Shown: piece by piece, positions 1-64,000 of the stretch
How positions within the stretch are numbered: position 1 is the stretch's first letter
Layout of the letters: each line of letters starts with the position of its first letter
NCBI RefSeq assembly: GCF_002127585.1
Contig: NZ_NEGZ01000025.1
Location: 1 to 64,000 of the forward strand
Reading direction: 5' to 3'
DNA from: Janthinobacterium sp. GW458P
GTDB lineage: Bacteria; Pseudomonadota; Gammaproteobacteria; Burkholderiales; Burkholderiaceae_D
DNA length: 64,000 nucleotides
Program-made: the position numbers and the translations under genes
The notes under the pieces: generated by a model
What the model saw: only the letters and a program-made list of their open reading frames with translations
Database searches by the model: none
What the model was told of the DNA's origin: nothing

Positions 1-1
1 C

Positions 2-2902
2 GGCGTGCCGCCGCGCTTCCGCCCCCAGCCGGCCGACGTGCCACCGCTGTATCCGCAGCCGCAGGAACTGCTCGACGCGGCCGTCGGCGCGGCGCGCCCC
101 GCCCTGGCGCCGGAAAGCCCGCCGGCGCGCCTGGGCATTTCCGTCATCCACGGCAGCATGGCTTCGGCCGACGCTCCCGTCATGAGCGGCTGCTATGCCT
201 ACGAATCGCTGCGCGGCAGCATGAGCTTTCTGGACCGCCTGCTGGCGGGCCGGCTGCAGGAAATCCATGCGCTGGGACGCTTCCCGCAACGCCCCGATGC
301 GGCGCTGGTGGTGCTGCAGCCGGACGCGGCGCGCCGGCCCGGCGGCGCCATCGTCATCGGCCTGGGCGCGCTGGGCGAACTGACGCCGGGCGAACTGGCG
401 CGCGCATTCGCCGGCGGCCTGCTCGAATACGCGTGCGTCTGCATGCAGGTGCGCGCCGCCGGTCATGTCGCCACGCCGCCGATGGGCGAACACGGCTTGC
501 GCGTGGCCAGCCTGCTGTCCGGTTCCGGCTATGGCGGCTTGAGCATCGCCCTGTGCGCGCGCGCCCTGATCGACGGCGCGCGCAGCGCCAACCGGCGCCT
601 GGAAGACGCGGGCATGGCCTGCCGCATCGGCCATATCGCCATCTATGAACAGTCCGAGGCGCGCGCCATCGCCGCCGCCATGGCCATCGAACAGATCATG
701 GCCGAGGCGCGCTACCAGGGCAGCTTCACGTTCGAGCGGCGCATCCGCCACAGCCCCGGCGGCTACCGTCGCATCCTGCCCAGCCTGAGCGGCGACAACG
801 GCTGGCGCCGCGTGCAGATCGTCGCCGCCGACCTGTCCGGCGCCCTGCGCTTCACGCTGTTGACGGACCGCGCCCACAACAGCGTCGACGAAGAGCCGAA
901 CCAGCGCCAGGCCGTCGATGGCCTGATCATGGACGCCACCGACAACACCACCGACCAGCCGGGCCTGTCGCGCGCGCTGTACGAACTGATGCTGCCCAAT
1001 GGCCTGAAGGCGGCCATTCCCGAGATGCGCGGGCTGATCCTGGCCGTCGACCAGAGCGCCGCCATCTACCCGTGGGAACTCATGCGCGACGAGGCGGGCA
1101 GCGAGGAAAGCCCGCTGTCGACGCGCATCGGCATGGTGCGCCAGCTGGCCAGCCTGCGCGAACAGCCGCCCGCCACCAGCCCGCCCAGCAACAGCGTGCT
1201 GGTGATCGGCGACACGGATTCAGGCCTGCCCGAGCTGCCCGGCGCGCAAGCCGAGGCGCAGGACGTGACGCGCATGTTCGGCGCGTACGGCTACCAGGTG
1301 CGCGAGCTGCTGCGCCCGCAGGCGCAGCGCGTGCTGGTGCACCTGTTCGACGAACGTTATTTCGCCATCCACCTGGCCGGTCACGGCGAGGTGGCCGGCC
1401 CCGGCATCGCGCATACGGGCCTGGTGCTGGGACCAAAGACGCGGCTGACGGCGGCGCAGGTGAGCAAGCTCAAACGCGTGCCGCAATTCGTCTTCATCAA
1501 TTGCTGCCACCTGGGCGACATGCGCCCGGACGCCATCGCGCCATGGTCCAAGCTGGCCGCCAGCCTGGCCACGGCCTTCATTGAAATGGGCGCGCAGGCG
1601 GTGATCGCGGCCGGCTGGCGCATCGACGACCAGGCGGCCAGCATTTTCGCGCACAGCTTCTATCACGCCATGCTGAGCGGCGAATTCTTCGGCGACGCCG
1701 TGCGCCTGGCGCGCGAGGCGGCCTACCTGCACTTCCCCACCTCGAATACCTGGGGCGCCTACCAGGCGTACGGTGATGACCACTACCATTTTCCGAATAC
1801 GCAAAGCCGGCCATGGCAGGCCCCCGCCTACCACTACCACGGCCACCTGCTGGCCGACCTGGAAACCCTGCACGCGCGCCTGGCGGGCGCCGATGCGGCG
1901 CGCCGCGCGGCCATCGAGGAAAAGCTGGGCAGCATCGAGGAAGCCGTGCGCGCGCGCTTTTTCGGTTGCGCCGACATCCGCGAAAACATGGCCGCCACGC
2001 GCGCCGGCCTAGGCGGGCTAGACAATACCCTGCGCGCCATCGAACACTATCGGGCGGCGCACAGCGCGGCGGACGGCAGGGTGTCCCTGCGCGCGCTGGC
2101 GCACTGGGCTGAGCTGGAGATACGCCAGGGCGCGGCCCTGTGCGGCCTCGATGCGGGCGCCGGCATCGAGGTGCCGGCCGTGCCCGATACGGCGCTGGGC
2201 CGGCAATTGATGCACGACGGTAAACAGCATATCGACCTGCTGATCGCACTGGCGCCGACGGCGCAGCGCCTGGCCCTGCTGGGCCGCTACTGGGCCTTGC
2301 AGGCGCGCCTGGCCTGCAGCGAAGGGCAATCCGGCGCGCCGGCACTGCGCGCCATGACGGACGCCTGCCTGGCCGCGCTGGAGGAAGCACGGCGGCGCAG
2401 CGGCGCAGCCGACTGCCACCTGATTTTTCAGGTACTGGCGGGCGCGCTGCTGCTCAAGGCCCATGGCGACGACAGCGCCTGGCAGGCGCTGCACCCGCAG
2501 CTGGGGGACTTGCTGCACGACGCCGTTGCCTATGCGCGCCAGCGCCACGCGGACGAACACCGCGCCATCGACGCCGGCGCCCCCGTGCGCGCCGCCCTGC
2601 TGGCAGCCCTGTGGCAGGTGCCGGACGGCCAGCCCTTCGACGCGCCGGCGCGCGCCGCCTTCCTGGCGCTGTACCGCGACGCCGTGCTGCGCCACGGCAG
2701 CATCGGCGAACCCGAAGCGATCACCGTGCCCCTGCGCTTCCTGCTCGACCTGCTGCCGCCGGACGGCGCGGAAACCGGCTTGCGCAGCGCCGCGCAGGCG
2801 CTGGCCAGCCAGCTGCAGGCGTCACTGCAGGGTATCAGCCAGGCACCACTCCGTAATGGCGCGCATAACGCTCGTCCAGATTCGCCAGAGGCATCATCAT
2901 GA
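2..2902 (+). CDS. CHAT-domain (caspase-like) protein, 5'-truncated by the window edge
   Basis: The frame is open to the first base, so the true N-terminus lies outside; the first possible start inside is a GTG at 5. The central part is a CHAT domain, a caspase/separase-type cysteine protease fold. The catalytic His is in an AGHGE motif (codon at 1382) and the Cys is in INCCHLG (codons at 1502 and 1505). The stretch before it (about residues 40-230) has an alternating GAIVIGLGALGEL character that I cannot assign. The region after about residue 600 is alpha-helical, rich in Ala, Leu and Arg, and resembles TPR-type helices. CHAT proteins act as effector proteases in bacterial stress or defence systems, but the partner here is not visible. 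The last 22 codons overlap the convergent acyltransferase gene by 68 bases. Confidence 0.8.
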   Translation, partial: GVPPRFRPQPADVPPLYPQPQELLDAAVGAARPALAPESPPARLGISVIHGSMASADAPVMSGCYAYESLRGSMSFLDRLLAGRLQEIHALGRFPQRPDAALVVLQPDAARRPGGAIVIGLGALGELTPGELARAFAGGLLEYACVCMQVRAAGHVATPPMGEHGLRVASLLSGSGYGGLSIALCARALIDGARSANRRLEDAGMACRIGHIAIYEQSEARAIAAAMAIEQIMAEARYQGSFTFERRIRHSPGGYRRILPSLSGDNGWRRVQIVAADLSGALRFTLLTDRAHNSVDEEPNQRQAVDGLIMDATDNTTDQPGLSRALYELMLPNGLKAAIPEMRGLILAVDQSAAIYPWELMRDEAGSEESPLSTRIGMVRQLASLREQPPATSPPSNSVLVIGDTDSGLPELPGAQAEAQDVTRMFGAYGYQVRELLRPQAQRVLVHLFDERYFAIHLAGHGEVAGPGIAHTGLVLGPKTRLTAAQVSKLKRVPQFVFINCCHLGDMRPDAIAPWSKLAASLATAFIEMGAQAVIAAGWRIDDQAASIFAHSFYHAMLSGEFFGDAVRLAREAAYLHFPTSNTWGAYQAYGDDHYHFPNTQSRPWQAPAYHYHGHLLADLETLHARLAGADAARRAAIEEKLGSIEEAVRARFFGCADIRENMAATRAGLGGLDNTLRAIEHYRAAHSAADGRVSLRALAHWAELEIRQGAALCGLDAGAGIEVPAVPDTALGRQLMHDGKQHIDLLIALAPTAQRLALLGRYWALQARLACSEGQSGAPALRAMTDACLAALEEARRRSGAADCHLIFQVLAGALLLKAHGDDSAWQALHPQLGDLLHDAVAYARQRHADEHRAIDAGAPVRAALLAALWQVPDGQPFDAPARAAFLALYRDAVLRHGSIGEPEAITVPLRFLLDLLPPDGAETGLRSAAQALASQLQASLQGISQAPLRNGAHNARPDSPEASS

Positions 2903-3596
2903 ACATGTCGGCGCTTTCAAAATCGGGGTCCCAGGCCGGTTCGCCGCAAATCCACGCGCCCGAACGCAGATAGCCCTTGATCAGCGGCGGCACCTGCGGC
3001 TTGTGCGCCGCTTCCACCTGGTGGATGGGGAAAGGCAGGTGCGGCGTGACGCGGTACTCGCTTGGGGCCATGTGCTTCTCGGCCAGCGCCTGGTAGACGG
3101 CGACGGCATTGTGGCCGCCATCGGCCAGGCTGATGCTGGCGCAGCCCACCAGGTAGTCGCAGCGTTCGCGGCGCATGTATTCGGCCAGCCCGGACCACAG
3201 CAGCATGATCACGCTGCCGCCCCGGTACTTGGGATGGATGCAGGCGCGGCCCGCTTCGACCATGCGTCCGCGCAGATTGTTCAGGCGGCTCAGGTCGAAC
3301 TCGTTTTCCGAATACAGGCGGCCAATCTTGGCGGCCTTGGCCGCGCTCAGCACGCGGTAAGTTCCCACCACTTTCAGGGTGTCGGCGTCGCGCACGATCA
3401 GATGATCGCAGTGCTCGTCGAATTCATCGCTGTCGAGGCCATCGGCATTGGCCAACGACGTCAGGCCCATGGTCTCGATAAACACCTTGTAGCGCAGACG
3501 CTGTACTTCGCGCAATTCCGCAGCTGTAGTGGCCTGGCTCAGCACCAGTTGGACCGGCCGGGACTTTGCTTCGTTTGACGCAATTAGGTTTTGCAT
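2835..3596 (-). CDS. olsB: OlsB-type GNAT acyltransferase (ornithine/amino-acid N-acyltransferase family)
   Basis: The 253-residue product matches OlsB-like N-acyltransferases, which transfer a 3-hydroxy fatty acyl chain from acyl carrier protein to the alpha-amino group of ornithine. This is the first step in phosphorus-free ornithine lipids. Seen motifs are RYKVFIETMG near residue 40, the acceptor-side EFDEHCDHLIV, EAGRACIHPKYRGG for acyl-carrier binding, and a C-terminal PPLIKGYLRSGA. The start at 3596 was chosen over an ATG 66 codons upstream because AGGGGA sits 8 bases before it and the upstream part is atypical. No olsA partner is adjacent. The promoter region carries phased PhoB-type repeats, which fits induction in phosphate starvation. 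Substrate is inferred from the family; a related acyl-homoserine or other amine acceptor cannot be excluded. Confidence 0.8.
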   Translation of the reverse strand: MQNLIASNEAKSRPVQLVLSQATTAAELREVQRLRYKVFIETMGLTSLANADGLDSDEFDEHCDHLIVRDADTLKVVGTYRVLSAAKAAKIGRLYSENEFDLSRLNNLRGRMVEAGRACIHPKYRGGSVIMLLWSGLAEYMRRERCDYLVGCASISLADGGHNAVAVYQALAEKHMAPSEYRVTPHLPFPIHQVEAAHKPQVPPLIKGYLRSGAWICGEPAWDPDFESADMFMMMPLANLDERYARHYGVVPG

Positions 3597-3642
3597 GGTT
3601 TCATCCCCTGTGATCAAGACGACTCCAGCGTACTTGCCTAAT

Positions 3643-3682
3643 ATGTCAGGAAAATGACAGCCGAATGTCATTTCCATGACGC
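3643..3682 (-). promoter_or_regulatory. Predicted PhoB box array upstream of the olsB-like gene
   Basis: Read on the minus strand there are four heptamers, each separated by exactly four bases: GCGTCAT, ATGACAT, CTGTCAT and CTGACAT. The Pho box consensus is two CTGTCAT-like repeats with a 4-base spacer, so the last two are near perfect and the first two are weaker (5 of 7). The array ends 46 bases before the start codon. Ten bases further on is TACGCT, a possible -10. The 11-base phasing is seen directly; PhoB binding is inferred. Confidence 0.65.
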
Positions 3683-3829
3683 AAGTCAATACCATGGCAG
3701 GATCGTGCAGAATTACCACACTCCCCTTCCAATCTGGCCGGCACCGCCATGGCGCGCTTTGCCGATGCCGGCATGGCGGACCTGACCGGCGCATGGGCCG
3801 GCGGCGTGGCGCGCGGCGGCGCAGTGAAC

Positions 3830-4657
3830 TTAGAGCGTGATGCCGGGCGTGTAATCGACCCAGGCATCCTGGCGGCAGAAGCCCACCAGCTTCATGCCCG
3901 CCTGCACGGCGATGGAAATGGCCAGCGAACTGGGGGCGGAAATCGTCGCCAGCAGGGGAATCCGCATGCGCGCAGCCTTGCGCGCCAGCTCGTAGCTGCC
4001 GCGGCTGGACAGGAAAACAAACCCGCGCCGCATGTCGGCATCTTGCAGCGCGAGATGGCCGATCAGCTTATCGAGTCCGTTATGCCGGCCGATATCCTCG
4101 CACACCCGCACGATGTCTCCGTCCGGCGTGCACCAGGCAGCCGCATGCACGCCGCCCGTTTCCCGCATCAGCGCCTGGTGTTCGCGCAAACCGCTGGCGG
4201 CGCGCGCCAGCGCAGCCGGCAGGTCGACCCGGATCAGGGACGGCGGCAGCGCTTCCGGATGCAGGTCGAGCATATCGATGCTGTCGATGCCGCACACGCC
4301 GCAGCCGCTGCGGCCCGTGAGCGCGCGGCGGCGGTCCTTCAGGCGCACGAAATCTTCCTGCGCGATGGTCAGCGCCACTTCGGCGGAATCGGGGCGCAGC
4401 AACACTTCGCAGTCGAAAATGGCGGCAGCCGATGCCACCACGCCTTCCGTCAGCGCGAAGCCGTACGCGAACGCTTCGAGGTCGCGCGGCGTAGCCATCA
4501 TGACGACGTGGGAAATGCCGTTGAAGACCAGCGCGACGGGGATTTCCTCGGCGACGTGGTCGATGGCGGCAGTGGAATCGCCCGCGCGGTGGCGGACAAT
4601 GGCGCGCTCGACGAAGCCGGCGCGTTCGATCTCTGTTTCTTCTGACATGGCAACCAT
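3830..4657 (-). CDS. fdhD: Formate dehydrogenase accessory sulfurtransferase FdhD
   Basis: FdhD passes sulfur from IscS to the molybdenum cofactor before it is inserted into formate dehydrogenase. The 275-residue protein carries the catalytic CGVCG motif (Cys119 and Cys122), preceded by GRSGCG. It also has the family motifs EEIPVALVFNG, GFALTEG, RETGGVHAA, CEDIGRHNGLDKLIG and FLSSRGSYELARKAA. Length matches the family. No formate dehydrogenase structural genes lie next to it here. Two starts are possible, at 4657 and at 4648 (MSEETE). The first lies inside a strong inverted repeat described separately. Confidence 0.95.
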   Translation of the reverse strand: MVAMSEETEIERAGFVERAIVRHRAGDSTAAIDHVAEEIPVALVFNGISHVVMMATPRDLEAFAYGFALTEGVVASAAAIFDCEVLLRPDSAEVALTIAQEDFVRLKDRRRALTGRSGCGVCGIDSIDMLDLHPEALPPSLIRVDLPAALARAASGLREHQALMRETGGVHAAAWCTPDGDIVRVCEDIGRHNGLDKLIGHLALQDADMRRGFVFLSSRGSYELARKAARMRIPLLATISAPSSLAISIAVQAGMKLVGFCRQDAWVDYTPGITL

Positions 4658-4682
4658 GGGGAACTAGTACAGCCCCCATGGT
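4653..4682 (-). promoter_or_regulatory. Inverted repeat enclosing the fdhD start codon
   Basis: Two perfect 9-base arms, ACCATGGGG and CCCCATGGT, are separated by 12 bases. The downstream arm contains the first ATG of fdhD, so in mRNA the start would be paired in a hairpin. It could also be a DNA operator. The repeat is seen directly; a regulatory role is inference. Confidence 0.4.
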
Positions 4683-4737
4683 AAACCAGAATGGGCAAGC
4701 AGGCGGCAGTCCACGCGGGACCGCCCTGCCGTCAACC

Positions 4738-5445
4738 TCAATCCTTCTTCGGACGGCCCGTTTTCAGCTGCGGCAGGCCGGCCAGCACGTTTTGCAGGGT
4801 CGCCAGGTCGATCTGGCTGATCAGCGCCACGCCGATGCGCAGCAATTCGCTTTTCTTGATCTCGAAACCGGCTTTCAGGCAGGCCTTCTTGACCTGGCCC
4901 AGGACTTCATACTCGGCTTCCGGCATGGTGAAGCTGTCGCGCACCAGCTTCGGCTTGCGGGCTTTTTCCTTGACGGCGGCGACCTTGGCGGCCGGCGCTT
5001 TTTTCACGGCGGCCGGCTTGGCGGCGGCTTTGGCCACCGGTTTGGCCGCAGCTTTCGCGACCGGCTTGGAGGCCGCCTTGGCAACTGGCTTGACGGCCGC
5101 CTTGGCGACTGGCTTGACAGCGGCCGGCGCGGCTGGCTTGACGGCGGCTTTCGCGACTGGCTTGGCAGCCACGGCCTTGGCCGCCGGCTTGGCGGCCGGC
5201 GCCTTGGCTACGGCAGGCTTGGCTACGGCAGGCTTGGCGGCAACAGGCTTCGCTGCGGCGGCTTTGGCCGCCACTGGCTTGGCGGCGGCCTTTGCCACCG
5301 GCTTGGCGGCAGGCTTGGCGGCAGGCTTGGCGGCAGGTTTGCTGGCAGGCGCGGCCTTGGCTGCGGCCGCATTGATCGAAGCGCTCGTAGGGAACATCGA
5401 TACGGGCGCGCTGTCGGCTTTTTTGGCAGGTACGGTTTTGGTCAT
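4738..5445 (-). CDS. Histone H1-like Ala/Lys/Pro-repeat protein with a conserved C-terminal domain
   Basis: The 235-residue product has a short N-terminus, then a highly basic low-complexity tail (about residues 25-155) built from AKPAAKP and AKPVAKAA units, as in AlgP/histone H1-like proteins that bind DNA non-specifically. The last 75 residues are a separate folded segment containing RDSFTMPEAEYEVL and KKSELLRIGVALI and ending in TGRPKKD. I recall similar C-terminal segments in other betaproteobacterial Lys/Ala-rich proteins but know of no assigned function. The pattern suggests a small DNA-binding or oligomerisation module. The gene stands alone, with an AT-rich leader between 5446 and 5539 that should hold its promoter. 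A nucleoid-associated role is inferred. Confidence 0.75.
   Translation of the reverse strand: MTKTVPAKKADSAPVSMFPTSASINAAAAKAAPASKPAAKPAAKPAAKPVAKAAAKPVAAKAAAAKPVAAKPAVAKPAVAKAPAAKPAAKAVAAKPVAKAAVKPAAPAAVKPVAKAAVKPVAKAASKPVAKAAAKPVAKAAAKPAAVKKAPAAKVAAVKEKARKPKLVRDSFTMPEAEYEVLGQVKKACLKAGFEIKKSELLRIGVALISQIDLATLQNVLAGLPQLKTGRPKKD
4980..5370 (-). repeat. Degenerate in-frame Ala-Lys-Pro coding repeats
   Basis: The segment encodes the basic tail of the histone-like protein as imperfect 12- to 15-base units, such as repeated GGCTTGGCGGCAGG on the plus strand near 5310-5340 and GGCTTGGCTACGGCA near 5207-5235. Such tracts commonly vary in copy number between strains by slippage or recombination. There are no spacers, so it is not a CRISPR array. 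Confidence 0.7.
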
Positions 5446-5539
5446 GGATTTTCCAATCTAACAAATAATATAAACAATATATACTGTTTTTAAAAACCTT
5501 GCTTGCTGTATATCAAACTTCAGCAATCTTGCCGTCCTC

Positions 5540-7018
5540 TCACGCGCTGGCGCGTATCGTGAAGTCGACCCCGACCTCATCCCAGAATTCCTGTTCCTTT
5601 TCGATCCAGAACGACACGGTGGGATGGTGCGCCACCCAGCCGCGCTTGATATCGAGTTCGATGCGGCTCTTCATGCGCAGGCGCAGTTCGCTGAAATCGG
5701 CCTCGATGCGCGCATGCATGAGCAAAATCGACAAACGCAGCGCCAGCACGGCCTTGGCGAAATCGGGATCGGACAGTACCTCGCCGATCTTGCGCAGATT
5801 GCCCTTCTGCGCCAGGATCAGGCGGCTCATGGTCTTCTGTTCGCGCGTCGTAAAACCGGGCAAATCCGCATTTTCCACGATGTAGGCCGCATGCTTGTGG
5901 TAGCCCGTCTGCGACACGGCCAGGCCCACCTCGTGCAGCAGGCTGCTCCAGCGCAGGCATTTCACCAGGGCTTCGGACGTGGGCTTGAGCTGGGCGTACA
6001 TGGCCAGCGCCTGCTCGGCCACCCGGCCCGCCCGCTGCTGGTCGATATGGAATTTCTCCATGCAGCCCTGCACCGACTGTTCGCGGCGGTCACGCTTGGT
6101 CGAGCGCAGATACAGGTCCCACATCACGCCCATGCGCAAGCCCGCCTCGATCGGCGTCATGGCGGGAATCGCCAGTTCACGGAACAGGCCGATCAGGATG
6201 GCCAGGCCGCCGACGATGGTGCTGGCGCGGTCGGGCCGCAGGCCCGGCATGTCGATGCGGCTGGTGTGACCGAGTTCGATGAAGCGCCGCGCCAGCGCAT
6301 CGAGACTGGCGCTGGTGAGCAAGCCGTCGCCAAGCTTGTTGCGGGCGATGATGTCGGCGATCGTGCGGATGGTGCCGGAAGAACCGTAGGCGGTCTTCCA
6401 GTGCTGCGGATGGTACGGCGGCGCGGCATCCTCGAAATGGCTGCGCGCCGACAGGATGGCCGCCTCGAACGACGGGGCGTCGATGCGCCCGCCGATAAAA
6501 AAGGACAGGCTTTGCTTGACCGTGCCCAGGCTGAACGACTCCACGCGCTCGATATCCTGGCCGCGCCCCAGTATCAGCTCCGTCGAGCCGCCGCCGATAT
6601 CCATCACCAGGCGGCGCTCGCCGGGAATGGCCAGTGAATTGGCCACGCCCATGTAAATCAGGCGCCCCTCTTCCTCGCCCGAGATGATCTCGATCGGGTA
6701 GCCGATGGCTTGCTCGGCCAGCGGCAGGAAAACGGCGCCGTTGCGCGCCACGCGCATGGCCGATGTGGCCACCACGCGCACGGCTTCCAGCTCGAAACCG
6801 GCGAGGGTGGCGCGAAAACGCTGCAAACAGGCCAGCGCGCCCTGCATGGCCGCCTCGGTCAAGTCGCCATTGGCATCCAGGCCGGCGGCCAGGCGTATCG
6901 GGTCGCGCACGCTCTTGACCACGCGGATCGTGTCGCCATCATGCGTGCCGACGTGTAAACGAAAACTGTTGGACCCCAGGTCCACCGCTGCATACATACT
7001 GGCCTCTTGTCTTGTCAT
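5540..7018 (-). CDS. ppx: Exopolyphosphatase / guanosine pentaphosphatase (Ppx/GppA family)
   Basis: The 492-residue enzyme removes terminal phosphates from polyphosphate. It shows the actin-like ATPase-fold motifs of the family: AAVDLGSNSFRLHV near the N-terminus, ISGEEEGRLIYMG, DIGGGSTELILG and a C-terminal HD-type helical region with SSLLHEVGLAVS. Length agrees with Ppx proteins. No ppk gene is adjacent. The region upstream holds three phased PhoB-type heptamers, so expression is probably coupled to phosphate supply. Ppx and GppA cannot be separated with certainty by sequence alone. Confidence 0.93.
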   Translation of the reverse strand: MTRQEASMYAAVDLGSNSFRLHVGTHDGDTIRVVKSVRDPIRLAAGLDANGDLTEAAMQGALACLQRFRATLAGFELEAVRVVATSAMRVARNGAVFLPLAEQAIGYPIEIISGEEEGRLIYMGVANSLAIPGERRLVMDIGGGSTELILGRGQDIERVESFSLGTVKQSLSFFIGGRIDAPSFEAAILSARSHFEDAAPPYHPQHWKTAYGSSGTIRTIADIIARNKLGDGLLTSASLDALARRFIELGHTSRIDMPGLRPDRASTIVGGLAILIGLFRELAIPAMTPIEAGLRMGVMWDLYLRSTKRDRREQSVQGCMEKFHIDQQRAGRVAEQALAMYAQLKPTSEALVKCLRWSSLLHEVGLAVSQTGYHKHAAYIVENADLPGFTTREQKTMSRLILAQKGNLRKIGEVLSDPDFAKAVLALRLSILLMHARIEADFSELRLRMKSRIELDIKRGWVAHHPTVSFWIEKEQEFWDEVGVDFTIRASA

Positions 7019-7112
7019 TGCTGCACCAACCGAAAAAAGTTGGCAAAATCAGTTGCTAAACTATATAAATCATTTAGACGATTTAAAAATCCTACCACAC
7101 TACTCTCATCGT

Positions 7113-7141
7113 ATGACAGCGGCGTGACAGGATTGTGACAA
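7113..7141 (-). promoter_or_regulatory. Predicted PhoB box array upstream of ppx
   Basis: On the minus strand three heptamers, TTGTCAC, CTGTCAC and CTGTCAT, are each separated by four bases. The latter two match the PhoB direct-repeat consensus almost perfectly. The array ends 94 bases before the ppx ATG. Ten bases downstream is TAGTGT, a possible -10. Binding by PhoB is inferred. Confidence 0.7.
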
Positions 7142-7161
7142 AACGGCAGTCGTGCGGCGGC

Positions 7162-8244
7162 TTACGGCACGATGGTCGTGAACAAATACACGGCAAAAAT
7201 CACCAGGTGGACCGTCCCCTGCATGACCGTGGTGCGGCCCGTGCCCAGCGACAGGGTGGCCACCATCAGCGACAATAGCAGCAGCACTGTCGACTTGATA
7301 TCGAGTCCCAGCGTGATCGTCAGGCCCGTGGCCAGCGACACCACCACCACGGCGGGTATCGTCAGGCCGATGCTGGCCAGCGCGGACCCCAGCGCCAGGT
7401 TCAAGCTCGTTTGCAGGCGGTTGGCGCGGGCCGCGCGCACGGCGGCCAGGCCTTCGGGCAGCAGCACGATGGCGGCGATGACGATGCCGACCAGGGTCTT
7501 TGGCGCACCCATGGCGGCAATCGCCGTTTCCAGCGCCGGCGCCAGCGACTTGGCCAGCAGCACCACGGCGCCCAGGCAGACCAGCAGCGCGCCGGCGCTG
7601 ACCCAGGCGACGGTAGGCGTGGGCGGCGCCGCATGCACCTCTTCGTCGCCCACGGCTTCCTTGGGCAGGAAGTAATCGCGGTGGCGCACCGTCTGCACCA
7701 GCACGAAAGTGCCATACAGGACCAGCGAGATGACGGCGATGAAGATCAACTGGCTCGAGTTGTAGTACGGCCCGGCGGCGCTCGAGGTGTAGTTCGGCAG
7801 CACCAGCGTCAGGATGGCGATGGCCGCCAGCGTGGCCAGCGACGCGCTCACGCCCAGCAGGCCGAAGGTCTGCTCGCGGTGGCGCCCGGCGCCCAGCAGC
7901 AGGCAGATGCCGACGATGCCATTGAGGATGATCATGATGGCGGCAAACACCGTGTCGCGCGCCAGCCCCGTCGTTTCCGGTCCGCCGGCCAGCATCAGCG
8001 AGACGATCAGCGCCACCTCGATCAGGGTCACGGCCAGCGCCAGCACCAGGGTGCCGTACGGTTCGCCGATGCGGTGCGCCACCACTTCCGCGTGGTAGAC
8101 GGCGGCCAGCACGCTGCCGATCAGGCCGGCCACCAGCAGGATCTGATAGAAGCCGCCAACATTGAAGGTGGAACCGAACAGGAACAGCCAGCCGGCAAGC
8201 GGGGCGGCAAGCGGCCATACAGGCAGGGATTTGAGCATTTTCAT
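7162..8244 (-). CDS. chaA: ChaA-like calcium (sodium/potassium)/proton antiporter
   Basis: The 360-residue inner-membrane protein has about 11 hydrophobic segments and the two inverted repeats of the CaCA superfamily. The first repeat contains LALAVTLIEVALIVS and the second contains LLPEGLAAVRAARANR followed by LALGSALASIGLTIP; the Glu in each is the expected cation-binding residue. Length is close to E. coli ChaA (366). A hydrophilic loop near the middle (HRDYFLPKEAVGDEEVH) separates the halves. The start at 8244 (MKMLKSL) was chosen because the GTG alternative 22 codons upstream adds residues with no family character. It is a single gene, ending just before the ppx promoter region. Confidence 0.85.
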   Translation of the reverse strand: MKMLKSLPVWPLAAPLAGWLFLFGSTFNVGGFYQILLVAGLIGSVLAAVYHAEVVAHRIGEPYGTLVLALAVTLIEVALIVSLMLAGGPETTGLARDTVFAAIMIILNGIVGICLLLGAGRHREQTFGLLGVSASLATLAAIAILTLVLPNYTSSAAGPYYNSSQLIFIAVISLVLYGTFVLVQTVRHRDYFLPKEAVGDEEVHAAPPTPTVAWVSAGALLVCLGAVVLLAKSLAPALETAIAAMGAPKTLVGIVIAAIVLLPEGLAAVRAARANRLQTSLNLALGSALASIGLTIPAVVVVSLATGLTITLGLDIKSTVLLLLSLMVATLSLGTGRTTVMQGTVHLVIFAVYLFTTIVP

Positions 8245-8537
8245 TATGGGCCTGGCAAGAGTAAAAAAGGGGAACTGCGGTGCGGACGGCAAGAGGGTCC
8301 TGGCGTGCACCCGATAGCATAACTTGCTTAGCTTAAATGAAAGTTAGGGAATACACATCTCGCGTGACGGCGCCCCGCGCCTGACCCGCCTTTCAATCAC
8401 CTTGCCACAGTGCACCTGCTTGCTACCAGTAACTATAGTCCCTTTGGTAACATGCCGTTGCAATTTTCTTGTCTTTTTGCTTCCTGCCGCCGTCATAATG
8501 CAGGGTCCGCCTTCCGGGCACCGACCAAGGACTAACC

Positions 8538-8876
8538 ATGATTTCCATAAACAGCACAGCCATGCGCACGTTCTTCTTCGCGGGCAGCCTGCTGTGCGCC
8601 GCCGCGCACGCGGACACACCGCCAGCGCAGGCAGCGCAGGTTGACGCCAACTGGGCCACCGCGCCCGCGCCTGCCGCAGAGGCACGGTGGCAAGACAGCC
8701 TGCCGCCCGCGCCGCCGGTGGCGCCACGCGAAGAAAAGATACTGCCCAGGAGCGAATGGCTCACCGTGGAGCCGATGAAGGCGCCGGACCGGCGCTGCGA
8801 TCCCGGCCTGGACGCCCTGTTCCTGCCCAAGGAGTGCGGCAAGGAACCGAGCTGGCTGGGCTCGCGCAAGAAGTAA
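8538..8876 (+). CDS. Small predicted secreted protein, unknown function
   Basis: The 112-residue product begins with a typical signal peptide (MRTFFFAGSLLCAAAHA, cleavage after AHA). The mature part is Pro/Ala-rich and ends with a charged region that has two cysteines, RRCDPGLDALF and KECGKEPSW, which could form a disulfide. A good Shine-Dalgarno, AAGGAC, precedes the ATG. No family is recognised. The 293-base gap before it is AT-richer than its surroundings and holds CATAAT at 8494, a possible -10. Confidence 0.6.
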   Translation: MISINSTAMRTFFFAGSLLCAAAHADTPPAQAAQVDANWATAPAPAAEARWQDSLPPAPPVAPREEKILPRSEWLTVEPMKAPDRRCDPGLDALFLPKECGKEPSWLGSRKK

Positions 8877-8883
8877 AGCCGGC

Positions 8884-10035
8884 TTAAATGTCCAGCGTGC
8901 TGGCGCCCTGCGCCTCGACCACGCGGTTGCGGCCTGCCTGCTTGGCCGCCTGCAGCGCCTCGTCGGCCCGCTTGAACAGGCTGACGGTGCTGTCCTCGGC
9001 GCGGATAGTGGTCACGCCCAGGCTGGCCGTCAGCTGCAGCACGGCGCGTTCCGTCTTGACGGGCAGCGCCTCGACGGCGGCGCGGATGCGCTCGGCCACC
9101 ATCAGCGCATCGGCCAGCGTCGTGCGCGGCAGCTGGATGGCGAATTCGGCACCGCCCAGGCGGCCCATCAGGTCGCTGTCGCGCAGCTGCTGGCGGCAGG
9201 TGTCGACGATGGTTTTCAGCACCGCGTCGCCCACCGGATGGCCATAGCTGTCGTTGACGCGCTTGAAATGGTCGATATTGAGCACCACCAGCGCCGTCGG
9301 CAGGCCGGGCCGGCGCGCCAGCGCCATCCACGGCGCCAGCGCCTGGTAAAAGCCGCGCCGGTTCGGCACGCCCGTGGCCGCGTCGAGCACTTCCAGGCGC
9401 GCCAGCTCGCCGGCCAGTTTTTCACGCGACAGCAGCAGGTAGCCGAAGGCATTCGTCAGCATCATCAGGTACAGCGCGCCGAAGCCGGCCAGCTGCATCA
9501 GCTCCGCATCGAAACCGGGCACGCTGGCGGCCAGCACGCCGCGCGCGGCGATCAGCAGCGACAGGATGCCCATGCTGACGACGAGGAAGCGGCGCAGCAT
9601 GCTCGCCTCGCGCCACTTCAGGCACAGCGCGGCCACGCCGGCCAGGAAGAAGCCGGCCACGATCAGCGAACCGCCCGCGCTGCGCAGCAGCGGCGCCACC
9701 TCGAACAGATAGCAGGCGGCAAACAGCCCTATCGCCGCGCCCAGCGCCGGCAGCACATGGCGGCGCCAGCCGCTGCGTCCGGCCGCCTGCCACAGGGCAC
9801 CTGCGTCCAGCGCCATGCCGGCGAACAGCAGGCTGTTGCCCAGCAAGATGGAGAGAAAATCGGGCAGCACGCCGCGGAAATACAGCAGACACCAGGCCAC
9901 GGCCTGGCATTGCTTGGCCACCGCCCAGGTGGACATGCTGAGCGACTTCTTGCGCTCGTATTCGAAGAAGAACAGGGCCGCGCACAGGCTCAGGTTGCCA
10001 AGCGCCAGGGCCAGTACCAGGGTCTTGATATCCAT
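8884..10035 (-). CDS. Membrane GGDEF-domain protein with altered active site (GGAEF)
   Basis: The 383-residue protein has about six or seven transmembrane helices in its first 200 residues and a C-terminal GGDEF domain (about 215-375). Family landmarks are present: DAATGVPNRRGFYQAL, NIDHFKRVNDSYGHPVGD and the C-terminal ADEALQAAKQAGRNRV. The signature itself reads GGAEF (residues 294-298), with Ala replacing the Asp/Glu that binds metal and helps catalysis. It may therefore bind GTP or c-di-GMP without making c-di-GMP, or keep low activity. It stands alone next to small unrelated genes. Confidence 0.85.
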   Translation of the reverse strand: MDIKTLVLALALGNLSLCAALFFFEYERKKSLSMSTWAVAKQCQAVAWCLLYFRGVLPDFLSILLGNSLLFAGMALDAGALWQAAGRSGWRRHVLPALGAAIGLFAACYLFEVAPLLRSAGGSLIVAGFFLAGVAALCLKWREASMLRRFLVVSMGILSLLIAARGVLAASVPGFDAELMQLAGFGALYLMMLTNAFGYLLLSREKLAGELARLEVLDAATGVPNRRGFYQALAPWMALARRPGLPTALVVLNIDHFKRVNDSYGHPVGDAVLKTIVDTCRQQLRDSDLMGRLGGAEFAIQLPRTTLADALMVAERIRAAVEALPVKTERAVLQLTASLGVTTIRAEDSTVSLFKRADEALQAAKQAGRNRVVEAQGASTLDI

Positions 10036-10072
10036 GGGCTATGCCATCGCCGCGCCGGCGCGGCGCATCCTG

Positions 10073-10348
10073 TCAGATTTCGTGTTCGACATTGGTGCTG
10101 CCGTCGCCGACCTTGCTGGCCCAGGCCTGCACGAAGTACTGCTTCTCCGCTTCGCTGGGGGCTTCATGCCAGAAAACGATGAGGGTACCCTTGTGATCGT
10201 GGATTTGCGCCACTTTCTCGATGAAGCCGAAATTGGCGGCCTGGTCGGCCAGCGCCGCCGCGTAGCCATACACGCGCGTCAGCCGCTCGATGCGGTCAGG
10301 CTCCGTGAAACTATTCGTGGCCGTGATAATGGGGTGATCCAAAAACAT
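10073..10348 (-). CDS. Conserved-looking small protein, unknown function
   Basis: The 91-residue product (MFLDHPIITATNSF onward) is cytosolic in character, with no signal or membrane segment. It contains RIERLTRVYGYAAAL and KVAQIHDHKGTLIVFW. The start at 10348 is preferred over an ATG four codons upstream because GGAG lies 5 bases in front of it. I do not recognise the family. Codon use is like the neighbours, and the balanced composition argues for a real gene. Confidence 0.6.
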   Translation of the reverse strand: MFLDHPIITATNSFTEPDRIERLTRVYGYAAALADQAANFGFIEKVAQIHDHKGTLIVFWHEAPSEAEKQYFVQAWASKVGDGSTNVEHEI

Positions 10349-10565
10349 GCTTGTCTCCATGGTGCCCGACTGCGCGGCCGTGCCGCCGCGTGCCACAGGC
10401 TGCCTTGCGCTGCTCCAGCTTGCACGCCGGGCGTGCAAGCGGCCAGCCCGCCTCTGCCATATATGGACGCTCGGTGCGGATTAATCGGGTATGCTCACGG
10501 GAGCTTATCAGATTTCTCTGAATGCAACAAAGCATCTCCCACCGTCCACTCAGCGAAGTCGCCCT

Positions 10566-11339
10566 ATGCCGGATAGCAAACTCCCCGCCGCGCGCGCGCC
10601 CCAGGTGCATACCTGCGGCGACCGGCGCCGCCTCGAATTCCAGCCGGGCATGATCCAGAGCGAAATGCTGCTGTCGCGCCCCGACCATCTGCTGCTGCGC
10701 TACGCGCGCGCCATGATGTGCTTTACCCTGTTCGTGCCGCGCCCGCGGCATATCCTGATGGTGGGCCTGGGCGGCGGCTCGCTGGCGAAGTTCTGCCACC
10801 GCCACCTGCCCGACACCCGCATCACCGTACTGGAACTGCGCGCCGACGTGATCGCGCTGCGCGAGCAATTCATGCTGCCGCCCGACGACGCGCGCCTGCG
10901 CGTCATCGAAACGGACGCCGTCAGCTACATCCGCCAGCATCCGGGCTGCGCCGACGTGCTGCTGCTCGACGGCTACGACGAAACGGGCTTGCCGCCGGCC
11001 CTGGGCAGCGCGCGCTTCTACGCGGACTGCCTGCGCGCCCTGCTGCCCGGCGGCGTGCTGGTGGCCAACCTGTTCAGCTATGACGAGCACTACCCCGCCA
11101 TGCTGAAACGCCTGATGCTGACCTTCCGCGGCGCCGTGTGCCAGTTCGACGGCATCGCCGGCAACAACTGCATCCTCTTCGCCGCCAGGCCGGACCAGCC
11201 GGGGACGGGCCGCGCCGTGCGCGTCGTGCGCCTGGTGCGCTGGCGCCGCGCCGCAGGGCTGGCCTTCCTGAACCGGCTGCTGCCGGCATGGCAGTTGTGG
11301 CGTTTGCGCCGGCAATCAGGCGCACGCGGCAACCGATAG
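10566..11339 (+). CDS. Spermidine-synthase-like SAM-dependent transferase
   Basis: The 257-residue protein has the Rossmann fold of polyamine aminopropyltransferases and related methyltransferases: HILMVGLGGGSLAKF for nucleotide binding, TVLELRADVIAL with the acidic ribose-binding residue, and DVLLLDGYDETG in place of the catalytic Asp motif. It is shorter than SpeE and has no speD beside it. The C-terminus is very basic (RRQSGARGNR). Members of this group are often annotated spermidine synthase but many have no shown aminopropyl activity. Exact substrate is unknown. Confidence 0.7.
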   Translation: MPDSKLPAARAPQVHTCGDRRRLEFQPGMIQSEMLLSRPDHLLLRYARAMMCFTLFVPRPRHILMVGLGGGSLAKFCHRHLPDTRITVLELRADVIALREQFMLPPDDARLRVIETDAVSYIRQHPGCADVLLLDGYDETGLPPALGSARFYADCLRALLPGGVLVANLFSYDEHYPAMLKRLMLTFRGAVCQFDGIAGNNCILFAARPDQPGTGRAVRVVRLVRWRRAAGLAFLNRLLPAWQLWRLRRQSGARGNR

Positions 11340-11489
11340 TCGTCCGCGATGGCCAGAGATATTGTTGCTTATTAGCAGCGATCTGGTGCAAAATTCGCAT
11401 GATGGATGTGGTTTATGACAAACTACGGCCTGCGCGGGCCGGCAGGTGCTGCCGAGCAATTGTGTCCATGAAGTGAGATAGGAAAACCC

Positions 11490-14375
11490 ATGTTGCGTGG
11501 CCGCCTGCCATTGTCGATTTCCGCTGCGGCCGCGCTGACCTTCGCCTGCGGCGTCAGCGTGACGGCCGTGCTGTTCGCCGCCATCAGCCAGCTTGAATAC
11601 GACAAGATGAGCCTGAGCCTGCAGCAGCGCGCCGGCGCCAGAGTAGCGGCTATCGAACAGGGACTCGACGATGCGGTGGAAGTGCTGACCACGACGAACC
11701 AGCTGTTTGCGGCCGTCGTGCCCGTCACGCGCGAGCAATTCCACGATTTCACCACGCCGCTGCTGCAGCGCCACCCGTTCATCCAGGCCTTCAATTTTCA
11801 CCGTCTCGTGCCGCATGCGCAGCGCGCCGCGTTCGAGGCCGGGCTGCGGCGCATCGCGCCCGACTATGCGATGACGGAAATGCGCGATGGCGCCATCCAT
11901 CCCGTGGCCGAGCACGCAAACTACCTGATCGTCGATTATCTCGAACCGCTGCAGGGCAACCGCCCCGCCTTTGGCCTGAACGTGCGCCCGGACGGCTTGC
12001 TGGCCGGCGCGCTGGAACAGGCCATCGTCAGCGGCCAGACCACGGCCACCGGCCTGCTGGCCCTGGCGCAGGGGCCGCAGCGCGGCTTCGTCATCCTGCG
12101 CCCCGTGTACCGCCACGGCGCGCCGCTGCAGACCGTGCAGCAGCGGCGCGCGGCGCTGATCGGCGACACGGCGGCCGTCATCCGCGCCGGCGAGCTGGTA
12201 CAGAAAATCCTCGCCGGCGCCGACCTGCTGGGCGACCCGCAACTGGAACTGAGCGTGTACGCGGACGCGGGCGCCGATCCCCGGCAACTGATCTTCCGGC
12301 ACGGCCAGACGACTGTCGAAAACACGGCCGGCAGCTGGCAATCGCTGCCCCGCTGGCTGCAGTTTGCCTACCACAGCCGCTACGACAGCGCCTTTTCCGC
12401 CGCCGGCCGGCCCTGGCATGTGCGCGTCGACGCCCATCCGCGCCCCTTCCTCGCCGACCACCTGGGCTCGCTGTTCACCCTCATCATGGGTTTGCTGTTC
12501 AGTCTGCTGACGGCCGCCTTCGTGCAATCGCTGACGCAGCGTTCGCGCCGCGTGCAGCTGCTGGTGGAGCAGCGCACCGCCGACCTCAAGCGCAGCAATG
12601 AACTGCTCAGCGCCGACGTGCGCGCGCGCCAGCGCACGGAGCGGGCGCTGCAGGAAAGCGAGAAGCGCTTCCGCCGCCTGCTGGCCCTGTCGTCGGACTG
12701 GTACTGGGAACAGGACGTCAATTTCTGCTTCACCCACATCACCAGCGGCTTCACGGACAAGTCGAACATGCCGCTGGAACGCTTCATCGGCATGCGGCGC
12801 TGGGACAACAACCCGGAGATGCGCAATTCACGCTGGGGCAAGCAGCATATCGCCACCCTGGAAGCGCACCTGCCGTTCTCCAACCTCGAATACGCGATGC
12901 ACGACCGCAATGGCCAGCTGCGCTGGTTCAGCGTCAATGGCGAACCGCTGTTCAACGAGCTGGGCGAGTTTCGCGGCTACCGGGGCACGGGCTCGGAAAT
13001 CACGGAGCGCAAGCTGGCCGAGCAGCAAATCCAGCATATCGCCCACCACGACGTGCTGACGGGCCTGCCCAACCGCGCCCTGCTGCGCGACCGCCTGACG
13101 CAGGCCATGGCCCTGTCGCGCCGCAAGAACCGCGCGCTGTGGGTGCTGTTGATCGACCTCGACCGTTTCAAGTTCGTCAACGACAGCCTGGGCCACAAGG
13201 CGGGCGACCTGCTGCTGAAAACCATCGCCACGCGCCTGCAGGCCAGCCTGCGCGAAAGCGATACGGTGGCGCGCCTGTCGGGCGACGAATTCGTCGCCAT
13301 CCTGTGCGAGCAGGCCGACGAAGCGCTCAGCGGCGCCATCGTGCAGCGCGTGATGGATGCCGTGGCCCAGCCGGTATTGCTCGACGGCAAGGAATTCTTC
13401 GTCACCTGCAGCATCGGCGTGGCCGTCTACGACATGTCGCGCTACGACGCCCCCGGCGACGTGACCCTCAATGGCGAGACGCAGAACCTGATCGAGCAGG
13501 CCGACATCGCCATGTACTGCGCCAAGAAACAGGGCCGCAACAACATCAAGTTCTACACCACGGCCATGAACCAGGCCACCCTGGAGCGCCTGCGCATCGA
13601 AACGGCGCTGCGCAACGCCCTCGAACGCGAGCAGTTCGTGCTGCACTATCAGCCGCAGCTGGACCTGGCCAGCGGCCGCATCGTCGGCGTGGAGGCGCTG
13701 CTGCGCTGGCAGCATCCGGACCTTGGCATGGTGGCGCCGAACCGCTTCATCGCGCTGGCCGAGGATACGGGGCTGATCGTGCCGATCGGCGCCTGGGTCA
13801 TGCGCCAGGCCTGCGCCCAGGTCAAGGCCTGGCATCGGGAGGGGCTGGGCAATCTGCGCCTGGCCGTCAACCTGTCGGCGCGCCAGTTCAACGAGCCGAA
13901 CCTGGTTGCCTCGATCGCCGCAGTGCTGGCCGAAACGGACCTGGCGCCGGCCTGCCTGGAGCTGGAATTGACGGAAAGCCTGTTCATGCACGACGTGGCG
14001 CTGGCCGTGAGCCAGCTGCACGACATGAAGGCGCTGGGGGTGCAACTGTCGATCGACGATTTCGGCACCGGTTATTCCAGCTTCGCCTACCTGCGCACCT
14101 TCCCCATCGACGTGCTGAAAATCGACCGCAGCTTCATCAACGACGTGGCACGCGATGCGGACGACGCGGCCATCGTCGTCTCCATCATCGCGCTGGCGCA
14201 CAATTTGAAGCTGCGCGTGGTGGCCGAAGGCGTGGAAACGGCGGAACAGCTCGATTATCTGCGCAGTCACGATTGCGACGAGGCGCAAGGCTATTACTTC
14301 AGCCATCCGCTGCCGGCGCACGAGGTGGAACTGCTGCTGCGGGCCGAAACGAAGGACGTGAACGCCATGGCCTGA
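11490..14375 (+). CDS. CHASE-PAS-GGDEF-EAL c-di-GMP signalling protein
   Basis: The 961-residue inner-membrane sensor has a first transmembrane helix at about 10-32, a periplasmic CHASE domain (about 75-290, with FNFHRLVPHAQRAAFEAGLR), a second helix near 325-350, a PAS domain (about 390-505), GGDEF (about 520-690) and EAL (about 705-950). The GGDEF signature is SGDEF (597-601), an accepted active variant. The phosphodiesterase motif is EALLRW (735 on), with DDFGTGYSS and LKIDRSFI following, so both activities look possible. The CHASE domain suggests a small extracellular ligand. It is transcribed alone. Confidence 0.93.
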   Translation: MLRGRLPLSISAAAALTFACGVSVTAVLFAAISQLEYDKMSLSLQQRAGARVAAIEQGLDDAVEVLTTTNQLFAAVVPVTREQFHDFTTPLLQRHPFIQAFNFHRLVPHAQRAAFEAGLRRIAPDYAMTEMRDGAIHPVAEHANYLIVDYLEPLQGNRPAFGLNVRPDGLLAGALEQAIVSGQTTATGLLALAQGPQRGFVILRPVYRHGAPLQTVQQRRAALIGDTAAVIRAGELVQKILAGADLLGDPQLELSVYADAGADPRQLIFRHGQTTVENTAGSWQSLPRWLQFAYHSRYDSAFSAAGRPWHVRVDAHPRPFLADHLGSLFTLIMGLLFSLLTAAFVQSLTQRSRRVQLLVEQRTADLKRSNELLSADVRARQRTERALQESEKRFRRLLALSSDWYWEQDVNFCFTHITSGFTDKSNMPLERFIGMRRWDNNPEMRNSRWGKQHIATLEAHLPFSNLEYAMHDRNGQLRWFSVNGEPLFNELGEFRGYRGTGSEITERKLAEQQIQHIAHHDVLTGLPNRALLRDRLTQAMALSRRKNRALWVLLIDLDRFKFVNDSLGHKAGDLLLKTIATRLQASLRESDTVARLSGDEFVAILCEQADEALSGAIVQRVMDAVAQPVLLDGKEFFVTCSIGVAVYDMSRYDAPGDVTLNGETQNLIEQADIAMYCAKKQGRNNIKFYTTAMNQATLERLRIETALRNALEREQFVLHYQPQLDLASGRIVGVEALLRWQHPDLGMVAPNRFIALAEDTGLIVPIGAWVMRQACAQVKAWHREGLGNLRLAVNLSARQFNEPNLVASIAAVLAETDLAPACLELELTESLFMHDVALAVSQLHDMKALGVQLSIDDFGTGYSSFAYLRTFPIDVLKIDRSFINDVARDADDAAIVVSIIALAHNLKLRVVAEGVETAEQLDYLRSHDCDEAQGYYFSHPLPAHEVELLLRAETKDVNAMA

Positions 14376-14392
14376 CGCGGCGTGCGCGCCGG

Positions 14393-14617
14393 CTAGCGCG
14401 CCGGCAGCCTGGCGAGCAGCGCCAGTTCCTCCCAGTCGTCAGCGAGGCCGGCTGCCGCCAGAAACTCCGCCACGCCCTCGCTGGCGTCGATATCGGGCGC
14501 GCTGTCCGGATCGGCCCACAGGTTGTCGCATTCGGTGCAAACGACCACCTTTTGCCCCGTCTTCCTGACTTTCGCAAGAACCAGGTCGCCGTATTCGTCG
14601 CAGGTGGGACACTGCAT
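14393..14617 (-). CDS. Small zinc-ribbon protein
   Basis: The 74-residue product has two Cys pairs, CPTC at the N-terminus and CTEC about 25 residues later, spaced as in a single zinc ribbon. An acidic Ala/Leu-rich helix follows. The start is fixed by a strong AAGGAGG seven bases upstream of the ATG at 14617. Function is unknown; such proteins often act in transcription or translation complexes. Confidence 0.65.
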   Translation of the reverse strand: MQCPTCDEYGDLVLAKVRKTGQKVVVCTECDNLWADPDSAPDIDASEGVAEFLAAAGLADDWEELALLARLPAR

Positions 14618-14652
14618 GATTGCCTCCTTCGCCGGAACAGGCATGGGGCCGC

Positions 14653-15534
14653 CTACAGCTTCTGCTGCAGGAATTCGAGGAAGCAGCTGATGCGCTGCGC
14701 CAGCTGCGTATTGCGGTAGTACACGGCGTGGATCTGCTGGCGGTAGCCTGTATAGAACGGTTCGAGCACCTTGACCAGGCGGCCGGCGGCGATGTCGTCA
14801 CGCGTCATGAAGTCGGACAGGCAGACGATGCCCTGGTCGTGCAGGGCCAGCTGGCGCAGGGTCTCGCCGCTGGAGGCGGCCAGCGCGGGCACGATCTGCA
14901 GGCTGTTGCCGGCGGCGTGGCGCAGCGGCCAGCTATTCCCCGGCTCATATTGCGCAAAGCCCAGCAGCGCGTGGGCAGCCAGGTCTTCCGGCGTGGCGGG
15001 CGTGCCGTGGCGCGCCAGGTAGGCGGGCGTGGCCAGCACGTGCAGCGGGCTGGCGCTGAGCGGGCGGGCATGCAGGGTCGAGTCGACCAGGGCGCCGATG
15101 CGGATGGCGATATCGGTACGGTGCTCGAGCAGGTCGGCGATCTGGTCATTGCTGGTCAGCTCCAGGCGGATGTCCGGGTACATGGCGCGAAATTGCGCCA
15201 TGTGGGGCACCACGCAATGGAGCATGAAGGGCGAGGCGGCGTCCACGGAAAGACGCCCGGCCGGCTTCTGGCGGCGGATGCGGATCGATTCCTCCACGTC
15301 TTCCATCGAGGCGAGGATGGCGCGCGCCTTGTCCAGGAACAGCTGCCCTTCTTCCGTCAGCTCCATGCGCCGCGTGGTGCGCGTCAGCAGCGAGGTGGCC
15401 AGCTTGTCTTCCAGGCGGGACAGGGCGCGGCTGACGCCCGAGGTGGTTTGTCCCAGGTGCACGGCGGCCGCGCTCAGGGTGCCGCTGTCGATGACGGTGA
15501 CGAAGATTTTCAGATCGTCCGAATTGATATCCAT
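14653..15534 (-). CDS. LysR-family transcriptional regulator
   Basis: The 293-residue protein has the N-terminal winged helix-turn-helix (LKIFVTVIDSGTLSAAAVHLG, TTSGVSRALSRLEDKL) and a periplasmic-binding-like effector domain (about 90-290). It resembles the group of LysR proteins (DsdC/GcvA-like and AaeR-like) with RTTRRMELTEEGQ. Start at 15534 (MDINSDD) gives the usual length; the longer reading adds unrelated residues. The divergent target normally expected is absent, since the neighbour upstream, trhA, is in the same orientation. The target is unknown. Confidence 0.88.
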   Translation of the reverse strand: MDINSDDLKIFVTVIDSGTLSAAAVHLGQTTSGVSRALSRLEDKLATSLLTRTTRRMELTEEGQLFLDKARAILASMEDVEESIRIRRQKPAGRLSVDAASPFMLHCVVPHMAQFRAMYPDIRLELTSNDQIADLLEHRTDIAIRIGALVDSTLHARPLSASPLHVLATPAYLARHGTPATPEDLAAHALLGFAQYEPGNSWPLRHAAGNSLQIVPALAASSGETLRQLALHDQGIVCLSDFMTRDDIAAGRLVKVLEPFYTGYRQQIHAVYYRNTQLAQRISCFLEFLQQKL

Positions 15535-15625
15535 TGTTGCCTTATTATTGCTGCATTGTTGCCCGAGTTTCACATATCGCGTCATTATAATGGAATCGTG
15601 GCAACAGTGAAGGCGGCAGACAACG

Positions 15626-16243
15626 TCAGGCAACGTAGAACAAAATGGCGATAAAATGACAGCTACTGCCGGCCAGCACGAACAGGTGCCAGATGCCGTG
15701 GCCATGGCGCAGCTTGTGGTCGGTGGCATAAAAAACAATGCCGCCCGTGTAGCACAGGCCGCCGGCGACCAGCCACAAAAAGCCGTTCCACTCGAGCGCC
15801 GCCAGCAGCGGCTTGATGCCGATGACGACGAGCCAGCCCATGGCCACGTAAATCACCAGCGACAGGATGCGCGCGCCGCTGGCATACACATATTCCTGCA
15901 CGATGCCGAACAGCGCGAGGCCCCAGACGACGCCGAACAGCGACCAGCCCCATGGCCCGCGCAGCGTCACCAGCATGAACGGCGTGTAGGTGCCCGCGAT
16001 GAGCAGGTAGATGGCGCAGTGGTCGAGGCGCTGCAGCACGGCCTTGGCCTTGCCGCGCACGCTGTGGTACAGGGTGGAAGTGAGGTAGAGCGTGAGCAGC
16101 ATGGCCGCATACACGCTGCAGCTGACGATTTTCCAGGGGTCGCCCGTGCGGGCCGCCACGACGATCAGGATGACGCCGCCGATGGCCGCCAGCGCGGCGC
16201 CCACCGTATGGGAAATGCTGTTGAACCGTTCACCGTGATACAT
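15626..16243 (-). CDS. trhA: TrhA / hemolysin III family membrane protein
   Basis: The 205-residue protein has seven hydrophobic segments and the PAQR/HlyIII motifs: GERFNSISHTVGAAL at the N-terminus, TSTLYHS with the metal-binding His, RLDHCAIYLLIAGTYTPF and a C-terminal HGIWHLFVLAGS with the last His pair. Family members are thought to be zinc-dependent membrane hydrolases involved in membrane-lipid homeostasis in E. coli (YqfA). It is a single gene 91 bases upstream of the LysR gene in the same direction. Confidence 0.88.
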   Translation of the reverse strand: MYHGERFNSISHTVGAALAAIGGVILIVVAARTGDPWKIVSCSVYAAMLLTLYLTSTLYHSVRGKAKAVLQRLDHCAIYLLIAGTYTPFMLVTLRGPWGWSLFGVVWGLALFGIVQEYVYASGARILSLVIYVAMGWLVVIGIKPLLAALEWNGFLWLVAGGLCYTGGIVFYATDHKLRHGHGIWHLFVLAGSSCHFIAILFYVA

Positions 16244-16377
16244 GCCTGACCGCCCGCCTCGTTAAAAACAGGCTCATCGTACACGCTTGGGGGAACGGGG
16301 TGCGCGGTTTGCGCAAGGCAAGGCCAGAAAAGCCGGGGCGCATGCGCTTGCCGCCCCGCTTGTTCCTGCTCAGGCTA

Positions 16378-17889
16378 TCAAGCCGCTTCCGCCTTCTTGC
16401 GCGCGGGACGGCGCGCCGGCGTCTTGCGCGGCGCCTTGGCCGGCTTGTCCTCCGCCACGACGGCCGCTTCCACCGGCGCCGCCTCAATCACGGGCGCCGC
16501 TTCAACCACGGCGTCGGCCGCTTTCTTGGCCGGCTTTTTCGCCGCAGCCGCCTTGCGGGCCGGCGTGCGCGGCTTGGCCTTCGGCTTGGCTTCGGCGGCG
16601 GCTGCCACGACCGCTTCCGGGACCGGCTCAGGCACCGGCTCGGGTGCCGGCTCGGGTGCCGGCTCGGGTGCCGGCGCGGCTTGCGCTACCTCAAGGGCCC
16701 CGGCACGCGCTTCGCGGGCGCCGTCGCCATTCTTGCGGCCACCGCGGCCATTGCGGCGCGAACCGCGCTTGGCGCTGCCTTCGTCCGCCACCGCTTCGGC
16801 CACTTCATGCAGGACCTCGGGTTGCGGCGCTTCCGGATACGGCTCGATGACGGCAACGGCCGCTTCGGCCTCGGCCACCGGCACGAAGGCCTGTGGCGCG
16901 GACTCGCCGCGGCGCTGCTCGTTCTGCTTGCGGCCGCCACGGCCATTGCGGCGCGAATCACGGCGGCTGCCGCCTTCGCGGCTGCCCTCTTCGGCCGTCA
17001 CGACCGTTTCGCCGGCGACGACTGCTTCGCTGGCCACATCGCCGCTCACGGCGGCCGGCACGGCCGCCAGGGCGTTGCTGCGGTAGACGTAGGCGCCCGA
17101 TTTCTCATCGCGGCCAAATTCCAGCAGGCCGCGCGTCTGCGCTTCTTCCAGCAGGTTGCCGAAGGTGCGGAAGCCGTAATACGACTCGCTGAAGTCGGGC
17201 TTGCGGCGCTTGATCGCCTCTTTCAGCATCGAAGCCCAGATCTTGCCGCTGTCGCCGCGCTCGGAGACCAGCGCGTCGAAGGTGGCGACGGCCATCTCGA
17301 TCGCTTCCGTCTTGCGCGACTCGTATTTTTCCTTGCGGCGCACTTCCTCGTCGGGCGAACGCTTGGCTGCCGGCGTTTCGCGCGCGTCGCGCTTGGCGGC
17401 CGTGCGGCGGCTCTCGCGCACCAGGTCATCGTAGAAAATGAATTCGTCGCAGTTCGCCACGAGCAGGTCGGAGGTCGACTGCTTGACGCCCACGCCGATC
17501 ACCTGCTTGGCGTTTTCGCGCAGTTTCGATACCAGCGGCGAGAAATCGGAGTCGCCGCTGATGATGACGAAGGTATTCACATGGGCCTTGGTGTAGCACA
17601 GGTCGAGCGCGTCGACGACCAGGCGGATGTCGGCCGAATTCTTGCCCGACTGGCGCACGTGGGGGATTTCGATCAGCTCGAAGTTCGCCTCATGCATGGT
17701 GCCCTTAAAACTTTTATAACGGTCCCAGTCGCAATATGCCTTCTTGACAACGATGCTGCCCTTGAGCAGCAAGCGTTCCAGGATAGGTTTGATATCGAAT
17801 TTTTCGTAATTTGCATCTCGCACGCCGAGCGCGACGTTTTCAAAGTCGCAAAACACGGCCATGCTGAGGTTTTCTGGGGATGACGCCAT
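16378..17889 (-). CDS. NYN-domain RNase-like protein with LOTUS/OST-HTH domain and low-complexity tail
   Basis: The 503-residue protein starts with a NYN (PIN-like) nuclease domain (about 8-150) whose acidic residues are in AVFCDFENVALG, DIRLVVDALDLCY and ISGDSDFSPLV. A LOTUS/OST-HTH segment follows (about 210-290, with YYGFRTFGNLLEEAQTRGLL), as in LabA-like proteins that bind RNA. The rest is low complexity: two Arg/Gly/Asn-rich patches (GSRRNGRGGRKN) like RNA-binding RGG boxes, a PEPAPEP stretch and a basic AKPKPRTPARKAAAAKK tail. The domain order points to RNA degradation or silencing. A -10-like TATACT lies at 17956-17951. Confidence 0.85.
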   Translation of the reverse strand: MASSPENLSMAVFCDFENVALGVRDANYEKFDIKPILERLLLKGSIVVKKAYCDWDRYKSFKGTMHEANFELIEIPHVRQSGKNSADIRLVVDALDLCYTKAHVNTFVIISGDSDFSPLVSKLRENAKQVIGVGVKQSTSDLLVANCDEFIFYDDLVRESRRTAAKRDARETPAAKRSPDEEVRRKEKYESRKTEAIEMAVATFDALVSERGDSGKIWASMLKEAIKRRKPDFSESYYGFRTFGNLLEEAQTRGLLEFGRDEKSGAYVYRSNALAAVPAAVSGDVASEAVVAGETVVTAEEGSREGGSRRDSRRNGRGGRKQNEQRRGESAPQAFVPVAEAEAAVAVIEPYPEAPQPEVLHEVAEAVADEGSAKRGSRRNGRGGRKNGDGAREARAGALEVAQAAPAPEPAPEPAPEPVPEPVPEAVVAAAAEAKPKAKPRTPARKAAAAKKPAKKAADAVVEAAPVIEAAPVEAAVVAEDKPAKAPRKTPARRPARKKAEAA

Positions 17890-18000
17890 AAGGGTGAATT
17901 CTCGCTGATGATAAGGGCGGACGGGAAGCGCAACGCCTCCCTTTTCGCCTAGTATATTCGCCCATCCCCCGTTTCGGCGACAACTATCGTGCGCAGCCGC

Positions 18001-19176
18001 TTAATCGGCGCCGCCGGCGGCGCTTGCGCTGGGGACGCGAGCGCCGCCCGGCCACACGACGCTCTCATCGACCGAGTATAGCTGGCAGGGGGTGCTGCTG
18101 CGCCGCTGGCACGACGCCAGCGCGCGGAAATCGGGACTTTCGCCCTCTTCCGCCCAGCCCCAGGCGCCGCTGGCCGAGACGGCAAAGGCGCGCGGCGTAG
18201 TCTTGCCGAGGAAGGTGCGGTAGGCGGCGCGCCCCTGCTCGGCCAGGTAAGGCACGGCGGCGATGTCGCCCTGCAGCGCGAAATGCGTGTCGGGCGGAGA
18301 CGGCGCATCGGCCACAGCGTAGACCTGGCGCACCGGCATGCCGATTTTTTGCAGGAAACGCTCGGCAGGCGGCAGCCAGACGGCCACGCCATCGCGGCTG
18401 CCCAGGGTCAGGTGGGCGTCGCGCTTGAACGGTCCGTAGGCAAACAGCTCGCCCCTGCCGCCCGAGCCGGCAAACGAGTGGAACAGGCGCTGCACCAGCG
18501 CCGGCGCAAAATAGGAGTCGTTCGCGCCATACAGCCACAGGCTGGGGATGCGGCTGTAGGCGCCGAAGGTGGCGAAGGCCTTGGCCAGGGCCGACGGCCA
18601 GTCGCAGCCTGGCATGTCGACGCGCAAGCCCCCGGCGAAATTGAACACCCCGCGCACGCCGGGCAGCGTCCGGGTAGCCAGCGCCAGCGCCGCCATGCCG
18701 CCATACGACTGGCCGGCCACGACGATGCGCTCGAGGTCGACCCAGCTCTGGCGCCGGGCATAGGCCAGCGCATCGAGCACGTCGCGCGCCTGCCCACGGG
18801 CGTTGGCCAGCATGTCGCAGCCGAAATCGCGGTAAGTGCCCGTGGATTGGGCAAATCCAGTGCGCATGGGCAACATCACGGCATAGCCGCGGCGCACGAA
18901 TTCGGTCGCCATGTAGATGAAGCGCTCGCGCTGCTGCTGCCTGGCCGGCCCCGCCTGTTTGCCATGATTCATCAGCAACAGGGGAAACGGGCCGGGGCCG
19001 CCGGGGCGAAATACCGTCGTTTCCAATGCTTCATGCATGCCGTCACCGGCAGGCACCATGATGATCTGCTCGTTCAGGCGCGCATCGAGCGGCAATGGCA
19101 CGCGCTGGGCTTGCGAGGGAAGGCAGAGCGAGCCGAGCAGCAAACTCGGCGACAACAGGCGGGCGACGCGGGAAAT
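18001..19176 (-). CDS. Secreted alpha/beta hydrolase (dienelactone-hydrolase-like), probable ATT start
   Basis: The 391-residue product has a signal peptide (SRVARLLSPSLLLGSLCLPSQAQ) and an alpha/beta-hydrolase fold with FPLLLMNHG, the nucleophile motif GQSYGG (Ser157) and a late FKRDAHLTL that may hold the acid/His region. Substrate is not known. No ATG, GTG or TTG sits correctly before the signal peptide. An ATT at 19176 is preceded by AGGAG with a 6-base spacing, so initiation at ATT is the best fit. The only ATG upstream (19236) has no Shine-Dalgarno and would add 20 residues that spoil the signal peptide. Confidence 0.72.
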   Translation of the reverse strand: MSRVARLLSPSLLLGSLCLPSQAQRVPLPLDARLNEQIIMVPAGDGMHEALETTVFRPGGPGPFPLLLMNHGKQAGPARQQQRERFIYMATEFVRRGYAVMLPMRTGFAQSTGTYRDFGCDMLANARGQARDVLDALAYARRQSWVDLERIVVAGQSYGGMAALALATRTLPGVRGVFNFAGGLRVDMPGCDWPSALAKAFATFGAYSRIPSLWLYGANDSYFAPALVQRLFHSFAGSGGRGELFAYGPFKRDAHLTLGSRDGVAVWLPPAERFLQKIGMPVRQVYAVADAPSPPDTHFALQGDIAAVPYLAEQGRAAYRTFLGKTTPRAFAVSASGAWGWAEEGESPDFRALASCQRRSSTPCQLYSVDESVVWPGGARVPSASAAGGAD

Positions 19177-19364
19177 GGCGGACTCCTGATCAGGCGCATG
19201 AATGATTCCCAGCCAGTCTAGGCAGCGCCATGCCACAGAACAATATCAAACAGTTACGTTAAATAACTTTTTTTAGAGAAAACAACGGGCAGGAAAATTA
19301 TTGCCTTGCGCCAAGCACTTTTCCGCTGGCGGGAGTAAACTGGAAGCCTTCTGAAGGAGTCGCC

Positions 19365-19736
19365 ATGTCCATATCCGCCCTCACCACCGGTACCTCGGGG
19401 CTGACCGCCAACCAGCGCGCGCTGGACGTGGCCGCCAACAATGTCGCCAATGCGAATACGCCGGGCTTCCAGCCGCAATCGGCCAACTTCCAGGAAGCCA
19501 GCCCGGCCGGCACGGGCGTCACCCTCTCCGTCGAAGGGCGCAAGCTGGCCGCCGGCGAAAGCGTCAGCGGCGCCAACGCGAATGCGGCCAAGGCAGCCGA
19601 AAGCCGGCCGAACGGCGTGGGCCTCGCTTCCGAACTGACCGATAACCTCGTCTACAAGGCTGGTTTTAATTTATCGGCGAATGTCGTCAAGGCGGCCGAC
19701 CAGGCCCTGGGCAGCCTGATCGACGTCAAGACTTGA
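19365..19736 (+). CDS. Miniature flagellar basal-body-rod-like protein
   Basis: The 123-residue protein keeps both ends of the flagellar rod/hook family: the N-terminal motif ALDVAANNVANANTPGF and a C-terminal amphipathic segment (NLVYKAGFNLSANVVKAADQALGSLIDV). FlgB and FlgC are about 130-140 residues, FlgG and FlgE far longer, so the size is near FlgC but the middle is Ala/Gly-rich and unlike it. A strong GAAGGAG precedes the ATG. No flagellar genes are adjacent. It may be a moonlighting or vestigial rod-type protein. Confidence 0.7.
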   Translation: MSISALTTGTSGLTANQRALDVAANNVANANTPGFQPQSANFQEASPAGTGVTLSVEGRKLAAGESVSGANANAAKAAESRPNGVGLASELTDNLVYKAGFNLSANVVKAADQALGSLIDVKT

Positions 19737-19761
19737 AGACACCGACTATCGACAAGCTAGT

Positions 19762-20361
19762 CTAGCTTTGCATTTCCAGCGCCAGCGGCGCCATGGCCGG
19801 CGTGATCAGCGCCAGCAGCCGTTCGGCAGGAATGCCGTCGCGCGCCTGCACCGACAAACCGTGCAGCAAGGCCGCATAGTAGTCGCCCAGCGCCTGCACG
19901 TCCGCCTCTCCTTTTAATTCCCCAGCCAGCTGCGCCGCGCGCAGGCGCTCGATGACGGCTTGCGTGCGCGCGCGGCGGTGCTGCGCCAGCCAGTCGGCGA
20001 TGCCGGCGTTGTCCGCGCTCGTATTCGTGGCGGCCGTGACCACCATGCAGCCTTGCGGCTGGCCGCTGCGCGTGTACAGCAGCACGGCTTCTTCCAGCAT
20101 GCGCGCCACCGCGTCGCGCACGCTCAGGCTGGCCGCCAGCGCGTGCACGGCAAACGCGCCTTCTCCCGTTTCATACAGTTCCACGGCTTCGCGGAACAAC
20201 TGCTCCTTCGAGCCGAACGCCGCATAGATGCGCGCCGAGGCGATGCCCAGCGCCGCCACCAGGTCGGCCATCGATACGCCTTCGTAGCCGCGCGTCCAGA
20301 ACGCGTCGCGCGCTTTTTCCAGCGCCAGCGCGCGGTCAAATTCCCTCGGTCTTCCTGCCAT
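19762..20361 (-). CDS. TetR-family transcriptional repressor
   Basis: The 199-residue protein has the N-terminal helix-turn-helix (AFWTRGYEGVSMADLVAALG, YAAFGSKEQLFREAVELYE) and a C-terminal ligand domain with a Cys in PQGCMVVTAATN. It is divergent from the isomerase-hydrolase operon that begins 140 bases away, which holds a 16-bp palindrome. It probably represses that operon. TATACT at 20396-20391 is a possible -10 for this gene. Confidence 0.9.
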   Translation of the reverse strand: MAGRPREFDRALALEKARDAFWTRGYEGVSMADLVAALGIASARIYAAFGSKEQLFREAVELYETGEGAFAVHALAASLSVRDAVARMLEEAVLLYTRSGQPQGCMVVTAATNTSADNAGIADWLAQHRRARTQAVIERLRAAQLAGELKGEADVQALGDYYAALLHGLSVQARDGIPAERLLALITPAMAPLALEMQS

Positions 20362-20443
20362 CTTGATCCTCTGCTTGCGAAGTGGCGGCCAGTATAACGC
20401 CTGGCGCCCGCGGCGCGTTCCCGATTTATTTTGCATCAGCGTC

Positions 20444-20472
20444 TTGACCGGACGGGAAATTTCGCCTATTCT
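20444..20472 (+). promoter_or_regulatory. Candidate sigma-70 promoter of the isomerase-hydrolase operon
   Basis: TTGACC (20444-20449) and TATTCT (20467-20472) are separated by 17 bases, with 5 of 6 and 4 of 6 matches to consensus. The last base of the -10 is the first base of the palindrome that follows. Confidence 0.5.
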
Positions 20473-20487
20473 TTGTCGATCGACAAA
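20472..20487. promoter_or_regulatory. Perfect 16-bp palindromic operator, likely TetR-regulator site
   Basis: TTTGTCGATCGACAAA is identical to its reverse complement and lies from the end of the -10 across the expected transcription start of the operon. It ends 14 bases before the ATG at 20502. This is the classic place for a repressor site. Recognition by the adjacent TetR protein is inferred. Confidence 0.6.
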
Positions 20488-20501
20488 CAATAGGAGCCGA
20501 T

Positions 20502-21563
20502 ATGAAAACCATCCAAGGACCAAGCCTGCACCTGGCACAATTCGCCGCCGACACGGCGCCCTTCAACACCCTGCCCGCCATTGCCGAGTGGGCGGCCGGC
20601 ATGGGCTTCAAGGCCCTGCAGATTCCCGCCTGGGATGCGCGCCTGTTCGACGTGGCGCAGGCTGCCCACAGCCAGCAATACTGCGACGAGCTGGTGGCCA
20701 TGCTGGCCAGCCATGGCCTCGTCATCAGCGAACTGACGACGCACATCCTCGGCCAGCTGGTGGCCGTGCACCCGGCCTACGACGCGCTGTGCGACAGCTT
20801 CGCCCCGGCACACCTGCACGGCCAGCCGGCCGCGCGCACCGAGTGGGCCATCGAGCAAGTGAAACTGGCGGCCATGGCCTCGAAACGCCTGGGCCTGACC
20901 GACATGGGCACGTTCTCCGGCTCGTTCGCCTGGCCCTACCTGTTCCCGTTCCCGCAGCGCCCGCCCGGCCTGATCGAGGCGGCTTTCGACGAGCTGGCGC
21001 GCCGCTGGCTGCCCATCCTCGACGTATGCGAGGAACAGGGTGTCAACCTGTGCTACGAAATCCACCCGAGCGAAGACCTGCATGACGGCATCAGCTTCGA
21101 GATGTTTTACGAGCGCGTGGGCCGCCATCCGCGCTGCAAGATGCTGTTCGATCCCAGCCACTTCGTGCTGCAGCAGCTCAATTACCTGGAATTCATCGAT
21201 ATCTACAAGGACCACATCCGCATGTTCCATGTGAAGGATGCGGAATTCAATCCGACCGGACGGCAAGGCATCTATGGCGGCTACCAGTCGTGGGAAAACC
21301 GCGCCGGGCGCTTCCGCTCGCTGGGCGATGGTCAGGTCGATTTCAAGGCGATTTTTTCGAAGATGGCGCAGAACGACTACGCCGGCTGGGCCACGCTGGA
21401 ATGGGAGTGCTGCCTGAAAGACCAGGAGGTAGGGGCGCGCGAAGGCGTGGCCTTCATCAACGCCCACATCATCCCCGTGACTGACAAGATCTTCGACGAC
21501 TTCGCCGGCGCCCCCGTCAGCGCGCAGCAGATCAACACCCTGCTCGGCATCGAGCATAACTAA
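20502..21563 (+). CDS. Sugar phosphate isomerase/epimerase-like TIM-barrel protein
   Basis: The 353-residue protein belongs to the xylose isomerase-like TIM barrel family (IolE/IolI-like). Metal-binding residues fit CYEIHPSED (Glu and His), KMLFDPSHFV (Asp, His), IRMFHVKDAEF (His, Asp) and a late ATLEWECCLKD (Glu). These enzymes usually isomerise or epimerise sugars or inositol derivatives. It is the first gene of a three-gene operon; AGGAG precedes the ATG. It is followed 13 bases later by a hydrolase gene. The natural substrate is not clear. Confidence 0.85.
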   Translation: MKTIQGPSLHLAQFAADTAPFNTLPAIAEWAAGMGFKALQIPAWDARLFDVAQAAHSQQYCDELVAMLASHGLVISELTTHILGQLVAVHPAYDALCDSFAPAHLHGQPAARTEWAIEQVKLAAMASKRLGLTDMGTFSGSFAWPYLFPFPQRPPGLIEAAFDELARRWLPILDVCEEQGVNLCYEIHPSEDLHDGISFEMFYERVGRHPRCKMLFDPSHFVLQQLNYLEFIDIYKDHIRMFHVKDAEFNPTGRQGIYGGYQSWENRAGRFRSLGDGQVDFKAIFSKMAQNDYAGWATLEWECCLKDQEVGAREGVAFINAHIIPVTDKIFDDFAGAPVSAQQINTLLGIEHN

Positions 21564-21576
21564 ACAAGGAAACCCA

Positions 21577-22449
21577 ATGAACGATTTTACCGACGAATTT
21601 ACACATGATTACGTCCGCCTCGACGGCGAGCGCCTGCATTGCGTCATCGCTGGTCCCGGCACCGGCAAGCCCGTGCTGCTGATTCCCGGCTGGCCGCAGA
21701 CCTGGTACGCGTGGCGCCATGTGATGGCGGCGCTGGCCGCCAGCGGCTATCAGGCCATCGCCATCGACCCGCCGGGCAGCGGCCACTCCAGCCGGCCGGC
21801 CGGCGGCTATGACACCGGCGCCGTGGCGGCCACCCTGCACCGCGCCATGCTGGCCCTGGGCCACGCGCAGTACGACGTGGTGGGCCATGACATCGGCATG
21901 TGGGTGGGCTACGCGCTGGCCAGCGATTTCCCGCAGGCGGTGACGAAACTGGCGCTGACGGAAGCCGTGATTCCCGGCCTGGCGCCCGCGCCGCCGATTT
22001 TTGTCGCGCCGTCCGACAACATCTTCCTGTGGCACTTCATGTTCAACCAGGTGCTGGATTTGCCGGAAATGCTCACTGCAGGCAAGGAGCGCGAATATAT
22101 CCGCTTCATTTTCGACCGCTGGTCATACCGCCGCGACCAGGTCGCCGTCGACGTGTATGCGGACGCCTACGCCACGCCGGGCGCCCTGCGCGCCGGTTTC
22201 GCCTACTACCGGGCGATTCCGGAAACCATCCGGCAAAACCTGGAACGGGCAAAACGCAGCCTGGCCATGCCCGTGCTGGCCATCGGCGCCGACCACGCGA
22301 CCAATGATGCCCCGCTGCTGACCATGCAGGGCAAGGCGGATATTCTCAAAGGCGCCATCGTCGCCGAATGCGGCCACTTCATCATGGAAGAACAGCCGCA
22401 AGCGTTCATCGCCCATCTGCTGCCCTTCCTGGCAGGAGATGCGGCATGA
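21577..22449 (+). CDS. Alpha/beta hydrolase with Asp nucleophile (epoxide hydrolase/haloalkane dehalogenase type)
   Basis: The 290-residue protein has the oxyanion motif LLIPGWPQTWYAWR, a nucleophile elbow VVGHDIGMWVG with Asp105, and a C-terminal ECGHFIMEEQP with the catalytic His. An Asp nucleophile is the mark of epoxide hydrolases and dehalogenases rather than esterases. The region after the elbow is a mainly helical cap. Its stop overlaps the next start as ATGA, so the two are translationally coupled. Confidence 0.87.
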   Translation: MNDFTDEFTHDYVRLDGERLHCVIAGPGTGKPVLLIPGWPQTWYAWRHVMAALAASGYQAIAIDPPGSGHSSRPAGGYDTGAVAATLHRAMLALGHAQYDVVGHDIGMWVGYALASDFPQAVTKLALTEAVIPGLAPAPPIFVAPSDNIFLWHFMFNQVLDLPEMLTAGKEREYIRFIFDRWSYRRDQVAVDVYADAYATPGALRAGFAYYRAIPETIRQNLERAKRSLAMPVLAIGADHATNDAPLLTMQGKADILKGAIVAECGHFIMEEQPQAFIAHLLPFLAGDAA

Positions 22450-23375
22450 GCCTGGACCCGCTGATCGCCGCCTGGCTGGAACAGACGAAAGACGCGCCGC
22501 CGCCCGCCTCGCTGGCGGACCTGCGCGCAGCCACGGAAACGGGGTTGCGCCAGCTGCACGGCGCCCTGGAGGAAGTGGCGTCCGTCACCGACTACGTGCT
22601 GCCCGGCGAACATGCGCTGACCGTGCGCGCCTACATGCCGGCCGGCGCGGACATGGGCCAGCCCTTGCCGGCCATCGTCTTCGCGCACGGCGGCGGCTGG
22701 TGTCTGTGTTCGCTGGACCTGTACGACAATCCATGCCGCGCGCTGGCCAACGCCACCGGCTGCGTGATTTTCTCCGTCGACTACCGGCTGGCGCCCGAGC
22801 ACAAGTTCCCCGTGCCGCTAAGCGACTTTTACAGTGCCCTGTGCTGGGTCGCCGACCAGGCGGAGATGCTGGGCATCGATGCGAAACGCCTGGCCGTGGG
22901 CGGCGACAGCGCCGGCGGCAACCTGGCCGCGGCAGCGGCCCTGATGGCGCGCGACCAGGCCGGACCGGCGCTGGCGCACCAGCTGCTGCTGTACCCGGCG
23001 CTCGATTTCGCCTTCGACACGCCTTCCTACCAGCGCTACGCGGATGGCCATTCGCTGACCCGGGAAGCGATGCGTTTTTGCTGGTCTGCCTACCTGAACG
23101 AGCCGGCCGACGGCGCGCAGCCTTACGCGGCGCCCCTGCGGGCGGCCTCGCTGAAGGACTTGCCGCCGGCGACGGTGCTGGTGTGTGAATACGATCCGCT
23201 GCATGACGAAGGCGAAGCCTATGCGCGGTATTTGCGCGACGACGGTGTGGCGGTGCAGTGCGTGCAGCTCGACGGCATGATCCACGCATCGATGCACATG
23301 CTGGGCCTGACGCCAGCGGCGCGGGGACTATTTGACATCGCAGGCCAGGCGATGCGGCAAGCGCTGGCGACATAA
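22446..23375 (+). CDS. Alpha/beta hydrolase of the hormone-sensitive lipase family
   Basis: The 309-residue esterase has HGGGW (81-85) as oxyanion hole and GDSAGG with nucleophile Ser155, then CEYDPLHDEG with the acid and MIHASM with the catalytic His. These are the standard features of HSL-type (family IV) esterases acting on short acyl esters. The start at 22446 overlaps the stop of the upstream hydrolase. It is the last gene of the TetR-linked operon and is followed by a terminator. Confidence 0.9.
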   Translation: MSLDPLIAAWLEQTKDAPPPASLADLRAATETGLRQLHGALEEVASVTDYVLPGEHALTVRAYMPAGADMGQPLPAIVFAHGGGWCLCSLDLYDNPCRALANATGCVIFSVDYRLAPEHKFPVPLSDFYSALCWVADQAEMLGIDAKRLAVGGDSAGGNLAAAAALMARDQAGPALAHQLLLYPALDFAFDTPSYQRYADGHSLTREAMRFCWSAYLNEPADGAQPYAAPLRAASLKDLPPATVLVCEYDPLHDEGEAYARYLRDDGVAVQCVQLDGMIHASMHMLGLTPAARGLFDIAGQAMRQALAT

Positions 23376-23413
23376 AAAAAACGCGCCGGGGATGGCTCCA
23401 CGGCGCGTTTTTC
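23374..23413. terminator. Bidirectional rho-independent terminator
   Basis: Arms ACGCGCCG (23381-23388) and CGGCGCGT (23401-23408) pair perfectly with a 12-base loop. A-run on the left and T-run on the right make it work for both strands, closing the hydrolase operon on the plus strand and the molybdopterin-fold gene on the minus strand. Confidence 0.88.
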
Positions 23414-23429
23414 CTCCATCAGCTGCGCA

Positions 23430-23969
23430 TCACTCCACCAGCTTGCGCACCTCAATGCCATTGAGCCACTTCACATGGCGCGGGCCCGTGCGGATGTCCT
23501 TCGCCGAGATGAGGGCAATCTCTCCATCGTTGTCGTCGAGCGCCTTGCCGTTCTTTTCATAGTAGACGATCACGCCCTCGCCGGCCGAAGCGTTATACAG
23601 CTCGCCCCAGGAAAACACCACCGCATAGCCGTCGGTGGCCGTGGCGATGACGGCGAGCTTCTTGACGTCGTTATGGCCGGGCGCATCGAGCACCGCCTTG
23701 TCGAGAATGTCGCGCAGGCGCACGCCCTTGTAGCTGGTGATGGTCTCGGCCTTGTCGCCATTGTGCCGCGTGACGACGATTTCCCCGCCGTTGGCCGGCG
23801 GCAGCTGGCGCAGGTCGGCCACCTTCAGGCTCAACGGCGTTTCCACCATGCCCGTCACGGCCAGCGCGTGGCTCATATTGTCGCGCGCGGGAGCAGGAGC
23901 GGCAGACCACGCGGGCGCCGCGGCCAGCAACGCCACCGAGGTAAAGCCAGCCAATATTTTCTTCAACAT
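23430..23969 (-). CDS. Secreted sulfite-oxidase-fold (molybdopterin domain) protein lacking cysteine
   Basis: The 179-residue product has a signal peptide (LLAAAPAWSA) and matches the oxidoreductase molybdopterin-binding domain: ALAVTGMVETPLSLKVADLRQLP, YKGVRLRDILDKA, ATDGYAVVFSWGEL and a C-terminal VKWLNGIEVRKL. True enzymes of this fold bind molybdenum through a conserved Cys; this protein contains no Cys at all. Enzyme activity is therefore unlikely, and a binding or sensing role is more plausible. The start at 23969 is chosen because AGGA sits 6 bases upstream. It lies 30 bases after the TonB receptor and should share its ModE-type promoter. Confidence 0.75.
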   Translation of the reverse strand: MLKKILAGFTSVALLAAAPAWSAAPAPARDNMSHALAVTGMVETPLSLKVADLRQLPPANGGEIVVTRHNGDKAETITSYKGVRLRDILDKAVLDAPGHNDVKKLAVIATATDGYAVVFSWGELYNASAGEGVIVYYEKNGKALDDNDGEIALISAKDIRTGPRHVKWLNGIEVRKLVE

Positions 23970-23999
23970 GCTGTGTCCTTTCATTGAGTAGTCAAAAAA

Positions 24000-25988
24000 T
24001 CAGAACTGGTACTGCGCATTGGCCAGCCATGTGCGGCCCGCGCCGGGAAAGCCGTCGGCCAGCGCAAAATTGCGGTCACCGAGGTTCGCCACGCCCGCTT
24101 CCAGTGTCAAAGCCGGCAACGGGCGGTACACGGCCTTCAGGTTCAGCGTGGCAAAGCCGCCCAATTCCAGCGTATTCGAGACCCAGCGTCCGCTGTTCGC
24201 TTCAGCGATGGCCACCACGTCGACCTGGCGCGCCGCGTGCAGCACGGCATGCGCCGTCAGCTTGTGGCGCGGCACGTCCGTCAGGCGCGTGGCGCGGTCG
24301 CTGACATTTTTCATGTCCGTGTACGTGTAATTGCCGCCGACCTCCAGCCAGGCGCCGGCGCGGCCACGCAAACCCAGCTCCACGCCGCTGATATGCGCCC
24401 TGCCCACGTTCTGCATCTGCGCACGCACGCCAGAAACATTCGCCACGCTCTGAATCTTGTCCTTCACGTCGCTGTAGAACAGCGCCGCTTCCAGGCTGGC
24501 GCCCTGCACGTTTCCCTGATACCCAAGCTCATAGTTCATCGCCTCTTCCGCGCGCAAGGCCGGGTTTTCGATATACGTGCCCAGGCGCTGCGAGTAGCGG
24601 TCCTTCAGGGTCGGCAGACGCGACTTGCGCGCCACGGTGGCGTACACGCGCGAGTCAAGACCAGTCTTGTGGAACAATCCCGCCTGCAGGTCGGTGGCCG
24701 ACTGATTGCCGGGCAAGGTATAGGCATTGCCGGCGCTGTAGACGGTGTCCGGGCGAAGCGCGTTGCGCGAGGCGCCCAGCGACAGTTCCGTCGCCGCATT
24801 GAGGGCGATGCTGTCTTCCGCGCCCAGGGTCCACAGCGCATCCTTGTACCAGGTGTTGCGCACGCCCCTGGCGTCGAGTTCCTGGTGCTCGTCGGCCTTG
24901 TAGCTGGCGACAAAGCGCAGGCTGTGCGCGGCCAGGCGGAACGATTCGAGTTCCACCGCGCCGCCATTCGTGCGGTCGTTGTAGATGCTGCGCCCGCCGC
25001 TGACGCTGCCCTGGCCGCTGGTCTTGATGGTGCTGTAGCTGCCATTGGTGAACGAGGTGATTTCATTGTCGTAGCTGTCGTGGTAAAGGCGCAGTTTCAG
25101 GCGTTCCTGCTGGCCCAGGCGCGTCTGCGAGACGAAATACACGCTTTCCTTGTTCCAGTACGGCCATTGCCAATAGCGGGCGCCGGCGGGATTCGTCGAT
25201 GGCGGCTGCCCCTTTTCGCCATGCTGCTTGTAGTAGCTGAAGGCATACTCGTCGCCGCCCGCCGGCGTGTAGCCCACCTTGAACGACAGTTTATGGTCCT
25301 TGCGATACGCGTTGTTGCGCATGCCGCCGTCTTCCGTGGCCGTGGGGCGGAAATCGGACGACATGGGGAAGCCGTCGCTGTCGATGTACGACACGCCCGC
25401 CTGCAGATACCACAAACCCTGGTTCGTGCCCACGTTCGCCGACACCTGGCGCTCGCTGCCGGAGCCGAAACCGACGGATACGTCGCCCTCCATCGGCGCG
25501 GACGGCTTGCGCGAGATCAGGTTGATGGCGCCGCCCAGGGTATTGGCGCCATACGCCACGGAGCTGTAGCCCTTGGCCACCTGGATGGCGGCCAGGTCGG
25601 CCGTCGTAAATCGGTTGAAGTCGACGTAGCCGTCATACGGCACGTAGACGGGAATGCCGTCGATGTACAGCGGCACCTGGCGCGCATCGAAGCCGCGTAG
25701 GGCGACGGTTTTCTCGTTGCGCGAATTGGTCGACAGCGACACGCCCGAGAGCAAATTCAAGGCGTCGCCCACGTTGTCGCGGTTAAAGCGGCGCATCTCG
25801 GCCCGGCTCACTTGCGAGGCCACCTGCTGCTCCATCTGGCCTGCCTGCTCCCGCTGGCCTACCACTGTCACCGTGCCCAGCACGAACGGCGCCGCCCCAT
25901 CCACCTCATCCTTGCCGCTTGTCTGCTGCGCCTGCGCCATTTGCGCCAGCGCCAGCATCACCGCGCCTGCCATTACCTGTTTCAACAT
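24000..25988 (-). CDS. TonB-dependent outer-membrane receptor, predicted molybdenum-responsive
   Basis: The 662-residue protein has a signal peptide (MLALAQMAQA), a TonB box-like VTVVGQ near residue 40, a plug domain (about 50-170, with RRFNRDNVGDALNLLSGV, ALRGFDARQVPLYIDGIPV and YGANTLGGAINLIS) and a beta-barrel ending in the sorting signal NAQYQF. It is shorter than most siderophore receptors, closer to vitamin B12 or small-ligand receptors. Its promoter is covered by a ModE-like operator and the next gene has a molybdopterin-domain fold. The ligand is inferred to be a molybdenum or tungsten species; a metal complex or molybdophore is also possible. Confidence 0.9.
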   Translation of the reverse strand: MLKQVMAGAVMLALAQMAQAQQTSGKDEVDGAAPFVLGTVTVVGQREQAGQMEQQVASQVSRAEMRRFNRDNVGDALNLLSGVSLSTNSRNEKTVALRGFDARQVPLYIDGIPVYVPYDGYVDFNRFTTADLAAIQVAKGYSSVAYGANTLGGAINLISRKPSAPMEGDVSVGFGSGSERQVSANVGTNQGLWYLQAGVSYIDSDGFPMSSDFRPTATEDGGMRNNAYRKDHKLSFKVGYTPAGGDEYAFSYYKQHGEKGQPPSTNPAGARYWQWPYWNKESVYFVSQTRLGQQERLKLRLYHDSYDNEITSFTNGSYSTIKTSGQGSVSGGRSIYNDRTNGGAVELESFRLAAHSLRFVASYKADEHQELDARGVRNTWYKDALWTLGAEDSIALNAATELSLGASRNALRPDTVYSAGNAYTLPGNQSATDLQAGLFHKTGLDSRVYATVARKSRLPTLKDRYSQRLGTYIENPALRAEEAMNYELGYQGNVQGASLEAALFYSDVKDKIQSVANVSGVRAQMQNVGRAHISGVELGLRGRAGAWLEVGGNYTYTDMKNVSDRATRLTDVPRHKLTAHAVLHAARQVDVVAIAEANSGRWVSNTLELGGFATLNLKAVYRPLPALTLEAGVANLGDRNFALADGFPGAGRTWLANAQYQF

Positions 25989-26006
25989 CGTCTTGATCTT
26001 TCCACT

Positions 26007-26034
26007 CTCGCTATATATCGTCTTATATAACGAT
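26007..26034 (-). promoter_or_regulatory. ModE-like operator 1 (proximal)
   Basis: On the plus strand CGCTATATA (26009-26017), a six-base spacer, and TATATAACGAT (26024-26034) form an inverted repeat. I recall the ModE consensus as ATCGNTATATA, six bases, TATATNNCGAT; only the outermost left bases differ. It overlaps the spacer and -10 of the candidate promoter for the TonB receptor, so bound ModE would repress. Confidence 0.7.
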
Positions 26035-26040
26035 ATTCAA
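26012..26040 (-). promoter_or_regulatory. Candidate promoter of the TonB receptor gene
   Basis: On the minus strand TTGAAT (26040-26035) and TATATA (26017-26012) are 17 bases apart, each with 4 of 6 matches. The start of transcription would be near 26005, giving a leader of about 17 bases before the ATG at 25988. Confidence 0.5.
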
Positions 26041-26074
26041 AAAAGCGGCCGCCTTGCGACAGCCGTTACCCAGC

Positions 26075-26102
26075 AGCGCAATATACAGACGTATATAGCG
26101 AT
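26075..26102. promoter_or_regulatory. ModE-like operator 2 (distal)
   Basis: A second half-site pair lies 68 bases from the first, centre to centre: CGCAATATA (26077-26085), six bases, TATATAGCGAT (26092-26102). The right half is the exact reverse complement of the ATCGCTATATA half-site. The left half matches at 9 of 11. It sits between the receptor and the divergent IclR-type gene. Confidence 0.6.
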
Positions 26103-26170
26103 GCTCAAGCGACAAGACCAAAAGCGTGCGTGCAAGTCAAATTTCAGGCCTTTTTCATGCATTGCAGCAT

Positions 26171-26231
26171 TTCGCTATGCGAACGAATGTTTCACAAAAC
26201 GATTGACACGCGGAATGGCGCTAGGCAAACT
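26171..26231 (+). promoter_or_regulatory. Promoter and palindrome in front of the IclR-type gene
   Basis: A perfect -35 TTGACA (26203-26208) is followed after 17 bases by CAAACT (26226-26231), a weak -10. Just upstream is a palindrome with arms TTCGC and GCGAA around TAT (26171-26183), a possible autoregulatory site for the IclR-type protein. Confidence 0.4.
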
Positions 26232-26251
26232 GGTTTCCAGGGAGTCAGCAA

Positions 26252-27088
26252 ATGAATGCAAATATGACAAATATTCAGGCCGCAGCAGATCCGGAAATCA
26301 TCGTCTTCAGCGACGACGACGAAGGCAAGGACCGCCAGTTCGTCAATGCGCTGGCGCGCGGACTGGAAGTGCTCCGGTGCTTCCGTCCCGGCGAAGTCTA
26401 TCTGTCGAACGCAGACATGGCCAAGCGCACGGCCATCCCGAAACCGACGATTTCGCGCCTCACCTACACCCTCACCAAACTCGGCTACCTGAACTACTCG
26501 GACAGCCTGGGCAAGTACCAGCTGGGCGCCGGCGTGCTGGCCCTCGGCTACCGCATGCTGTCGAACCTGGACGTGCGCAAGATGGCGCGCCCGCTGATGG
26601 AAGAACTGGCCGAGCATGCGCAGGCGTCCGTCTCGCTGGGCACGCGCGACCGCCTCAGCATGGTGTACGTGGAAACCTGCCGCAGCAGCGCCAACGTCAC
26701 CCTGCGCCTCGACGTCGGTTCGCGCATTCCCCTGATGACCACGGCCATGGGCAAAGCCCTGCTGTGCATCCTGCCGCAGGCCGAGCGCGACTACCTGATG
26801 GACCATGCGCGCGTGCACGAGACGGAACGCTGGCCGCGCATCAAAGCCGGCATCGAGCAAGGCTTCAAGGATTACCAGGACCGGGGCTTTTGCATCTCCG
26901 CCGGCGAATGGCAGAACGACGTGCATGCCGTGGGCGTGCCCATGCTGGGTGCCGACGGCGAACAGGTGATGGCCTTCAATTGCGGCGGCCCCGCCTTCCT
27001 GCTGTCGCGCGAAAAACTCGAATCCGACCTGGGTCCGCGCCTGGTGGCTCTGGTCAAGACAGTGGAAAAAAACCTGGGCCGCGGTTAG
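26252..27088 (+). CDS. IclR-family transcriptional regulator
   Basis: The 278-residue protein has an N-terminal winged helix (FVNALARGLEVLRCFRPGE, PTISRLTYTLTKLGYL) and a C-terminal IclR effector domain (about 110-275, with SRIPLMTTAMGKALL and GFKDYQDRGFCISAGEW). It is the first gene in a run with an acyl-CoA dehydrogenase, an acyl-CoA synthetase and a Liv-type transporter, so it most likely controls them. GGGAG lies 7 bases before the ATG. IclR proteins of this class commonly respond to aromatic or organic acids. Confidence 0.9.
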   Translation: MNANMTNIQAAADPEIIVFSDDDEGKDRQFVNALARGLEVLRCFRPGEVYLSNADMAKRTAIPKPTISRLTYTLTKLGYLNYSDSLGKYQLGAGVLALGYRMLSNLDVRKMARPLMEELAEHAQASVSLGTRDRLSMVYVETCRSSANVTLRLDVGSRIPLMTTAMGKALLCILPQAERDYLMDHARVHETERWPRIKAGIEQGFKDYQDRGFCISAGEWQNDVHAVGVPMLGADGEQVMAFNCGGPAFLLSREKLESDLGPRLVALVKTVEKNLGRG

Positions 27089-27139
27089 ACTGCGCGCCCC
27101 CTCTCAACGACAGATCACATCAAAGCGCCGAGGAAACCG

Positions 27140-28294
27140 ATGATACGCGACGAAGAAACCCTGAACATCCTGCTCGACAGCATCGCCCGTTTCGTGCGCG
27201 AAGTGCTGGTGCCGAACGAGGCGCTGGTGGCCGAGACGGACACGATCCCGCCCGCCATCGTGGCGCAGATGCGCGAACTGGGCCTGTTCGGCCTGTCCAT
27301 TCCGGAAGCCTACGGCGGCCTGGAACTGAGCATGGAAGAGGAAGTGCGGGTCGCGTTCGAGATCGCCCGCACCTCGCCCGCCTTCCGCTCGCTGATCGGC
27401 ACGAACAACGGCATCGGCTCGCAAGGCATCGTCATCGACGGCACGGAAGCGCAAAAACAATACTATCTGCCCAAGCTGGCGGCCGGCGAGATCATCGGCT
27501 CGTTCGCCCTGACGGAAGCGGGATCGGGGTCCGATGCCGCCTCGCTGCGCACGACGGCCGTGCGCGATGGCGATTTTTACATCCTCAACGGCAGCAAGCG
27601 CTATATCACCAACGCGCCCGAAGCGAGCATTTTTACGGTCATGGCGCGCACGGATCCCGTCAAGCGCGGCGCCTCGGCCATTTCCGCCTTCATCGTGGAA
27701 AAGGATACGCCGGGCCTGTCGCTGGGCAAAATAGATAAAAAAATGGGCCAGCAAGGCGCGCATACCTGCGACGTCATCTTCGAAAATTGCAAGGTGCCGG
27801 CCGCGAACATCATCGGCGGCAAGGAAGGCGTGGGTTTTAAAACAGCCATGAAGGTGCTCGACAAGGGTCGCTTGCACATCGCCGCCGTCTGCGTGGGCGC
27901 GGCCGAGCGCATGCTGGCCGACGCCCTGGCCTACGCCATGGAGCGCCAGCAGTTCGGCCAGCCCATCGCCGAATTCCAGCTGATCCAGGCCATGCTGGCC
28001 GACAGCAAGGCCGAGATCTACGCGGCGCGCAGCATGGTGCTCGACGCGGCGCGCCGGCGCGACAACAAGGAAGACATCTCGACGGAAGCGTCGTGCTGCA
28101 AGCTGTTCGCCTCCGAAATGTGCGGCAGAGTCGCCGACCGCTCCGTGCAGATCCACGGCGGCGCCGGCTATATCAGCGAATACGCGGCCGAGCGCTTTTA
28201 CCGCGACGTGCGCCTGTTCCGCATCTATGAAGGCACGACGCAGATCCAGCAGATCGTCATCGCCCGCAACATGATCAAGGCAGCGCAAAAGTGA
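27140..28294 (+). CDS. Acyl-CoA dehydrogenase
   Basis: The 384-residue FAD flavoprotein introduces the alpha-beta double bond into an acyl-CoA. Motifs are ALTEAGSGSDAAS for FAD/substrate, KRYITNAPEA, QFGQPIAEFQ, QIHGGAGYISEY and FRIYEGTTQIQ. The last holds the catalytic base Glu364, placed as in short/medium-chain enzymes. Four bases overlap the next possible GTG, and the true start of the ligase lies 12 bases on. Substrate is not determined by sequence. Confidence 0.93.
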   Translation: MIRDEETLNILLDSIARFVREVLVPNEALVAETDTIPPAIVAQMRELGLFGLSIPEAYGGLELSMEEEVRVAFEIARTSPAFRSLIGTNNGIGSQGIVIDGTEAQKQYYLPKLAAGEIIGSFALTEAGSGSDAASLRTTAVRDGDFYILNGSKRYITNAPEASIFTVMARTDPVKRGASAISAFIVEKDTPGLSLGKIDKKMGQQGAHTCDVIFENCKVPAANIIGGKEGVGFKTAMKVLDKGRLHIAAVCVGAAERMLADALAYAMERQQFGQPIAEFQLIQAMLADSKAEIYAARSMVLDAARRRDNKEDISTEASCCKLFASEMCGRVADRSVQIHGGAGYISEYAAERFYRDVRLFRIYEGTTQIQQIVIARNMIKAAQK

Positions 28295-28305
28295 AGGAGG
28301 ACGCG

Positions 28306-29841
28306 ATGGACATTCCCGCCCTGCTGGCCCACTTGCCGGCGCGCCTGTCGGCCATTCCCGCCCACTGGGCGGCGCGCGCGCCCGATGGGCCCGCGCTGCA
28401 TGAGGGCGGCCGCAGCTGGACTTACGCCCAGCTGCAGCACAGTGTGGAACATGCGGCACAGTTGTTGCGCCGGCTGCACGTGCGCGCCGGCGACCGCCTG
28501 ATGGTGGTGGGCGAGAACTGCGCGCTGCAGGTGGCGCTGATTTTTGCCGCCGCCAGCATCGACGCGTGGATCGTCAACGTCAATGCGCGGCTGTCGGCGC
28601 GCGAGATCGACACCATCGCCACGCACAGTTCCGCGCGGCGGCTGCTGTTCCTGGCCGGCGCCTCGCCGGAAGCGGCCACCCATGCCGCACGCCTGGGTGC
28701 CGCCGCCCCCTTCACCGTCGACGGCATGGGCGAGCTGCTGGCGGGCGACTTGAACGAGGCGGCCATGGCGGAAGACACGGTGCCCGGCAACGAACAGGTG
28801 GCCGCGCTGATCTACACGACAGGCACCACCGGGCAGTCGAAGGGCGTGATGCTCACGCACCGCAACCTGCTGTTCATCGCCGCCGTCTCCAGCACCCTGC
28901 GCGGTTTGAGCAGCACCGACCGCGCCTACGGCGTGCTGCCGATTTCCCACGTGTACGGCCTGGCCTCGGTGGCCCTGGGCACCCTGTATGCGGGCGCCGC
29001 GCTATACCTGGTGCCGCGCTTTTCCGTCGACGGCTTGCTGGCCGCACTGAAAGACGACGGCTTGACCATCGTGCAAGGCGTGCCCGCCATGTATGCCAAG
29101 CTGCTGCAAACCCTGGGCGGCGCCGATACGCCGCTGGCCACGCGGCTGCGCTTTGCGTATGCGGGCGGATCGCCGCTGGCGCCGTCGCTCAAGCGCGACG
29201 TGGAAAAGCTGCTGGGCACCGCACTGCACAATGGCTACGGCATGACGGAAAGCGCCCCCACCATCAGCCAGACGCGCCTGGAAACGCCGCGCCTTGACGA
29301 TTCCGTCGGCACGCCGATTCCGGGCGTGCAAGTGCGCGTGGTGGACGTGGCCGGCAAGGACGTGACGCCGGGCGAGCCCGGGGAATTATGGATACGCGGA
29401 CCGAACGTCATGGCCGGCTATTACCGCGAACCGGCCATGACGGCGGCCACCATGCGCGACGGCGGCTGGCTCAACACGGGCGACATGGCCCGCCAGGAGC
29501 CTGACGGCGCCCTGTTCATCGTCGGCCGCACCAAGGAACTGATCATCCGCTCCGGCTTCAATGTGTATCCGCTGGAAGTGGAAACGGCGCTCAACGCCCA
29601 CCCCTCCGTGGTGCAGTCGGCCGTCGTCGGCCGCAGCCTGGCCGACGGCAACGAGGACGTCATCGCTTATGTGGAACTGGACCCGCAGCGCCCCGTGACG
29701 GTGCAGGCCTTGCACGATTACCTGGCGCAGACCCTGTCGCCGTACAAGTGCCCGTCCGCCATCCTCGTCATGGAAGCGCTGCCGGCTGCCGCCACGGGCA
29801 AGATCCTGAAGGGGCAATTGCGGCAGATGGCACAGAACTAG
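28306..29841 (+). CDS. Acyl-CoA synthetase (AMP-forming)
   Basis: The 511-residue class I adenylate-forming ligase activates a carboxylic acid to its CoA thioester. Motifs are YTTGTTGQSKGVMLTH (P-loop-like), NGYGMTESAPT (A5), GELWIRGPNVMAGYY, WLNTGDMARQEPDG (A7), IIRSGFNVYPLEVE (hinge) and the C-terminal TGKILKGQL with the catalytic Lys. The start at 28306 is chosen for AAGGAGG just upstream; a GTG at 28291 overlaps the previous stop. It probably supplies the dehydrogenase next to it. Confidence 0.93.
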   Translation: MDIPALLAHLPARLSAIPAHWAARAPDGPALHEGGRSWTYAQLQHSVEHAAQLLRRLHVRAGDRLMVVGENCALQVALIFAAASIDAWIVNVNARLSAREIDTIATHSSARRLLFLAGASPEAATHAARLGAAAPFTVDGMGELLAGDLNEAAMAEDTVPGNEQVAALIYTTGTTGQSKGVMLTHRNLLFIAAVSSTLRGLSSTDRAYGVLPISHVYGLASVALGTLYAGAALYLVPRFSVDGLLAALKDDGLTIVQGVPAMYAKLLQTLGGADTPLATRLRFAYAGGSPLAPSLKRDVEKLLGTALHNGYGMTESAPTISQTRLETPRLDDSVGTPIPGVQVRVVDVAGKDVTPGEPGELWIRGPNVMAGYYREPAMTAATMRDGGWLNTGDMARQEPDGALFIVGRTKELIIRSGFNVYPLEVETALNAHPSVVQSAVVGRSLADGNEDVIAYVELDPQRPVTVQALHDYLAQTLSPYKCPSAILVMEALPAAATGKILKGQLRQMAQN

Positions 29842-29915
29842 TAGTCAATTCAACATTGCACTTGCTCTCAAGAGACCCGACAATAAAACCAAGCCACATC
29901 ACCGGAGGAGACACG

Positions 29916-31082
29916 ATGAAACGCACCTACACACGCATCGCCATGGCAGCGCTGGTCGCCAGCGCCTGGATGGCACAGGCCAGCGCCGACGAATTCCTGG
30001 TCGGCGCGGAAATCCCGCTGACGGGCAACCTGGCGCGGGTCGGCGCCGGCATGCAGGAAGGGATCATGGTCGCGGCCGAAGTCTTCAACAAGACCAACGG
30101 CAAGCACACCATCAAGATCATCACCGTCGACGACGAATCGGCGCCCGCCAAGGCCATCGCCGCCGTGGAAAAACTCGCCAGCCAGGGCGTGGTGGCCATC
30201 ACGGGCGGCTACGGCTCGAACAATATCTCGCCCGCCTCGGACACGGCCAATAAACTGGGCCTGGTCTACATCACCTCGGGCGGCGTGGACGACAACCTGG
30301 TGGCCAGCGGACGCAAGAATTTTTTCCGCATCAATAACACGGCCGGCTACGAAAAAGCCATGCTGGGACTGCTAGCCGACGTGGGCGCCAAATCCGTCTC
30401 CATCGTGTATTCGACCAAGGACGCCACCACGGGCCTGGCCAAGGACGTGGAGAAGGCCCTGAGCGCCAGGGGCGTGAAGGTGACGACGCACTCGTTCGAC
30501 CCGGCGATCACGGACTTCAAGCCCATCATCAACAAGATCAAGCTGCAGGATAAATCCGAAGTCGTGGCCATGGTCGGCTACGAAAACGACTACGTGGGCA
30601 TCATCCGCGCCGCCCGCGTGCTGAAACCGAAGATCAAGGCCATGGTGGGCGTGTGGTCGCTGGCCACGCCGAAGATGGCGTCCGACTTCCCCGACCTGAT
30701 GCCGAACGTCTTCGGCACGGCCCTGCTGCCCTTCCCGACCGAATTCAAGACGGCCGACGGCAAGGCCTTCAGCGACGCCTACAAGCAGCTGTACAAGAAG
30801 GAGCCGGACTACCTGGGCCAGTTCGGCTATGTGCAGTCGATGCTGCTGTTCGAGGCGATCGCCCGCGCGGCCGACAAGGGCACGCTGAAGAAGGGCGGCG
30901 TGGCCGAGGAAATGCGCAAGACGGACCGTGAAACCCTGATCGGCCGGGTACAGTTCGCGGCCAATGGCGACAACCTGAACTTCGTGCACCGCATGGCGCA
31001 GCACCAGGACAAGAAGGTGGTGATCGTCTGGCCGAAGGAGCACGCCACGGGCAAACTGAACTACCCGGCCCTGCCCTGGTAA
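29916..31082 (+). CDS. livJ: Branched-chain-type ABC transporter substrate-binding protein
   Basis: The 388-residue periplasmic protein has a signal peptide (AALVASAWMAQASA) and the type I binding fold of LivJ-type proteins: FLVGAEIPLTGNLARVGAGMQEG, VAITGGYGSNNISPAS and TDFKPIINKIK. GGAGGAG precedes the ATG. Such binding proteins in catabolic clusters often take aromatic or dicarboxylic acids rather than leucine. It heads the transporter block, 104 bases before livH; that gap contains a hairpin. Confidence 0.92.
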   Translation: MKRTYTRIAMAALVASAWMAQASADEFLVGAEIPLTGNLARVGAGMQEGIMVAAEVFNKTNGKHTIKIITVDDESAPAKAIAAVEKLASQGVVAITGGYGSNNISPASDTANKLGLVYITSGGVDDNLVASGRKNFFRINNTAGYEKAMLGLLADVGAKSVSIVYSTKDATTGLAKDVEKALSARGVKVTTHSFDPAITDFKPIINKIKLQDKSEVVAMVGYENDYVGIIRAARVLKPKIKAMVGVWSLATPKMASDFPDLMPNVFGTALLPFPTEFKTADGKAFSDAYKQLYKKEPDYLGQFGYVQSMLLFEAIARAADKGTLKKGGVAEEMRKTDRETLIGRVQFAANGDNLNFVHRMAQHQDKKVVIVWPKEHATGKLNYPALPW

Positions 31083-31103
31083 GCAGCCTCCCGCTGCACA
31101 CGC

Positions 31104-31122
31104 GCGCGCCCGCCGGGCGTGC
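31104..31122 (+). other. Intercistronic GC hairpin between livJ and livH
   Basis: GCGCGCCCG and CGGGCGTGC can pair with one G-U pair around a tiny loop. There is no T-run, so it is not a standard terminator. Such hairpins between a binding-protein gene and its permease genes often stabilise the upstream mRNA and lower downstream expression. Confidence 0.4.
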
Positions 31123-31186
31123 ACCGATGAACGGCGGTCCTGGTGCCTCTTCGCGATGCGCCCGGGCCGCCTGACGGGATGACGAC

Positions 31187-32059
31187 ATGACAGAATTAAT
31201 CTTGCAGGCCCTGTATTCGGGCTTGCTGCAGGGCGGCTCCTACGCCCTGATCGCACTGGGGCTGGCGCTGGTCTTCGGCACCATGAAAGTGATCAACCTG
31301 GCGCACGGCGAACTGGTGCTGCTGGCCGCCTATATCGCCTACAGCGTGGAGTCAGGCCTGGGCCTGGGGCCGATGTTCGCCATTCCCATCGCGCTGGTGA
31401 TCGTCAGCCTGACGTCCGTGGGCGTCTACCTGATCGTCAGCCGCATCAAGAAGGACCGCGAAATCAATTCGCTGATCCTCACCTACGGCATCGGCGTCAT
31501 CCTCACCAACTTCATTTTGCTGGTCTGGAAGGCCGACATCCGCTCGACGTCGTCGAGCTGGCTGCAGGAAGGCTTCGAGATCGGCCCGTTTTTCAGCATG
31601 CGCAGCGAAGTCATTTTCTTCGGCGTAAGCCTGGTGCTGATGGCGGCCCTGTGGCGCTGGCTGTCGACCAGCTGGTATGGCCGCGCCGTGCGCGCCGTGT
31701 CCAGCAACCGCGATGCGGCCAAGCTGATGGGCATCGACCCGGGCCGCACGGAACTGGTCTCCTTCTTAGTCGCCGGCATCCTGGCCGCCTTCGCCGGCGT
31801 CGCCCTGTTCAGCTATGGCGTGATCCAGCCGGCCTACGGCGGCGCGCTGACAGTGAAAGCCTTCATCATCACGGTACTGGCCGGCATCGGCTCGATACCG
31901 GGCGTGCTGCTGGCCGCCGTGCTGCTGGGCGTGGCCGAAGCGCTGACCGTCACCCTGGCCAGCTCCGCGCTGCAGGAATTGTCGGGCATGGTGCTGTTCC
32001 TGCTGGTGCTGTTCATCATGCCGAACGGCCTGTTCGGCGCACAACGGAGGCGCGGATGA
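31187..32059 (+). CDS. livH: Branched-chain-type ABC transporter permease LivH
   Basis: The 290-residue inner-membrane protein has about eight hydrophobic segments and the LivH landmarks GGSYALIALGLALVFGTMKVINLAHGEL, AVSSNRDAAKLMGIDPGRTELVSF-like coupling region and GIGSIPGVLLAAVLLG. Its stop overlaps the livM start as ATGA. It forms the membrane channel with LivM. Confidence 0.92.
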   Translation: MTELILQALYSGLLQGGSYALIALGLALVFGTMKVINLAHGELVLLAAYIAYSVESGLGLGPMFAIPIALVIVSLTSVGVYLIVSRIKKDREINSLILTYGIGVILTNFILLVWKADIRSTSSSWLQEGFEIGPFFSMRSEVIFFGVSLVLMAALWRWLSTSWYGRAVRAVSSNRDAAKLMGIDPGRTELVSFLVAGILAAFAGVALFSYGVIQPAYGGALTVKAFIITVLAGIGSIPGVLLAAVLLGVAEALTVTLASSALQELSGMVLFLLVLFIMPNGLFGAQRRRG

Positions 32060-33030
32060 AGCGCTCGACCTGGATTTCCACGGCAATCCTGCTGCTGGCC
32101 GCGTATGTCGCCGTGCCGCTGGCCCTGAGCGCCAACCAGTACGTGATGAGCATGGTGGTGGCGGCGCTGATCATCGGCGGCGTGGCCATGTCCTGGGCCC
32201 TGCTGGGCAACCTGGGCGGCATGGTCAGCTTCGGCCACGCGGCATTCTTCGGCGTGGGCGCGTATGTCTCCGCGCTGGCCACCGTGAAACTGGGCGTGCC
32301 CGTGTTTGCCGCCATGCTGCTGGGCGGCATCGGCGCGGCCCTCGCCGCCGTCATCATGCTGCCCGTGCTGCGGCTGCGCGGGCCGTATTTTGCGCTGGCC
32401 ATCCTCGCCTACGCCCACATCTTCCGCATCCTGGCCACGGAATGGAGCTCGGTGACGGGCGGCGCCGGCGGCATCAACAATATCCCGGCCTTGCCCGCCG
32501 TCTTCGGTTTTGATCTGGCCAGCAAGACGGGCGCCTACCTGGTGGTGCTGACTCTGGTGGTGGCGTGTGCGTTCGCCTACGGCCGCATCCGCGCCAGCCA
32601 TTACGGCATCGCGCTGCGCGCCATGCACGACAGCGAAGACGCCACGCGCGTCGTCGGCGTCAACAGCACCTTGCTGAAAGGCGCGATGCTGCTCGTGTCG
32701 GCCTTCATGGCGGGCCTGTTCGGCGCCTTCAACGCCCACTACATCAACTTCCTCGAGCCCGACTACGCCTTCAACAGCCTGTGGGTCACGTTACCGATCG
32801 TGGCGGCCATCTTCGGCGGCTACCGCACGATACTCGGCCCCGTGCTGGGCGCCGTCGTGGTGTACCTGGTCGACCAGCTGGTTTTCAAGTCGCTGATTCC
32901 CACCGGCCACCAGCTGGTGCTGGGCGTGCTGCTGGTGGCGATGATCGTCTTCAGCCCGAACGGCCTGCTGCCGCTGCTGCAAAAATGGCTGAAAAACATG
33001 TTCAAAGCGAAGGGGAAAGCACATGCTTGA
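32056..33030 (+). CDS. livM: Branched-chain-type ABC transporter permease LivM
   Basis: The 324-residue permease contains WALLGNLGGMVSFGHAAFFGVGAY, LRGPYFALAILA, a coupling helix region RIRASHYGIALRAMHDSE and AAIFGGYRTILGPVLGAVVV. GGAGG precedes the ATG. It overlaps livG by 8 bases, so translation of livM and livG is coupled. Confidence 0.92.
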   Translation: MKRSTWISTAILLLAAYVAVPLALSANQYVMSMVVAALIIGGVAMSWALLGNLGGMVSFGHAAFFGVGAYVSALATVKLGVPVFAAMLLGGIGAALAAVIMLPVLRLRGPYFALAILAYAHIFRILATEWSSVTGGAGGINNIPALPAVFGFDLASKTGAYLVVLTLVVACAFAYGRIRASHYGIALRAMHDSEDATRVVGVNSTLLKGAMLLVSAFMAGLFGAFNAHYINFLEPDYAFNSLWVTLPIVAAIFGGYRTILGPVLGAVVVYLVDQLVFKSLIPTGHQLVLGVLLVAMIVFSPNGLLPLLQKWLKNMFKAKGKAHA

Positions 33031-33736
33031 ACTCGATAATGTATCCGTGCGCTTCGGCGGCCTGACGGCCGTCGATGCCGTCACGTTAAAGGTGGGCAGC
33101 CACGACGTGATCGGCCTCGTGGGCGCGAACGGCGCCGGCAAGACCACCCTGTTCAACGCCATTTCCGGCCTGGTGCGCCCCACCGGCGGCGGCATCCGCT
33201 TCGAGGGACGCGACATCATGGCCACGCCCATGTACCAGCGCGCGCGCCTGGGGCTGGGCCGCACCTTCCAGATTCCGCAACCGATGCATGAATTGACGGT
33301 GCGCGAAAACCTCGTCGTGGCGCAGCGCTTCGGCACCGGCAAGATCGACATGCGCAAGATCGATGAAATCCTCGATTTCACGAGCCTGGCGGACAAGGCG
33401 CAGCGCGACGCGGCCAGCGAACTGGCGCTGACGGAGCTCAAAGCGCTGGAAGTGGCCAAGGCGCTGGCGACGAATCCGAAACTGCTGCTGTTAGATGAAG
33501 TGCTGGCCGGCCTGGAAACAAACGGCAAGCGCCGCTTCATGGGCATGCTCAAGGACTTGCACGCCGCCTTTGGCGTGGGCATCGTCATGATCGAGCACGA
33601 TATCGAGACCATCAGCAATCTGTGCCAGCGCGTGGCCGTGCTCAATTTTGGCCAGCTGATCGCCGACGGCACGCCCGATTGCGTCTTCCGCGATCCGGCC
33701 GTCATCGAAAGCTATACGGGAGCCGCTCATGCCTGA
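33023..33736 (+). CDS. livG: Branched-chain-type ABC transporter ATPase LivG
   Basis: The 237-residue ATPase has Walker A GANGAGKTT (34-42), Q-loop FQIPQPM, Walker B LLLDEVLAGL and the switch His in IEHD. The signature, normally LSGGQ-like, is degenerate here (ELALTELKALEVAKAL), as is common in LivG. Asp-Glu-Val replaces the usual Asp-Glu-Pro after Walker B. It overlaps livF by 8 bases. Confidence 0.9.
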   Translation: MLELDNVSVRFGGLTAVDAVTLKVGSHDVIGLVGANGAGKTTLFNAISGLVRPTGGGIRFEGRDIMATPMYQRARLGLGRTFQIPQPMHELTVRENLVVAQRFGTGKIDMRKIDEILDFTSLADKAQRDAASELALTELKALEVAKALATNPKLLLLDEVLAGLETNGKRRFMGMLKDLHAAFGVGIVMIEHDIETISNLCQRVAVLNFGQLIADGTPDCVFRDPAVIESYTGAAHA

Positions 33737-33776
33737 ATCGATGCTTGAAACGATGCCTGAAACGATGCTTGAGATA
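33729..33776 (+). repeat. Two tandem 24-base units at the 5' end of livF
   Basis: Both units encode MPE(S/T)MLE(T/I). They differ at only a few bases, one of which changes TCG to ACG. A recent duplication added four start codons in frame. Confidence 0.85.
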
Positions 33777-34466
33777 AATCAACTGCGCGCCGGCTATGGC
33801 GCCATCAATGTGCTGTGGGATGTATCGCTGTCCATCCAGAAGGGCAAGCTGACCACCATCATCGGCCCGAACGGCGCCGGCAAGACGACCTTGCTGCGCG
33901 CCATCATGGGTCTGCTGCCCGTGGGCGCGGGCAGCATCGCGCTCGACGGCACGCCCATCAACGGCACGCCGACGTGGAAGATGAGCGATGCGAGGGTCAC
34001 CATGATCCCCGAGGGACGCATGACCTTCCGCGACATGAGCGTGGAAGAAAACCTGATCATGGGCGCCTTTCCGAAGGAGCACCGCCGCCACATGCCTGCG
34101 CGCCTGGCCCAAGCCTACGCCATGTTCCCGCGCCTGCACGAGCGGCGCAAGCAGCTGGCCGGGTCGCTCTCCGGCGGCGAGGCGCAGATGCTGGCGATGG
34201 CGCGGGGCCTGATGTCGGATCCGTCGCTGCTGATCATCGACGAGCCGTCGCTGGGCCTGGCGCCGCTGGTGGTCAACGAGCTGTTCGAGATACTCGCGCG
34301 CCTGAATGACGGCAAGCGCACCATCATTTTAGTGGAGCAGAACACGGCGCGCGCCGTCGGCGTGGCCGATCACGTCTACCTGATGCAAAGCGGTAAGGTG
34401 GCGCTGTCGCAGGCGGCGGTTGATGTCGACCTCGAGCATCTGCATGCGCTGTATTTTGCGCGCTGA
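33729..34466 (+). CDS. livF: Branched-chain-type ABC transporter ATPase LivF
   Basis: The 245-residue ATPase has Walker A GPNGAGKTT (46-54), the signature SLSGGEAQMLAMARGL, Walker B LLIIDEPSLGLAPL and the switch region LVEQN. It starts with four in-frame Met codons in two near-identical 24-base units, so the exact start is uncertain; MLEINQLRAGYG (33768) would be a usual family start. It ends the transporter block. Confidence 0.9.
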   Translation: MPESMLETMPETMLEINQLRAGYGAINVLWDVSLSIQKGKLTTIIGPNGAGKTTLLRAIMGLLPVGAGSIALDGTPINGTPTWKMSDARVTMIPEGRMTFRDMSVEENLIMGAFPKEHRRHMPARLAQAYAMFPRLHERRKQLAGSLSGGEAQMLAMARGLMSDPSLLIIDEPSLGLAPLVVNELFEILARLNDGKRTIILVEQNTARAVGVADHVYLMQSGKVALSQAAVDVDLEHLHALYFAR

Positions 34467-34505
34467 GCGGCATGGCCGGCGCCGAGGTAGAGCGGCCTGC
34501 GGCCA

Positions 34506-35498
34506 TCAATCCTCGTCCTCGTCCTCGTCGTCGGCCAGTTTGTCGAACACCTGCAGCTCACTCTTGCCGAGTCCGGTCATCACGAAGGGGTCGTCGGCAG
34601 GAAGGCGGCCCGTATCGACCAGCATGCGCAGCTTGCTCAAGCGCTCGCCCTGCGCCAGCGCTTGCGCCTGCGGATCGGCATCGGCTTGCCAGGCTTGCCC
34701 GATCGCGCGGGTGACGGACTCGGGGAACTCCCACAATTCGGCGATCCGCACCGACAAGATGCGCGCTTGCGCGAACACCTGGGCAATGAAGGCGTCCGAT
34801 TGCGGAAAGGCGTCGGGCGCATGCATCTGGTCGATCAGCCGGAAGGCCACCACCAGGCCGACATTGGCCATCAGTCCCGCTAGGTAGGCGTCGAAGGCGT
34901 TGGCCTGCAGCGCAGGCGCGACCAGGTTGGCCGCCAGCGCGCATTTCTCGGACTGGCGCCAGATCAGCGGCGCCGTGCGGATGGTCAGCCCGCCGCTCTG
35001 CATGCTGACGATGGGGCGGAAGGCGACGCGGGCCAGCAGCATGCGCATGCCGTTCTGCCCGAGCAGCATGATGGCGCCTTCCATGTTGTCGATCGACGGG
35101 CTGGCGTTGTAGCGCGAATGGTAGCAGGGCCGGTTCGCTTCGCGGTAGACCTCGGCGACCAGCAGCACGTCCTGGGACAGCTGGCGCGACAGCTGGGCCG
35201 CGCTCATGTTTTCATCTTGCAGGGTACGCATCAACTGCGGAATGATGGCCGGAATGCGCGGCACCAGCGCCGCGCCGGCGACCGGTTCACTGGCCAGGCG
35301 CGTCAATTCGTCCAGAATCTGCTGTTCGGCCTGCTTTGACGCCTGCGCCGAACCCGCGGCCGCCAGCCAGCGGTAGTAGACGGCATCGATTTCGGTGATG
35401 GTGGCTGGCTGCCGTGTCATCTCGGGCGCCGCCGCTGCCGTGAGGGGAGCCGGCTTGTTTTTGTCGCCGCCGTTCAGTAATTTTCCTATCCAACCCAT
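34506..35498 (-). CDS. HDOD-domain signalling protein
   Basis: The 330-residue protein has a HDOD domain (about 80-290): PRIPAIIPQLMRTLQDENMSAAQLSRQLSQD, NMEGAIMLLGQNGMRMLL and CALAANLVAP. HDOD proteins are non-catalytic relatives of HD phosphohydrolases that often work with c-di-GMP or stress signalling. The C-terminus is strongly acidic (DDEDEDED). Its neighbours give no further clue. Confidence 0.87.
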   Translation of the reverse strand: MGWIGKLLNGGDKNKPAPLTAAAAPEMTRQPATITEIDAVYYRWLAAAGSAQASKQAEQQILDELTRLASEPVAGAALVPRIPAIIPQLMRTLQDENMSAAQLSRQLSQDVLLVAEVYREANRPCYHSRYNASPSIDNMEGAIMLLGQNGMRMLLARVAFRPIVSMQSGGLTIRTAPLIWRQSEKCALAANLVAPALQANAFDAYLAGLMANVGLVVAFRLIDQMHAPDAFPQSDAFIAQVFAQARILSVRIAELWEFPESVTRAIGQAWQADADPQAQALAQGERLSKLRMLVDTGRLPADDPFVMTGLGKSELQVFDKLADDEDEDED

Positions 35499-35659
35499 TT
35501 TCTTCTTCCAGCCCTATGTGCATCACTATCGCGCAATCCGCTGCGCGATTTTACTTGATGACAGCAGCGCTGGTGCGGCTGGCGTGAGCGGCGTTGTTCA
35601 GCCGCCGCAAAGTGCTACAGTAGCACTCTCGCAGGTCCCCCTGCTTTGCAAGGTATATC

Positions 35660-36244
35660 ATGAGCAATATGCTGGCCCAGTACGTCACCAGCCAGGCGTA
35701 CAACAACGCCTGGGCCAACCACCGCCTGCTGAAGGCTTGCGGGCAGCTGACCCAGGCCGAGTTCCAGGCCACGCGCGTCAGTTTCTTCCCCACCATCGGC
35801 TACACCCTGAACCACATCCTCACATGCGACTGGTTTTATCTCGACGCGCTCGAGCGCGAGCTGCGCGGCGAAGCGCCCCACCCCGACTGCTATGTCTTTT
35901 TTGAAAAGGACGAGCCATTCGCCGACAGTGCGGCCCTGCACGCGGCGCAGCGCGCCTCGGATGCGCGCCTGATCGCCCATTGCCGCAGCCTGTGCGATGC
36001 GGACCTGGCGCGGCCCGTGACGATATTGCGCGACACGCCGCAAATCGACACGCGCCAGCGCCTGCTGGCGCATCTGTTCCAGCACCAGATTCACCACCGC
36101 GGGCAAGTCCACGCCATGCTGGCCGGCACGCGCATCGCGCCGCCCCAGCTCGACGAGTTCTATTGCGCCGGCGAAGCGGACGAGCGGGCGCAGGATTTTC
36201 TGGAGCTGGGATGGACGGAGGACGGCGTCTGGGCACCGCGCTGA
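35660..36244 (+). CDS. DinB-family protein
   Basis: The 194-residue protein is a DinB/YfiT-type four-helix bundle, with metal-binding His residues in LNHILTCDWFY and FQHQIHHRGQVHAML. Such enzymes include thiol-dependent transferases such as bacillithiol or mycothiol S-transferases, but substrates are rarely known. It ends one base before the convergent VOC gene. Confidence 0.87.
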   Translation: MSNMLAQYVTSQAYNNAWANHRLLKACGQLTQAEFQATRVSFFPTIGYTLNHILTCDWFYLDALERELRGEAPHPDCYVFFEKDEPFADSAALHAAQRASDARLIAHCRSLCDADLARPVTILRDTPQIDTRQRLLAHLFQHQIHHRGQVHAMLAGTRIAPPQLDEFYCAGEADERAQDFLELGWTEDGVWAPR

Positions 36245-36245
36245 A

Positions 36246-36638
36246 TCATTCTTCGGCGTGGCAGCAGACGCACAGCTTGTTGCCATCGAGGTCGCGGAAG
36301 TAGGCGCCATAGTAGTCGGCATGATAATGCGGCCGCAAGCCGGGCGGCCCCTCGCACACGGCGCCCAGCGCCAGCGCGGCCTGGTGGCAGCGGTCCACCT
36401 GGGCGCGGCTGGCCGCCAGCAAGGCCGTCATCTGGCCGTTGCCGGCAGTCGCCGGCAAGCCGTCGTGCGCTGCCGTCAGCACGAACAGGGGACGCGGCGC
36501 GCCCTGCGCCATCCAGCCAGCCCAGGGCCGGGCCGGGTCATGAAATTTTTCGATCAGGTCGAGTTCTCCCAGCAGAACCGCATAGAAGGCGTAGGCGCGG
36601 GGGAAATCGTTGGTGCCGAGGCAGAGATGGGACAGCAT
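36246..36638 (-). CDS. VOC/glyoxalase superfamily protein
   Basis: The 130-residue protein has the paired beta-alpha-beta-beta-beta units of the VOC fold: SHLCLGTNDFPRAYAFYAVLLG at the N-terminus, and YGAYFRDLDGNKLCVCCHA at the C-terminus. Possible metal ligands are His4 and the Asp/Glu at the end. It resembles YaeR/lactoylglutathione lyase-like proteins with unknown substrate. Confidence 0.82.
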   Translation of the reverse strand: MLSHLCLGTNDFPRAYAFYAVLLGELDLIEKFHDPARPWAGWMAQGAPRPLFVLTAAHDGLPATAGNGQMTALLAASRAQVDRCHQAALALGAVCEGPPGLRPHYHADYYGAYFRDLDGNKLCVCCHAEE

Positions 36639-36689
36639 GCTGCTCCTTCATGAATGCAAACGGGTGTGCGGCGAAGTGCGCGAGCTGAT

Positions 36690-36695
36690 TATAAT
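36690..36695 (+). promoter_or_regulatory. Perfect -10 hexamer before the GNAT gene
   Basis: TATAAT lies 26 bases before the ATG at 36722. No convincing -35 is seen at the right distance. Confidence 0.45.
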
Positions 36696-36721
36696 GGCGC
36701 ATCGCTACCCGACACCATCCC

Positions 36722-37264
36722 ATGCCAGACATCGACCGCCTCCAACTGTCCCCCCCGACCAGCGCCGACCTCCCCGGCTTGCTCGCCTTCGAGCTGGAAA
36801 ACCGCGCCTATTTTGAATCCTGGGTCACGGCCCGGGCGCCGTCCTACTACCACCAGGAAGCCATCGCCGCCGCCGTCGAGCAGGCGCAGCGCGAACGCGA
36901 GAAAGACACGGCACACCAGTACCTGGCCAAGCTGGACGGGCAAATCATCGGCAGGGTCAACCTGACGGCCGTCACGCGCCCGTATTTCAACAAGGCAACG
37001 CTCGGTTACCGTATCGGCGAACGCTTCGGCGGACGCGGCTACGCCACGCGCGTGGTCGCCCTGCTGCTGCAAGAGGCGTTCGGCGCACTCGAACTGTGGC
37101 GCCTGGAAGCGACGGCGCGGCCGCAAAACCTCGGCTCGATCGCCGTCATGCAACGCAACGGCTTTCACCAGTATGGCAAGTCGGCACAAGCCATGTTTTT
37201 CCAGAATGCATGGTCGGACTTGCTGTACTTTGAACGGCGCAAGGACCATGCCATGCTCGAGTAA
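36722..37264 (+). CDS. GNAT acetyltransferase, RimJ/RimL type
   Basis: The 180-residue protein follows the RimJ-type GNAT pattern: LQLSPPTSADLPGLLAFE, GRVNLTAV, LGYRIGERFGGRGYATRVVALLL (acetyl-CoA pyrophosphate loop) and RLEATARPQNLGSIAVMQRNGF. Members acetylate protein N-termini, or small amines and antibiotics. No direct partner is adjacent. Confidence 0.88.
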   Translation: MPDIDRLQLSPPTSADLPGLLAFELENRAYFESWVTARAPSYYHQEAIAAAVEQAQREREKDTAHQYLAKLDGQIIGRVNLTAVTRPYFNKATLGYRIGERFGGRGYATRVVALLLQEAFGALELWRLEATARPQNLGSIAVMQRNGFHQYGKSAQAMFFQNAWSDLLYFERRKDHAMLE

Positions 37265-37268
37265 AACC

Positions 37269-37347
37269 GAGCAATTGCTCTATTGAGCAGCCATGCTGCC
37301 CCTCGATGTTATAAGATAGGCAAATATGGCACGGCCTCCGCCGTGCC
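37269..37347 (+). promoter_or_regulatory. Promoter region of the oleate hydratase gene
   Basis: It contains a perfect palindrome GAGCAATTGCTC (37269-37280), a related inverted repeat GAGCAGC/GCTGCCC (37285-37301), an extended -10 TGTTATAAG (37307-37315) and, in the leader, a hairpin with arms GGCACGG and CCGTGCC (37328-37347). The repeats sit where a regulator would act on the promoter. Confidence 0.45.
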
Positions 37348-37396
37348 GCTTGCCAGCCTTTCGCGCACGCGACTGCGCACACATTCGGGGAAAAAC

Positions 37397-38971
37397 ATGA
37401 GTAATACAGACAAAAAAGCCTATCTGGTAGGCGGCGGCATCGGCTCGCTGGCCGCGGCGGCCTTCATGCTACGCGACGGCGGCATGCAAGGCAGCAATAT
37501 CAGCATCTTTGAAGCGGCGCCCGTGACCGGGGGCAGCCTCGACGGCGGTGGCAACGCCGAGGATGGCTACACGCTGCGCGGCGGGCGCATGCTGACCACC
37601 GACAATTATGAGTGCACCTGGGACTTGTTCAAGAGCATCCCCTCGCTCGAACATGCGGGCCTGAGCGTCTACGATGAAACCATCGCCTTCAACGAACGGC
37701 ACATTCCCCACTCGCGCGCGCGCCTGGTCGACCGCAACCGCTTCAAGGTCGATGTCAGCAGCATGGGCTTTTCCATGCAGGACAGGCTGGAACTGCTGAA
37801 GCTGACGGAAGCCGATGAAGACACCCTGGGCAGCAGCGCCATCACGGACTGGCTCTCGCCCGCATTCTTCGACACCAGCTTCTGGTACATGTGGGCCACC
37901 ACGTTCGCCTTCCAGCCCTGGCACAGCGCGGTCGAGTTCAAGCGCTATCTGCACCGCTTCATGCTGGAGTTTTCGCGCATCGAAACCCTGGCAGGGGTCA
38001 AGCGCACCGTCTACAACCAGTACGATTCGCTGGTGCGCCCCCTGGTCGCCTGGCTGCAGGAGCAAGGCGTGACCATCGTCATGGATTGCGCCGTCACGGA
38101 TATCACGCTGCAGGAGACCGACGGCCGCCTGACCGCCACCGCCCTGCACTGCCAGCGCCGCGGCCTGGCCGACGTGATTGCCGTTGCCGCCGGCGACCTG
38201 GTGTTCTTCCAGAATGCCTCGATGACGGATGCTTCCAGCTATGGCAGCATGCACAGCGCGCCGGCCAAGCGCACGAAGAACGACAGCCATGGCTGGCGCC
38301 TGTGGGAAAAGCTGGCCGAAGGCCGCCCGGAACTGGGCCGTCCCGCCGTCTTCAACAGCAGCATCCCGGAATCGTACTGGGCGTCGTACACGGTCACGCT
38401 GAAGGACAGCGCCTTCTTTGACAGGATGGAACAATTCACGGGCAACAGCGCGGGCACGGGCGGCCTCGTCACCTTCAAGGACAGCAACTGGTTCATGTCG
38501 GTGGTGCTGGCGCACCAGCCCCATTTCGCCGGCCAGCCCGCTGGCGTGCAAGTGTTCTGGGGCTACGCGCTGCACCCCGACCGCATCGGCAACTTCGTCG
38601 CCAAGCCCATGTCCGAATGCAGCGGCGAGGAGATCCTGCGCGAACTGTGCGGCCACCTGAACTTCGACCTGGACATCATGGCCACGGCCAACTGCATTCC
38701 CTGCCGCATGCCCTACATCACCAGCATGTTCATGCCACGCACGAAAAGCGACCGTCCGCTGCCCGTGCCGGCCAGCTGCGTCAACCTGGCCTTTGTCAGC
38801 CAATTCGTGGAAATCGCCGACGATGTCGTGTTTACCGTGGAATACTCGGTGCGCGCGGCGCAAACGGCCGTCTACCAGTTGCTCGGCGTACAGCGCGAGG
38901 TGCCGGCCATCCACGCGCACGACAAGTCATTGAAAGTCAAGCTGGACGCCGTCATCAAGGCCTTCAAATAG
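37397..38971 (+). CDS. ohyA: Oleate hydratase (myosin-cross-reactive antigen family)
   Basis: The 524-residue FAD enzyme adds water to the cis-9 double bond of unsaturated fatty acids to give 10-hydroxy acids. It has the N-terminal dinucleotide fold KAYLVGGGIGSLAAAAFMLRD, SIFEAAPVTGGSLDGGG, the conserved FAD/catalytic motif RGGRMLTTDNYECTWD, FAFQPWHSAVEFKRYL and the C-terminal FVEIADDVVFTVEYSVRAAQ. It is slightly shorter than Gram-positive members. The start at 37397 is chosen because an upstream in-frame extension runs into the promoter. It may detoxify host or environmental fatty acids. Confidence 0.93.
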   Translation: MSNTDKKAYLVGGGIGSLAAAAFMLRDGGMQGSNISIFEAAPVTGGSLDGGGNAEDGYTLRGGRMLTTDNYECTWDLFKSIPSLEHAGLSVYDETIAFNERHIPHSRARLVDRNRFKVDVSSMGFSMQDRLELLKLTEADEDTLGSSAITDWLSPAFFDTSFWYMWATTFAFQPWHSAVEFKRYLHRFMLEFSRIETLAGVKRTVYNQYDSLVRPLVAWLQEQGVTIVMDCAVTDITLQETDGRLTATALHCQRRGLADVIAVAAGDLVFFQNASMTDASSYGSMHSAPAKRTKNDSHGWRLWEKLAEGRPELGRPAVFNSSIPESYWASYTVTLKDSAFFDRMEQFTGNSAGTGGLVTFKDSNWFMSVVLAHQPHFAGQPAGVQVFWGYALHPDRIGNFVAKPMSECSGEEILRELCGHLNFDLDIMATANCIPCRMPYITSMFMPRTKSDRPLPVPASCVNLAFVSQFVEIADDVVFTVEYSVRAAQTAVYQLLGVQREVPAIHAHDKSLKVKLDAVIKAFK

Positions 38972-39097
38972 CCGCTTTGCCGGACAGCAATGCGCCTGTC
39001 CGGCAATCCGGCGCGACTTTGTCGCAGCGCAAAGCAGTGCGATATTGGACTGATAACGTCAAGGTACGGGAATCTTCCCTGCCTTGCAAAGTCCGAC

Positions 39098-39349
39098 ATG
39101 AAATTGCGTCAACGCCTGTTTGAACATGTGCTGCTGGTACTGGCATTGGCGCTCGCCATCTTTGCCGCCGCCATCGTGCTGGCGCGCATGACGCAATGGG
39201 CGGAAGTGCAGGAACTGCCCGCCTACCTGATACAGGGCATGCACCTGGTGGGCAAGATCCTGTTTTTCCTGGACGGCTGCATCGTCATCGCCGTCAGCAG
39301 CATCCTGGCCGCCCGGCTGTTCCGCATGCTCACCAAGGAGGATTTATGA
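39098..39349 (+). CDS. Small two-helix membrane protein, unknown
   Basis: The 83-residue protein has two hydrophobic segments (LLVLALALAIFAAAIVLA and ILFFLDGCIVIAVSSILAA) with a short loop between. No family is recognised. Its stop overlaps the start of the next small membrane protein as ATGA, so the pair is translationally coupled and probably works together. Confidence 0.65.
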   Translation: MKLRQRLFEHVLLVLALALAIFAAAIVLARMTQWAEVQELPAYLIQGMHLVGKILFFLDGCIVIAVSSILAARLFRMLTKEDL

Positions 39350-39591
39350 ACAACCTGCACTACCTGCTGACCCTGCGGCATCCGCGCCGCTTCTGGTGCA
39401 GCGCCATCGTCATTGCCGTGGCCTCGGCCATCGTGCTGGGCCCATGGCTCGACAGCATTCCATGGCTGGTGGCGATCCCCCTCGTGGCTGGCGGCCTGCT
39501 GGTGGCGCTGGGTGAACTGTGGGACGACATGCACGGCAAGCGCCTGCGAAACGGCGGCGACGATACGCATACGCCGTGCCGGCATCCGTGA
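39346..39591 (+). CDS. Small membrane protein, unknown, coupled to the preceding gene
   Basis: The 81-residue protein has two hydrophobic segments (FWCSAIVIAVASAIVLG and WLVAIPLVAGGLLVALG) and a charged tail. AAGGAGG precedes the ATG. No family is recognised. The following signal peptidase gene starts 187 bases later. Confidence 0.6.
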   Translation: MNNLHYLLTLRHPRRFWCSAIVIAVASAIVLGPWLDSIPWLVAIPLVAGGLLVALGELWDDMHGKRLRNGGDDTHTPCRHP

Positions 39592-39778
39592 AGCGGGAAC
39601 GGAAATGTTGAAACGCGAGTGATGTATGCACGCAACAGCGTTCCCGCCATTGCGCCCAGTCCCCTGATTTCTCACCGGATTTAAGACCGGCTTCAGCCTC
39701 GCCGTGCATCGTGGCATGGCGCCGGTACCGCTGGCGCGTTCCCCAACGATCACAGGCACTGGCCGAAAGCGAGACACG

Positions 39779-40450
39779 ATGAAAACATGGATGCGCGCCA
39801 ACAAAGGCTTTTTGATGTTTCTCCTGCTGTTCGGCGTGTTCCGCACGGCCGTGGCGGACTGGAATCCCATACCGTCGGCATCCATGCGCCCCAACCTGCT
39901 GGAAGGGGACGTGGTCTTCGTCAACCGCCTCGCCTTCAACCTGAAAGTGCCGCTGACCGATATCGTATTGCAACGCCTGGGCGAACCACAACGGGGCGAC
40001 ATCGTGACCTTTTCCTCGCCAAAAGACGGTACGCGCCTGATCAAGCGCATCATCGCCCTGCCCGGCGATACCGTGGAGATGCGCGAGGAACAACTGATCA
40101 TCAATGGCCAGCCTGCCCAGTACACGGCACTCGATACGGCGCCCGAAACCATTGCCCACGTGGGCCGGCTGACGGCGCAGCGCATCAGCGAACGCAACAG
40201 TACGGAACAGCACCGCATCCAGCTCTTGCCGCAGATCAAGGGCGCCGCACGCAGTTTTGCTCCCGTGACGGTGCCCGCCGACCATTTTTTGATGCTCGGC
40301 GATAACCGCGACAACAGCGCCGACTCGCGCTATTTCGGCTTCGTCCCACGGCAATTGCTGATCGGCAAGGCCGAGCGCATCCTCGTCTCGGCCAACGTCG
40401 AAGAGCATTGGCAGCCGCGGCTGCAGCGCTTCGGCATGAAACTGGAATAA
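39779..40450 (+). CDS. lepB: Signal peptidase I
   Basis: The 223-residue membrane protease cleaves signal peptides of exported proteins. It has one N-terminal membrane segment, the catalytic Ser35 in PSASMRP, Lys89 in LIKRIIALPGD, and box E GDNRDNSADSRYFG. The chain is shorter than the usual two-helix LepB, so this looks like a second, accessory enzyme. It is not near an lepA-rnc operon. Confidence 0.9.
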   Translation: MKTWMRANKGFLMFLLLFGVFRTAVADWNPIPSASMRPNLLEGDVVFVNRLAFNLKVPLTDIVLQRLGEPQRGDIVTFSSPKDGTRLIKRIIALPGDTVEMREEQLIINGQPAQYTALDTAPETIAHVGRLTAQRISERNSTEQHRIQLLPQIKGAARSFAPVTVPADHFLMLGDNRDNSADSRYFGFVPRQLLIGKAERILVSANVEEHWQPRLQRFGMKLE

Positions 40451-40537
40451 GAGCCTAGCTCAGTCGATGAATGCGGGGATAGGCGCTCAGCCCCGCCCCT
40501 GCGACGATGCCGTGCTTTTCGGTTAGCATGGCGCATC

Positions 40538-41401
40538 ATGCAAAACTTTTCTTCAGCCAGCCAGCGGCCCGCCAGCACGCATCACGTCCTCGATCAGCTG
40601 GCGCAATTCCTGCAGCGCCATCCGGACGTGCTGCTGCTGACAGGCGCCGGCATCAGCACGGCGTCCGGCATCCCCGATTACCGCGACGCGGACGGCGTGC
40701 GGCGCGGCAATGCCCCCGTGCAAGGACCGGATTTTCGCCGCCAGGAAGCCGTGCGCCGCCGCTACTGGGCACGCAGCATGGTGGGCTGGCCTACGCTGGC
40801 GCGGGCCGCGCCGAATCCGGGCCACCTGGCCATCGCGCAACTGGCGCAGCGGCGGCACATCGGCGCTCTGGTCACGCAAAACGTGGATGGCCTGCATCAG
40901 CAGGCAGGCAGCGGCGCCGTCACGGAGTTGCACGGCAGCATACATGGCGTGGTGTGCCTCGATTGCCGCGCCAGCCACACCCGACGCCTGATCCAGGACA
41001 TGCTGGAACACGACAATCCGCAGATGCTGGGCGCCACGGCCACGCCGGCGCCCGATGGCGACGCCCTGCTGGAGCCGTCCCGGCTGGCCACCTTCCACCT
41101 GCCCGTCTGTCCCCGCTGCGGCGGCACCCTGCAGCCGGACGTGGTGTTTTTCGGCGATGGCGTGCCCTCGGAGCGGGCCGCCGAAGCCGGGCGCAAGATG
41201 GCCGAGGCCAGCGCCCTGCTGGTGGTGGGCTCGTCCGTGATGGTGTATTCGAGCTTTCGCCTGTGCCGCATGGCGGCCGAGACGGGCAAGCCCGTGGCTG
41301 CCATCAACCTGGGCAAGACGCGCGCCGACCATCTGCTGGCGTTCAAGACGGAAGCGGCGGCACAGGACATCTTGCCCGCAATAGCGGCCATGCTGGGCTG
41401 A
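40538..41401 (+). CDS. NAD-dependent protein deacylase (sirtuin, class II type)
   Basis: The 287-residue sirtuin has GAGISTASGIPDYRD (36-50), TQNVDGLHQQAGS (113 on), catalytic His132 in ELHGS and the zinc cysteines Cys140 and Cys143 with CPRC later. NAD-binding GSSVMVYSSFRL is present. SIRT4-like (class II) members remove acyl groups from lysine. The ATG at 40538 fits the promoter spacing; no operon partner is seen. Confidence 0.9.
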   Translation: MQNFSSASQRPASTHHVLDQLAQFLQRHPDVLLLTGAGISTASGIPDYRDADGVRRGNAPVQGPDFRRQEAVRRRYWARSMVGWPTLARAAPNPGHLAIAQLAQRRHIGALVTQNVDGLHQQAGSGAVTELHGSIHGVVCLDCRASHTRRLIQDMLEHDNPQMLGATATPAPDGDALLEPSRLATFHLPVCPRCGGTLQPDVVFFGDGVPSERAAEAGRKMAEASALLVVGSSVMVYSSFRLCRMAAETGKPVAAINLGKTRADHLLAFKTEAAAQDILPAIAAMLG

Positions 41402-41457
41402 TACCGGCTCGGCGCTACGCCGCGCTCGCTATACTGTGGGATTGACGAGGAGAATTC

Positions 41458-42327
41458 ATGCTGGAACTGTTGAGTGAACACGCCTGTTTTGGCGGCGTAC
41501 AACGTTTTTATCGCCACGACGCGCAAGCCACCGGCTTGCCCATGCGTTTTTCGGCCTTCATTCCCGACACGGCGCCCGGCGCCACGGCCCTGAGCAAGCG
41601 TCCCGCCCTGTTTTACCTGGCGGGACTAACTTGCACGGAAGAAACTTTCATGATCAAGGGCGGCGCCCAGCGCGTGGCCGCCGAGGAAGGTCTGATCCTG
41701 ATCGCCCCCGACACCAGCCCCCGCGGCGCCAACATCGCGGGCGAGACGGATGCCTGGGATTTCGGCGCGGGCGCCGGCTTTTACGTGGACGCCACCGAAG
41801 CGCCGTGGAACAGCCACTACCGCATGTACAGCTACATCCTGGAATTGCGCGCGCTGCTGGAGCAGGAACTGGCTATCGATGCGCAACGCACGGGCATCTT
41901 TGGCCACTCGATGGGCGGCCATGGCGCGCTGGTGCTGGCCTTGCGCAATCCGGAACTGTTCCGCTCCGTCTCCGCCTTCGCCCCCATCGCCGCACCTAGC
42001 CAGTGTCCATGGGGCAAAAAAGCATTCACGGGCTACCTGGGCAGCGACGAAGCCAGCTGGCAGCCCTATGACGCAAGCGCGCTGATGCGTGGCCTGCAGG
42101 GCAAGCCGGCGCTATTTCCTGACGGCATCTTGATCGACCAGGGCCTGGCCGACAAGTTTTTACCGGAACAACTGTACCCCGAGGTGTTCGAGGCGGCCTG
42201 CCGCGACGCCGGCCAGCCCTTGCAGCTGCGCCGCCAGGCCGGCTATGACCACGGCTACTACTTCATCGCCACCTTCATGGAAGAGCATGTGCGCTTCCAT
42301 GCGAGGAATCTGCGCGCGCTGGCCTGA
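41458..42327 (+). CDS. fghA: S-formylglutathione hydrolase
   Basis: The 289-residue esterase hydrolyses S-formylglutathione to glutathione and formate in formaldehyde detoxification. It shows LFYLAGLTCTEETFMIKGGAQR, SPRGANIAGE, the nucleophile Ser151 in GHSMGGHGAL and the catalytic His region YDHGYYFIATFMEEH. Adjacent formaldehyde dehydrogenase is absent. GAGGAG precedes the ATG, and a TATACT -10-like element lies at 41430. Confidence 0.93.
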   Translation: MLELLSEHACFGGVQRFYRHDAQATGLPMRFSAFIPDTAPGATALSKRPALFYLAGLTCTEETFMIKGGAQRVAAEEGLILIAPDTSPRGANIAGETDAWDFGAGAGFYVDATEAPWNSHYRMYSYILELRALLEQELAIDAQRTGIFGHSMGGHGALVLALRNPELFRSVSAFAPIAAPSQCPWGKKAFTGYLGSDEASWQPYDASALMRGLQGKPALFPDGILIDQGLADKFLPEQLYPEVFEAACRDAGQPLQLRRQAGYDHGYYFIATFMEEHVRFHARNLRALA

Positions 42328-42345
42328 CGCCCTTGCCAGATTGAA

Positions 42346-43011
42346 CTACTGGGCCGAGCTCGTATGCCCGTTGAAATGGCGCATATACCAGTCCGTGGCC
42401 AGCAGGGCCGCCTGGTGGCGCGTGTCGGGGCCGCCAGGCGCGGCGATCTGTTCCAATTGTTTGTCGCAGCGCAAGGCGGCAAAGGCCATGCGGTTCAGGC
42501 CGGCCACGTCGGGATCGCGCCCGCCCACGATCAGCAGCGAAGGCACGCGCACGTTTTCCAGCGCCGCCTTGCCCGCCATTTCCACCTGGCCATCGCAAAC
42601 GGCCAGCGCGGCGATCTCGGCGCTGCGCCAGGCTGCCAGCTGCATCACCACGGCCGCGCTGGTGCCGTAGCCATACAGGCCGCAGGGCAGGCGCCGCGTG
42701 GTCGGGTCGACCTGCAGCCAGCCCAGGGCTTTTTCCAGCTGGCGCGCCAGCAGCACGATATCGCTGCGCACGAAATACGCATGGCCGTTGCTGCCGCCGC
42801 CAGGCTCGACACCGCCCTGGTCGAAGCGCAGGGTGGCGATGCCCGCTCGCAAGAAATCTTGCGAAGTGGCGTGGCTGGAGGCGTCCAGGTAGTCGCTGTC
42901 GGCGCGCGCGCCGTGGGCGAACAGGACGATGCCCACGGGCCGCTCGGGCATTTCAAGCACGCCGTCCATTTGAAGTTCATCGGCCGTAATGCTGACAAAT
43001 TGTTCTTGCAT
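42346..43011 (-). CDS. Alpha/beta hydrolase fold protein with degenerate active site
   Basis: The 221-residue protein follows the dienelactone-hydrolase-like fold (GIVLFAHGARADSD, LRFDQGGVEPGGG, SLLIVGGRDPDVAGLN). The expected nucleophile elbow G-x-S-x-G reads GYGTS (114-118), so Gly116 replaces Ser. The usual C-terminal catalytic His region is also not recognisable. It is probably a non-catalytic relative. Confidence 0.7.
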   Translation of the reverse strand: MQEQFVSITADELQMDGVLEMPERPVGIVLFAHGARADSDYLDASSHATSQDFLRAGIATLRFDQGGVEPGGGSNGHAYFVRSDIVLLARQLEKALGWLQVDPTTRRLPCGLYGYGTSAAVVMQLAAWRSAEIAALAVCDGQVEMAGKAALENVRVPSLLIVGGRDPDVAGLNRMAFAALRCDKQLEQIAAPGGPDTRHQAALLATDWYMRHFNGHTSSAQ

Positions 43012-43184
43012 GGCTGCCTCCGCTATCGAACTGGAATCGAGCTGACATCACGCTGAAATCACTCTGCAATTGCGCTGATCTTGCCGGGCCGGGCACAGCC
43101 TGCGCGCCCCGAGCGGCAAGCCTCAGTGTACCAGCCTGCGCCCGTTCACGCGCGGCGCACGTCAAATTTTGCCGCGCGCCGCCG

Positions 43185-45503
43185 TCAGACGGCGCCGTGC
43201 CGGTCCAGCCCCTTCAGCACGGCTTCCGGACGGATCGGCAAATGCCGCACGCGCGAGGCCACGGCGGCAAAGATGGCGTTGCCGATGGCGGGCGCCACGA
43301 CTGTCGTGGGCGGCTCGCCCATGCCCGTCGCCGTTTGCTTGCTGGCGACAAATTCGATGTCGAGCTCGGGCACGTCGGCCATGCGCAGGGGCGTGTAGGT
43401 ATTCAGATTGGTATCCTTCACTTCGCCATTGAGGAAAGCCGTGCCTTCATGGATGGCCATGCTCAGGCCCCATAGCGCCCCTCCTTCCGCCTGCGCCAGC
43501 GCGCCATCGGGGTCGACGATGGTGCCCGCGTCGATCACCATGGTCAGCTTTTCCACCTTTACCATGCAGGTGCTGCGGTCCACTTTCACCCTGGCAACGC
43601 ACGCCGTCCAGGTGGGCATGTCGCGCTCCTGGCCGAAGGTGGCGGCGATGCCCAGGCCCGTGTCGGGCGGCATGGCCGTGCCCCAGCCCGCCTTCTCCGC
43701 CGCGCGCCGCAGCACGTGGGCCAGGCGCGCGGCGCCGCCGACGGCATTCGGCGCGCTGCCCGCATTGCGCCCCGTGGCCTGCAGCAAGGACAGGCGGAAG
43801 GCCAGCGGATCGACCTTGGCCGCCTGCGCCGCCTCGTCCATGAAGCTTTCCACGGCCCAATTCGTCCAGCCCGGCCCCACGGAGCGCAGCCAGCCGGGAC
43901 GGAAGCTGCTGTTGGCCAGGTCGTTCGACACGGCCCGCACGCGCTGCGCGCCCACCGTGTACCAGTGGTCGGCGCCGGCGATGGCGAACGGATCATACGG
44001 ATGACCTTGCTTATCCTTGGCCAGCAAGGCCGGTATCATGGCCTGCGTGGGCCAGCCCGCGCTCGCTTCATGCACCATGGCCGCCACCTTGCCGGCCTCG
44101 TCGAAGGCCATGCGCAGGTGCTGCACGGAAGGCGACCGGGGCGAATCGAAACGGGCATCGTCGGCGCGCGTGCAGATCATCTTGACGGGACGCCCCACGG
44201 CTTGCGCCGCCAGCGCGGCCGGCACGCAATAATCGCCGTTCAGGCGCCGCCCGAAGCCGCCGCCGAGCAAATAGGTGTGCAGCATCACCTTGCTCTCCGG
44301 CACCTTGAGTGCTTGCGCCAGCACGGGCAGGATCAGCGATTGCCATTGATTGCCCGCATGAACGTGCCAGACGCCGTCGATTTCCTGCGCCAGCGCATTG
44401 ACGGGTTCGAGCTGGAAATGCAGCACCGTACTCGTCGTGTAGTGGCGTTCCAGCTTCAGGCTGGCATCCTTGAACGCTTGCTCCACGCCCTCATCATCGA
44501 CCACGCGGGCGCCCAGGCTGGCGTCGGCCAGCTGCTTGGCCGCATAGCTGACGATATCCTGCTCCGACACATGGGCCGCCGCGCCGGCCCGCCATTTCAC
44601 CTGCACCAGCTCGGCCGCGCGGCAGGCGGCCGCATACGTTTGCGCATAGACCATGACCCAGCCGGGCACCGTGCCGCTGGGATCCTGCAAGGCCACGCTG
44701 CGCAGATAGCCCTGCACTTTTTTTGCCGCCGAGTCGTCGATGGAGACCACCTTGGCACCGTAGCGCGTGGGCGGGATCTTCGGGCGCGCATACAGCATGC
44801 CCTCGACCTGCGCATCGATGCCGTACACGGCCGTGCCATTCGTCTTCGCCGGAATGTCCAGCGCCGGCACCTGCTGGCCGACCAGCCTGCGCTGCTGCGG
44901 CGTTTTCAGCACGATGGCCTTCAGCTGCTCCGGCGTATAGCGGCGCGCCAGCTTGCCGCGGCGCACGATCTCGCCATAGGCAATCGAGCGGCCCCGTCCA
45001 TGCACGACGCCCAGCCTGGCGTGGCAGGCGGACACGGGCACGCGCAGCAGGCGCGCGCCTTCTTCCACCAGCGCGAGGCGGCCGGCCGCGCCGGCACGGC
45101 TGAGCGGGTCGAAATTCTGCCAGACGGACCAGCTGCCGCCCGTCACCATCAGCCCCCATTTCGGGTCCGTATCCACGTAATGCAGGCGCACCTTGCTCCA
45201 GTCCGCTTCCAGCTCCTCGGCCAAGATGCGCGCCAGGGCCGTGCCGATATGCTGGCCCATTTCCGCCTTGGCGATATTGACGGTGATCATGCCGTCGCGG
45301 CCAATCTGGAACCAGATGCTGGGATCGAACGCGGGCGCGGCGCTTTGTTCTGGCGGTACGGATGCCGCCTTGCCGGCGGCCAATGAGCTGTCGGCGCGCA
45401 AAAAGGCCAGCGTCAAACCCGTGCCGGCGGCGGCGATCAGGAAACCGCGCCGGTCCAGCGCACCGGGACGGCCGGAAGAATTTTCTTTAGGCAACTTAAA
45501 CAC
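43185..45503 (-). CDS. iorB: Molybdenum-binding subunit of a xanthine-dehydrogenase-family oxidoreductase
   Basis: The 772-residue subunit resembles isoquinoline 1-oxidoreductase beta and related aldehyde/nicotinate dehydrogenases. It has a twin-arginine signal ([11 protein letters not shown]), so it is exported folded. It has two molybdopterin-binding repeats and the Mo-site Glu in [17 protein letters not shown]. The start is a GTG at 45503, because AGGAGG precedes it by six bases and overlaps the end of the upstream Fe-S gene by eight. The electron path is Mo to 2Fe-2S to cytochrome c. Substrate is unknown. Confidence 0.88.
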
Positions 45504-45963
45504 CAGGCGCCTCCTGCATGCCGGCCGCCAGTTTAATTGCCTTGCGGATCCGTACATACGCCATGCAGCGGCACAGGTTGCCGCTCATGACGGCATCGAT
45601 ATTCGCGTCCGTCGGCTGCGGATAGTCGCGCAGCAAGGTGGCCGCCTGCATGATCTGGCCCGACTGGCAATAACCGCACTGGGGCGCCTGCGTGGCGATC
45701 CACGCCTGCTGCAGCGGGTGCGTGCCGTCCGGCGACAGGCCCTCGATGGTGGTGATGGCACAGCCGGCCACGGCGGCAATCGGCGTGATGCACGAGCGCA
45801 TGGCGCGGCCATCGACATGCACGGTGCAGGCGCCGCACATGCCGATGCCGCAGCCGAACTTGGTGCCTTTTAAGTTGACTTCGTCGCGCAGCACCCACAG
45901 CAGGGGTGTCTCGGCGTCCGCCTCGGTGCCGAAAGGCTGGCCATTGACGGTAATGTTATACAT
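45496..45963 (-). CDS. iorA: 2Fe-2S subunit of the molybdenum oxidoreductase
   Basis: The 155-residue protein has both clusters of the family: the plant-type ferredoxin set ([17 protein letters not shown] and one more Cys in RSCITPI) and the C-terminal [12 protein letters not shown] with [10 protein letters not shown]. It transfers electrons from the Mo subunit. It lies 29 bases downstream of the cytochrome gene. Confidence 0.93.
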
Positions 45964-45992
45964 AAGAATTGCACATAAGAAACTTTCAATAA

Positions 45993-47315
45993 TTACTTGC
46001 CGGCGCCATCCATGCCAAGCGCCGTGGCACGGGCGCGCGCCACGGCCGCTTCCAGGTTCGTCCAGGCCGGCTGATGGCTGCGGCTGCGGCGCAGATAGGC
46101 GGCCAGCTGGGCCACATCGTTGTCCGTCAGCGCGGCGGCAAAACCGGGCATCAGCACGCCGGGCATGGCCGCGTCCTTGCTGATGCCGTGCAAAATCACC
46201 TGGATCAGGTTGGCGGGATCGGGCGCGCTGACGGCGCTGTTCAGGCTCAGTTCCGGACGCAGGGCCACGGGCTTTCCATCGCTGTTCGAGTGGCACGACG
46301 CGCAGGCGGCCACGTACAGGCTGGCGCCGCGGTCGTTGTCGACCAGGCTGACGCGCTGCGAACGGACGATGCCGGCCTTGATCACGGCATCGGCATCGAC
46401 CTTGCGCTGCTCTGCCCCCGCCACGCCGGCAAAATACGTGGCCAGGGCGCGGATATCGCTGTCCGGCGCGGCATCCATGCCTTCATGCACGACGGCCGAC
46501 ATGGGGCCGGCCGCCACGCCGTGCAGGGCCGTCGCCCCCGTGCGCAAAAAGGCATACAGTTCGTCCCGCGTCCAGGGCAGGGGCGCCGTATTGGCGCTGG
46601 TCAAGGCCGGCGCATACCAGTGGTCGATGGATGCGCCCAGATACGCCGCACCGCCAAGCTCGGCGCCCAGCGCATTGCGCGGCGTGTGGCAGGCGGCGCA
46701 ATGGGCCAGTCCCTCGGCCAGGTAGCGGCCCCGGTTCCAGTCCAGCCCTTGCGCAGGATCAATCCGGTAGCTGGCCGGCTTGAAAAACAGCAACTTCCAG
46801 CCCGCCTGCAAGGGCCGCAGGTTCAAGGGGAACGGCACGCTGTTGGCGGGCGTCACCGCATACACGGGCGGGCGCGTCATGAAGTAGGCGTACAGGGCCG
46901 TCAGGTCCGCGTCCGAGACGAGATTGAAATGGGTGTACGGAAAAACAGGAAACAAATGGGCGCCATCGCGGCCCACGCCTTCGCGCATGGCCCGCAGGAA
47001 GGCGGCCAGCGACCAGCGGCCGATGCCCGTTTGCTTGTCCGGCGTGATATTCGTCGCGTAAATCGTGCCGAACGGCGTGGCCAGTCCGTGGCCGCCCGCG
47101 TAATCGGCGCCGCCCCTGGCCGTGTGGCAGGCAGCGCAATTGCCCATGCCGGCCAGGATGCGGCCCCGGTCCACCGCTTGCGCAGAAAACGCCGCGGCGG
47201 CGGGCGGATTGACGGGCGCCAGCGCGGGGCGCCAGTAATACAGATACGCGACGAGCACGGCGGCGATAAGCATCGCCAGCAACGACAGCAGGCCGGTGAA
47301 AATTTTCTTGAGCAA
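45993..47315 (-). CDS. Membrane-anchored tri-heme cytochrome c, electron acceptor of the molybdenum oxidoreductase
   Basis: The 440-residue protein has an N-terminal membrane helix ([20 protein letters not shown]) and three CxxCH heme sites: CAACH near 60, CAACH near 210 and CASCH near 340. This is the architecture of the cytochrome subunit of alcohol and aldehyde dehydrogenase complexes, which passes electrons to ubiquinone. It is the first gene of the three-gene operon. Confidence 0.9.
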
Positions 47316-47456
47316 AACAGGAATCCGGTAAAAGGCTAAGCACGCGCCCGCCGCGCAGGGACGGCGGCGGCAAACGATGGTGACAATCTTACCGCGATTG
47401 TGACTTGTTGTATGTACGCAATGACACGCAGGCGGTTCCGCAGGCGGGCTGCGCCT

Positions 47457-47462
47457 TATAAT
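47457..47462 (+). promoter_or_regulatory. -10 hexamer TATAAT before the Na+/H+ antiporter gene
   Basis: A perfect TATAAT lies 30 bases before the ATG at 47493. No good -35 is visible. Confidence 0.45.
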
Positions 47463-47492
47463 CAGCGTTTCAGCACCCCGCCGCTCTCCTCA

Positions 47493-49145
47493 ATGCATAC
47501 CGTTACCATCATCCTCATCCTCGTGTTGACCGTCGTCCTGTGCGGCTTCATTGCCCGCTCGCGCTGGGTCAAGCTGCCACTGCCGCTGATCCAGATCGCC
47601 GGCGGCACGGGATTGGCCGTGTTTGGCGTGCAAGTGCCGCTCGATCCCGACATTTTCTTCTTGCTCTTCATCCCGCCGCTGCTGTTTCTCGACGGCTGGC
47701 GCATTCCCAAGGGCGCCTTCTTTTCCGACGCGCGCTCGATCCTGATGCTGGCCATCGGCCTGGTGCTGTTTACCGTGCTGGGCATGGGCTTTTTCATCGA
47801 CTGGCTGATCCCCAGCGTGCCGCTGGCCGTCGCCTTCGCGCTGGGCGCCATCCTGTCGCCGACGGACCCCGTGGCCGTGTCGGCCATCGCGGCCGGCAAC
47901 CCGATTCCGCCGCGCCTGATGCACATCCTCGAAGGCGAGTCCCTGCTGAACGACGCCTCGGGCCTGGTCTGCTTCACGTTTGCCGTGGGCGCCATGATGA
48001 CGGGCGGCTTTTCCCTCGGCGCCGCCTCGCTCAGTTTTCTGCAGGAAGCAGGCGGCGGCATCGTCATCGGCCTGGGCATCTCCTGGGGCGTGGGCCTGGC
48101 GAATAAATGGCTGGTAAGCAAGGTCGGCGAAGAGCCGGGCCTGCAGATCCTGATCAGCATCCTGATCCCGTTTGCCGCCTACCTCGGTGCCGAGCAGATC
48201 CACGGCTCGGGCATCCTGGCCGCCGCCACGGCGGGCGTGTCCATGCATTACGCCGACCTGATCGGCCGTCCGCTGGCGGCCACGCGCACCCAGCGCAAGG
48301 CCGTGTGGGACACCGTGCAACTGGTCCTGAACGGCGCCATCTTCGTCATGCTGGGCGCGCAGCTGCCCGCCACCGTCGCCGGCCTGCCGGCCGCGTCCGC
48401 CGAAGTGGGCGCCGGCAGCGCCTGGAAGCTGCCGCTGTTCGTCATCGCCATCACGGTGGGACTGACCTTCATGCGCTTCATCTGGGTCTTCATCTCGATG
48501 AAGCTGACCCTGTTCAAGCACCACAAGAAGGTGGCCGGCGAACCGAAGGAGGCGGCGCTGCTGGCGCGCCCCAGCCTGCGCCTGCTGCTGGTGGCCTCGT
48601 TCGCGGGCGTGCGCGGGGCGCTGACCCTGGCCGGCATCCTGACCCTGCCGATGTTCTTGCCTGACGGGAATCGTTTCCCCGCGCGCGACCTCGTCATCTT
48701 CCTCGCCATGGGCGTGATTTTACTGTCGCTGCTGCTGGCCAGCGTGACCCTGCCCCTGCTGACCAAGGGCCTGGTGTTCGCGCCGCCCGCGCGCCGCTCG
48801 ACGGAAGAACGCAATGCGCGCGCCGCCGCGGCCGAGGCGGCCATCGCGCGGCTGGAAAAAGTGTGCGAAGGCATCGACAAGGATGACAAGCAGCAAGTCG
48901 TCACGGAAGCGGCCAACCGCCTGATCGAAGCCTACCGGCGCCGCCTCGCGTATGGCGAAAGCAGCAACGACGAGGCTGCGCGCATGCAGGAACTGGCCAA
49001 GGCCGAGCGGGCCCTGCGCCTGGAAGCCCTCAACGCCGAGCGCGACGAACTGTTCCGCCGACGCATATCAGGCGAACTGGACGACTCCATTCACTTGCGC
49101 CTGTTGCGTGAAATCGACTTGCTGGAAGCGACATTGGAAGAATAG
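47493..49145 (+). CDS. NhaP-type Na+/H+ antiporter
   Basis: The 550-residue CPA1 antiporter has about 12 hydrophobic segments, the ion-binding motifs LSPTDPVAVSAI and GESLLNDASGLV and a long hydrophilic C-terminal tail rich in Ala, Glu and Arg (after about residue 430). It exchanges Na+ or K+ for protons. A large C-terminal region is regulatory in related proteins. It is a single gene. Confidence 0.93.
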   Translation: MHTVTIILILVLTVVLCGFIARSRWVKLPLPLIQIAGGTGLAVFGVQVPLDPDIFFLLFIPPLLFLDGWRIPKGAFFSDARSILMLAIGLVLFTVLGMGFFIDWLIPSVPLAVAFALGAILSPTDPVAVSAIAAGNPIPPRLMHILEGESLLNDASGLVCFTFAVGAMMTGGFSLGAASLSFLQEAGGGIVIGLGISWGVGLANKWLVSKVGEEPGLQILISILIPFAAYLGAEQIHGSGILAAATAGVSMHYADLIGRPLAATRTQRKAVWDTVQLVLNGAIFVMLGAQLPATVAGLPAASAEVGAGSAWKLPLFVIAITVGLTFMRFIWVFISMKLTLFKHHKKVAGEPKEAALLARPSLRLLLVASFAGVRGALTLAGILTLPMFLPDGNRFPARDLVIFLAMGVILLSLLLASVTLPLLTKGLVFAPPARRSTEERNARAAAAEAAIARLEKVCEGIDKDDKQQVVTEAANRLIEAYRRRLAYGESSNDEAARMQELAKAERALRLEALNAERDELFRRRISGELDDSIHLRLLREIDLLEATLEE

Positions 49146-49173
49146 AGACAATCTCTGCTATTTTTAGCAATGT

Positions 49174-49189
49174 TGAAGAGTAATCTTCA
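49174..49189 (+). other. Small hairpin with GTAA loop after the antiporter gene
   Basis: TGAAGA and TCTTCA pair around GTAA. No T-run follows. It may be a weak mRNA end structure. The rest of the 194-base gap is AT-rich leader of the yfiR operon. Confidence 0.3.
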
Positions 49190-49221
49190 TGGCAAAGAAT
49201 GCAAGTTTTAACATTAGTGTT

Positions 49222-49227
49222 TATAAT
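49222..49227 (+). promoter_or_regulatory. -10 hexamer TATAAT of the yfiR operon
   Basis: A perfect TATAAT in an AT-rich stretch; transcription would begin near 49234, leaving about 105 bases of leader. Confidence 0.45.
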
Positions 49228-49339
49228 GCAAGGTTATATGTAGCGCTGTGATTTACTTTCTCCATGCAGTTCCGTACAGTCTGCATTGAAGAATCGCCAT
49301 TTGAGCAGCTACCCGACCTGAATAAAGACACTCGACGCC

Positions 49340-49915
49340 GTGCCCTCTTCCCCCTGCCACCGGCAGCGCATCGCGCCGCCTGCCCAGTTCACTGCCGTGC
49401 TGCTGGCGTTCGCCTTGCTCCTGCAGGTGCCGGCCGCGGCATGGGCGCAAGCGGGCGCGGCAATGGACGCCAGGCGGCCGGCCGAAGTGTCCCAGGTCCT
49501 GTTCGGCATCATCAGTTATGTACGCTGGCCCATGGCGCGCCCCGAAGTGCGCGTCTGCATGGTCGGCGCGCCCCGCTACGGCGCGGCCATAGTCGATACG
49601 CCCGGCTCCAGCACGGGCCAGCGCATCCGCGTCAAGCTGCAGCCGGCGGGCCTGGCCGCCAGCGAATGCGACGTCGTCTACATGGGCAGCCTGCCCGACG
49701 GCGAACGCGAACACCTGCTGGCGCAGATCATCGGCAAACCCATCCTGTCGGTCGCCGAACCGGGCACGGGCTGCACCGTGGGCACCATGTTCTGCCTGCG
49801 CCTTGCCGACGCGCAGATCGGCTTTGACGTCAACCTCGACGCCATCGCCCGCAGCGGCCTGCGCGTGCATCCGAACGCCTTGCAGATTGCACGTCGCAAG
49901 GGACCGCAGCCATGA
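49340..49915 (+). CDS. yfiR: YfiR-family periplasmic regulator
   Basis: The 191-residue protein (GTG start) has a signal peptide ending in PAAAWAQA and the YfiR domain (about 50-185). Four cysteines, Cys73, Cys110, Cys145 and Cys152, correspond to the two redox-sensing disulfides of Pseudomonas YfiR. In that system YfiR holds the diguanylate cyclase YfiN inactive and is released by redox or envelope stress. Its end overlaps yfiN as ATGA. Confidence 0.87.
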   Translation: MPSSPCHRQRIAPPAQFTAVLLAFALLLQVPAAAWAQAGAAMDARRPAEVSQVLFGIISYVRWPMARPEVRVCMVGAPRYGAAIVDTPGSSTGQRIRVKLQPAGLAASECDVVYMGSLPDGEREHLLAQIIGKPILSVAEPGTGCTVGTMFCLRLADAQIGFDVNLDAIARSGLRVHPNALQIARRKGPQP

Positions 49916-51183
49916 GCCGCCGGATCGACGTCAAAGCGGCCGGCAAACCCCGGCCCACGCTCGACAGCGTGCTGCGGCGCGCCCACCTGAGCGTGTCGCT
50001 GGTCGCCGTGCTGGCGGCCGGCCTGACCCTGACGGCCGTGGCGCTGCTGGCCCTGCGCGTGTATTCGGAGCAGAATCTGCGCCTGGTGGCCCGTTCGATG
50101 AGCTATACGGTGGAAGCGGCCGTCGTCTTCGGCGACCCCATGGCCGCCAAGGAAGCAATGGCCTTGATCGGCATCAATGAAGATATCGACCAGGCGCAAG
50201 TCAACAGCAAGGATGGCCAGGTGCTGGCCCGCTGGGAGCGGGGCGAGCACGGCACCCGCTACGTCATCGAACGCACCTTGACGGGCTGGATGCTGCCCGA
50301 TTCCCTGACTTTCCCCATCACGCATGATGACAATGTAATCGGCAGCATCAAGCTGGTGCCGCATAGCCGCAGCCTGCTGCCCTTCCTGCTGAGCGGTCTT
50401 TCCTGCCTGCTGGCGTGTCTGGCGCTGAGCCTGATCGTCGCCGTGCGCCTGTCGCGCCGCATGGAAACGGATATCACGGCGCCGCTGCGCCACCTGGCCG
50501 AAACGGCCCACCGCGTGCGCCGCGACCGTTCGTTCGAGTTGCGCGTGCCGGCCGCCGGGATCGCCGAGCTCAACCAGATCAATGACGACTTCAACGCCCT
50601 GCTCGACGAGCTCGAAGCGTGGCAAAGCCATCTGCAGATGGAAAACGCCTCGCTGTCGCACCGCGCCAACCACGACAGCCTGACGGGCCTGTCGAACCGC
50701 GCCTTCATGGAAGCTGAGCTGGAGCGCGCCATCCTCGAAGCGCGGATCGGCAATGGAAAAGTTGCCGTCCTGTTCCTCGACAGCGACCGTTTCAAGTACA
50801 TCAACGATACCTTCGGCCATGCCTCGGGCGACCGCGTGCTGGTGACGATTGCCGCGCGCATCAAGCAGCAATTGCGCGAAGGCGACCTGGTGGCGCGCCT
50901 GGGCGGCGACGAATTCGCCATCCTGCTCAAGCCCCTGCGCAACAGCAGCGATGCCATGCACATCGCCGACAACATCATCGCCGCCATGGCGCAGGCCATT
51001 GAATTACCTACCGGCAACAGTATCGTCAGTTCGCTGACCATCGGCGTGGCCGTCTTCCCCGATCACGCCATCGACGCCGTGTCGCTGGTGGGCGCGGCGG
51101 ACGAGGCCATGTACCGCGCCAAGCAGGCGCAGCGCGGCACGCGCCAGGTGGCGCGATTACCGCAGACACACCTTCACCCCTGA
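49912..51183 (+). CDS. yfiN: YfiN/TpbB-type membrane diguanylate cyclase
   Basis: The 423-residue protein has a first membrane helix (about 28-50), a periplasmic CHASE8-type domain (about 50-155), a second helix (about 160-185), a HAMP linker and a GGDEF domain with intact GGDEF at 331-335. Its order matches YfiN. It should make c-di-GMP when YfiR is removed. yfiB follows 17 bases on with a good AAGGAG. Confidence 0.93.
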   Translation: MSRRIDVKAAGKPRPTLDSVLRRAHLSVSLVAVLAAGLTLTAVALLALRVYSEQNLRLVARSMSYTVEAAVVFGDPMAAKEAMALIGINEDIDQAQVNSKDGQVLARWERGEHGTRYVIERTLTGWMLPDSLTFPITHDDNVIGSIKLVPHSRSLLPFLLSGLSCLLACLALSLIVAVRLSRRMETDITAPLRHLAETAHRVRRDRSFELRVPAAGIAELNQINDDFNALLDELEAWQSHLQMENASLSHRANHDSLTGLSNRAFMEAELERAILEARIGNGKVAVLFLDSDRFKYINDTFGHASGDRVLVTIAARIKQQLREGDLVARLGGDEFAILLKPLRNSSDAMHIADNIIAAMAQAIELPTGNSIVSSLTIGVAVFPDHAIDAVSLVGAADEAMYRAKQAQRGTRQVARLPQTHLHP

Positions 51184-51200
51184 CCGCAAGGAGCTACACC

Positions 51201-51710
51201 ATGCAATTCCTCTACAAGCAACTACGCCTCGGCTTTCTCGGCCCCGTCATCCTGATGCTGGGCCTGCTGGCCGCCTGCCAGAGCGCGCCTGAAAAGAAAG
51301 CGCCGTTCAATGCCGACCAGATCGCCACCCTGACGGAGCAAGGCTTCGTGCAAACGGATGACGGCTGGGAACTGAGCTTTACCGACAAGCTGCTGTTCGA
51401 TTTCGGCGCTTCCAGCCTGACGGCGCCAAGCCGGGCCGCCATCCAGAAAATCAGCGCCGCCCTGCTGAAAGTGGGCATCACGCACATGCGCGTGGAAGGC
51501 CATACGGACAACGAAGGCGCCGAAGTGCTGAACAACAAGCTGTCGCTGGCGCGCGCCAACGTGGTGGCCGATGCCATGGGCGTGGCCGGCATTCCACGTG
51601 GCAATATCGTCGTCAAGGGCCTGGGCATGAGCAAGCCCGTCGCCTCGAACGCCACCAAGGCGGGCCAGGCGGAAAACCGCCGCGTCACCGTCATCGTCTC
51701 GGCACCGTGA
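51201..51710 (+). CDS. yfiB: YfiB-type OmpA-like outer-membrane lipoprotein
   Basis: The 169-residue lipoprotein has a lipobox LLAAC (Cys26), then an OmpA-C peptidoglycan-binding domain (about 55-165) with MRVEGHTDNEGAEVLNNKLSLARANVV. YfiB captures YfiR and so activates YfiN. The last base triplet overlaps the gluconokinase start. Confidence 0.92.
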   Translation: MQFLYKQLRLGFLGPVILMLGLLAACQSAPEKKAPFNADQIATLTEQGFVQTDDGWELSFTDKLLFDFGASSLTAPSRAAIQKISAALLKVGITHMRVEGHTDNEGAEVLNNKLSLARANVVADAMGVAGIPRGNIVVKGLGMSKPVASNATKAGQAENRRVTVIVSAP

Positions 51711-52213
51711 ACGTGGGGGCGCCCGCCGTGCGCTGGGTCGTGATGGGCGTGTCCGGCTGCGGCAAGAGCGCCGTCGGCAGCCTGCTGGCCGCTGCCTTGC
51801 ACGTGCCGTACGTGGAAGGCGACGACGTGCATCCCCCGGAAAACGTGGCCAAGATGGCGGCCGGCATCCCGCTTGACGATGCCGACCGGGCCGGCTGGCT
51901 GGCCGCCTTGCGCGAGCGCATCGCCACGGCCCGCGCCCAGGGCGGCGGCCTGGTCGTCTCCTGCTCGGCCCTGAAGCGCGCCTACCGCGACCTGCTGCGC
52001 GAAGGCGACCCGGCCCTGCGCTTTGCCCACCTGGACGGGCCGCGCGAGTTGCTGGCGCGCCGCATGCAGCGGCCCGGCCATTTCATGCCGCCCAGCCTGC
52101 TCGACAGCCAGCTGGCCACCCTGCAGCCTTTGCTGCCGGACGAAGCCGGCATCGTGCTCGACATCCGCCAGCCGCTGGCCATGCTCGTGGAACAAATCCG
52201 GCAAGCATCCTGA
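51707..52213 (+). CDS. gntK: Gluconokinase
   Basis: The 168-residue kinase phosphorylates gluconate to 6-phosphogluconate. It has Walker A GVSGCGKSAVGS, EGDDVHPPENVAKMAAGIPLDD, CSALKRAYRDLLR and a late EQIRQAS. The start is GTG in overlap with the yfiB stop, though a downstream GTG (MRWVVMGV region) is also possible. Coupling to c-di-GMP genes is unusual. Confidence 0.92.
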   Translation: MNVGAPAVRWVVMGVSGCGKSAVGSLLAAALHVPYVEGDDVHPPENVAKMAAGIPLDDADRAGWLAALRERIATARAQGGGLVVSCSALKRAYRDLLREGDPALRFAHLDGPRELLARRMQRPGHFMPPSLLDSQLATLQPLLPDEAGIVLDIRQPLAMLVEQIRQAS

Positions 52214-52279
52214 CAGGCGCGCGGCTGGACAGCCCGCGGCACGCTGTGTAGACTGGCGCGCACTTTCATGAGGGATTTT

Positions 52280-52597
52280 ATGACCACACCAACCACCAAA
52301 CCAGCACCGGGCCCGGAATTCTGGGAACGCGCCGACCAGGTCATCGCCCTGGCCAATGAACAATGCATGCACAGCGGCGGCAATGAAGTGGCCACCTCGC
52401 TGTTGTACGCGGCCGCCCGCTTCAACGCCTTCCTCGTCGCCAGCAAGAGCAATGACGTAGCAAAAATGCAACAAGAAAAGGAAGGCGCCGTGGCCTTCTT
52501 TACGGAACAGTACAAGCGCATGCTGACCGACAACTTCAACGACTACATCACCAACTTCGACAAGTACACGCAACCGTCGTCGGCCCCCAAGGCCTGA
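52280..52597 (+). CDS. DUF3144-family small protein
   Basis: The 105-residue protein matches DUF3144 (EFWERADQVIALANEQ, VATSLLYAAARFNAFLVAS). No function is known. The ATG at 52280 has GAGGGA five bases upstream; an ATG four codons earlier lies inside the Shine-Dalgarno region. Its stop overlaps the desaturase start by one base. Confidence 0.8.
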   Translation: MTTPTTKPAPGPEFWERADQVIALANEQCMHSGGNEVATSLLYAAARFNAFLVASKSNDVAKMQQEKEGAVAFFTEQYKRMLTDNFNDYITNFDKYTQPSSAPKA

Positions 52598-53538
52598 TGC
52601 CGACGGCCGGCCTGGCCAGCCACCGCGCCCGCGCCACGCACGCCGACAGCGTGCTCAATGGTTCAGTACGCCATGCGCCTTTGCCATCGCTGTGGCTGAC
52701 GCTCATGCTGGCCGGCGCCGTCAGCGGCGCCCTGTTCTTCTTCAGCTGGAGCGGCCTGCTGCTGTTTGCGGCCGGCACGGCCATCGTCCTGCTGTTCGGC
52801 CATTCGCTGGGCAGCCACCGCAAGCTGATCCACAACAGCTTTGAATGCCCGCAATGGCTGGAATACCTGCTCGTGTATCTGGGCGTGCTGGTGGGCCTCA
52901 GCGGCCCGCTGGGCCTGCTGCGCCAGCACGAGCTGCGCGACTACGCCCAGCGCCTGTCCGACTGCCACCCCTACCTGCGCCACGGCGCCGGCTTCTGGCG
53001 CGATGCCTGGTGGCAACTGTTTTGCCGCCTGGACCTCGACCACCCGCCGCACATCGCCATCGAGCCGCGCATCGCGCGCGACCGCTTCTATCGTTTCCTG
53101 GAATCAACCTGGATGCTGCAGCAACTGCCGTGGGCCGTGCTGTGCTTCGTCTGGGGCGGCTGGGGTTTTGTCTGCTGGGGCGTCTGCGCCAGGGTCAGCG
53201 CCGGCGTGCTCGGCCACTGGCTGATCGGCTACTTCGCCCACAACCATGGGCGCATGCATTTTCATGTCGACGGGGCCGCCGTGCAAGGGAGAAACATCCG
53301 CCTGACGTCGCTGCTGACCATGGGCGAATGCTGGCACAACAACCACCACGCCTATCCCGGCTCGGCCAGGCTGGGCCTGCTGCCGGGCGAATGGGACCCG
53401 GGCTGGTGGGCGCTGCTGCAGTTACAGCGCCTGGGCCTGGTGTCCGCCCTGCGCCTGCCGCAAGACCTGGCGCCGCGGCCGGAACTGCGCCGCATCGGCG
53501 CCCCCGACGATCAGGCGTCGTCGCCACCGGCCAGGTAA
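52597..53538 (+). CDS. Membrane fatty-acid desaturase family protein
   Basis: The 313-residue protein has four hydrophobic segments and the first and third His boxes of desaturases: GSHRKLIH and ECWHNNHHAYPGS. The middle box, usually with three His in HDHRxHH, reads RQHELRDYAQ and holds only one. I have seen HDxRDWAQ in a group of such proteins, so it may be a subfamily feature. It may act on an acyl-CoA or acyl chain. Its tail overlaps the convergent carbonic anhydrase by 28 bases. Confidence 0.8.
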   Translation: MPTAGLASHRARATHADSVLNGSVRHAPLPSLWLTLMLAGAVSGALFFFSWSGLLLFAAGTAIVLLFGHSLGSHRKLIHNSFECPQWLEYLLVYLGVLVGLSGPLGLLRQHELRDYAQRLSDCHPYLRHGAGFWRDAWWQLFCRLDLDHPPHIAIEPRIARDRFYRFLESTWMLQQLPWAVLCFVWGGWGFVCWGVCARVSAGVLGHWLIGYFAHNHGRMHFHVDGAAVQGRNIRLTSLLTMGECWHNNHHAYPGSARLGLLPGEWDPGWWALLQLQRLGLVSALRLPQDLAPRPELRRIGAPDDQASSPPAR

Positions 53539-54071
53539 TTGTTCTTGACGCGCACATAGTGCTCGGCCGAATAGCGCAGGTAGGCGATCTCCGCTTGCGT
53601 CAGCGCGCGCACCTTGGCGGCGGGGCGGCCCACGTACAGATGGCCGCTTTCCAGGACCTTGCCGGGTGACACCAGGCTGCCCGCGCCCAGCATCACGTGC
53701 TTTTCCACCACCACGTCATCCATGACGATGCTGCCCATGCCGATCAGGCATTCGTCGCCAATCGTGCAGCCGTGCAAGATCACGGAATGGCCTATGGTCA
53801 CGTACTTGCCGATGGTCAAGGGTGAACCATCAGGCTTGGCCGCATTCTTGTGCGACACATGGCCCATGGAAAAGTCCTGGATGTTGCTGCCTTCGCCGAT
53901 GACGATGCGGTTGACGTCGCCGCGCAGCACGCTGTTGCACCAGATGGAACAGTCGTCGCCGATCTGCACATCGCCGATCACTTGCGCCGTGTCATGCAGG
54001 TAGACGCTGGCGCCCAGCACGGGGCGGGTATTCAGGTAGGAACTGACAGGCATCGCTTTCTCGCTTTTCAT
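53511..54071 (-). CDS. Gamma-class carbonic anhydrase family protein
   Basis: The 186-residue protein is a left-handed beta-helix trimer with hexapeptide repeats. The zinc His residues fit SNIQDFSMGHVSH and GHSVILHGCTIG. Such proteins (YrdA/PaaY-like) hydrate CO2 or have related roles. Two starts are possible; MPVSSYLNTRP at 54053 would give 180 residues. Confidence 0.9.
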   Translation of the reverse strand: MKSEKAMPVSSYLNTRPVLGASVYLHDTAQVIGDVQIGDDCSIWCNSVLRGDVNRIVIGEGSNIQDFSMGHVSHKNAAKPDGSPLTIGKYVTIGHSVILHGCTIGDECLIGMGSIVMDDVVVEKHVMLGAGSLVSPGKVLESGHLYVGRPAAKVRALTQAEIAYLRYSAEHYVRVKNNYLAGGDDA

Positions 54072-54088
54072 TATTGATTAATAAACAT

Positions 54089-54832
54089 TTACACCCAGCC
54101 GGCCGCCAGCGCAAAAATCGCCAGGCCGTGCGCCAGCGCTGCGCCCAGCAAGCCGGCACGGCAATATACCAGCCCCGCCACCACGCCCTCGATCACGGTA
54201 AAGACGAGGATGGGCGCGCCCACCTGCGTGACGGTGGTGGCGAGAAAAGCGTGGCACAGGCCGAACAGCAGGCCCGACACGAGCGCCGCGCGCCACGCCG
54301 GCAGCCAGGCGCGCAATTGCTGCTGCAGCAAGCCGCGGAACAGCAATTCTTCATAACAGTTGGCCGCCAGCGCAAAACCCAGCAGCAAGGGCAGCGCGGA
54401 CGGCGCCACGGGCGCCAGCGACGGCAGGCCGAACACGGCTTTCAAGCCCGTTGCCAGCGCAACGATCACGCACGCACCCGCCACGCCCAGCAATACGGAC
54501 AGGGCTGGCCGCAGGCCGACCCAGCGGACCTGGCGGCGCGCCTCACTTTCCAGCCAGCAAGTACTTGCCACCAGCCCCAGCGATAGCGCGCCCAGCGCCA
54601 GCAAGACCGGCGGCGGCGCCGTGAAGCGCAAGCCGCCCGCCGCCACCTGCCAGTAGCCGTGCGCCGTCATCGCGTCGCGCGCCAGCACGAAAAACAGGAT
54701 GTGCACGAGCACGCGCAGCAGCGGCACCGCGCGTGGCGCAGTACGTGGCAAGGCCAGCAGCAAGGCGGCGCAGACGAGGAAGGCGGGCGTGATCGCCAGC
54801 AAATACGGCGCCAGGGAAGACAAGTCGGCCAT
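54089..54832 (-). CDS. CPBP-family intramembrane metalloprotease
   Basis: The 247-residue membrane protein has about seven hydrophobic segments and the ABI motifs EELLFRG and, later, FGLCHAFLA. Members are Rce1-like proteases, or bacteriocin self-immunity proteins. No bacteriocin is adjacent. Substrate unknown. Confidence 0.88.
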   Translation of the reverse strand: MADLSSLAPYLLAITPAFLVCAALLLALPRTAPRAVPLLRVLVHILFFVLARDAMTAHGYWQVAAGGLRFTAPPPVLLALGALSLGLVASTCWLESEARRQVRWVGLRPALSVLLGVAGACVIVALATGLKAVFGLPSLAPVAPSALPLLLGFALAANCYEELLFRGLLQQQLRAWLPAWRAALVSGLLFGLCHAFLATTVTQVGAPILVFTVIEGVVAGLVYCRAGLLGAALAHGLAIFALAAGWV

Positions 54833-54917
54833 CGTTCACATCGGGAAAAGGACGGTGCCAACGGGCACGGGCGCAGCAATTGTATGCGGCGGCTGGCAAA
54901 ATGGGCAACCTGTCTCG

Positions 54918-56141
54918 CTATGCCGCCTTGCGCCAGCCATGCATCAGTCCATGCGCCGCCAGGCCCGCCGCCAGCCCCCACAGGGCGCCGCCCACGCCCA
55001 GCAGGGTCACGTTCGCCGCCGTGGCAAGAAACGTGATCAGGGCAGTCTCGCGCGTGCGCACGTCCGCCATCGCCTGTGCCAGGCTGTTGCCGATGGCACC
55101 GAGCAGGGCCAGGCCCGCCAGCGCCGTAATAAAACTGCGCGGCAAGACCATGAACAGGCTGGCCAGGGTCACGCCAAAGATGCCCACGAGGATATACAGC
55201 ACGCCGCAGGCCAGCCCCGCGACATAGCGTTTCGACGGCTCCACATGCGCATCCTTGCCCGTGCAGATGGCGGCCGTGATGGCGGCCACGTTGAAGGCGT
55301 GCGCGCCGAACGGCGCCATGAGCAGCGAGCCGAGTCCCGTCGCCGTCAGGATGGGATTGGCGCTGAGCTGGTAACCGTCATTGCGCAGCACCAGCATGCC
55401 CGGCATGTACTGGCCCGTCAGCGTGATCAGGAACAGCGGCAGCGCCACGCCCAGCAGCGACGCCACGGAAAAGCGCGGCATCTGCAGCACGGGCGCGGCC
55501 AGGGCCAGCTCGATGCCCTGCGCATCGATGCGCCCCTGCGCCAGCAGCAGGACCAGGCCGATCAGCATGATGCCGACCACGGCGTAGCGGGCCGTAAAGC
55601 GGCGCAGCACGGCGTACGACAGCAGCAATACCACCACCAGCAGCGGGTCGGCGCTGGCGCCGCCGAAGGCGTTCACGCCAAACTGCAGCAGGATACCGGC
55701 CAGCAAGCCGGCGGCAATACCGCCGGGAATCAGCCGCACGAGGCGCTCGAAGGCGCCGGACATGCCCAGCACGATGAAGGCGAGCGCGGACGCCATGTAG
55801 GCGCCGATCACCTCGGCATACGGCGTGTGCGGCATGACGGTGGCCAGGAAGGCCACGCCGGGCGTGGACCAGGCCGTGATGACGGGCGCGCGGTAGCGGC
55901 AGCTGAGCCAGATGCCCGTCACGCCTACGCCGATGCTCAGCGACCAGACCCAGGACGCCGTCTGCGCGGCGCTCAGCTGGGCCAGTTGGGCCGCCTGGAA
56001 CACCAGCACGAAGGTGCCGCCATAGTTGACGAGGACGGAGATGAAGGCCGCCATCGTGGGGGACGCGAGGTCTTGCCAGCGCAGCCTGTCCGGCACCCCT
56101 GCTGTTTTTGCACTTGTTGCGCTTGTTGCTCCTGTCGTCAT
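54918..56141 (-). CDS. benE: BenE-type benzoate/H+ symporter family transporter
   Basis: The 407-residue transporter has about 11 hydrophobic segments and the BenE features VNYGGTFVLVFQAAQLAQL, PVITAWSTPGVAFLA, GAHAFNVAAITAAICTGKDAH and MVLPRSFITALAGLAL. BenE takes up benzoate. It is downstream of the MocR gene. A benzoate ring-cleavage pathway is not in the window, so the substrate could differ. GGGAGG precedes the ATG. Confidence 0.87.
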   Translation of the reverse strand: MTTGATSATSAKTAGVPDRLRWQDLASPTMAAFISVLVNYGGTFVLVFQAAQLAQLSAAQTASWVWSLSIGVGVTGIWLSCRYRAPVITAWSTPGVAFLATVMPHTPYAEVIGAYMASALAFIVLGMSGAFERLVRLIPGGIAAGLLAGILLQFGVNAFGGASADPLLVVVLLLSYAVLRRFTARYAVVGIMLIGLVLLLAQGRIDAQGIELALAAPVLQMPRFSVASLLGVALPLFLITLTGQYMPGMLVLRNDGYQLSANPILTATGLGSLLMAPFGAHAFNVAAITAAICTGKDAHVEPSKRYVAGLACGVLYILVGIFGVTLASLFMVLPRSFITALAGLALLGAIGNSLAQAMADVRTRETALITFLATAANVTLLGVGGALWGLAAGLAAHGLMHGWRKAA

Positions 56142-56242
56142 GCGGATAGCCTCCCTTGCCAGTGAAAGGAGGCATCTTAAGACGCACATGGACTGCTCAG
56201 ACAGTCCAATTCACCACCTCACGGCAGACCACATGCATGGAC

Positions 56243-57712
56243 CTACACCAGCGCGCGGGCCAGGCCGATGATGCCGTTGTCGATCTCGTGCGGCGTGAGC
56301 GCCGCAAAACCCAGCAGCCAGCCGCCCCGCGCCGGCGGCTGCGCGTACAGGCGGCTCAGGCCCGGCAGCGCGATGCCTGCCCGGGCCGCCAGGCGTTGCG
56401 TGTGCAGCTCATCCCTGCCCTCGTGCAGCAGACAAGGCAGCTGCAAGCCGCCAGGCGGCAGCTGCGCCGTGACGACGTGCGGCAGATGCCGCTGCACGGC
56501 CTGCGCCATCGCGTCGCGGCGCACGGCATAGACCTTGCGCATGGCGCGCACATGGGCGGCGAAATGGCCATCGGCGATGAAACGGGCCAAGGTCAGCTGG
56601 TCCAGCTGCGGCGTGTGCCCGTCGAGGATGCTGCGCGCATGCGTCATCGGCTTGACGAGGGCCGGCGGCAGCACCATGTAGCCGATGCGCAGCCCCGGAT
56701 ACAGCGACTTGGCGAAGGTGCCCAGATATATGGTGCGCTGCTGCGTGTCGAGTCCCTGCACGCAGGCCGTCGGCAGGCCCGCGTAGTGAAACTGGCTGTC
56801 GTAATCATCCTCGATGATCCAGCCCTGGCGTTCCGCCGCCCAGGCAACCAGCTCCAGGCGGCGCTCCAGCGCCAGGGTGACGCCCGTCGGATACTGGTGC
56901 GACGGCGTCACATAGACCGTGTTGGCGCCGCTGCGGTCCGCGCGCAGGCTGGCGATGGACAAGCCGTGCGCATCGACTGGCACGGGCACGACCTGCAATT
57001 GCGCCATCTCGAAGGCCTTGCGCGCGCCGAAATAGCCTGGATCTTCCATCAATATCGGGCCATGCGCGTCGGCCAGCACCTGCGCGCACAGGTACAGGGC
57101 CTGGCGCGTGCTGCTCAGCACCAGCACCTGGTCCGCCGTGGCCCGCGCGCCCCGCTCCAGGTTGACATAGTCGGCGATGGCCTGGCGCAGCGGCTGCGCG
57201 CCTTGCGGCTCGCCGTGCAGCAGCACATGGTGTTCGCTGGCGGCCTGGCGCCGCAGGCGCTCCCACACGTCGGCGGGGAAGGCCCGCGTTTCCGGCAATC
57301 CCGTGGCAAACGCCTTCACGCTCTGCTGGTCGGCCACGCCGCCGCTGGCGAGAATCTGCGCGCCGCGCGCGCTGAGGGCCACCGGCTGGGTGCACGCGGG
57401 CTGGAATGCCGACGACGGCCTGCCCAGCAAGCTGGCCCCTATCGTCGCCGACACGAAACTGCCCGATCCCGCCTGCCGCTCGATATAGCCGTCCAGGCGC
57501 AGCTGCGCGTACGCCATTTCCACCGTGTCGCGCGACAGCCCCAGCGACTGCGCCAGCGCGCGCGTGGCGGGCAGCCGCAGGCCGGGCGCGAGCACGCCAT
57601 CGAGTATCAGCTGGCGCAGCGCGCGCTGGACGCGCACGCGCAAGTCGAGCGCCGCCAGTTGCGGGGCGGCGATGCGCATTTTCAGGGTGTCGAGTTCGAG
57701 CTGCGGCGTCAT
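56243..57712 (-). CDS. MocR/PdxR-family transcriptional regulator
   Basis: The 489-residue protein has an N-terminal GntR winged helix (LDLRVRVQRALRQLILDGVL, SRDTVEMAYAQLRLDGYI) fused to an aminotransferase fold (about 130-480). The PLP Lys is in GTFAKSLYPGLRIGYMVLP. Such proteins often control pyridoxal, GABA or amino-acid genes. Its start overlaps the previous stop as ATGA. Confidence 0.92.
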   Translation of the reverse strand: MTPQLELDTLKMRIAAPQLAALDLRVRVQRALRQLILDGVLAPGLRLPATRALAQSLGLSRDTVEMAYAQLRLDGYIERQAGSGSFVSATIGASLLGRPSSAFQPACTQPVALSARGAQILASGGVADQQSVKAFATGLPETRAFPADVWERLRRQAASEHHVLLHGEPQGAQPLRQAIADYVNLERGARATADQVLVLSSTRQALYLCAQVLADAHGPILMEDPGYFGARKAFEMAQLQVVPVPVDAHGLSIASLRADRSGANTVYVTPSHQYPTGVTLALERRLELVAWAAERQGWIIEDDYDSQFHYAGLPTACVQGLDTQQRTIYLGTFAKSLYPGLRIGYMVLPPALVKPMTHARSILDGHTPQLDQLTLARFIADGHFAAHVRAMRKVYAVRRDAMAQAVQRHLPHVVTAQLPPGGLQLPCLLHEGRDELHTQRLAARAGIALPGLSRLYAQPPARGGWLLGFAALTPHEIDNGIIGLARALV

Positions 57713-58686
57713 GTGGCCTTCGGGATGGCGCTGGCAGCCGCCACGGCGGCCATGCTGCTGGCGTGCGAAAAGCCGTGCTGCTGCAGCACCGCCACCAGTT
57801 GCTCGCTGGCGCAGCCCAGGCGCAGGTTTTCCGCCACCCAGTCCTTCCAGGCGGCGCCGATTTCCGGCATCGCTTCCGGCGCCAGGGTGAGACCGAGTAT
57901 GCACTGGGCCAGCAAGCCGTTGATGCGCTGCGTGTCGATCAGGTGCTGCACCACCGCGTGTCCCGAGTGCGGATACGGGTGCAGGGTGCAGCGGCCGAAG
58001 GCGGCCAGGCGCTGCGCGTGCATGGCGTCGAGGTTGACCGATTCGCCGGCGCCGGCCGCGTCAGGCCGGGCCACGTCAGGCCGGGCCACGTCAGGCCGGG
58101 CCGCGTCAGGCCGCGTGCCGAATACCAGGTGGGTATGCGTACGCTGCGTCGCCCTGGCGCGGCACAGGGCGGCCAGGTCGTAGTAGCCGGACAGCGGCGG
58201 GTCCTGGGCCAGCGACTCCATCACGGGCAGCCAGCGCAGCTCATGGTACAAACGCGCCTGCTCCACGTCGAGAAAGGACAGCGGCCCGAAGGCGACGATC
58301 TGCTGCACCTCCAGCAGCAAGCCATACATGACGGCCGCATACGCGCCCATGGACTGGCCGATGGTGGTGACATTACCCGGCGCGATGCGGCGCACCAGCT
58401 CGCGCAGCGCTTGCGCCGTTTCGTCGACATGGCTGCCCAGGCCTGCGATGCGCCGGTGATACCAGGCATTGGCCGAATCGCGCACGAGGATTTTGTTCAG
58501 GTGCTGTCCGCTGGCCTGTTCCAGCTTTTTCAGGCGGCCGAAAAAATCAAAGGCGGGACGCGTGGTCCATGAAACGAAGCCGAAGGCGATGACCAGCGGC
58601 GCGCCCGGCACGATATGGTCCACCAGCACGTCATCGCCGCTGGTGGCGACCAGTCGGTTATTGAGCAATTGGGCTTGCTGCATCAC
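57709..58686 (-). CDS. Alpha/beta-hydrolase-like protein with a short ARPDV repeat insert
   Basis: The 325-residue protein has a nucleophile-type GQSMGAYAAVMYG near residue 110 and a C-terminal region PYPHSGHAVVQHL that may hold the His. A repeat of DAARPDVARPDVARP lies between (about 192-207). The end (AAWKDWVAENLRLGCASEQLVAVLQQHGF) resembles a helix repeat seen in other families. Function is unknown. It is the first gene of the MocR/BenE unit. Confidence 0.65.
   Translation of the reverse strand: MMQQAQLLNNRLVATSGDDVLVDHIVPGAPLVIAFGFVSWTTRPAFDFFGRLKKLEQASGQHLNKILVRDSANAWYHRRIAGLGSHVDETAQALRELVRRIAPGNVTTIGQSMGAYAAVMYGLLLEVQQIVAFGPLSFLDVEQARLYHELRWLPVMESLAQDPPLSGYYDLAALCRARATQRTHTHLVFGTRPDAARPDVARPDVARPDAAGAGESVNLDAMHAQRLAAFGRCTLHPYPHSGHAVVQHLIDTQRINGLLAQCILGLTLAPEAMPEIGAAWKDWVAENLRLGCASEQLVAVLQQHGFSHASSMAAVAAASAIPKAT
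58060..58115 (-). repeat. Short tandem 15-base repeat inside a coding region
   Basis: About 3.7 copies of GTCAGGCCGGGCCAC (plus strand) encode ARPDV repeats. It is in frame (15 bases), so copy changes keep the reading frame. Confidence 0.85.
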
Positions 58687-58841
58687 TTCGGCTCCCCGTG
58701 ACAGGATAAAAAGGCATAAAGCATGAGTTTAATGCCAATACTGCCTAAATGAAAAATAATCGCCGCTGCGCTGCCGTACCGGGGGACGGGCGGATAATCT
58801 GCTAGTCTGGCAGCGATCATCCACCTTCACGGGAGCATCCC

Positions 58842-59297
58842 ATGCTGCATCGACTGAAACACCTGCCCCTGGCCGCCGCCATCGCCCTGGCCGCCGGCTG
58901 CGCCGGGACAGGCGACCATGCCGCTCCGGGCGACGCGCTGGCCCCCAGCTACAGCCTGACGAATACCTACTGGAAGCTGACGGAACTCGATGGCGCCAAG
59001 GTGGCGATGGCTCCCGGGCAGGAGCGCGAAGTGCGCATCACCCTGTCCGATGACGGCAAGGTCACCGGTTTTACGGGCTGCAACCGCGTCATGGGCGGCT
59101 ATACGCTGGCCGGCACGGCCCTGCGCTTCACGCAGCTGGCCGGCACCCGCATGGCCTGCCCGCCGCCTTTGATGCAGCTGGAAAGCGCCGTGCTGGCCAA
59201 CTTGAGCAGCGTGACGGGCTACCGTTTCGAAGGCGAATATCTGATCCTGCTCAAGGATGGCGCGCCCGTGGCCCGGTTTGAATCGGTCTACCTGTGA
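58842..59297 (+). CDS. META-domain lipoprotein (HslJ-like)
   Basis: The 151-residue lipoprotein has a lipobox AAGC at residue 20 and a META domain with YWKLTELDGAKV, FTGCNRVMGGYTL and MACPPPLMQLE. HslJ-type proteins are envelope stress proteins of unclear role. A clear Shine-Dalgarno GGGAG precedes the ATG. Confidence 0.9.
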   Translation: MLHRLKHLPLAAAIALAAGCAGTGDHAAPGDALAPSYSLTNTYWKLTELDGAKVAMAPGQEREVRITLSDDGKVTGFTGCNRVMGGYTLAGTALRFTQLAGTRMACPPPLMQLESAVLANLSSVTGYRFEGEYLILLKDGAPVARFESVYL

Positions 59298-59352
59298 AAT
59301 AAAAATCGACTGCCGTTACAATGGCTTCCAGCCCATCATCTGGAAGGAAGCC

Positions 59353-60093
59353 ATGTCCGCCCTGCCCTCGCCGTCGCAGCAGCCACCGTTATCGCCGACG
59401 CCGCCCCGCGCCGCAGGCCGCTACCGCGCCCTGCTGTTCGACATGGACGGCACCGTCATCAATTCCATCGCCGCCGCCGAACGCATCTGGGGCACATGGG
59501 CGCAGCGCCAGGGCCTCGACGTGGCGGCCTTTCTGCCCACCATCCACGGCGCGCGCTCGGTCGACACCATCGCCAGGCTGCGCCTGCCCGGCGTCGACGC
59601 GCAACGCGAGTCGCAAGGCATCACGGATGCCGAGATCATCGACGTGGCGGGGATCATTGAAGTTGCCGGCGCACGGCGCCTCCTGCGGTCGCTGCCGCCG
59701 GCCCGGTGGGCCATCGTCACCTCGGCGCCGCGCGCGCTGGCCACCGCGCGCCTGCAGGCGGCCGGTATGCCCATTCCCGCCATCATGGTGACGGCGGAAG
59801 ACATCAAGGCCGGCAAACCCAGGCCGGATTGCTACCTGCTGGCGGCAGAAAAACTGGGCGTGGCGCCCGTTGACTGCCTGGTCTTCGAGGATGCGTCGGT
59901 CGGCATTGAGGCGGGCGAGGCGGCCGGCGCGCAGGTCATCGTCGTCACGGCCACGCATGCGCAACCGCTGGCCACGCGCCATCCGGCCATCGCCAATTAC
60001 GAGGGCATCGTGGCGACGGTGGATCCGGACGGCTTTATCGTGCTGGCGCAGTTGCCTGCCCCTGCTGCGGCTGCAGCACGCGCGACAAGATAG
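59353..60093 (+). CDS. HAD-superfamily phosphatase (sugar/glycerol-phosphatase-like)
   Basis: The 246-residue hydrolase has motif [13 protein letters not shown], motif [14 protein letters not shown], motif III Lys in [18 protein letters not shown] and motif [17 protein letters not shown]. It resembles sugar phosphatases such as YfbT or GPP. Its last 59 bases overlap the convergent ssuB gene. Confidence 0.9.
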
Positions 60094-60880
60094 CCTGCTC
60101 CAGCGCGGCAAAGGCCGCATGGCCGCGCTGGCGGGGGCGCGGCAAGTCCACCCGCGCGTCCAGCGTGATCTGGCCATCCTCGATCAGCAGCACGCGGTCG
60201 GCCAGGGCCACGGCTTCGGCCACGTCGTGCGTCACCAGCACGGCCGTAAAGCCGCGCGCCAGCCACAGCGATTCGATCAGCTGCTGCATTTCGATGCGCG
60301 TCAGGGCGTCGAGCGCGCCCAGCGGCTCGTCGAGCAACAGCAATTGCGGTTCGTGCACGAGGGCGCGCGCCAGCGCCACGCGCTGCTTCTGCCCGCCCGA
60401 CAGGGCTGCCGGCCAGTCATCGGCCCGTTCTGCCAGGCCCACCGTCCACAGGGCGGCCGCCGCCGCGCCCACGGAGCGGGGCAAGCCCAAAGCCACGTTT
60501 TCCAGCACGGTTTTCCAAGGCAGCAGCCGCGCTTCCTGGAACATGATGCGGATATCGGGCGCGCCCACGCCGCTGCCGATGGCAACCATCCCTTCCGCGA
60601 CGCTTTCCAGCCCCGCGATCGAGCGCAGCAAGGTGCTCTTGCCGCAGCCGCTGCGTCCCACGATGGCGACAAACTCGCCCGCTTCGAGCTGCAGGTCGAC
60701 GTTGTTCAGCACGGAGCGTGCGCCATACGCCTTGCTCAATTGCGTCAATGCCAGCGGCACGCCGCGGCGCTGCAAAGGAGTTTGCGGGGCGCCCCTGGCC
60801 TGCGGCGGCGCGCTGGCGGGGTCGTACTGCACGAAATGGGACAGAAAATCCGTTTCAATCTGGATCGGTGCAAGCAGCAT
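60035..60880 (-). CDS. ssuB: Sulfonate/taurine ABC transporter ATPase
   Basis: The 281-residue ATPase has Walker [10 protein letters not shown] (75-83), Q-loop [12 protein letters not shown], signature [15 protein letters not shown], Walker [13 protein letters not shown] and switch VTHD. It is the last gene of the sulfonate operon. The C-terminus is extended and overlaps the HAD gene. GAGGAC precedes the ATG. Confidence 0.93.
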
Positions 60881-60894
60881 GGTGTCCTCTTCAA

Positions 60895-61689
60895 TTATTG
60901 GCGGTAGGCGGGATTCCAGCGCAGGCAGCAGCGTTCCAGCCGGCGCGAAAGCAAATCGGCCAGCTTGCCCAGCAAGGCGTACAGCAAAATCCCCACCAGC
61001 ACCACGTCCGTTTGCAAAAATTCGCGTGCATTCATGGTCATGTAGCCAATGCCGGCCTGCGCCGAGATGGTTTCGGCGACGATCAGCAGCACCCACACGA
61101 GGCCCAGCGAAAAGCGCACGCCGACCAGGATCGAGGGCATGGCGGCCGGCAGGATCACGTCGCGGTACAGGGGCCAGCCGGACAGGCCATAGCTTTTCGC
61201 CATTTCGATCAAACCCTGGTCGGCCGCGCGGATGCCGTGGAAGGTGTTCAGGTAGACGGGAAAGAACACGCCGACGGCCAGCAGAAACAGTTTCGCCGTC
61301 TCGTCGATGCCGAACCACAGGATCACCAGCGGAATCAGGGCCAGGGCCGGGATGTTGCGCACCATTTGCAAGGTCGTGTCGAGCAGGGTTTCCGCGTGGC
61401 GGAAGCTGCCCGTCAACAGCCCCAGCAGCAAGCCCAGTCCGGCGCCCACGGCGAAACCGACCGTGGCGCGCCACAAGCTCGTCTTCAGGTGCAGCCACAG
61501 CTCGCCCGACAGCGCCAGGTGCCAGAAGGCCTTCGCCACGGCCCATGGCTCGGGCAGGATGCGGCTCGACAGCCAGCCCCACTGCGCCGCCAGCTGCCAG
61601 GCCAGCAGCAGCGCCACGGGCAAGGCCCATGGCGCCAAGACATTGCGCCAGGGCGTGCCGGAAAGGCGCTTGACGGCAGCCGTCGCCAT
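60895..61689 (-). CDS. ssuC: Sulfonate ABC transporter permease
   Basis: The 264-residue permease has about six membrane helices and the coupling loop [31 protein letters not shown]. It belongs to the SsuC/TauC family. It lies one base after ssuD and 14 bases before ssuB. Confidence 0.93.
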
Positions 61690-61690
61690 C

Positions 61691-62851
61691 TCAGGCCGCC
61701 TTTTTCTGCGGCGCGGCCGGCACGATATTGCTGGCCATGACTTCACCGAAAGGGCCGCTCAAGGACTGCTCACCCACGGTCTTGCCCTTGCCCAGCAGCG
61801 GAAATACCAGTTCGGCGAAACGGTACGACTCTTCCAGGTGCGGGTAACCGGAGAAAATGAAGGTGTCGATGCCCAGGTCCGCGTATTCCTGCATGCGCGC
61901 CACCACGGTCGGGCCGTCGCCGACCAGGGCCGTGCCCGCGCCGCCGCGCACCAGGCCCACGCCCGCCCAGAGATTGGGCGACACTTCGAGCTTGTCGCGC
62001 CGCCCGCCGTGCAGGGCCGCCATGCGCTGCTGGCCCACGGAATCCATCTTGCCGAACGCCGCCTGCGCCTTGGCGATGATGTCGTCGTCGAGGTGGCTGA
62101 TCAGTTCATCGGCCGCGCGCCAGGCCGCCTCGTTGGTTTCGCGCACGATCACGTGCAATCGGATGCCGAAGCGCACCGTGCGTCCCCGCTTGGCGGCGCG
62201 CGCGCGGATGTCGGCGATTTTCTCGGCGACGGCGGCGGGCGGCTCGCCCCACGTCAGGTAGACGTCCATCTGCTCGGCCGCCAGCGCATGCGCCGGCTCC
62301 GACGAACCGCCGAAATACAGGGGCGGATACGGTTTCTGCACGGGCGGATACAAGGTTTTCGCGCCCTTCACCTGGATATGCTTGCCCTCGAAATCGTAGC
62401 CGGCAGCGCCGCCCTCGCCCGCCAGCGTGGCGCGCCACACCTTGATGAATTCATCGGAGATTTCATAGCGCTTGGCGTGGTCGGCAAACAGGCCGTCCGC
62501 TTCCAGCTCGCCCTGGTCGCCGCCCGTGACGACGTTGATCAGCAATCGCCCATTCGACAGGCGGTCAAAGGTGGACGCCATGCGCACGGCCAGGCCGGGC
62601 GTGGACAGGCCGGGCCGCACGGCCACGAGGAATTTGAGCTTTTGCGTCACGCTGATCAAGGATGACGCCACCACCCACGCGTCTTCGCAGGAGCGGCCCG
62701 TGGGCAGCAGCACGCCGTCGTAGCCAAGCGTGTCGGCGGCCACGGCCACCTGACGCAAATAATCGGCGTCGACGGGACGCGCGCCCTGCGACGTGCCCAG
62801 GTAGCGGCTGTCGCCGTGGGTGGGGATAAACCAGAAGACATTCAATGACAT
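61691..62851 (-). CDS. ssuD: FMNH2-dependent alkanesulfonate monooxygenase
   Basis: The 386-residue flavin enzyme cleaves C-S bonds of alkanesulfonates to sulfite and aldehyde. It shows [46 protein letters not shown] and [19 protein letters not shown]. Length fits the family. No ssuE flavin reductase is visible in the window. Confidence 0.95.
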
Positions 62852-62863
62852 GATATTTATTCC

Positions 62864-63874
62864 TTATTTTGCGCTGGTGGCCAGCTGGCGCGCCGGCAGC
62901 AGCGCGTCCTTGACGACGATCGGCTTCGGTATCAGCTTCAGGCTGGAAAAGGCATCGGCCACCCTTTGCTGCGAAGCGATGACGTCGACGGACACGGGTT
63001 TGACGCCATACGCATAGCGCGCGGCGGCCAGCGCCACCACATCCTTGCCCAGCCCGGTCTGCGCCGACAGGATCGTCGCCACCTCGTCCGGGTTGTTGCG
63101 GCCCCAGTCATCGACCTTGGCCACTTCGTCGAGCACGATGCGCAGGATCTCGGGATGCTTTTCCGCATACGTGCGCGAGGCCAGATAAAACTGGTAGTTC
63201 GCCACCAGGCCCTTGCCGTCGGCCAGCACGCGCGCGCCCAGCTGCTTTTCGGCGGCCGCCAGGAACGGGTCCCAGATGGCCCAGGCATCCACGCTGCCCC
63301 GCTCGAAGGCGGCGCGCGCATCGGCCGGCGGCAGGAACACGGGCTGGATGTCGGCATACGCGACGCCGGCCTTTTCCAGCGCTTTCAACAGCAGGTAATG
63401 CACGTTCGAGCCCTTGTTCAGGGCGATTTTCTTGCCCTTCAAATCGGCCAGGGTGCGCAGGCCGGAACCCTTGGGCACGACGATGGCTTCGCTGGCGGGC
63501 GACGCCGGCTCATTGCCGACATATACCAGATTGGCGCCGGCCGCCTGGGCAAAGATTGGCGGCGCCTCGCCCACGGTGCCGAAATCGATGCTGCCCACGT
63601 TCAAGCCTTCCAGCAGCACGGGACCGGCTGGAAATTCCGTCCATTTCACGCCCACGCCCTGCTCGGCCAAGCGTTTTTCCAGCGTGCCGCGCCCCTTCAA
63701 CAAGGTCAGGGTGCCGTATTTCTGGTAGCCAATACGCACCTGCACCTGTACTTCTCCCTTGGCCTGCGCCTGCGCCGTGGCCGGCATGCCGGCCGCCATC
63801 ACGCCGGCAGCGGCGGCGAACAGCAGGCCCAGAGTGGTACGGCGCGAGAGGCGTTGTGCGTGGCGATGTGTCAT
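62864..63874 (-). CDS. ssuA: Sulfonate ABC transporter substrate-binding protein
   Basis: The 336-residue periplasmic protein has a signal peptide (GLLFAAAAGVMAAGMPATAQA), then IGYQKYGTLTLLKGRGTLEKRL, a motif typical for SsuA, and GSGLRTLADLKGKKIALNKGSNVHYLLLKAL. It starts the visible sulfonate operon, 26 bases after a preceding minus-strand gene. Confidence 0.93.
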   Translation of the reverse strand: MTHRHAQRLSRRTTLGLLFAAAAGVMAAGMPATAQAQAKGEVQVQVRIGYQKYGTLTLLKGRGTLEKRLAEQGVGVKWTEFPAGPVLLEGLNVGSIDFGTVGEAPPIFAQAAGANLVYVGNEPASPASEAIVVPKGSGLRTLADLKGKKIALNKGSNVHYLLLKALEKAGVAYADIQPVFLPPADARAAFERGSVDAWAIWDPFLAAAEKQLGARVLADGKGLVANYQFYLASRTYAEKHPEILRIVLDEVAKVDDWGRNNPDEVATILSAQTGLGKDVVALAAARYAYGVKPVSVDVIASQQRVADAFSSLKLIPKPIVVKDALLPARQLATSAK

Positions 63875-63899
63875 GGCGGTTCCTTTGGTCGGTGAATAA

Positions 63900-64000
63900 T
63901 CAGGCGGCTTGATACTGGGGGGCGTAAGGCTGGTCTTGCAGCGAACGCACGGGAGGCGGGACCTCTGCCGGTGCCGGCGGGCGCTGGCCCTCCAGCACGA
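63900..64000 (-). CDS. 3' end of a gene upstream of ssuA (partial)
   Basis: The stop (TGA) lies at 63902-63900. The last 32 visible codons read VLEGQRPPAPAEVPPPVRSL followed by QDQPYAPQYQAA. It is Pro-rich. Its tight spacing to ssuA suggests the same operon. Identity cannot be told from so little. Confidence 0.4.
   Translation of the reverse strand, partial: VLEGQRPPAPAEVPPPVRSLQDQPYAPQYQAA

What the first reader, a model, noticed from the sequence alone, without database searches (positions are those of the whole stretch)
25988..26102. TonB-dependent receptor apparently controlled by two ModE-type operators
The receptor's candidate promoter (TTGAAT, 17 bases, TATATA) has its spacer and -10 covered by an inverted repeat that nearly equals the ModE consensus, and a second such repeat lies 68 bases upstream. 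ModE normally regulates molybdate ABC transport and molybdoenzymes in the inner membrane and cytoplasm. A ModE-controlled outer-membrane receptor implies energy-dependent import of a molybdenum species (free molybdate, tungstate or a complex) across the outer membrane, which is rarely described. The operator pattern is seen directly; ligand and ModE identity are inference.
Basis: partly seen in the sequence, partly recalled or inferred. Interest (0 to 1): 0.82.

Follow-up and report, generated by a model that had tools for sequence, protein, structure and literature searches.

The report
Molybdenum-regulated outer-membrane receptor operon
A Janthinobacterium bacterium carries an outer-membrane import gate behind what look like molybdenum-sensor switches, and relatives of this gate sit beside molybdenum-uptake genes in many other bacteria, which suggests that molybdenum does not always just leak in through pores as is commonly assumed.

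Summary
Palindromes at 26007-26034 and 26075-26102 match the ModE consensus at 19 and 18 of 20 letters. Genome-wide (6.28 Mb) only one other place comes within 3 mismatches: the operator of modA-modB-modC-modE (17 of 20; E. coli K-12 modA scores 16). ModE is encoded there. The receptor gene is followed after 15 bases by a probably periplasmic molybdopterin-fold protein (PF00174), so a probable operon. All 27 Janthinobacterium genomes (of 40 searched) with the receptor have ModE-like sites upstream. Of 80 named relatives chosen by protein similarity alone, 58 have a site of at least 15/20 within 600 bases (mean 0.75 of 80 for random stretches of the same loci) and 37 have a ModE or ModB-like gene in the fetched locus, in one case inside a mod operon with nifQ. 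An E. coli relative ends an operon with a MolB-like permease and a ModE site. Best reading: TonB-dependent import of a molybdenum (or tungsten) species, switched on when molybdate is scarce. Regulation and ligand are inferred; nothing was measured. Ten searches of one open-access library showed no paper describing such a receptor; regulon databases could not be searched.

The parts
24000..25988 (-). TonB-dependent receptor, 662 aa (plug PF07715 + barrel PF00593)
   Evidence: Pfam; AlphaFold model mean pLDDT 86.2, nearest solved folds BtuB, PhuR, PirA, Cir, OprC
23430..23984 (-). Probably periplasmic protein with sulfite-oxidase fold (PF00174), 184 aa, second gene of the probable operon; no cysteine where a molybdenum ligand would be expected
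   Evidence: Pfam; 15 bases between receptor stop and this start; model pLDDT 84.8, SUOX-fold enzymes and small pterin-binding PruR; alignment, cysteine count
26007..26034 (.). Proximal ModE-type operator, covers the promoter spacer and -10
   Evidence: 19 of 20 consensus letters
26075..26102 (.). Distal ModE-type operator
   Evidence: 18 of 20 consensus letters
26012..26040 (-). Candidate sigma-70 promoter TTGAAT-17-TATATA
   Evidence: sequence; inferred, -35 not conserved among relatives

Best explanation
The receptor and its PF00174 partner form an operon that ModE represses when molybdate is plentiful: Mo-bound ModE sits on the proximal site across the -10 and on the distal site. When molybdate is scarce ModE lets go, the TonB-dependent receptor is made, and it pulls a molybdenum (or tungsten) species across the outer membrane; the partner helps to hold, release or convert it in the periplasm, and ModABC (encoded elsewhere, behind the same kind of operator) carries molybdate across the inner membrane. 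Shown: genes, operators, modE, their conservation and linkage. Inferred: repression rather than activation, TonB-driven transport, ligand, role of the partner.
For: Only three sites within 3 mismatches of 20 in the genome: two here, one on modABCE. ModE ortholog with HTH and two Mop/TOBE domains; 36 of the first 60 aligned residues equal K-12 ModE, with SYKxAWDAI and TGGKGGGG kept. Sites upstream of 27 of 27 genus orthologs and, at 15/20 or better within 600 bases, of 58 of 80 relatives, against a mean of 0.26 for permuted half-sites (max 15), 0.14 for shuffled upstreams (max 2) and 0.75 for random stretches of the same loci (max 3). Context in the 80: PF00174 directly downstream in 43, full-length ModE in 29, ModB-like in 25, either in 37, NifQ in 8. 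L047 reads modA-modB-modC-receptor-PF00174-nifQ-modE. P. aeruginosa plasmid record: receptor + PF00174 beside moaA-narIJHG, site 17/20 ending 12 bases before the receptor start. E. coli: operon of an ABC importer with HI1471/HI1472-like parts, methyltransferase, ModD and receptor, with an 18/20 site ending 22 bases before its first gene. In 3 genus genomes that lack the receptor the PF00174 gene still sits next to a ModE site (these were looked at because of the site).
Against: No expression, binding or transport data. 22 of the 80 have no site of 15 or more within 600 bases, 15 of 80 none of 14 or more; some of these have sites slightly further out or lie among mod genes, but L118, L122, L127 and L142, for example, have neither a 15-letter site nor a ModE or ModB-like gene. 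Among the more distant loci L049, L052, L055, L059 and L060 show no convincing site. The fold says nothing about ligand; nearest folds carry cobalamin, heme, copper or siderophores. ModE can also activate genes (recalled), so the sign of control rests on operator position. 13 of 40 genus genomes do without the receptor.
Confidence: 0.82

Rival explanations
1. The receptor imports a molybdenum chelate (catechol or other siderophore-like complex), not the free oxyanion (a variant of the best explanation).
For: Nearest folds include siderophore receptors and BtuB; 16 of 80 relatives pair with FecCD/MolB-type importers, a class that usually carries chelates (recalled); the second receptor family with ModE sites is annotated as siderophore receptor; the E. 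coli operon also holds a methyltransferase and ModD.
Against: More relatives pair with PF00174 (43 of 80), and some sit in ModABC operons; ModABC carries the oxyanion (recalled). Among the ten proteins around the operon scanned no obvious chelator synthase was seen, though an AMP-binding enzyme lies at 28291-29841.
Confidence: 0.35
2. The receptor imports a pterin or molybdopterin-like compound; the PruR-like PF00174 partner binds it in the periplasm.
For: Partner folds like SUOX enzymes and like the small pterin-binding PruR (TM 0.65-0.72 on the target); it lacks the putative Mo-ligand cysteine, as do 9 of the other 31 aligned.
Against: 22 of 32 partners keep the cysteine; other relatives have an ABC importer or an SBP/di-haem protein in place of the partner; linkage is to molybdate transport.
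Confidence: 0.1
3. ModE control is real, but the receptor serves another nutrient (for example iron or copper needed together with molybdoenzymes or for Mo-free replacements).
For: TBDRs of similar fold carry copper and heme; 13 of 80 relatives pair with SBP_bac_6 and/or di-haem oxidoreductases.
Against: Repeated linkage with modABC, modE, nifQ and MolB-like genes.
Confidence: 0.12
4. The palindromes are AT-rich chance or belong to another regulator (for example the divergent IclR protein).
For: An IclR gene lies divergent at 26252; the control pattern also hits about once in the genome at 3 mismatches.
Against: Two of the three best ModE sites of the genome lie side by side here; like sites stand before relatives with quite different neighbours; controls.
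Confidence: 0.02

Closest known systems
ModE regulon (modABC operator of E. coli K-12)
   Same: Operator consensus, ModE domain architecture, and an own modABCE operon with a like site
   Different: Extends control to an outer-membrane TonB-dependent receptor and a PF00174 partner
OprC, copper TonB-dependent transporter
   Same: Plug-barrel fold, TM 0.74-0.78 on the query; precedent for a TBDR that takes up a metal ion (recalled)
   Different: 16-17% identity in the structural alignment; different regulator and predicted metal
BtuB / siderophore TBDRs
   Same: Domains and fold
   Different: Low identity; here ModE-type operators and mod gene linkage
H. influenzae MolBCA (HI1470-1472)
   Same: The E. 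coli relative's permease best matches HI1471 (E 1.6e-64); its binding protein matches 4pag best (1e-25) and HI1472 weakly (1.2e-7); molybdate/tungstate function recalled
   Different: Inner-membrane importer only; the window operon lacks it
T6SS-ModA-IcmP of P. aeruginosa
   Same: An outer-membrane route for molybdate (passages of PMC8602904 and PMC11734730)
PruR and SUOX-fold enzymes
   Same: Fold of the partner
   Different: Window partner lacks the putative Mo-ligand cysteine; 184 aa

Membership tests
TonB-dependent receptor | Plug and barrel domains | tested here: met
   PF07715 1.8e-20, PF00593 1.2e-29; model and fold matches
TonB-dependent receptor | Signal peptide and TonB box; dependence on TonB-ExbBD | not tested
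   N-terminus looks like a signal peptide by eye only; dependence needs experiment
ModE regulon member | Operator matching ATCGnTATATA-N6-TATATAnCGAT | tested here: met
   19 and 18 of 20; consensus as quoted in PMC545781
ModE regulon member | Full-length ModE in the same genome | tested here: met
   TIGR00637 ModE_repress 104 bits over its cut-off 98.5, Mop/TOBE twice; the equivalog NF007957 matches at 187 bits but below its cut-off of 369
ModE regulon member | ModE binding and molybdate-dependent expression | not testable with these tools
   needs EMSA and transcript measurement
Sulfite-oxidase-type molybdoenzyme (partner) | PF00174 domain / SUOX fold | tested here: met
Sulfite-oxidase-type molybdoenzyme (partner) | Cysteine ligand of molybdenum | tested here: not met
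   no cysteine in the mature window protein, nor in 9 of the other 31 aligned; 22 of 32 have one at the position that by recalled motif would be the ligand
Molybdate transporter | Binds or transports molybdate/tungstate | not testable with these tools
   no data

The most novel reading that the evidence does not exclude
Proteobacteria have a widespread TonB-dependent outer-membrane route for molybdenum or tungsten under ModE control, in which one receptor clade is paired with one of three interchangeable modules (PF00174 protein, MolB-type ABC importer, or SBP with di-haem oxidoreductase), and which a second, only remotely related receptor family has joined as well.
Probability: 0.65. Interest if true: 0.85.

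Novelty: new variant of a known kind. Interest (0 to 1): 0.76.

Why it matters
[quoted passage not shown] If this operon does what its context says, many bacteria instead spend energy to pull molybdenum through the outer membrane when it is scarce. That would change how molybdenum limitation of nitrate respiration, nitrogen fixation and other molybdoenzyme processes is understood, and give a function to receptors and 'iron' transporters now annotated as siderophore systems, including a 6.6-kb E. coli stretch of which at least 80% is present in 2094 of 5426 complete genomes. It is directly testable in laboratory strains.

Tried and rejected
Chance palindromes: rejected by genome-wide ranking and by permuted, shuffled and random-stretch controls. 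RNA element over the leader: no Rfam family at the gathering threshold in 25900-26300. NifQ in the own genome: no match, but none of the 14 control genomes rang either, so not informative. The second receptor family in 145 genomes of the host's family: none at E 1e-120; relatives were found on plasmid records instead. The first pattern tried in the window was one base too short in the middle and missed the sites; corrected. A preserved helical phase between the two operators: looked true in the 14 loci (12 at 68-70, 2 at 80), but in the 22 genus genomes with both sites listed the spacings are 65 (1), 68-70 (16), 77 (2) and 80 (3), so I do not claim it. Three genomes at about 45% identity (L049-L051) had no site at one mismatch; rescoring gave 16 and a 7-gap site of 17 before L051's receptor, 14 before L050's, none convincing for L049. 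A quick tree of the receptors was built but carries no part of the argument.

Papers: ten searches combined TonB-dependent receptor or outer membrane with molybdate, ModE, tungstate, modD, molBCA or RegPrecise; none of the listed titles and abstract openings describes such a receptor (one search listed 30 of 93). I read passages only, of nine papers: PMC545781, PMC2700814, PMC11734730, PMC8602904, PMC3400609, PMC8264917, PMC5343134, PMC8233155, PMC10781756. PMC2700814 mentions 'several transport systems' in a predicted Geobacter ModE regulon, in a supplement I did not see. The library is open-access only; the RegPrecise database and a 2008 review on new TBDT substrates, both recalled, could not be searched, so an earlier prediction cannot be excluded.

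Recalled, from no call: functions of MolBCA, OprC, PruR, NifQ and ModD, ModE as activator, the place of the Mo-ligand cysteine. Bit thresholds for gene presence (for example ModE 120, ModB 100) are mine; ModB-like at 34-49% identity may include other permeases; several loci are cut short by contig ends, so linkage counts are lower bounds in that respect. Rows dropped: L071 (interrupted receptor frame) was left out of tree and alignments, not of the site counts; alignment A2 used 48 sequences and A3 32, chosen for spread.

Full report
What is there. The window lies in a 6.28-Mb genome whose nearest named receptor relatives, at 88-94% identity, are Janthinobacterium. On the minus strand a 662-residue TonB-dependent receptor (24000-25988) is followed after 15 bases by a 184-residue PF00174 protein (23430-23984). 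Upstream, two palindromes match the ModE consensus ATCGnTATATA-N6-TATATAnCGAT at 19 and 18 of 20 letters; the proximal one covers exactly the 17-base spacer and the -10 of the candidate promoter.

Is it more than chance. In the whole genome only three places come within 3 mismatches of the 20 letters: these two and one before modA (backward-pattern control: 1 forward and 1 reverse match). That third site heads modA-modB-modC-modE. The same scale gives 16 for the K-12 modA operator. ModE of this genome has the HTH and two Mop/TOBE domains; it passes the ModE_repress cut-off (104 against 98.5 bits) but not that of the equivalog NF007957 (187 against 369). Over the first 60 aligned residues 36 equal K-12 ModE, including SYKAAWDAID for SYKSAWDAIN.

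Conservation in the genus. 27 of 40 genus genomes, the own one included, have the receptor at E 1e-150. All 27 have at least one site of 15/20 or better within about 250 bases upstream: 24 are listed, G136, and G544 (16 and 17) and G514 (15 and 15) come. In the 14 sequences aligned the arms are much more conserved than spacer or flank. Of the 13 genomes without the receptor I looked at four, chosen because they have a site beyond or other than the usual one: G533, G534 and G539 keep the PF00174 gene beside a site of 17, 17 and 19, and G513 has a site of 19 before a different receptor.

Relatives. 58 of 80 have a site of at least 15/20 within 600 bases upstream, 46 at least 16, 35 at least 17; up to 300 permuted half-sites give a mean of 0.26 loci at 15 (max 15), 50 shuffles of the upstreams 0.14 (max 2), 20 draws of random 600-base stretches of the same loci 0.75 (max 3). 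The 80 are related, 13 of them near-identical Janthinobacterium receptors, so they are not 80 independent events. PF00174 lies directly downstream in 43; full-length ModE in 29, ModB-like in 25, either in 37, NifQ in 8. Ten ModE frames were scanned (nine from the 80, one from L053): all ten match the ModE_repress and Mop models, six pass the ModE_repress cut-off, none the NF007957 cut-off. Four of the eight NifQ were scanned and pass. Nearby modules are almost exclusive: PF00174 alone 43, MolB-like permease alone 16, SBP_bac_6/di-haem oxidoreductase alone 13, first and third together 1, none of them 7.

Further out. I fetched nine of 197 plasmid records with a relative (20 were listed). A P. 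aeruginosa record has receptor (38% identity) and PF00174 next to moaA-narIJHG with a 17/20 site ending 12 bases before the receptor start. An E. coli record (33%) has a six-gene operon, binding protein-permease-ATPase-methyltransferase-ModD-receptor, with an 18/20 site ending 22 bases before the first gene, also on the ATCC 25922 chromosome; the permease is closest in the PDB to HI1471; at least 80% of the stretch is in 2094 of 5426 complete genomes. Methylorubrum and Shinella have 17/20 sites before the receptor, Bartonella and two Azospirillum records 7-gap sites of 16 before the receptor or its operon; the Sphingomonas and Paracoccus records show none above 14. So 7 of 9 have a candidate, three of them with the wider gap.

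A second receptor family. It shares the Pfam domains but almost no sequence with the first (best local match 65 residues, 23%). The two Janthinobacterium copies were found through their sites (19 and 17). Of five plasmid records then taken by protein similarity alone, three have sites of 16-19 before the receptor (two Pantoea, one Chimaeribacter) and two have none (Methylocystis, Polymorphobacter). In the seven loci a substrate-binding-protein gene lies beside the receptor.

Mechanism. The operator over the -10 argues for Mo-dependent repression, as for modABC; the receptor would appear when Mo is scarce. Receptor model: mean pLDDT 86.2, BtuB/OprC-like. Partner model: SUOX fold, size-matched to PruR; 22 of 32 homologs keep the cysteine that would bind molybdenum, the window protein does not, so a binding or hand-over role is likelier here than catalysis. 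Free oxyanion versus chelate is open.

Known or new. ModE regulons and TBDRs are known kinds; their combination as an outer-membrane molybdenum route was in no paper that I saw (ten searches, open-access library only; regulon databases not searchable). The nearest printed idea seen is T6SS-ModA-IcmP in P. aeruginosa (passages); a review gives porin diffusion as the supposed route (passage).

Changes on checking. Gap between the genes corrected to 15 bases; ModE described as 60% rather than nearly identical to K-12 over its first 60 residues; the helical-phase claim dropped; the second receptor family called remotely related, with its site-found copies counted apart. None of these moves the odds.

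Noticed in passing
L047:8487-9119; also L078, L104, L106, L112: nifQ (PF04891) genes sit in or next to these receptor loci; whether the genomes have nitrogenase was not checked, so NifQ may serve as a molybdenum carrier outside nitrogen fixation.
   Followed up: partly
L146:2846-4978 and L150:5058-7208: A second, only remotely related TonB receptor with an SBP_bac_11 (ModA-like) binding protein downstream stands behind ModE sites of 19 and 17 in two Janthinobacterium genomes; some relatives on Pantoea and Chimaeribacter plasmids have sites too.
   Followed up: partly
L145:3117-9543 (E. coli ATCC 25922): Operon annotated as iron ABC transporter, methyltransferase, ModD and TonB receptor has a ModE site and a MolB-like permease; possibly a molybdenum or tungsten system.
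   Followed up: partly
window 26170-26201: A block TTCGCTATGCGAACGAATGTTTCACAAAACG between the operators and the divergent IclR gene (26252) is strongly conserved in the 14 aligned genus sequences; perhaps that regulator's own site.
   Followed up: no
L071:8001-8909; G517:C77; G518:C1: Receptor frame interrupted by a stop in a few Janthinobacterium genomes.
   Followed up: no
L028:1971-2564: Separate 198-residue frame with one Mop/TOBE domain in the host genome; no HTH match.
   Followed up: no
L027:4132-4842: ModC of the own operon is short (236 aa), shows no TOBE match and scores below the modC cut-off.
   Followed up: no
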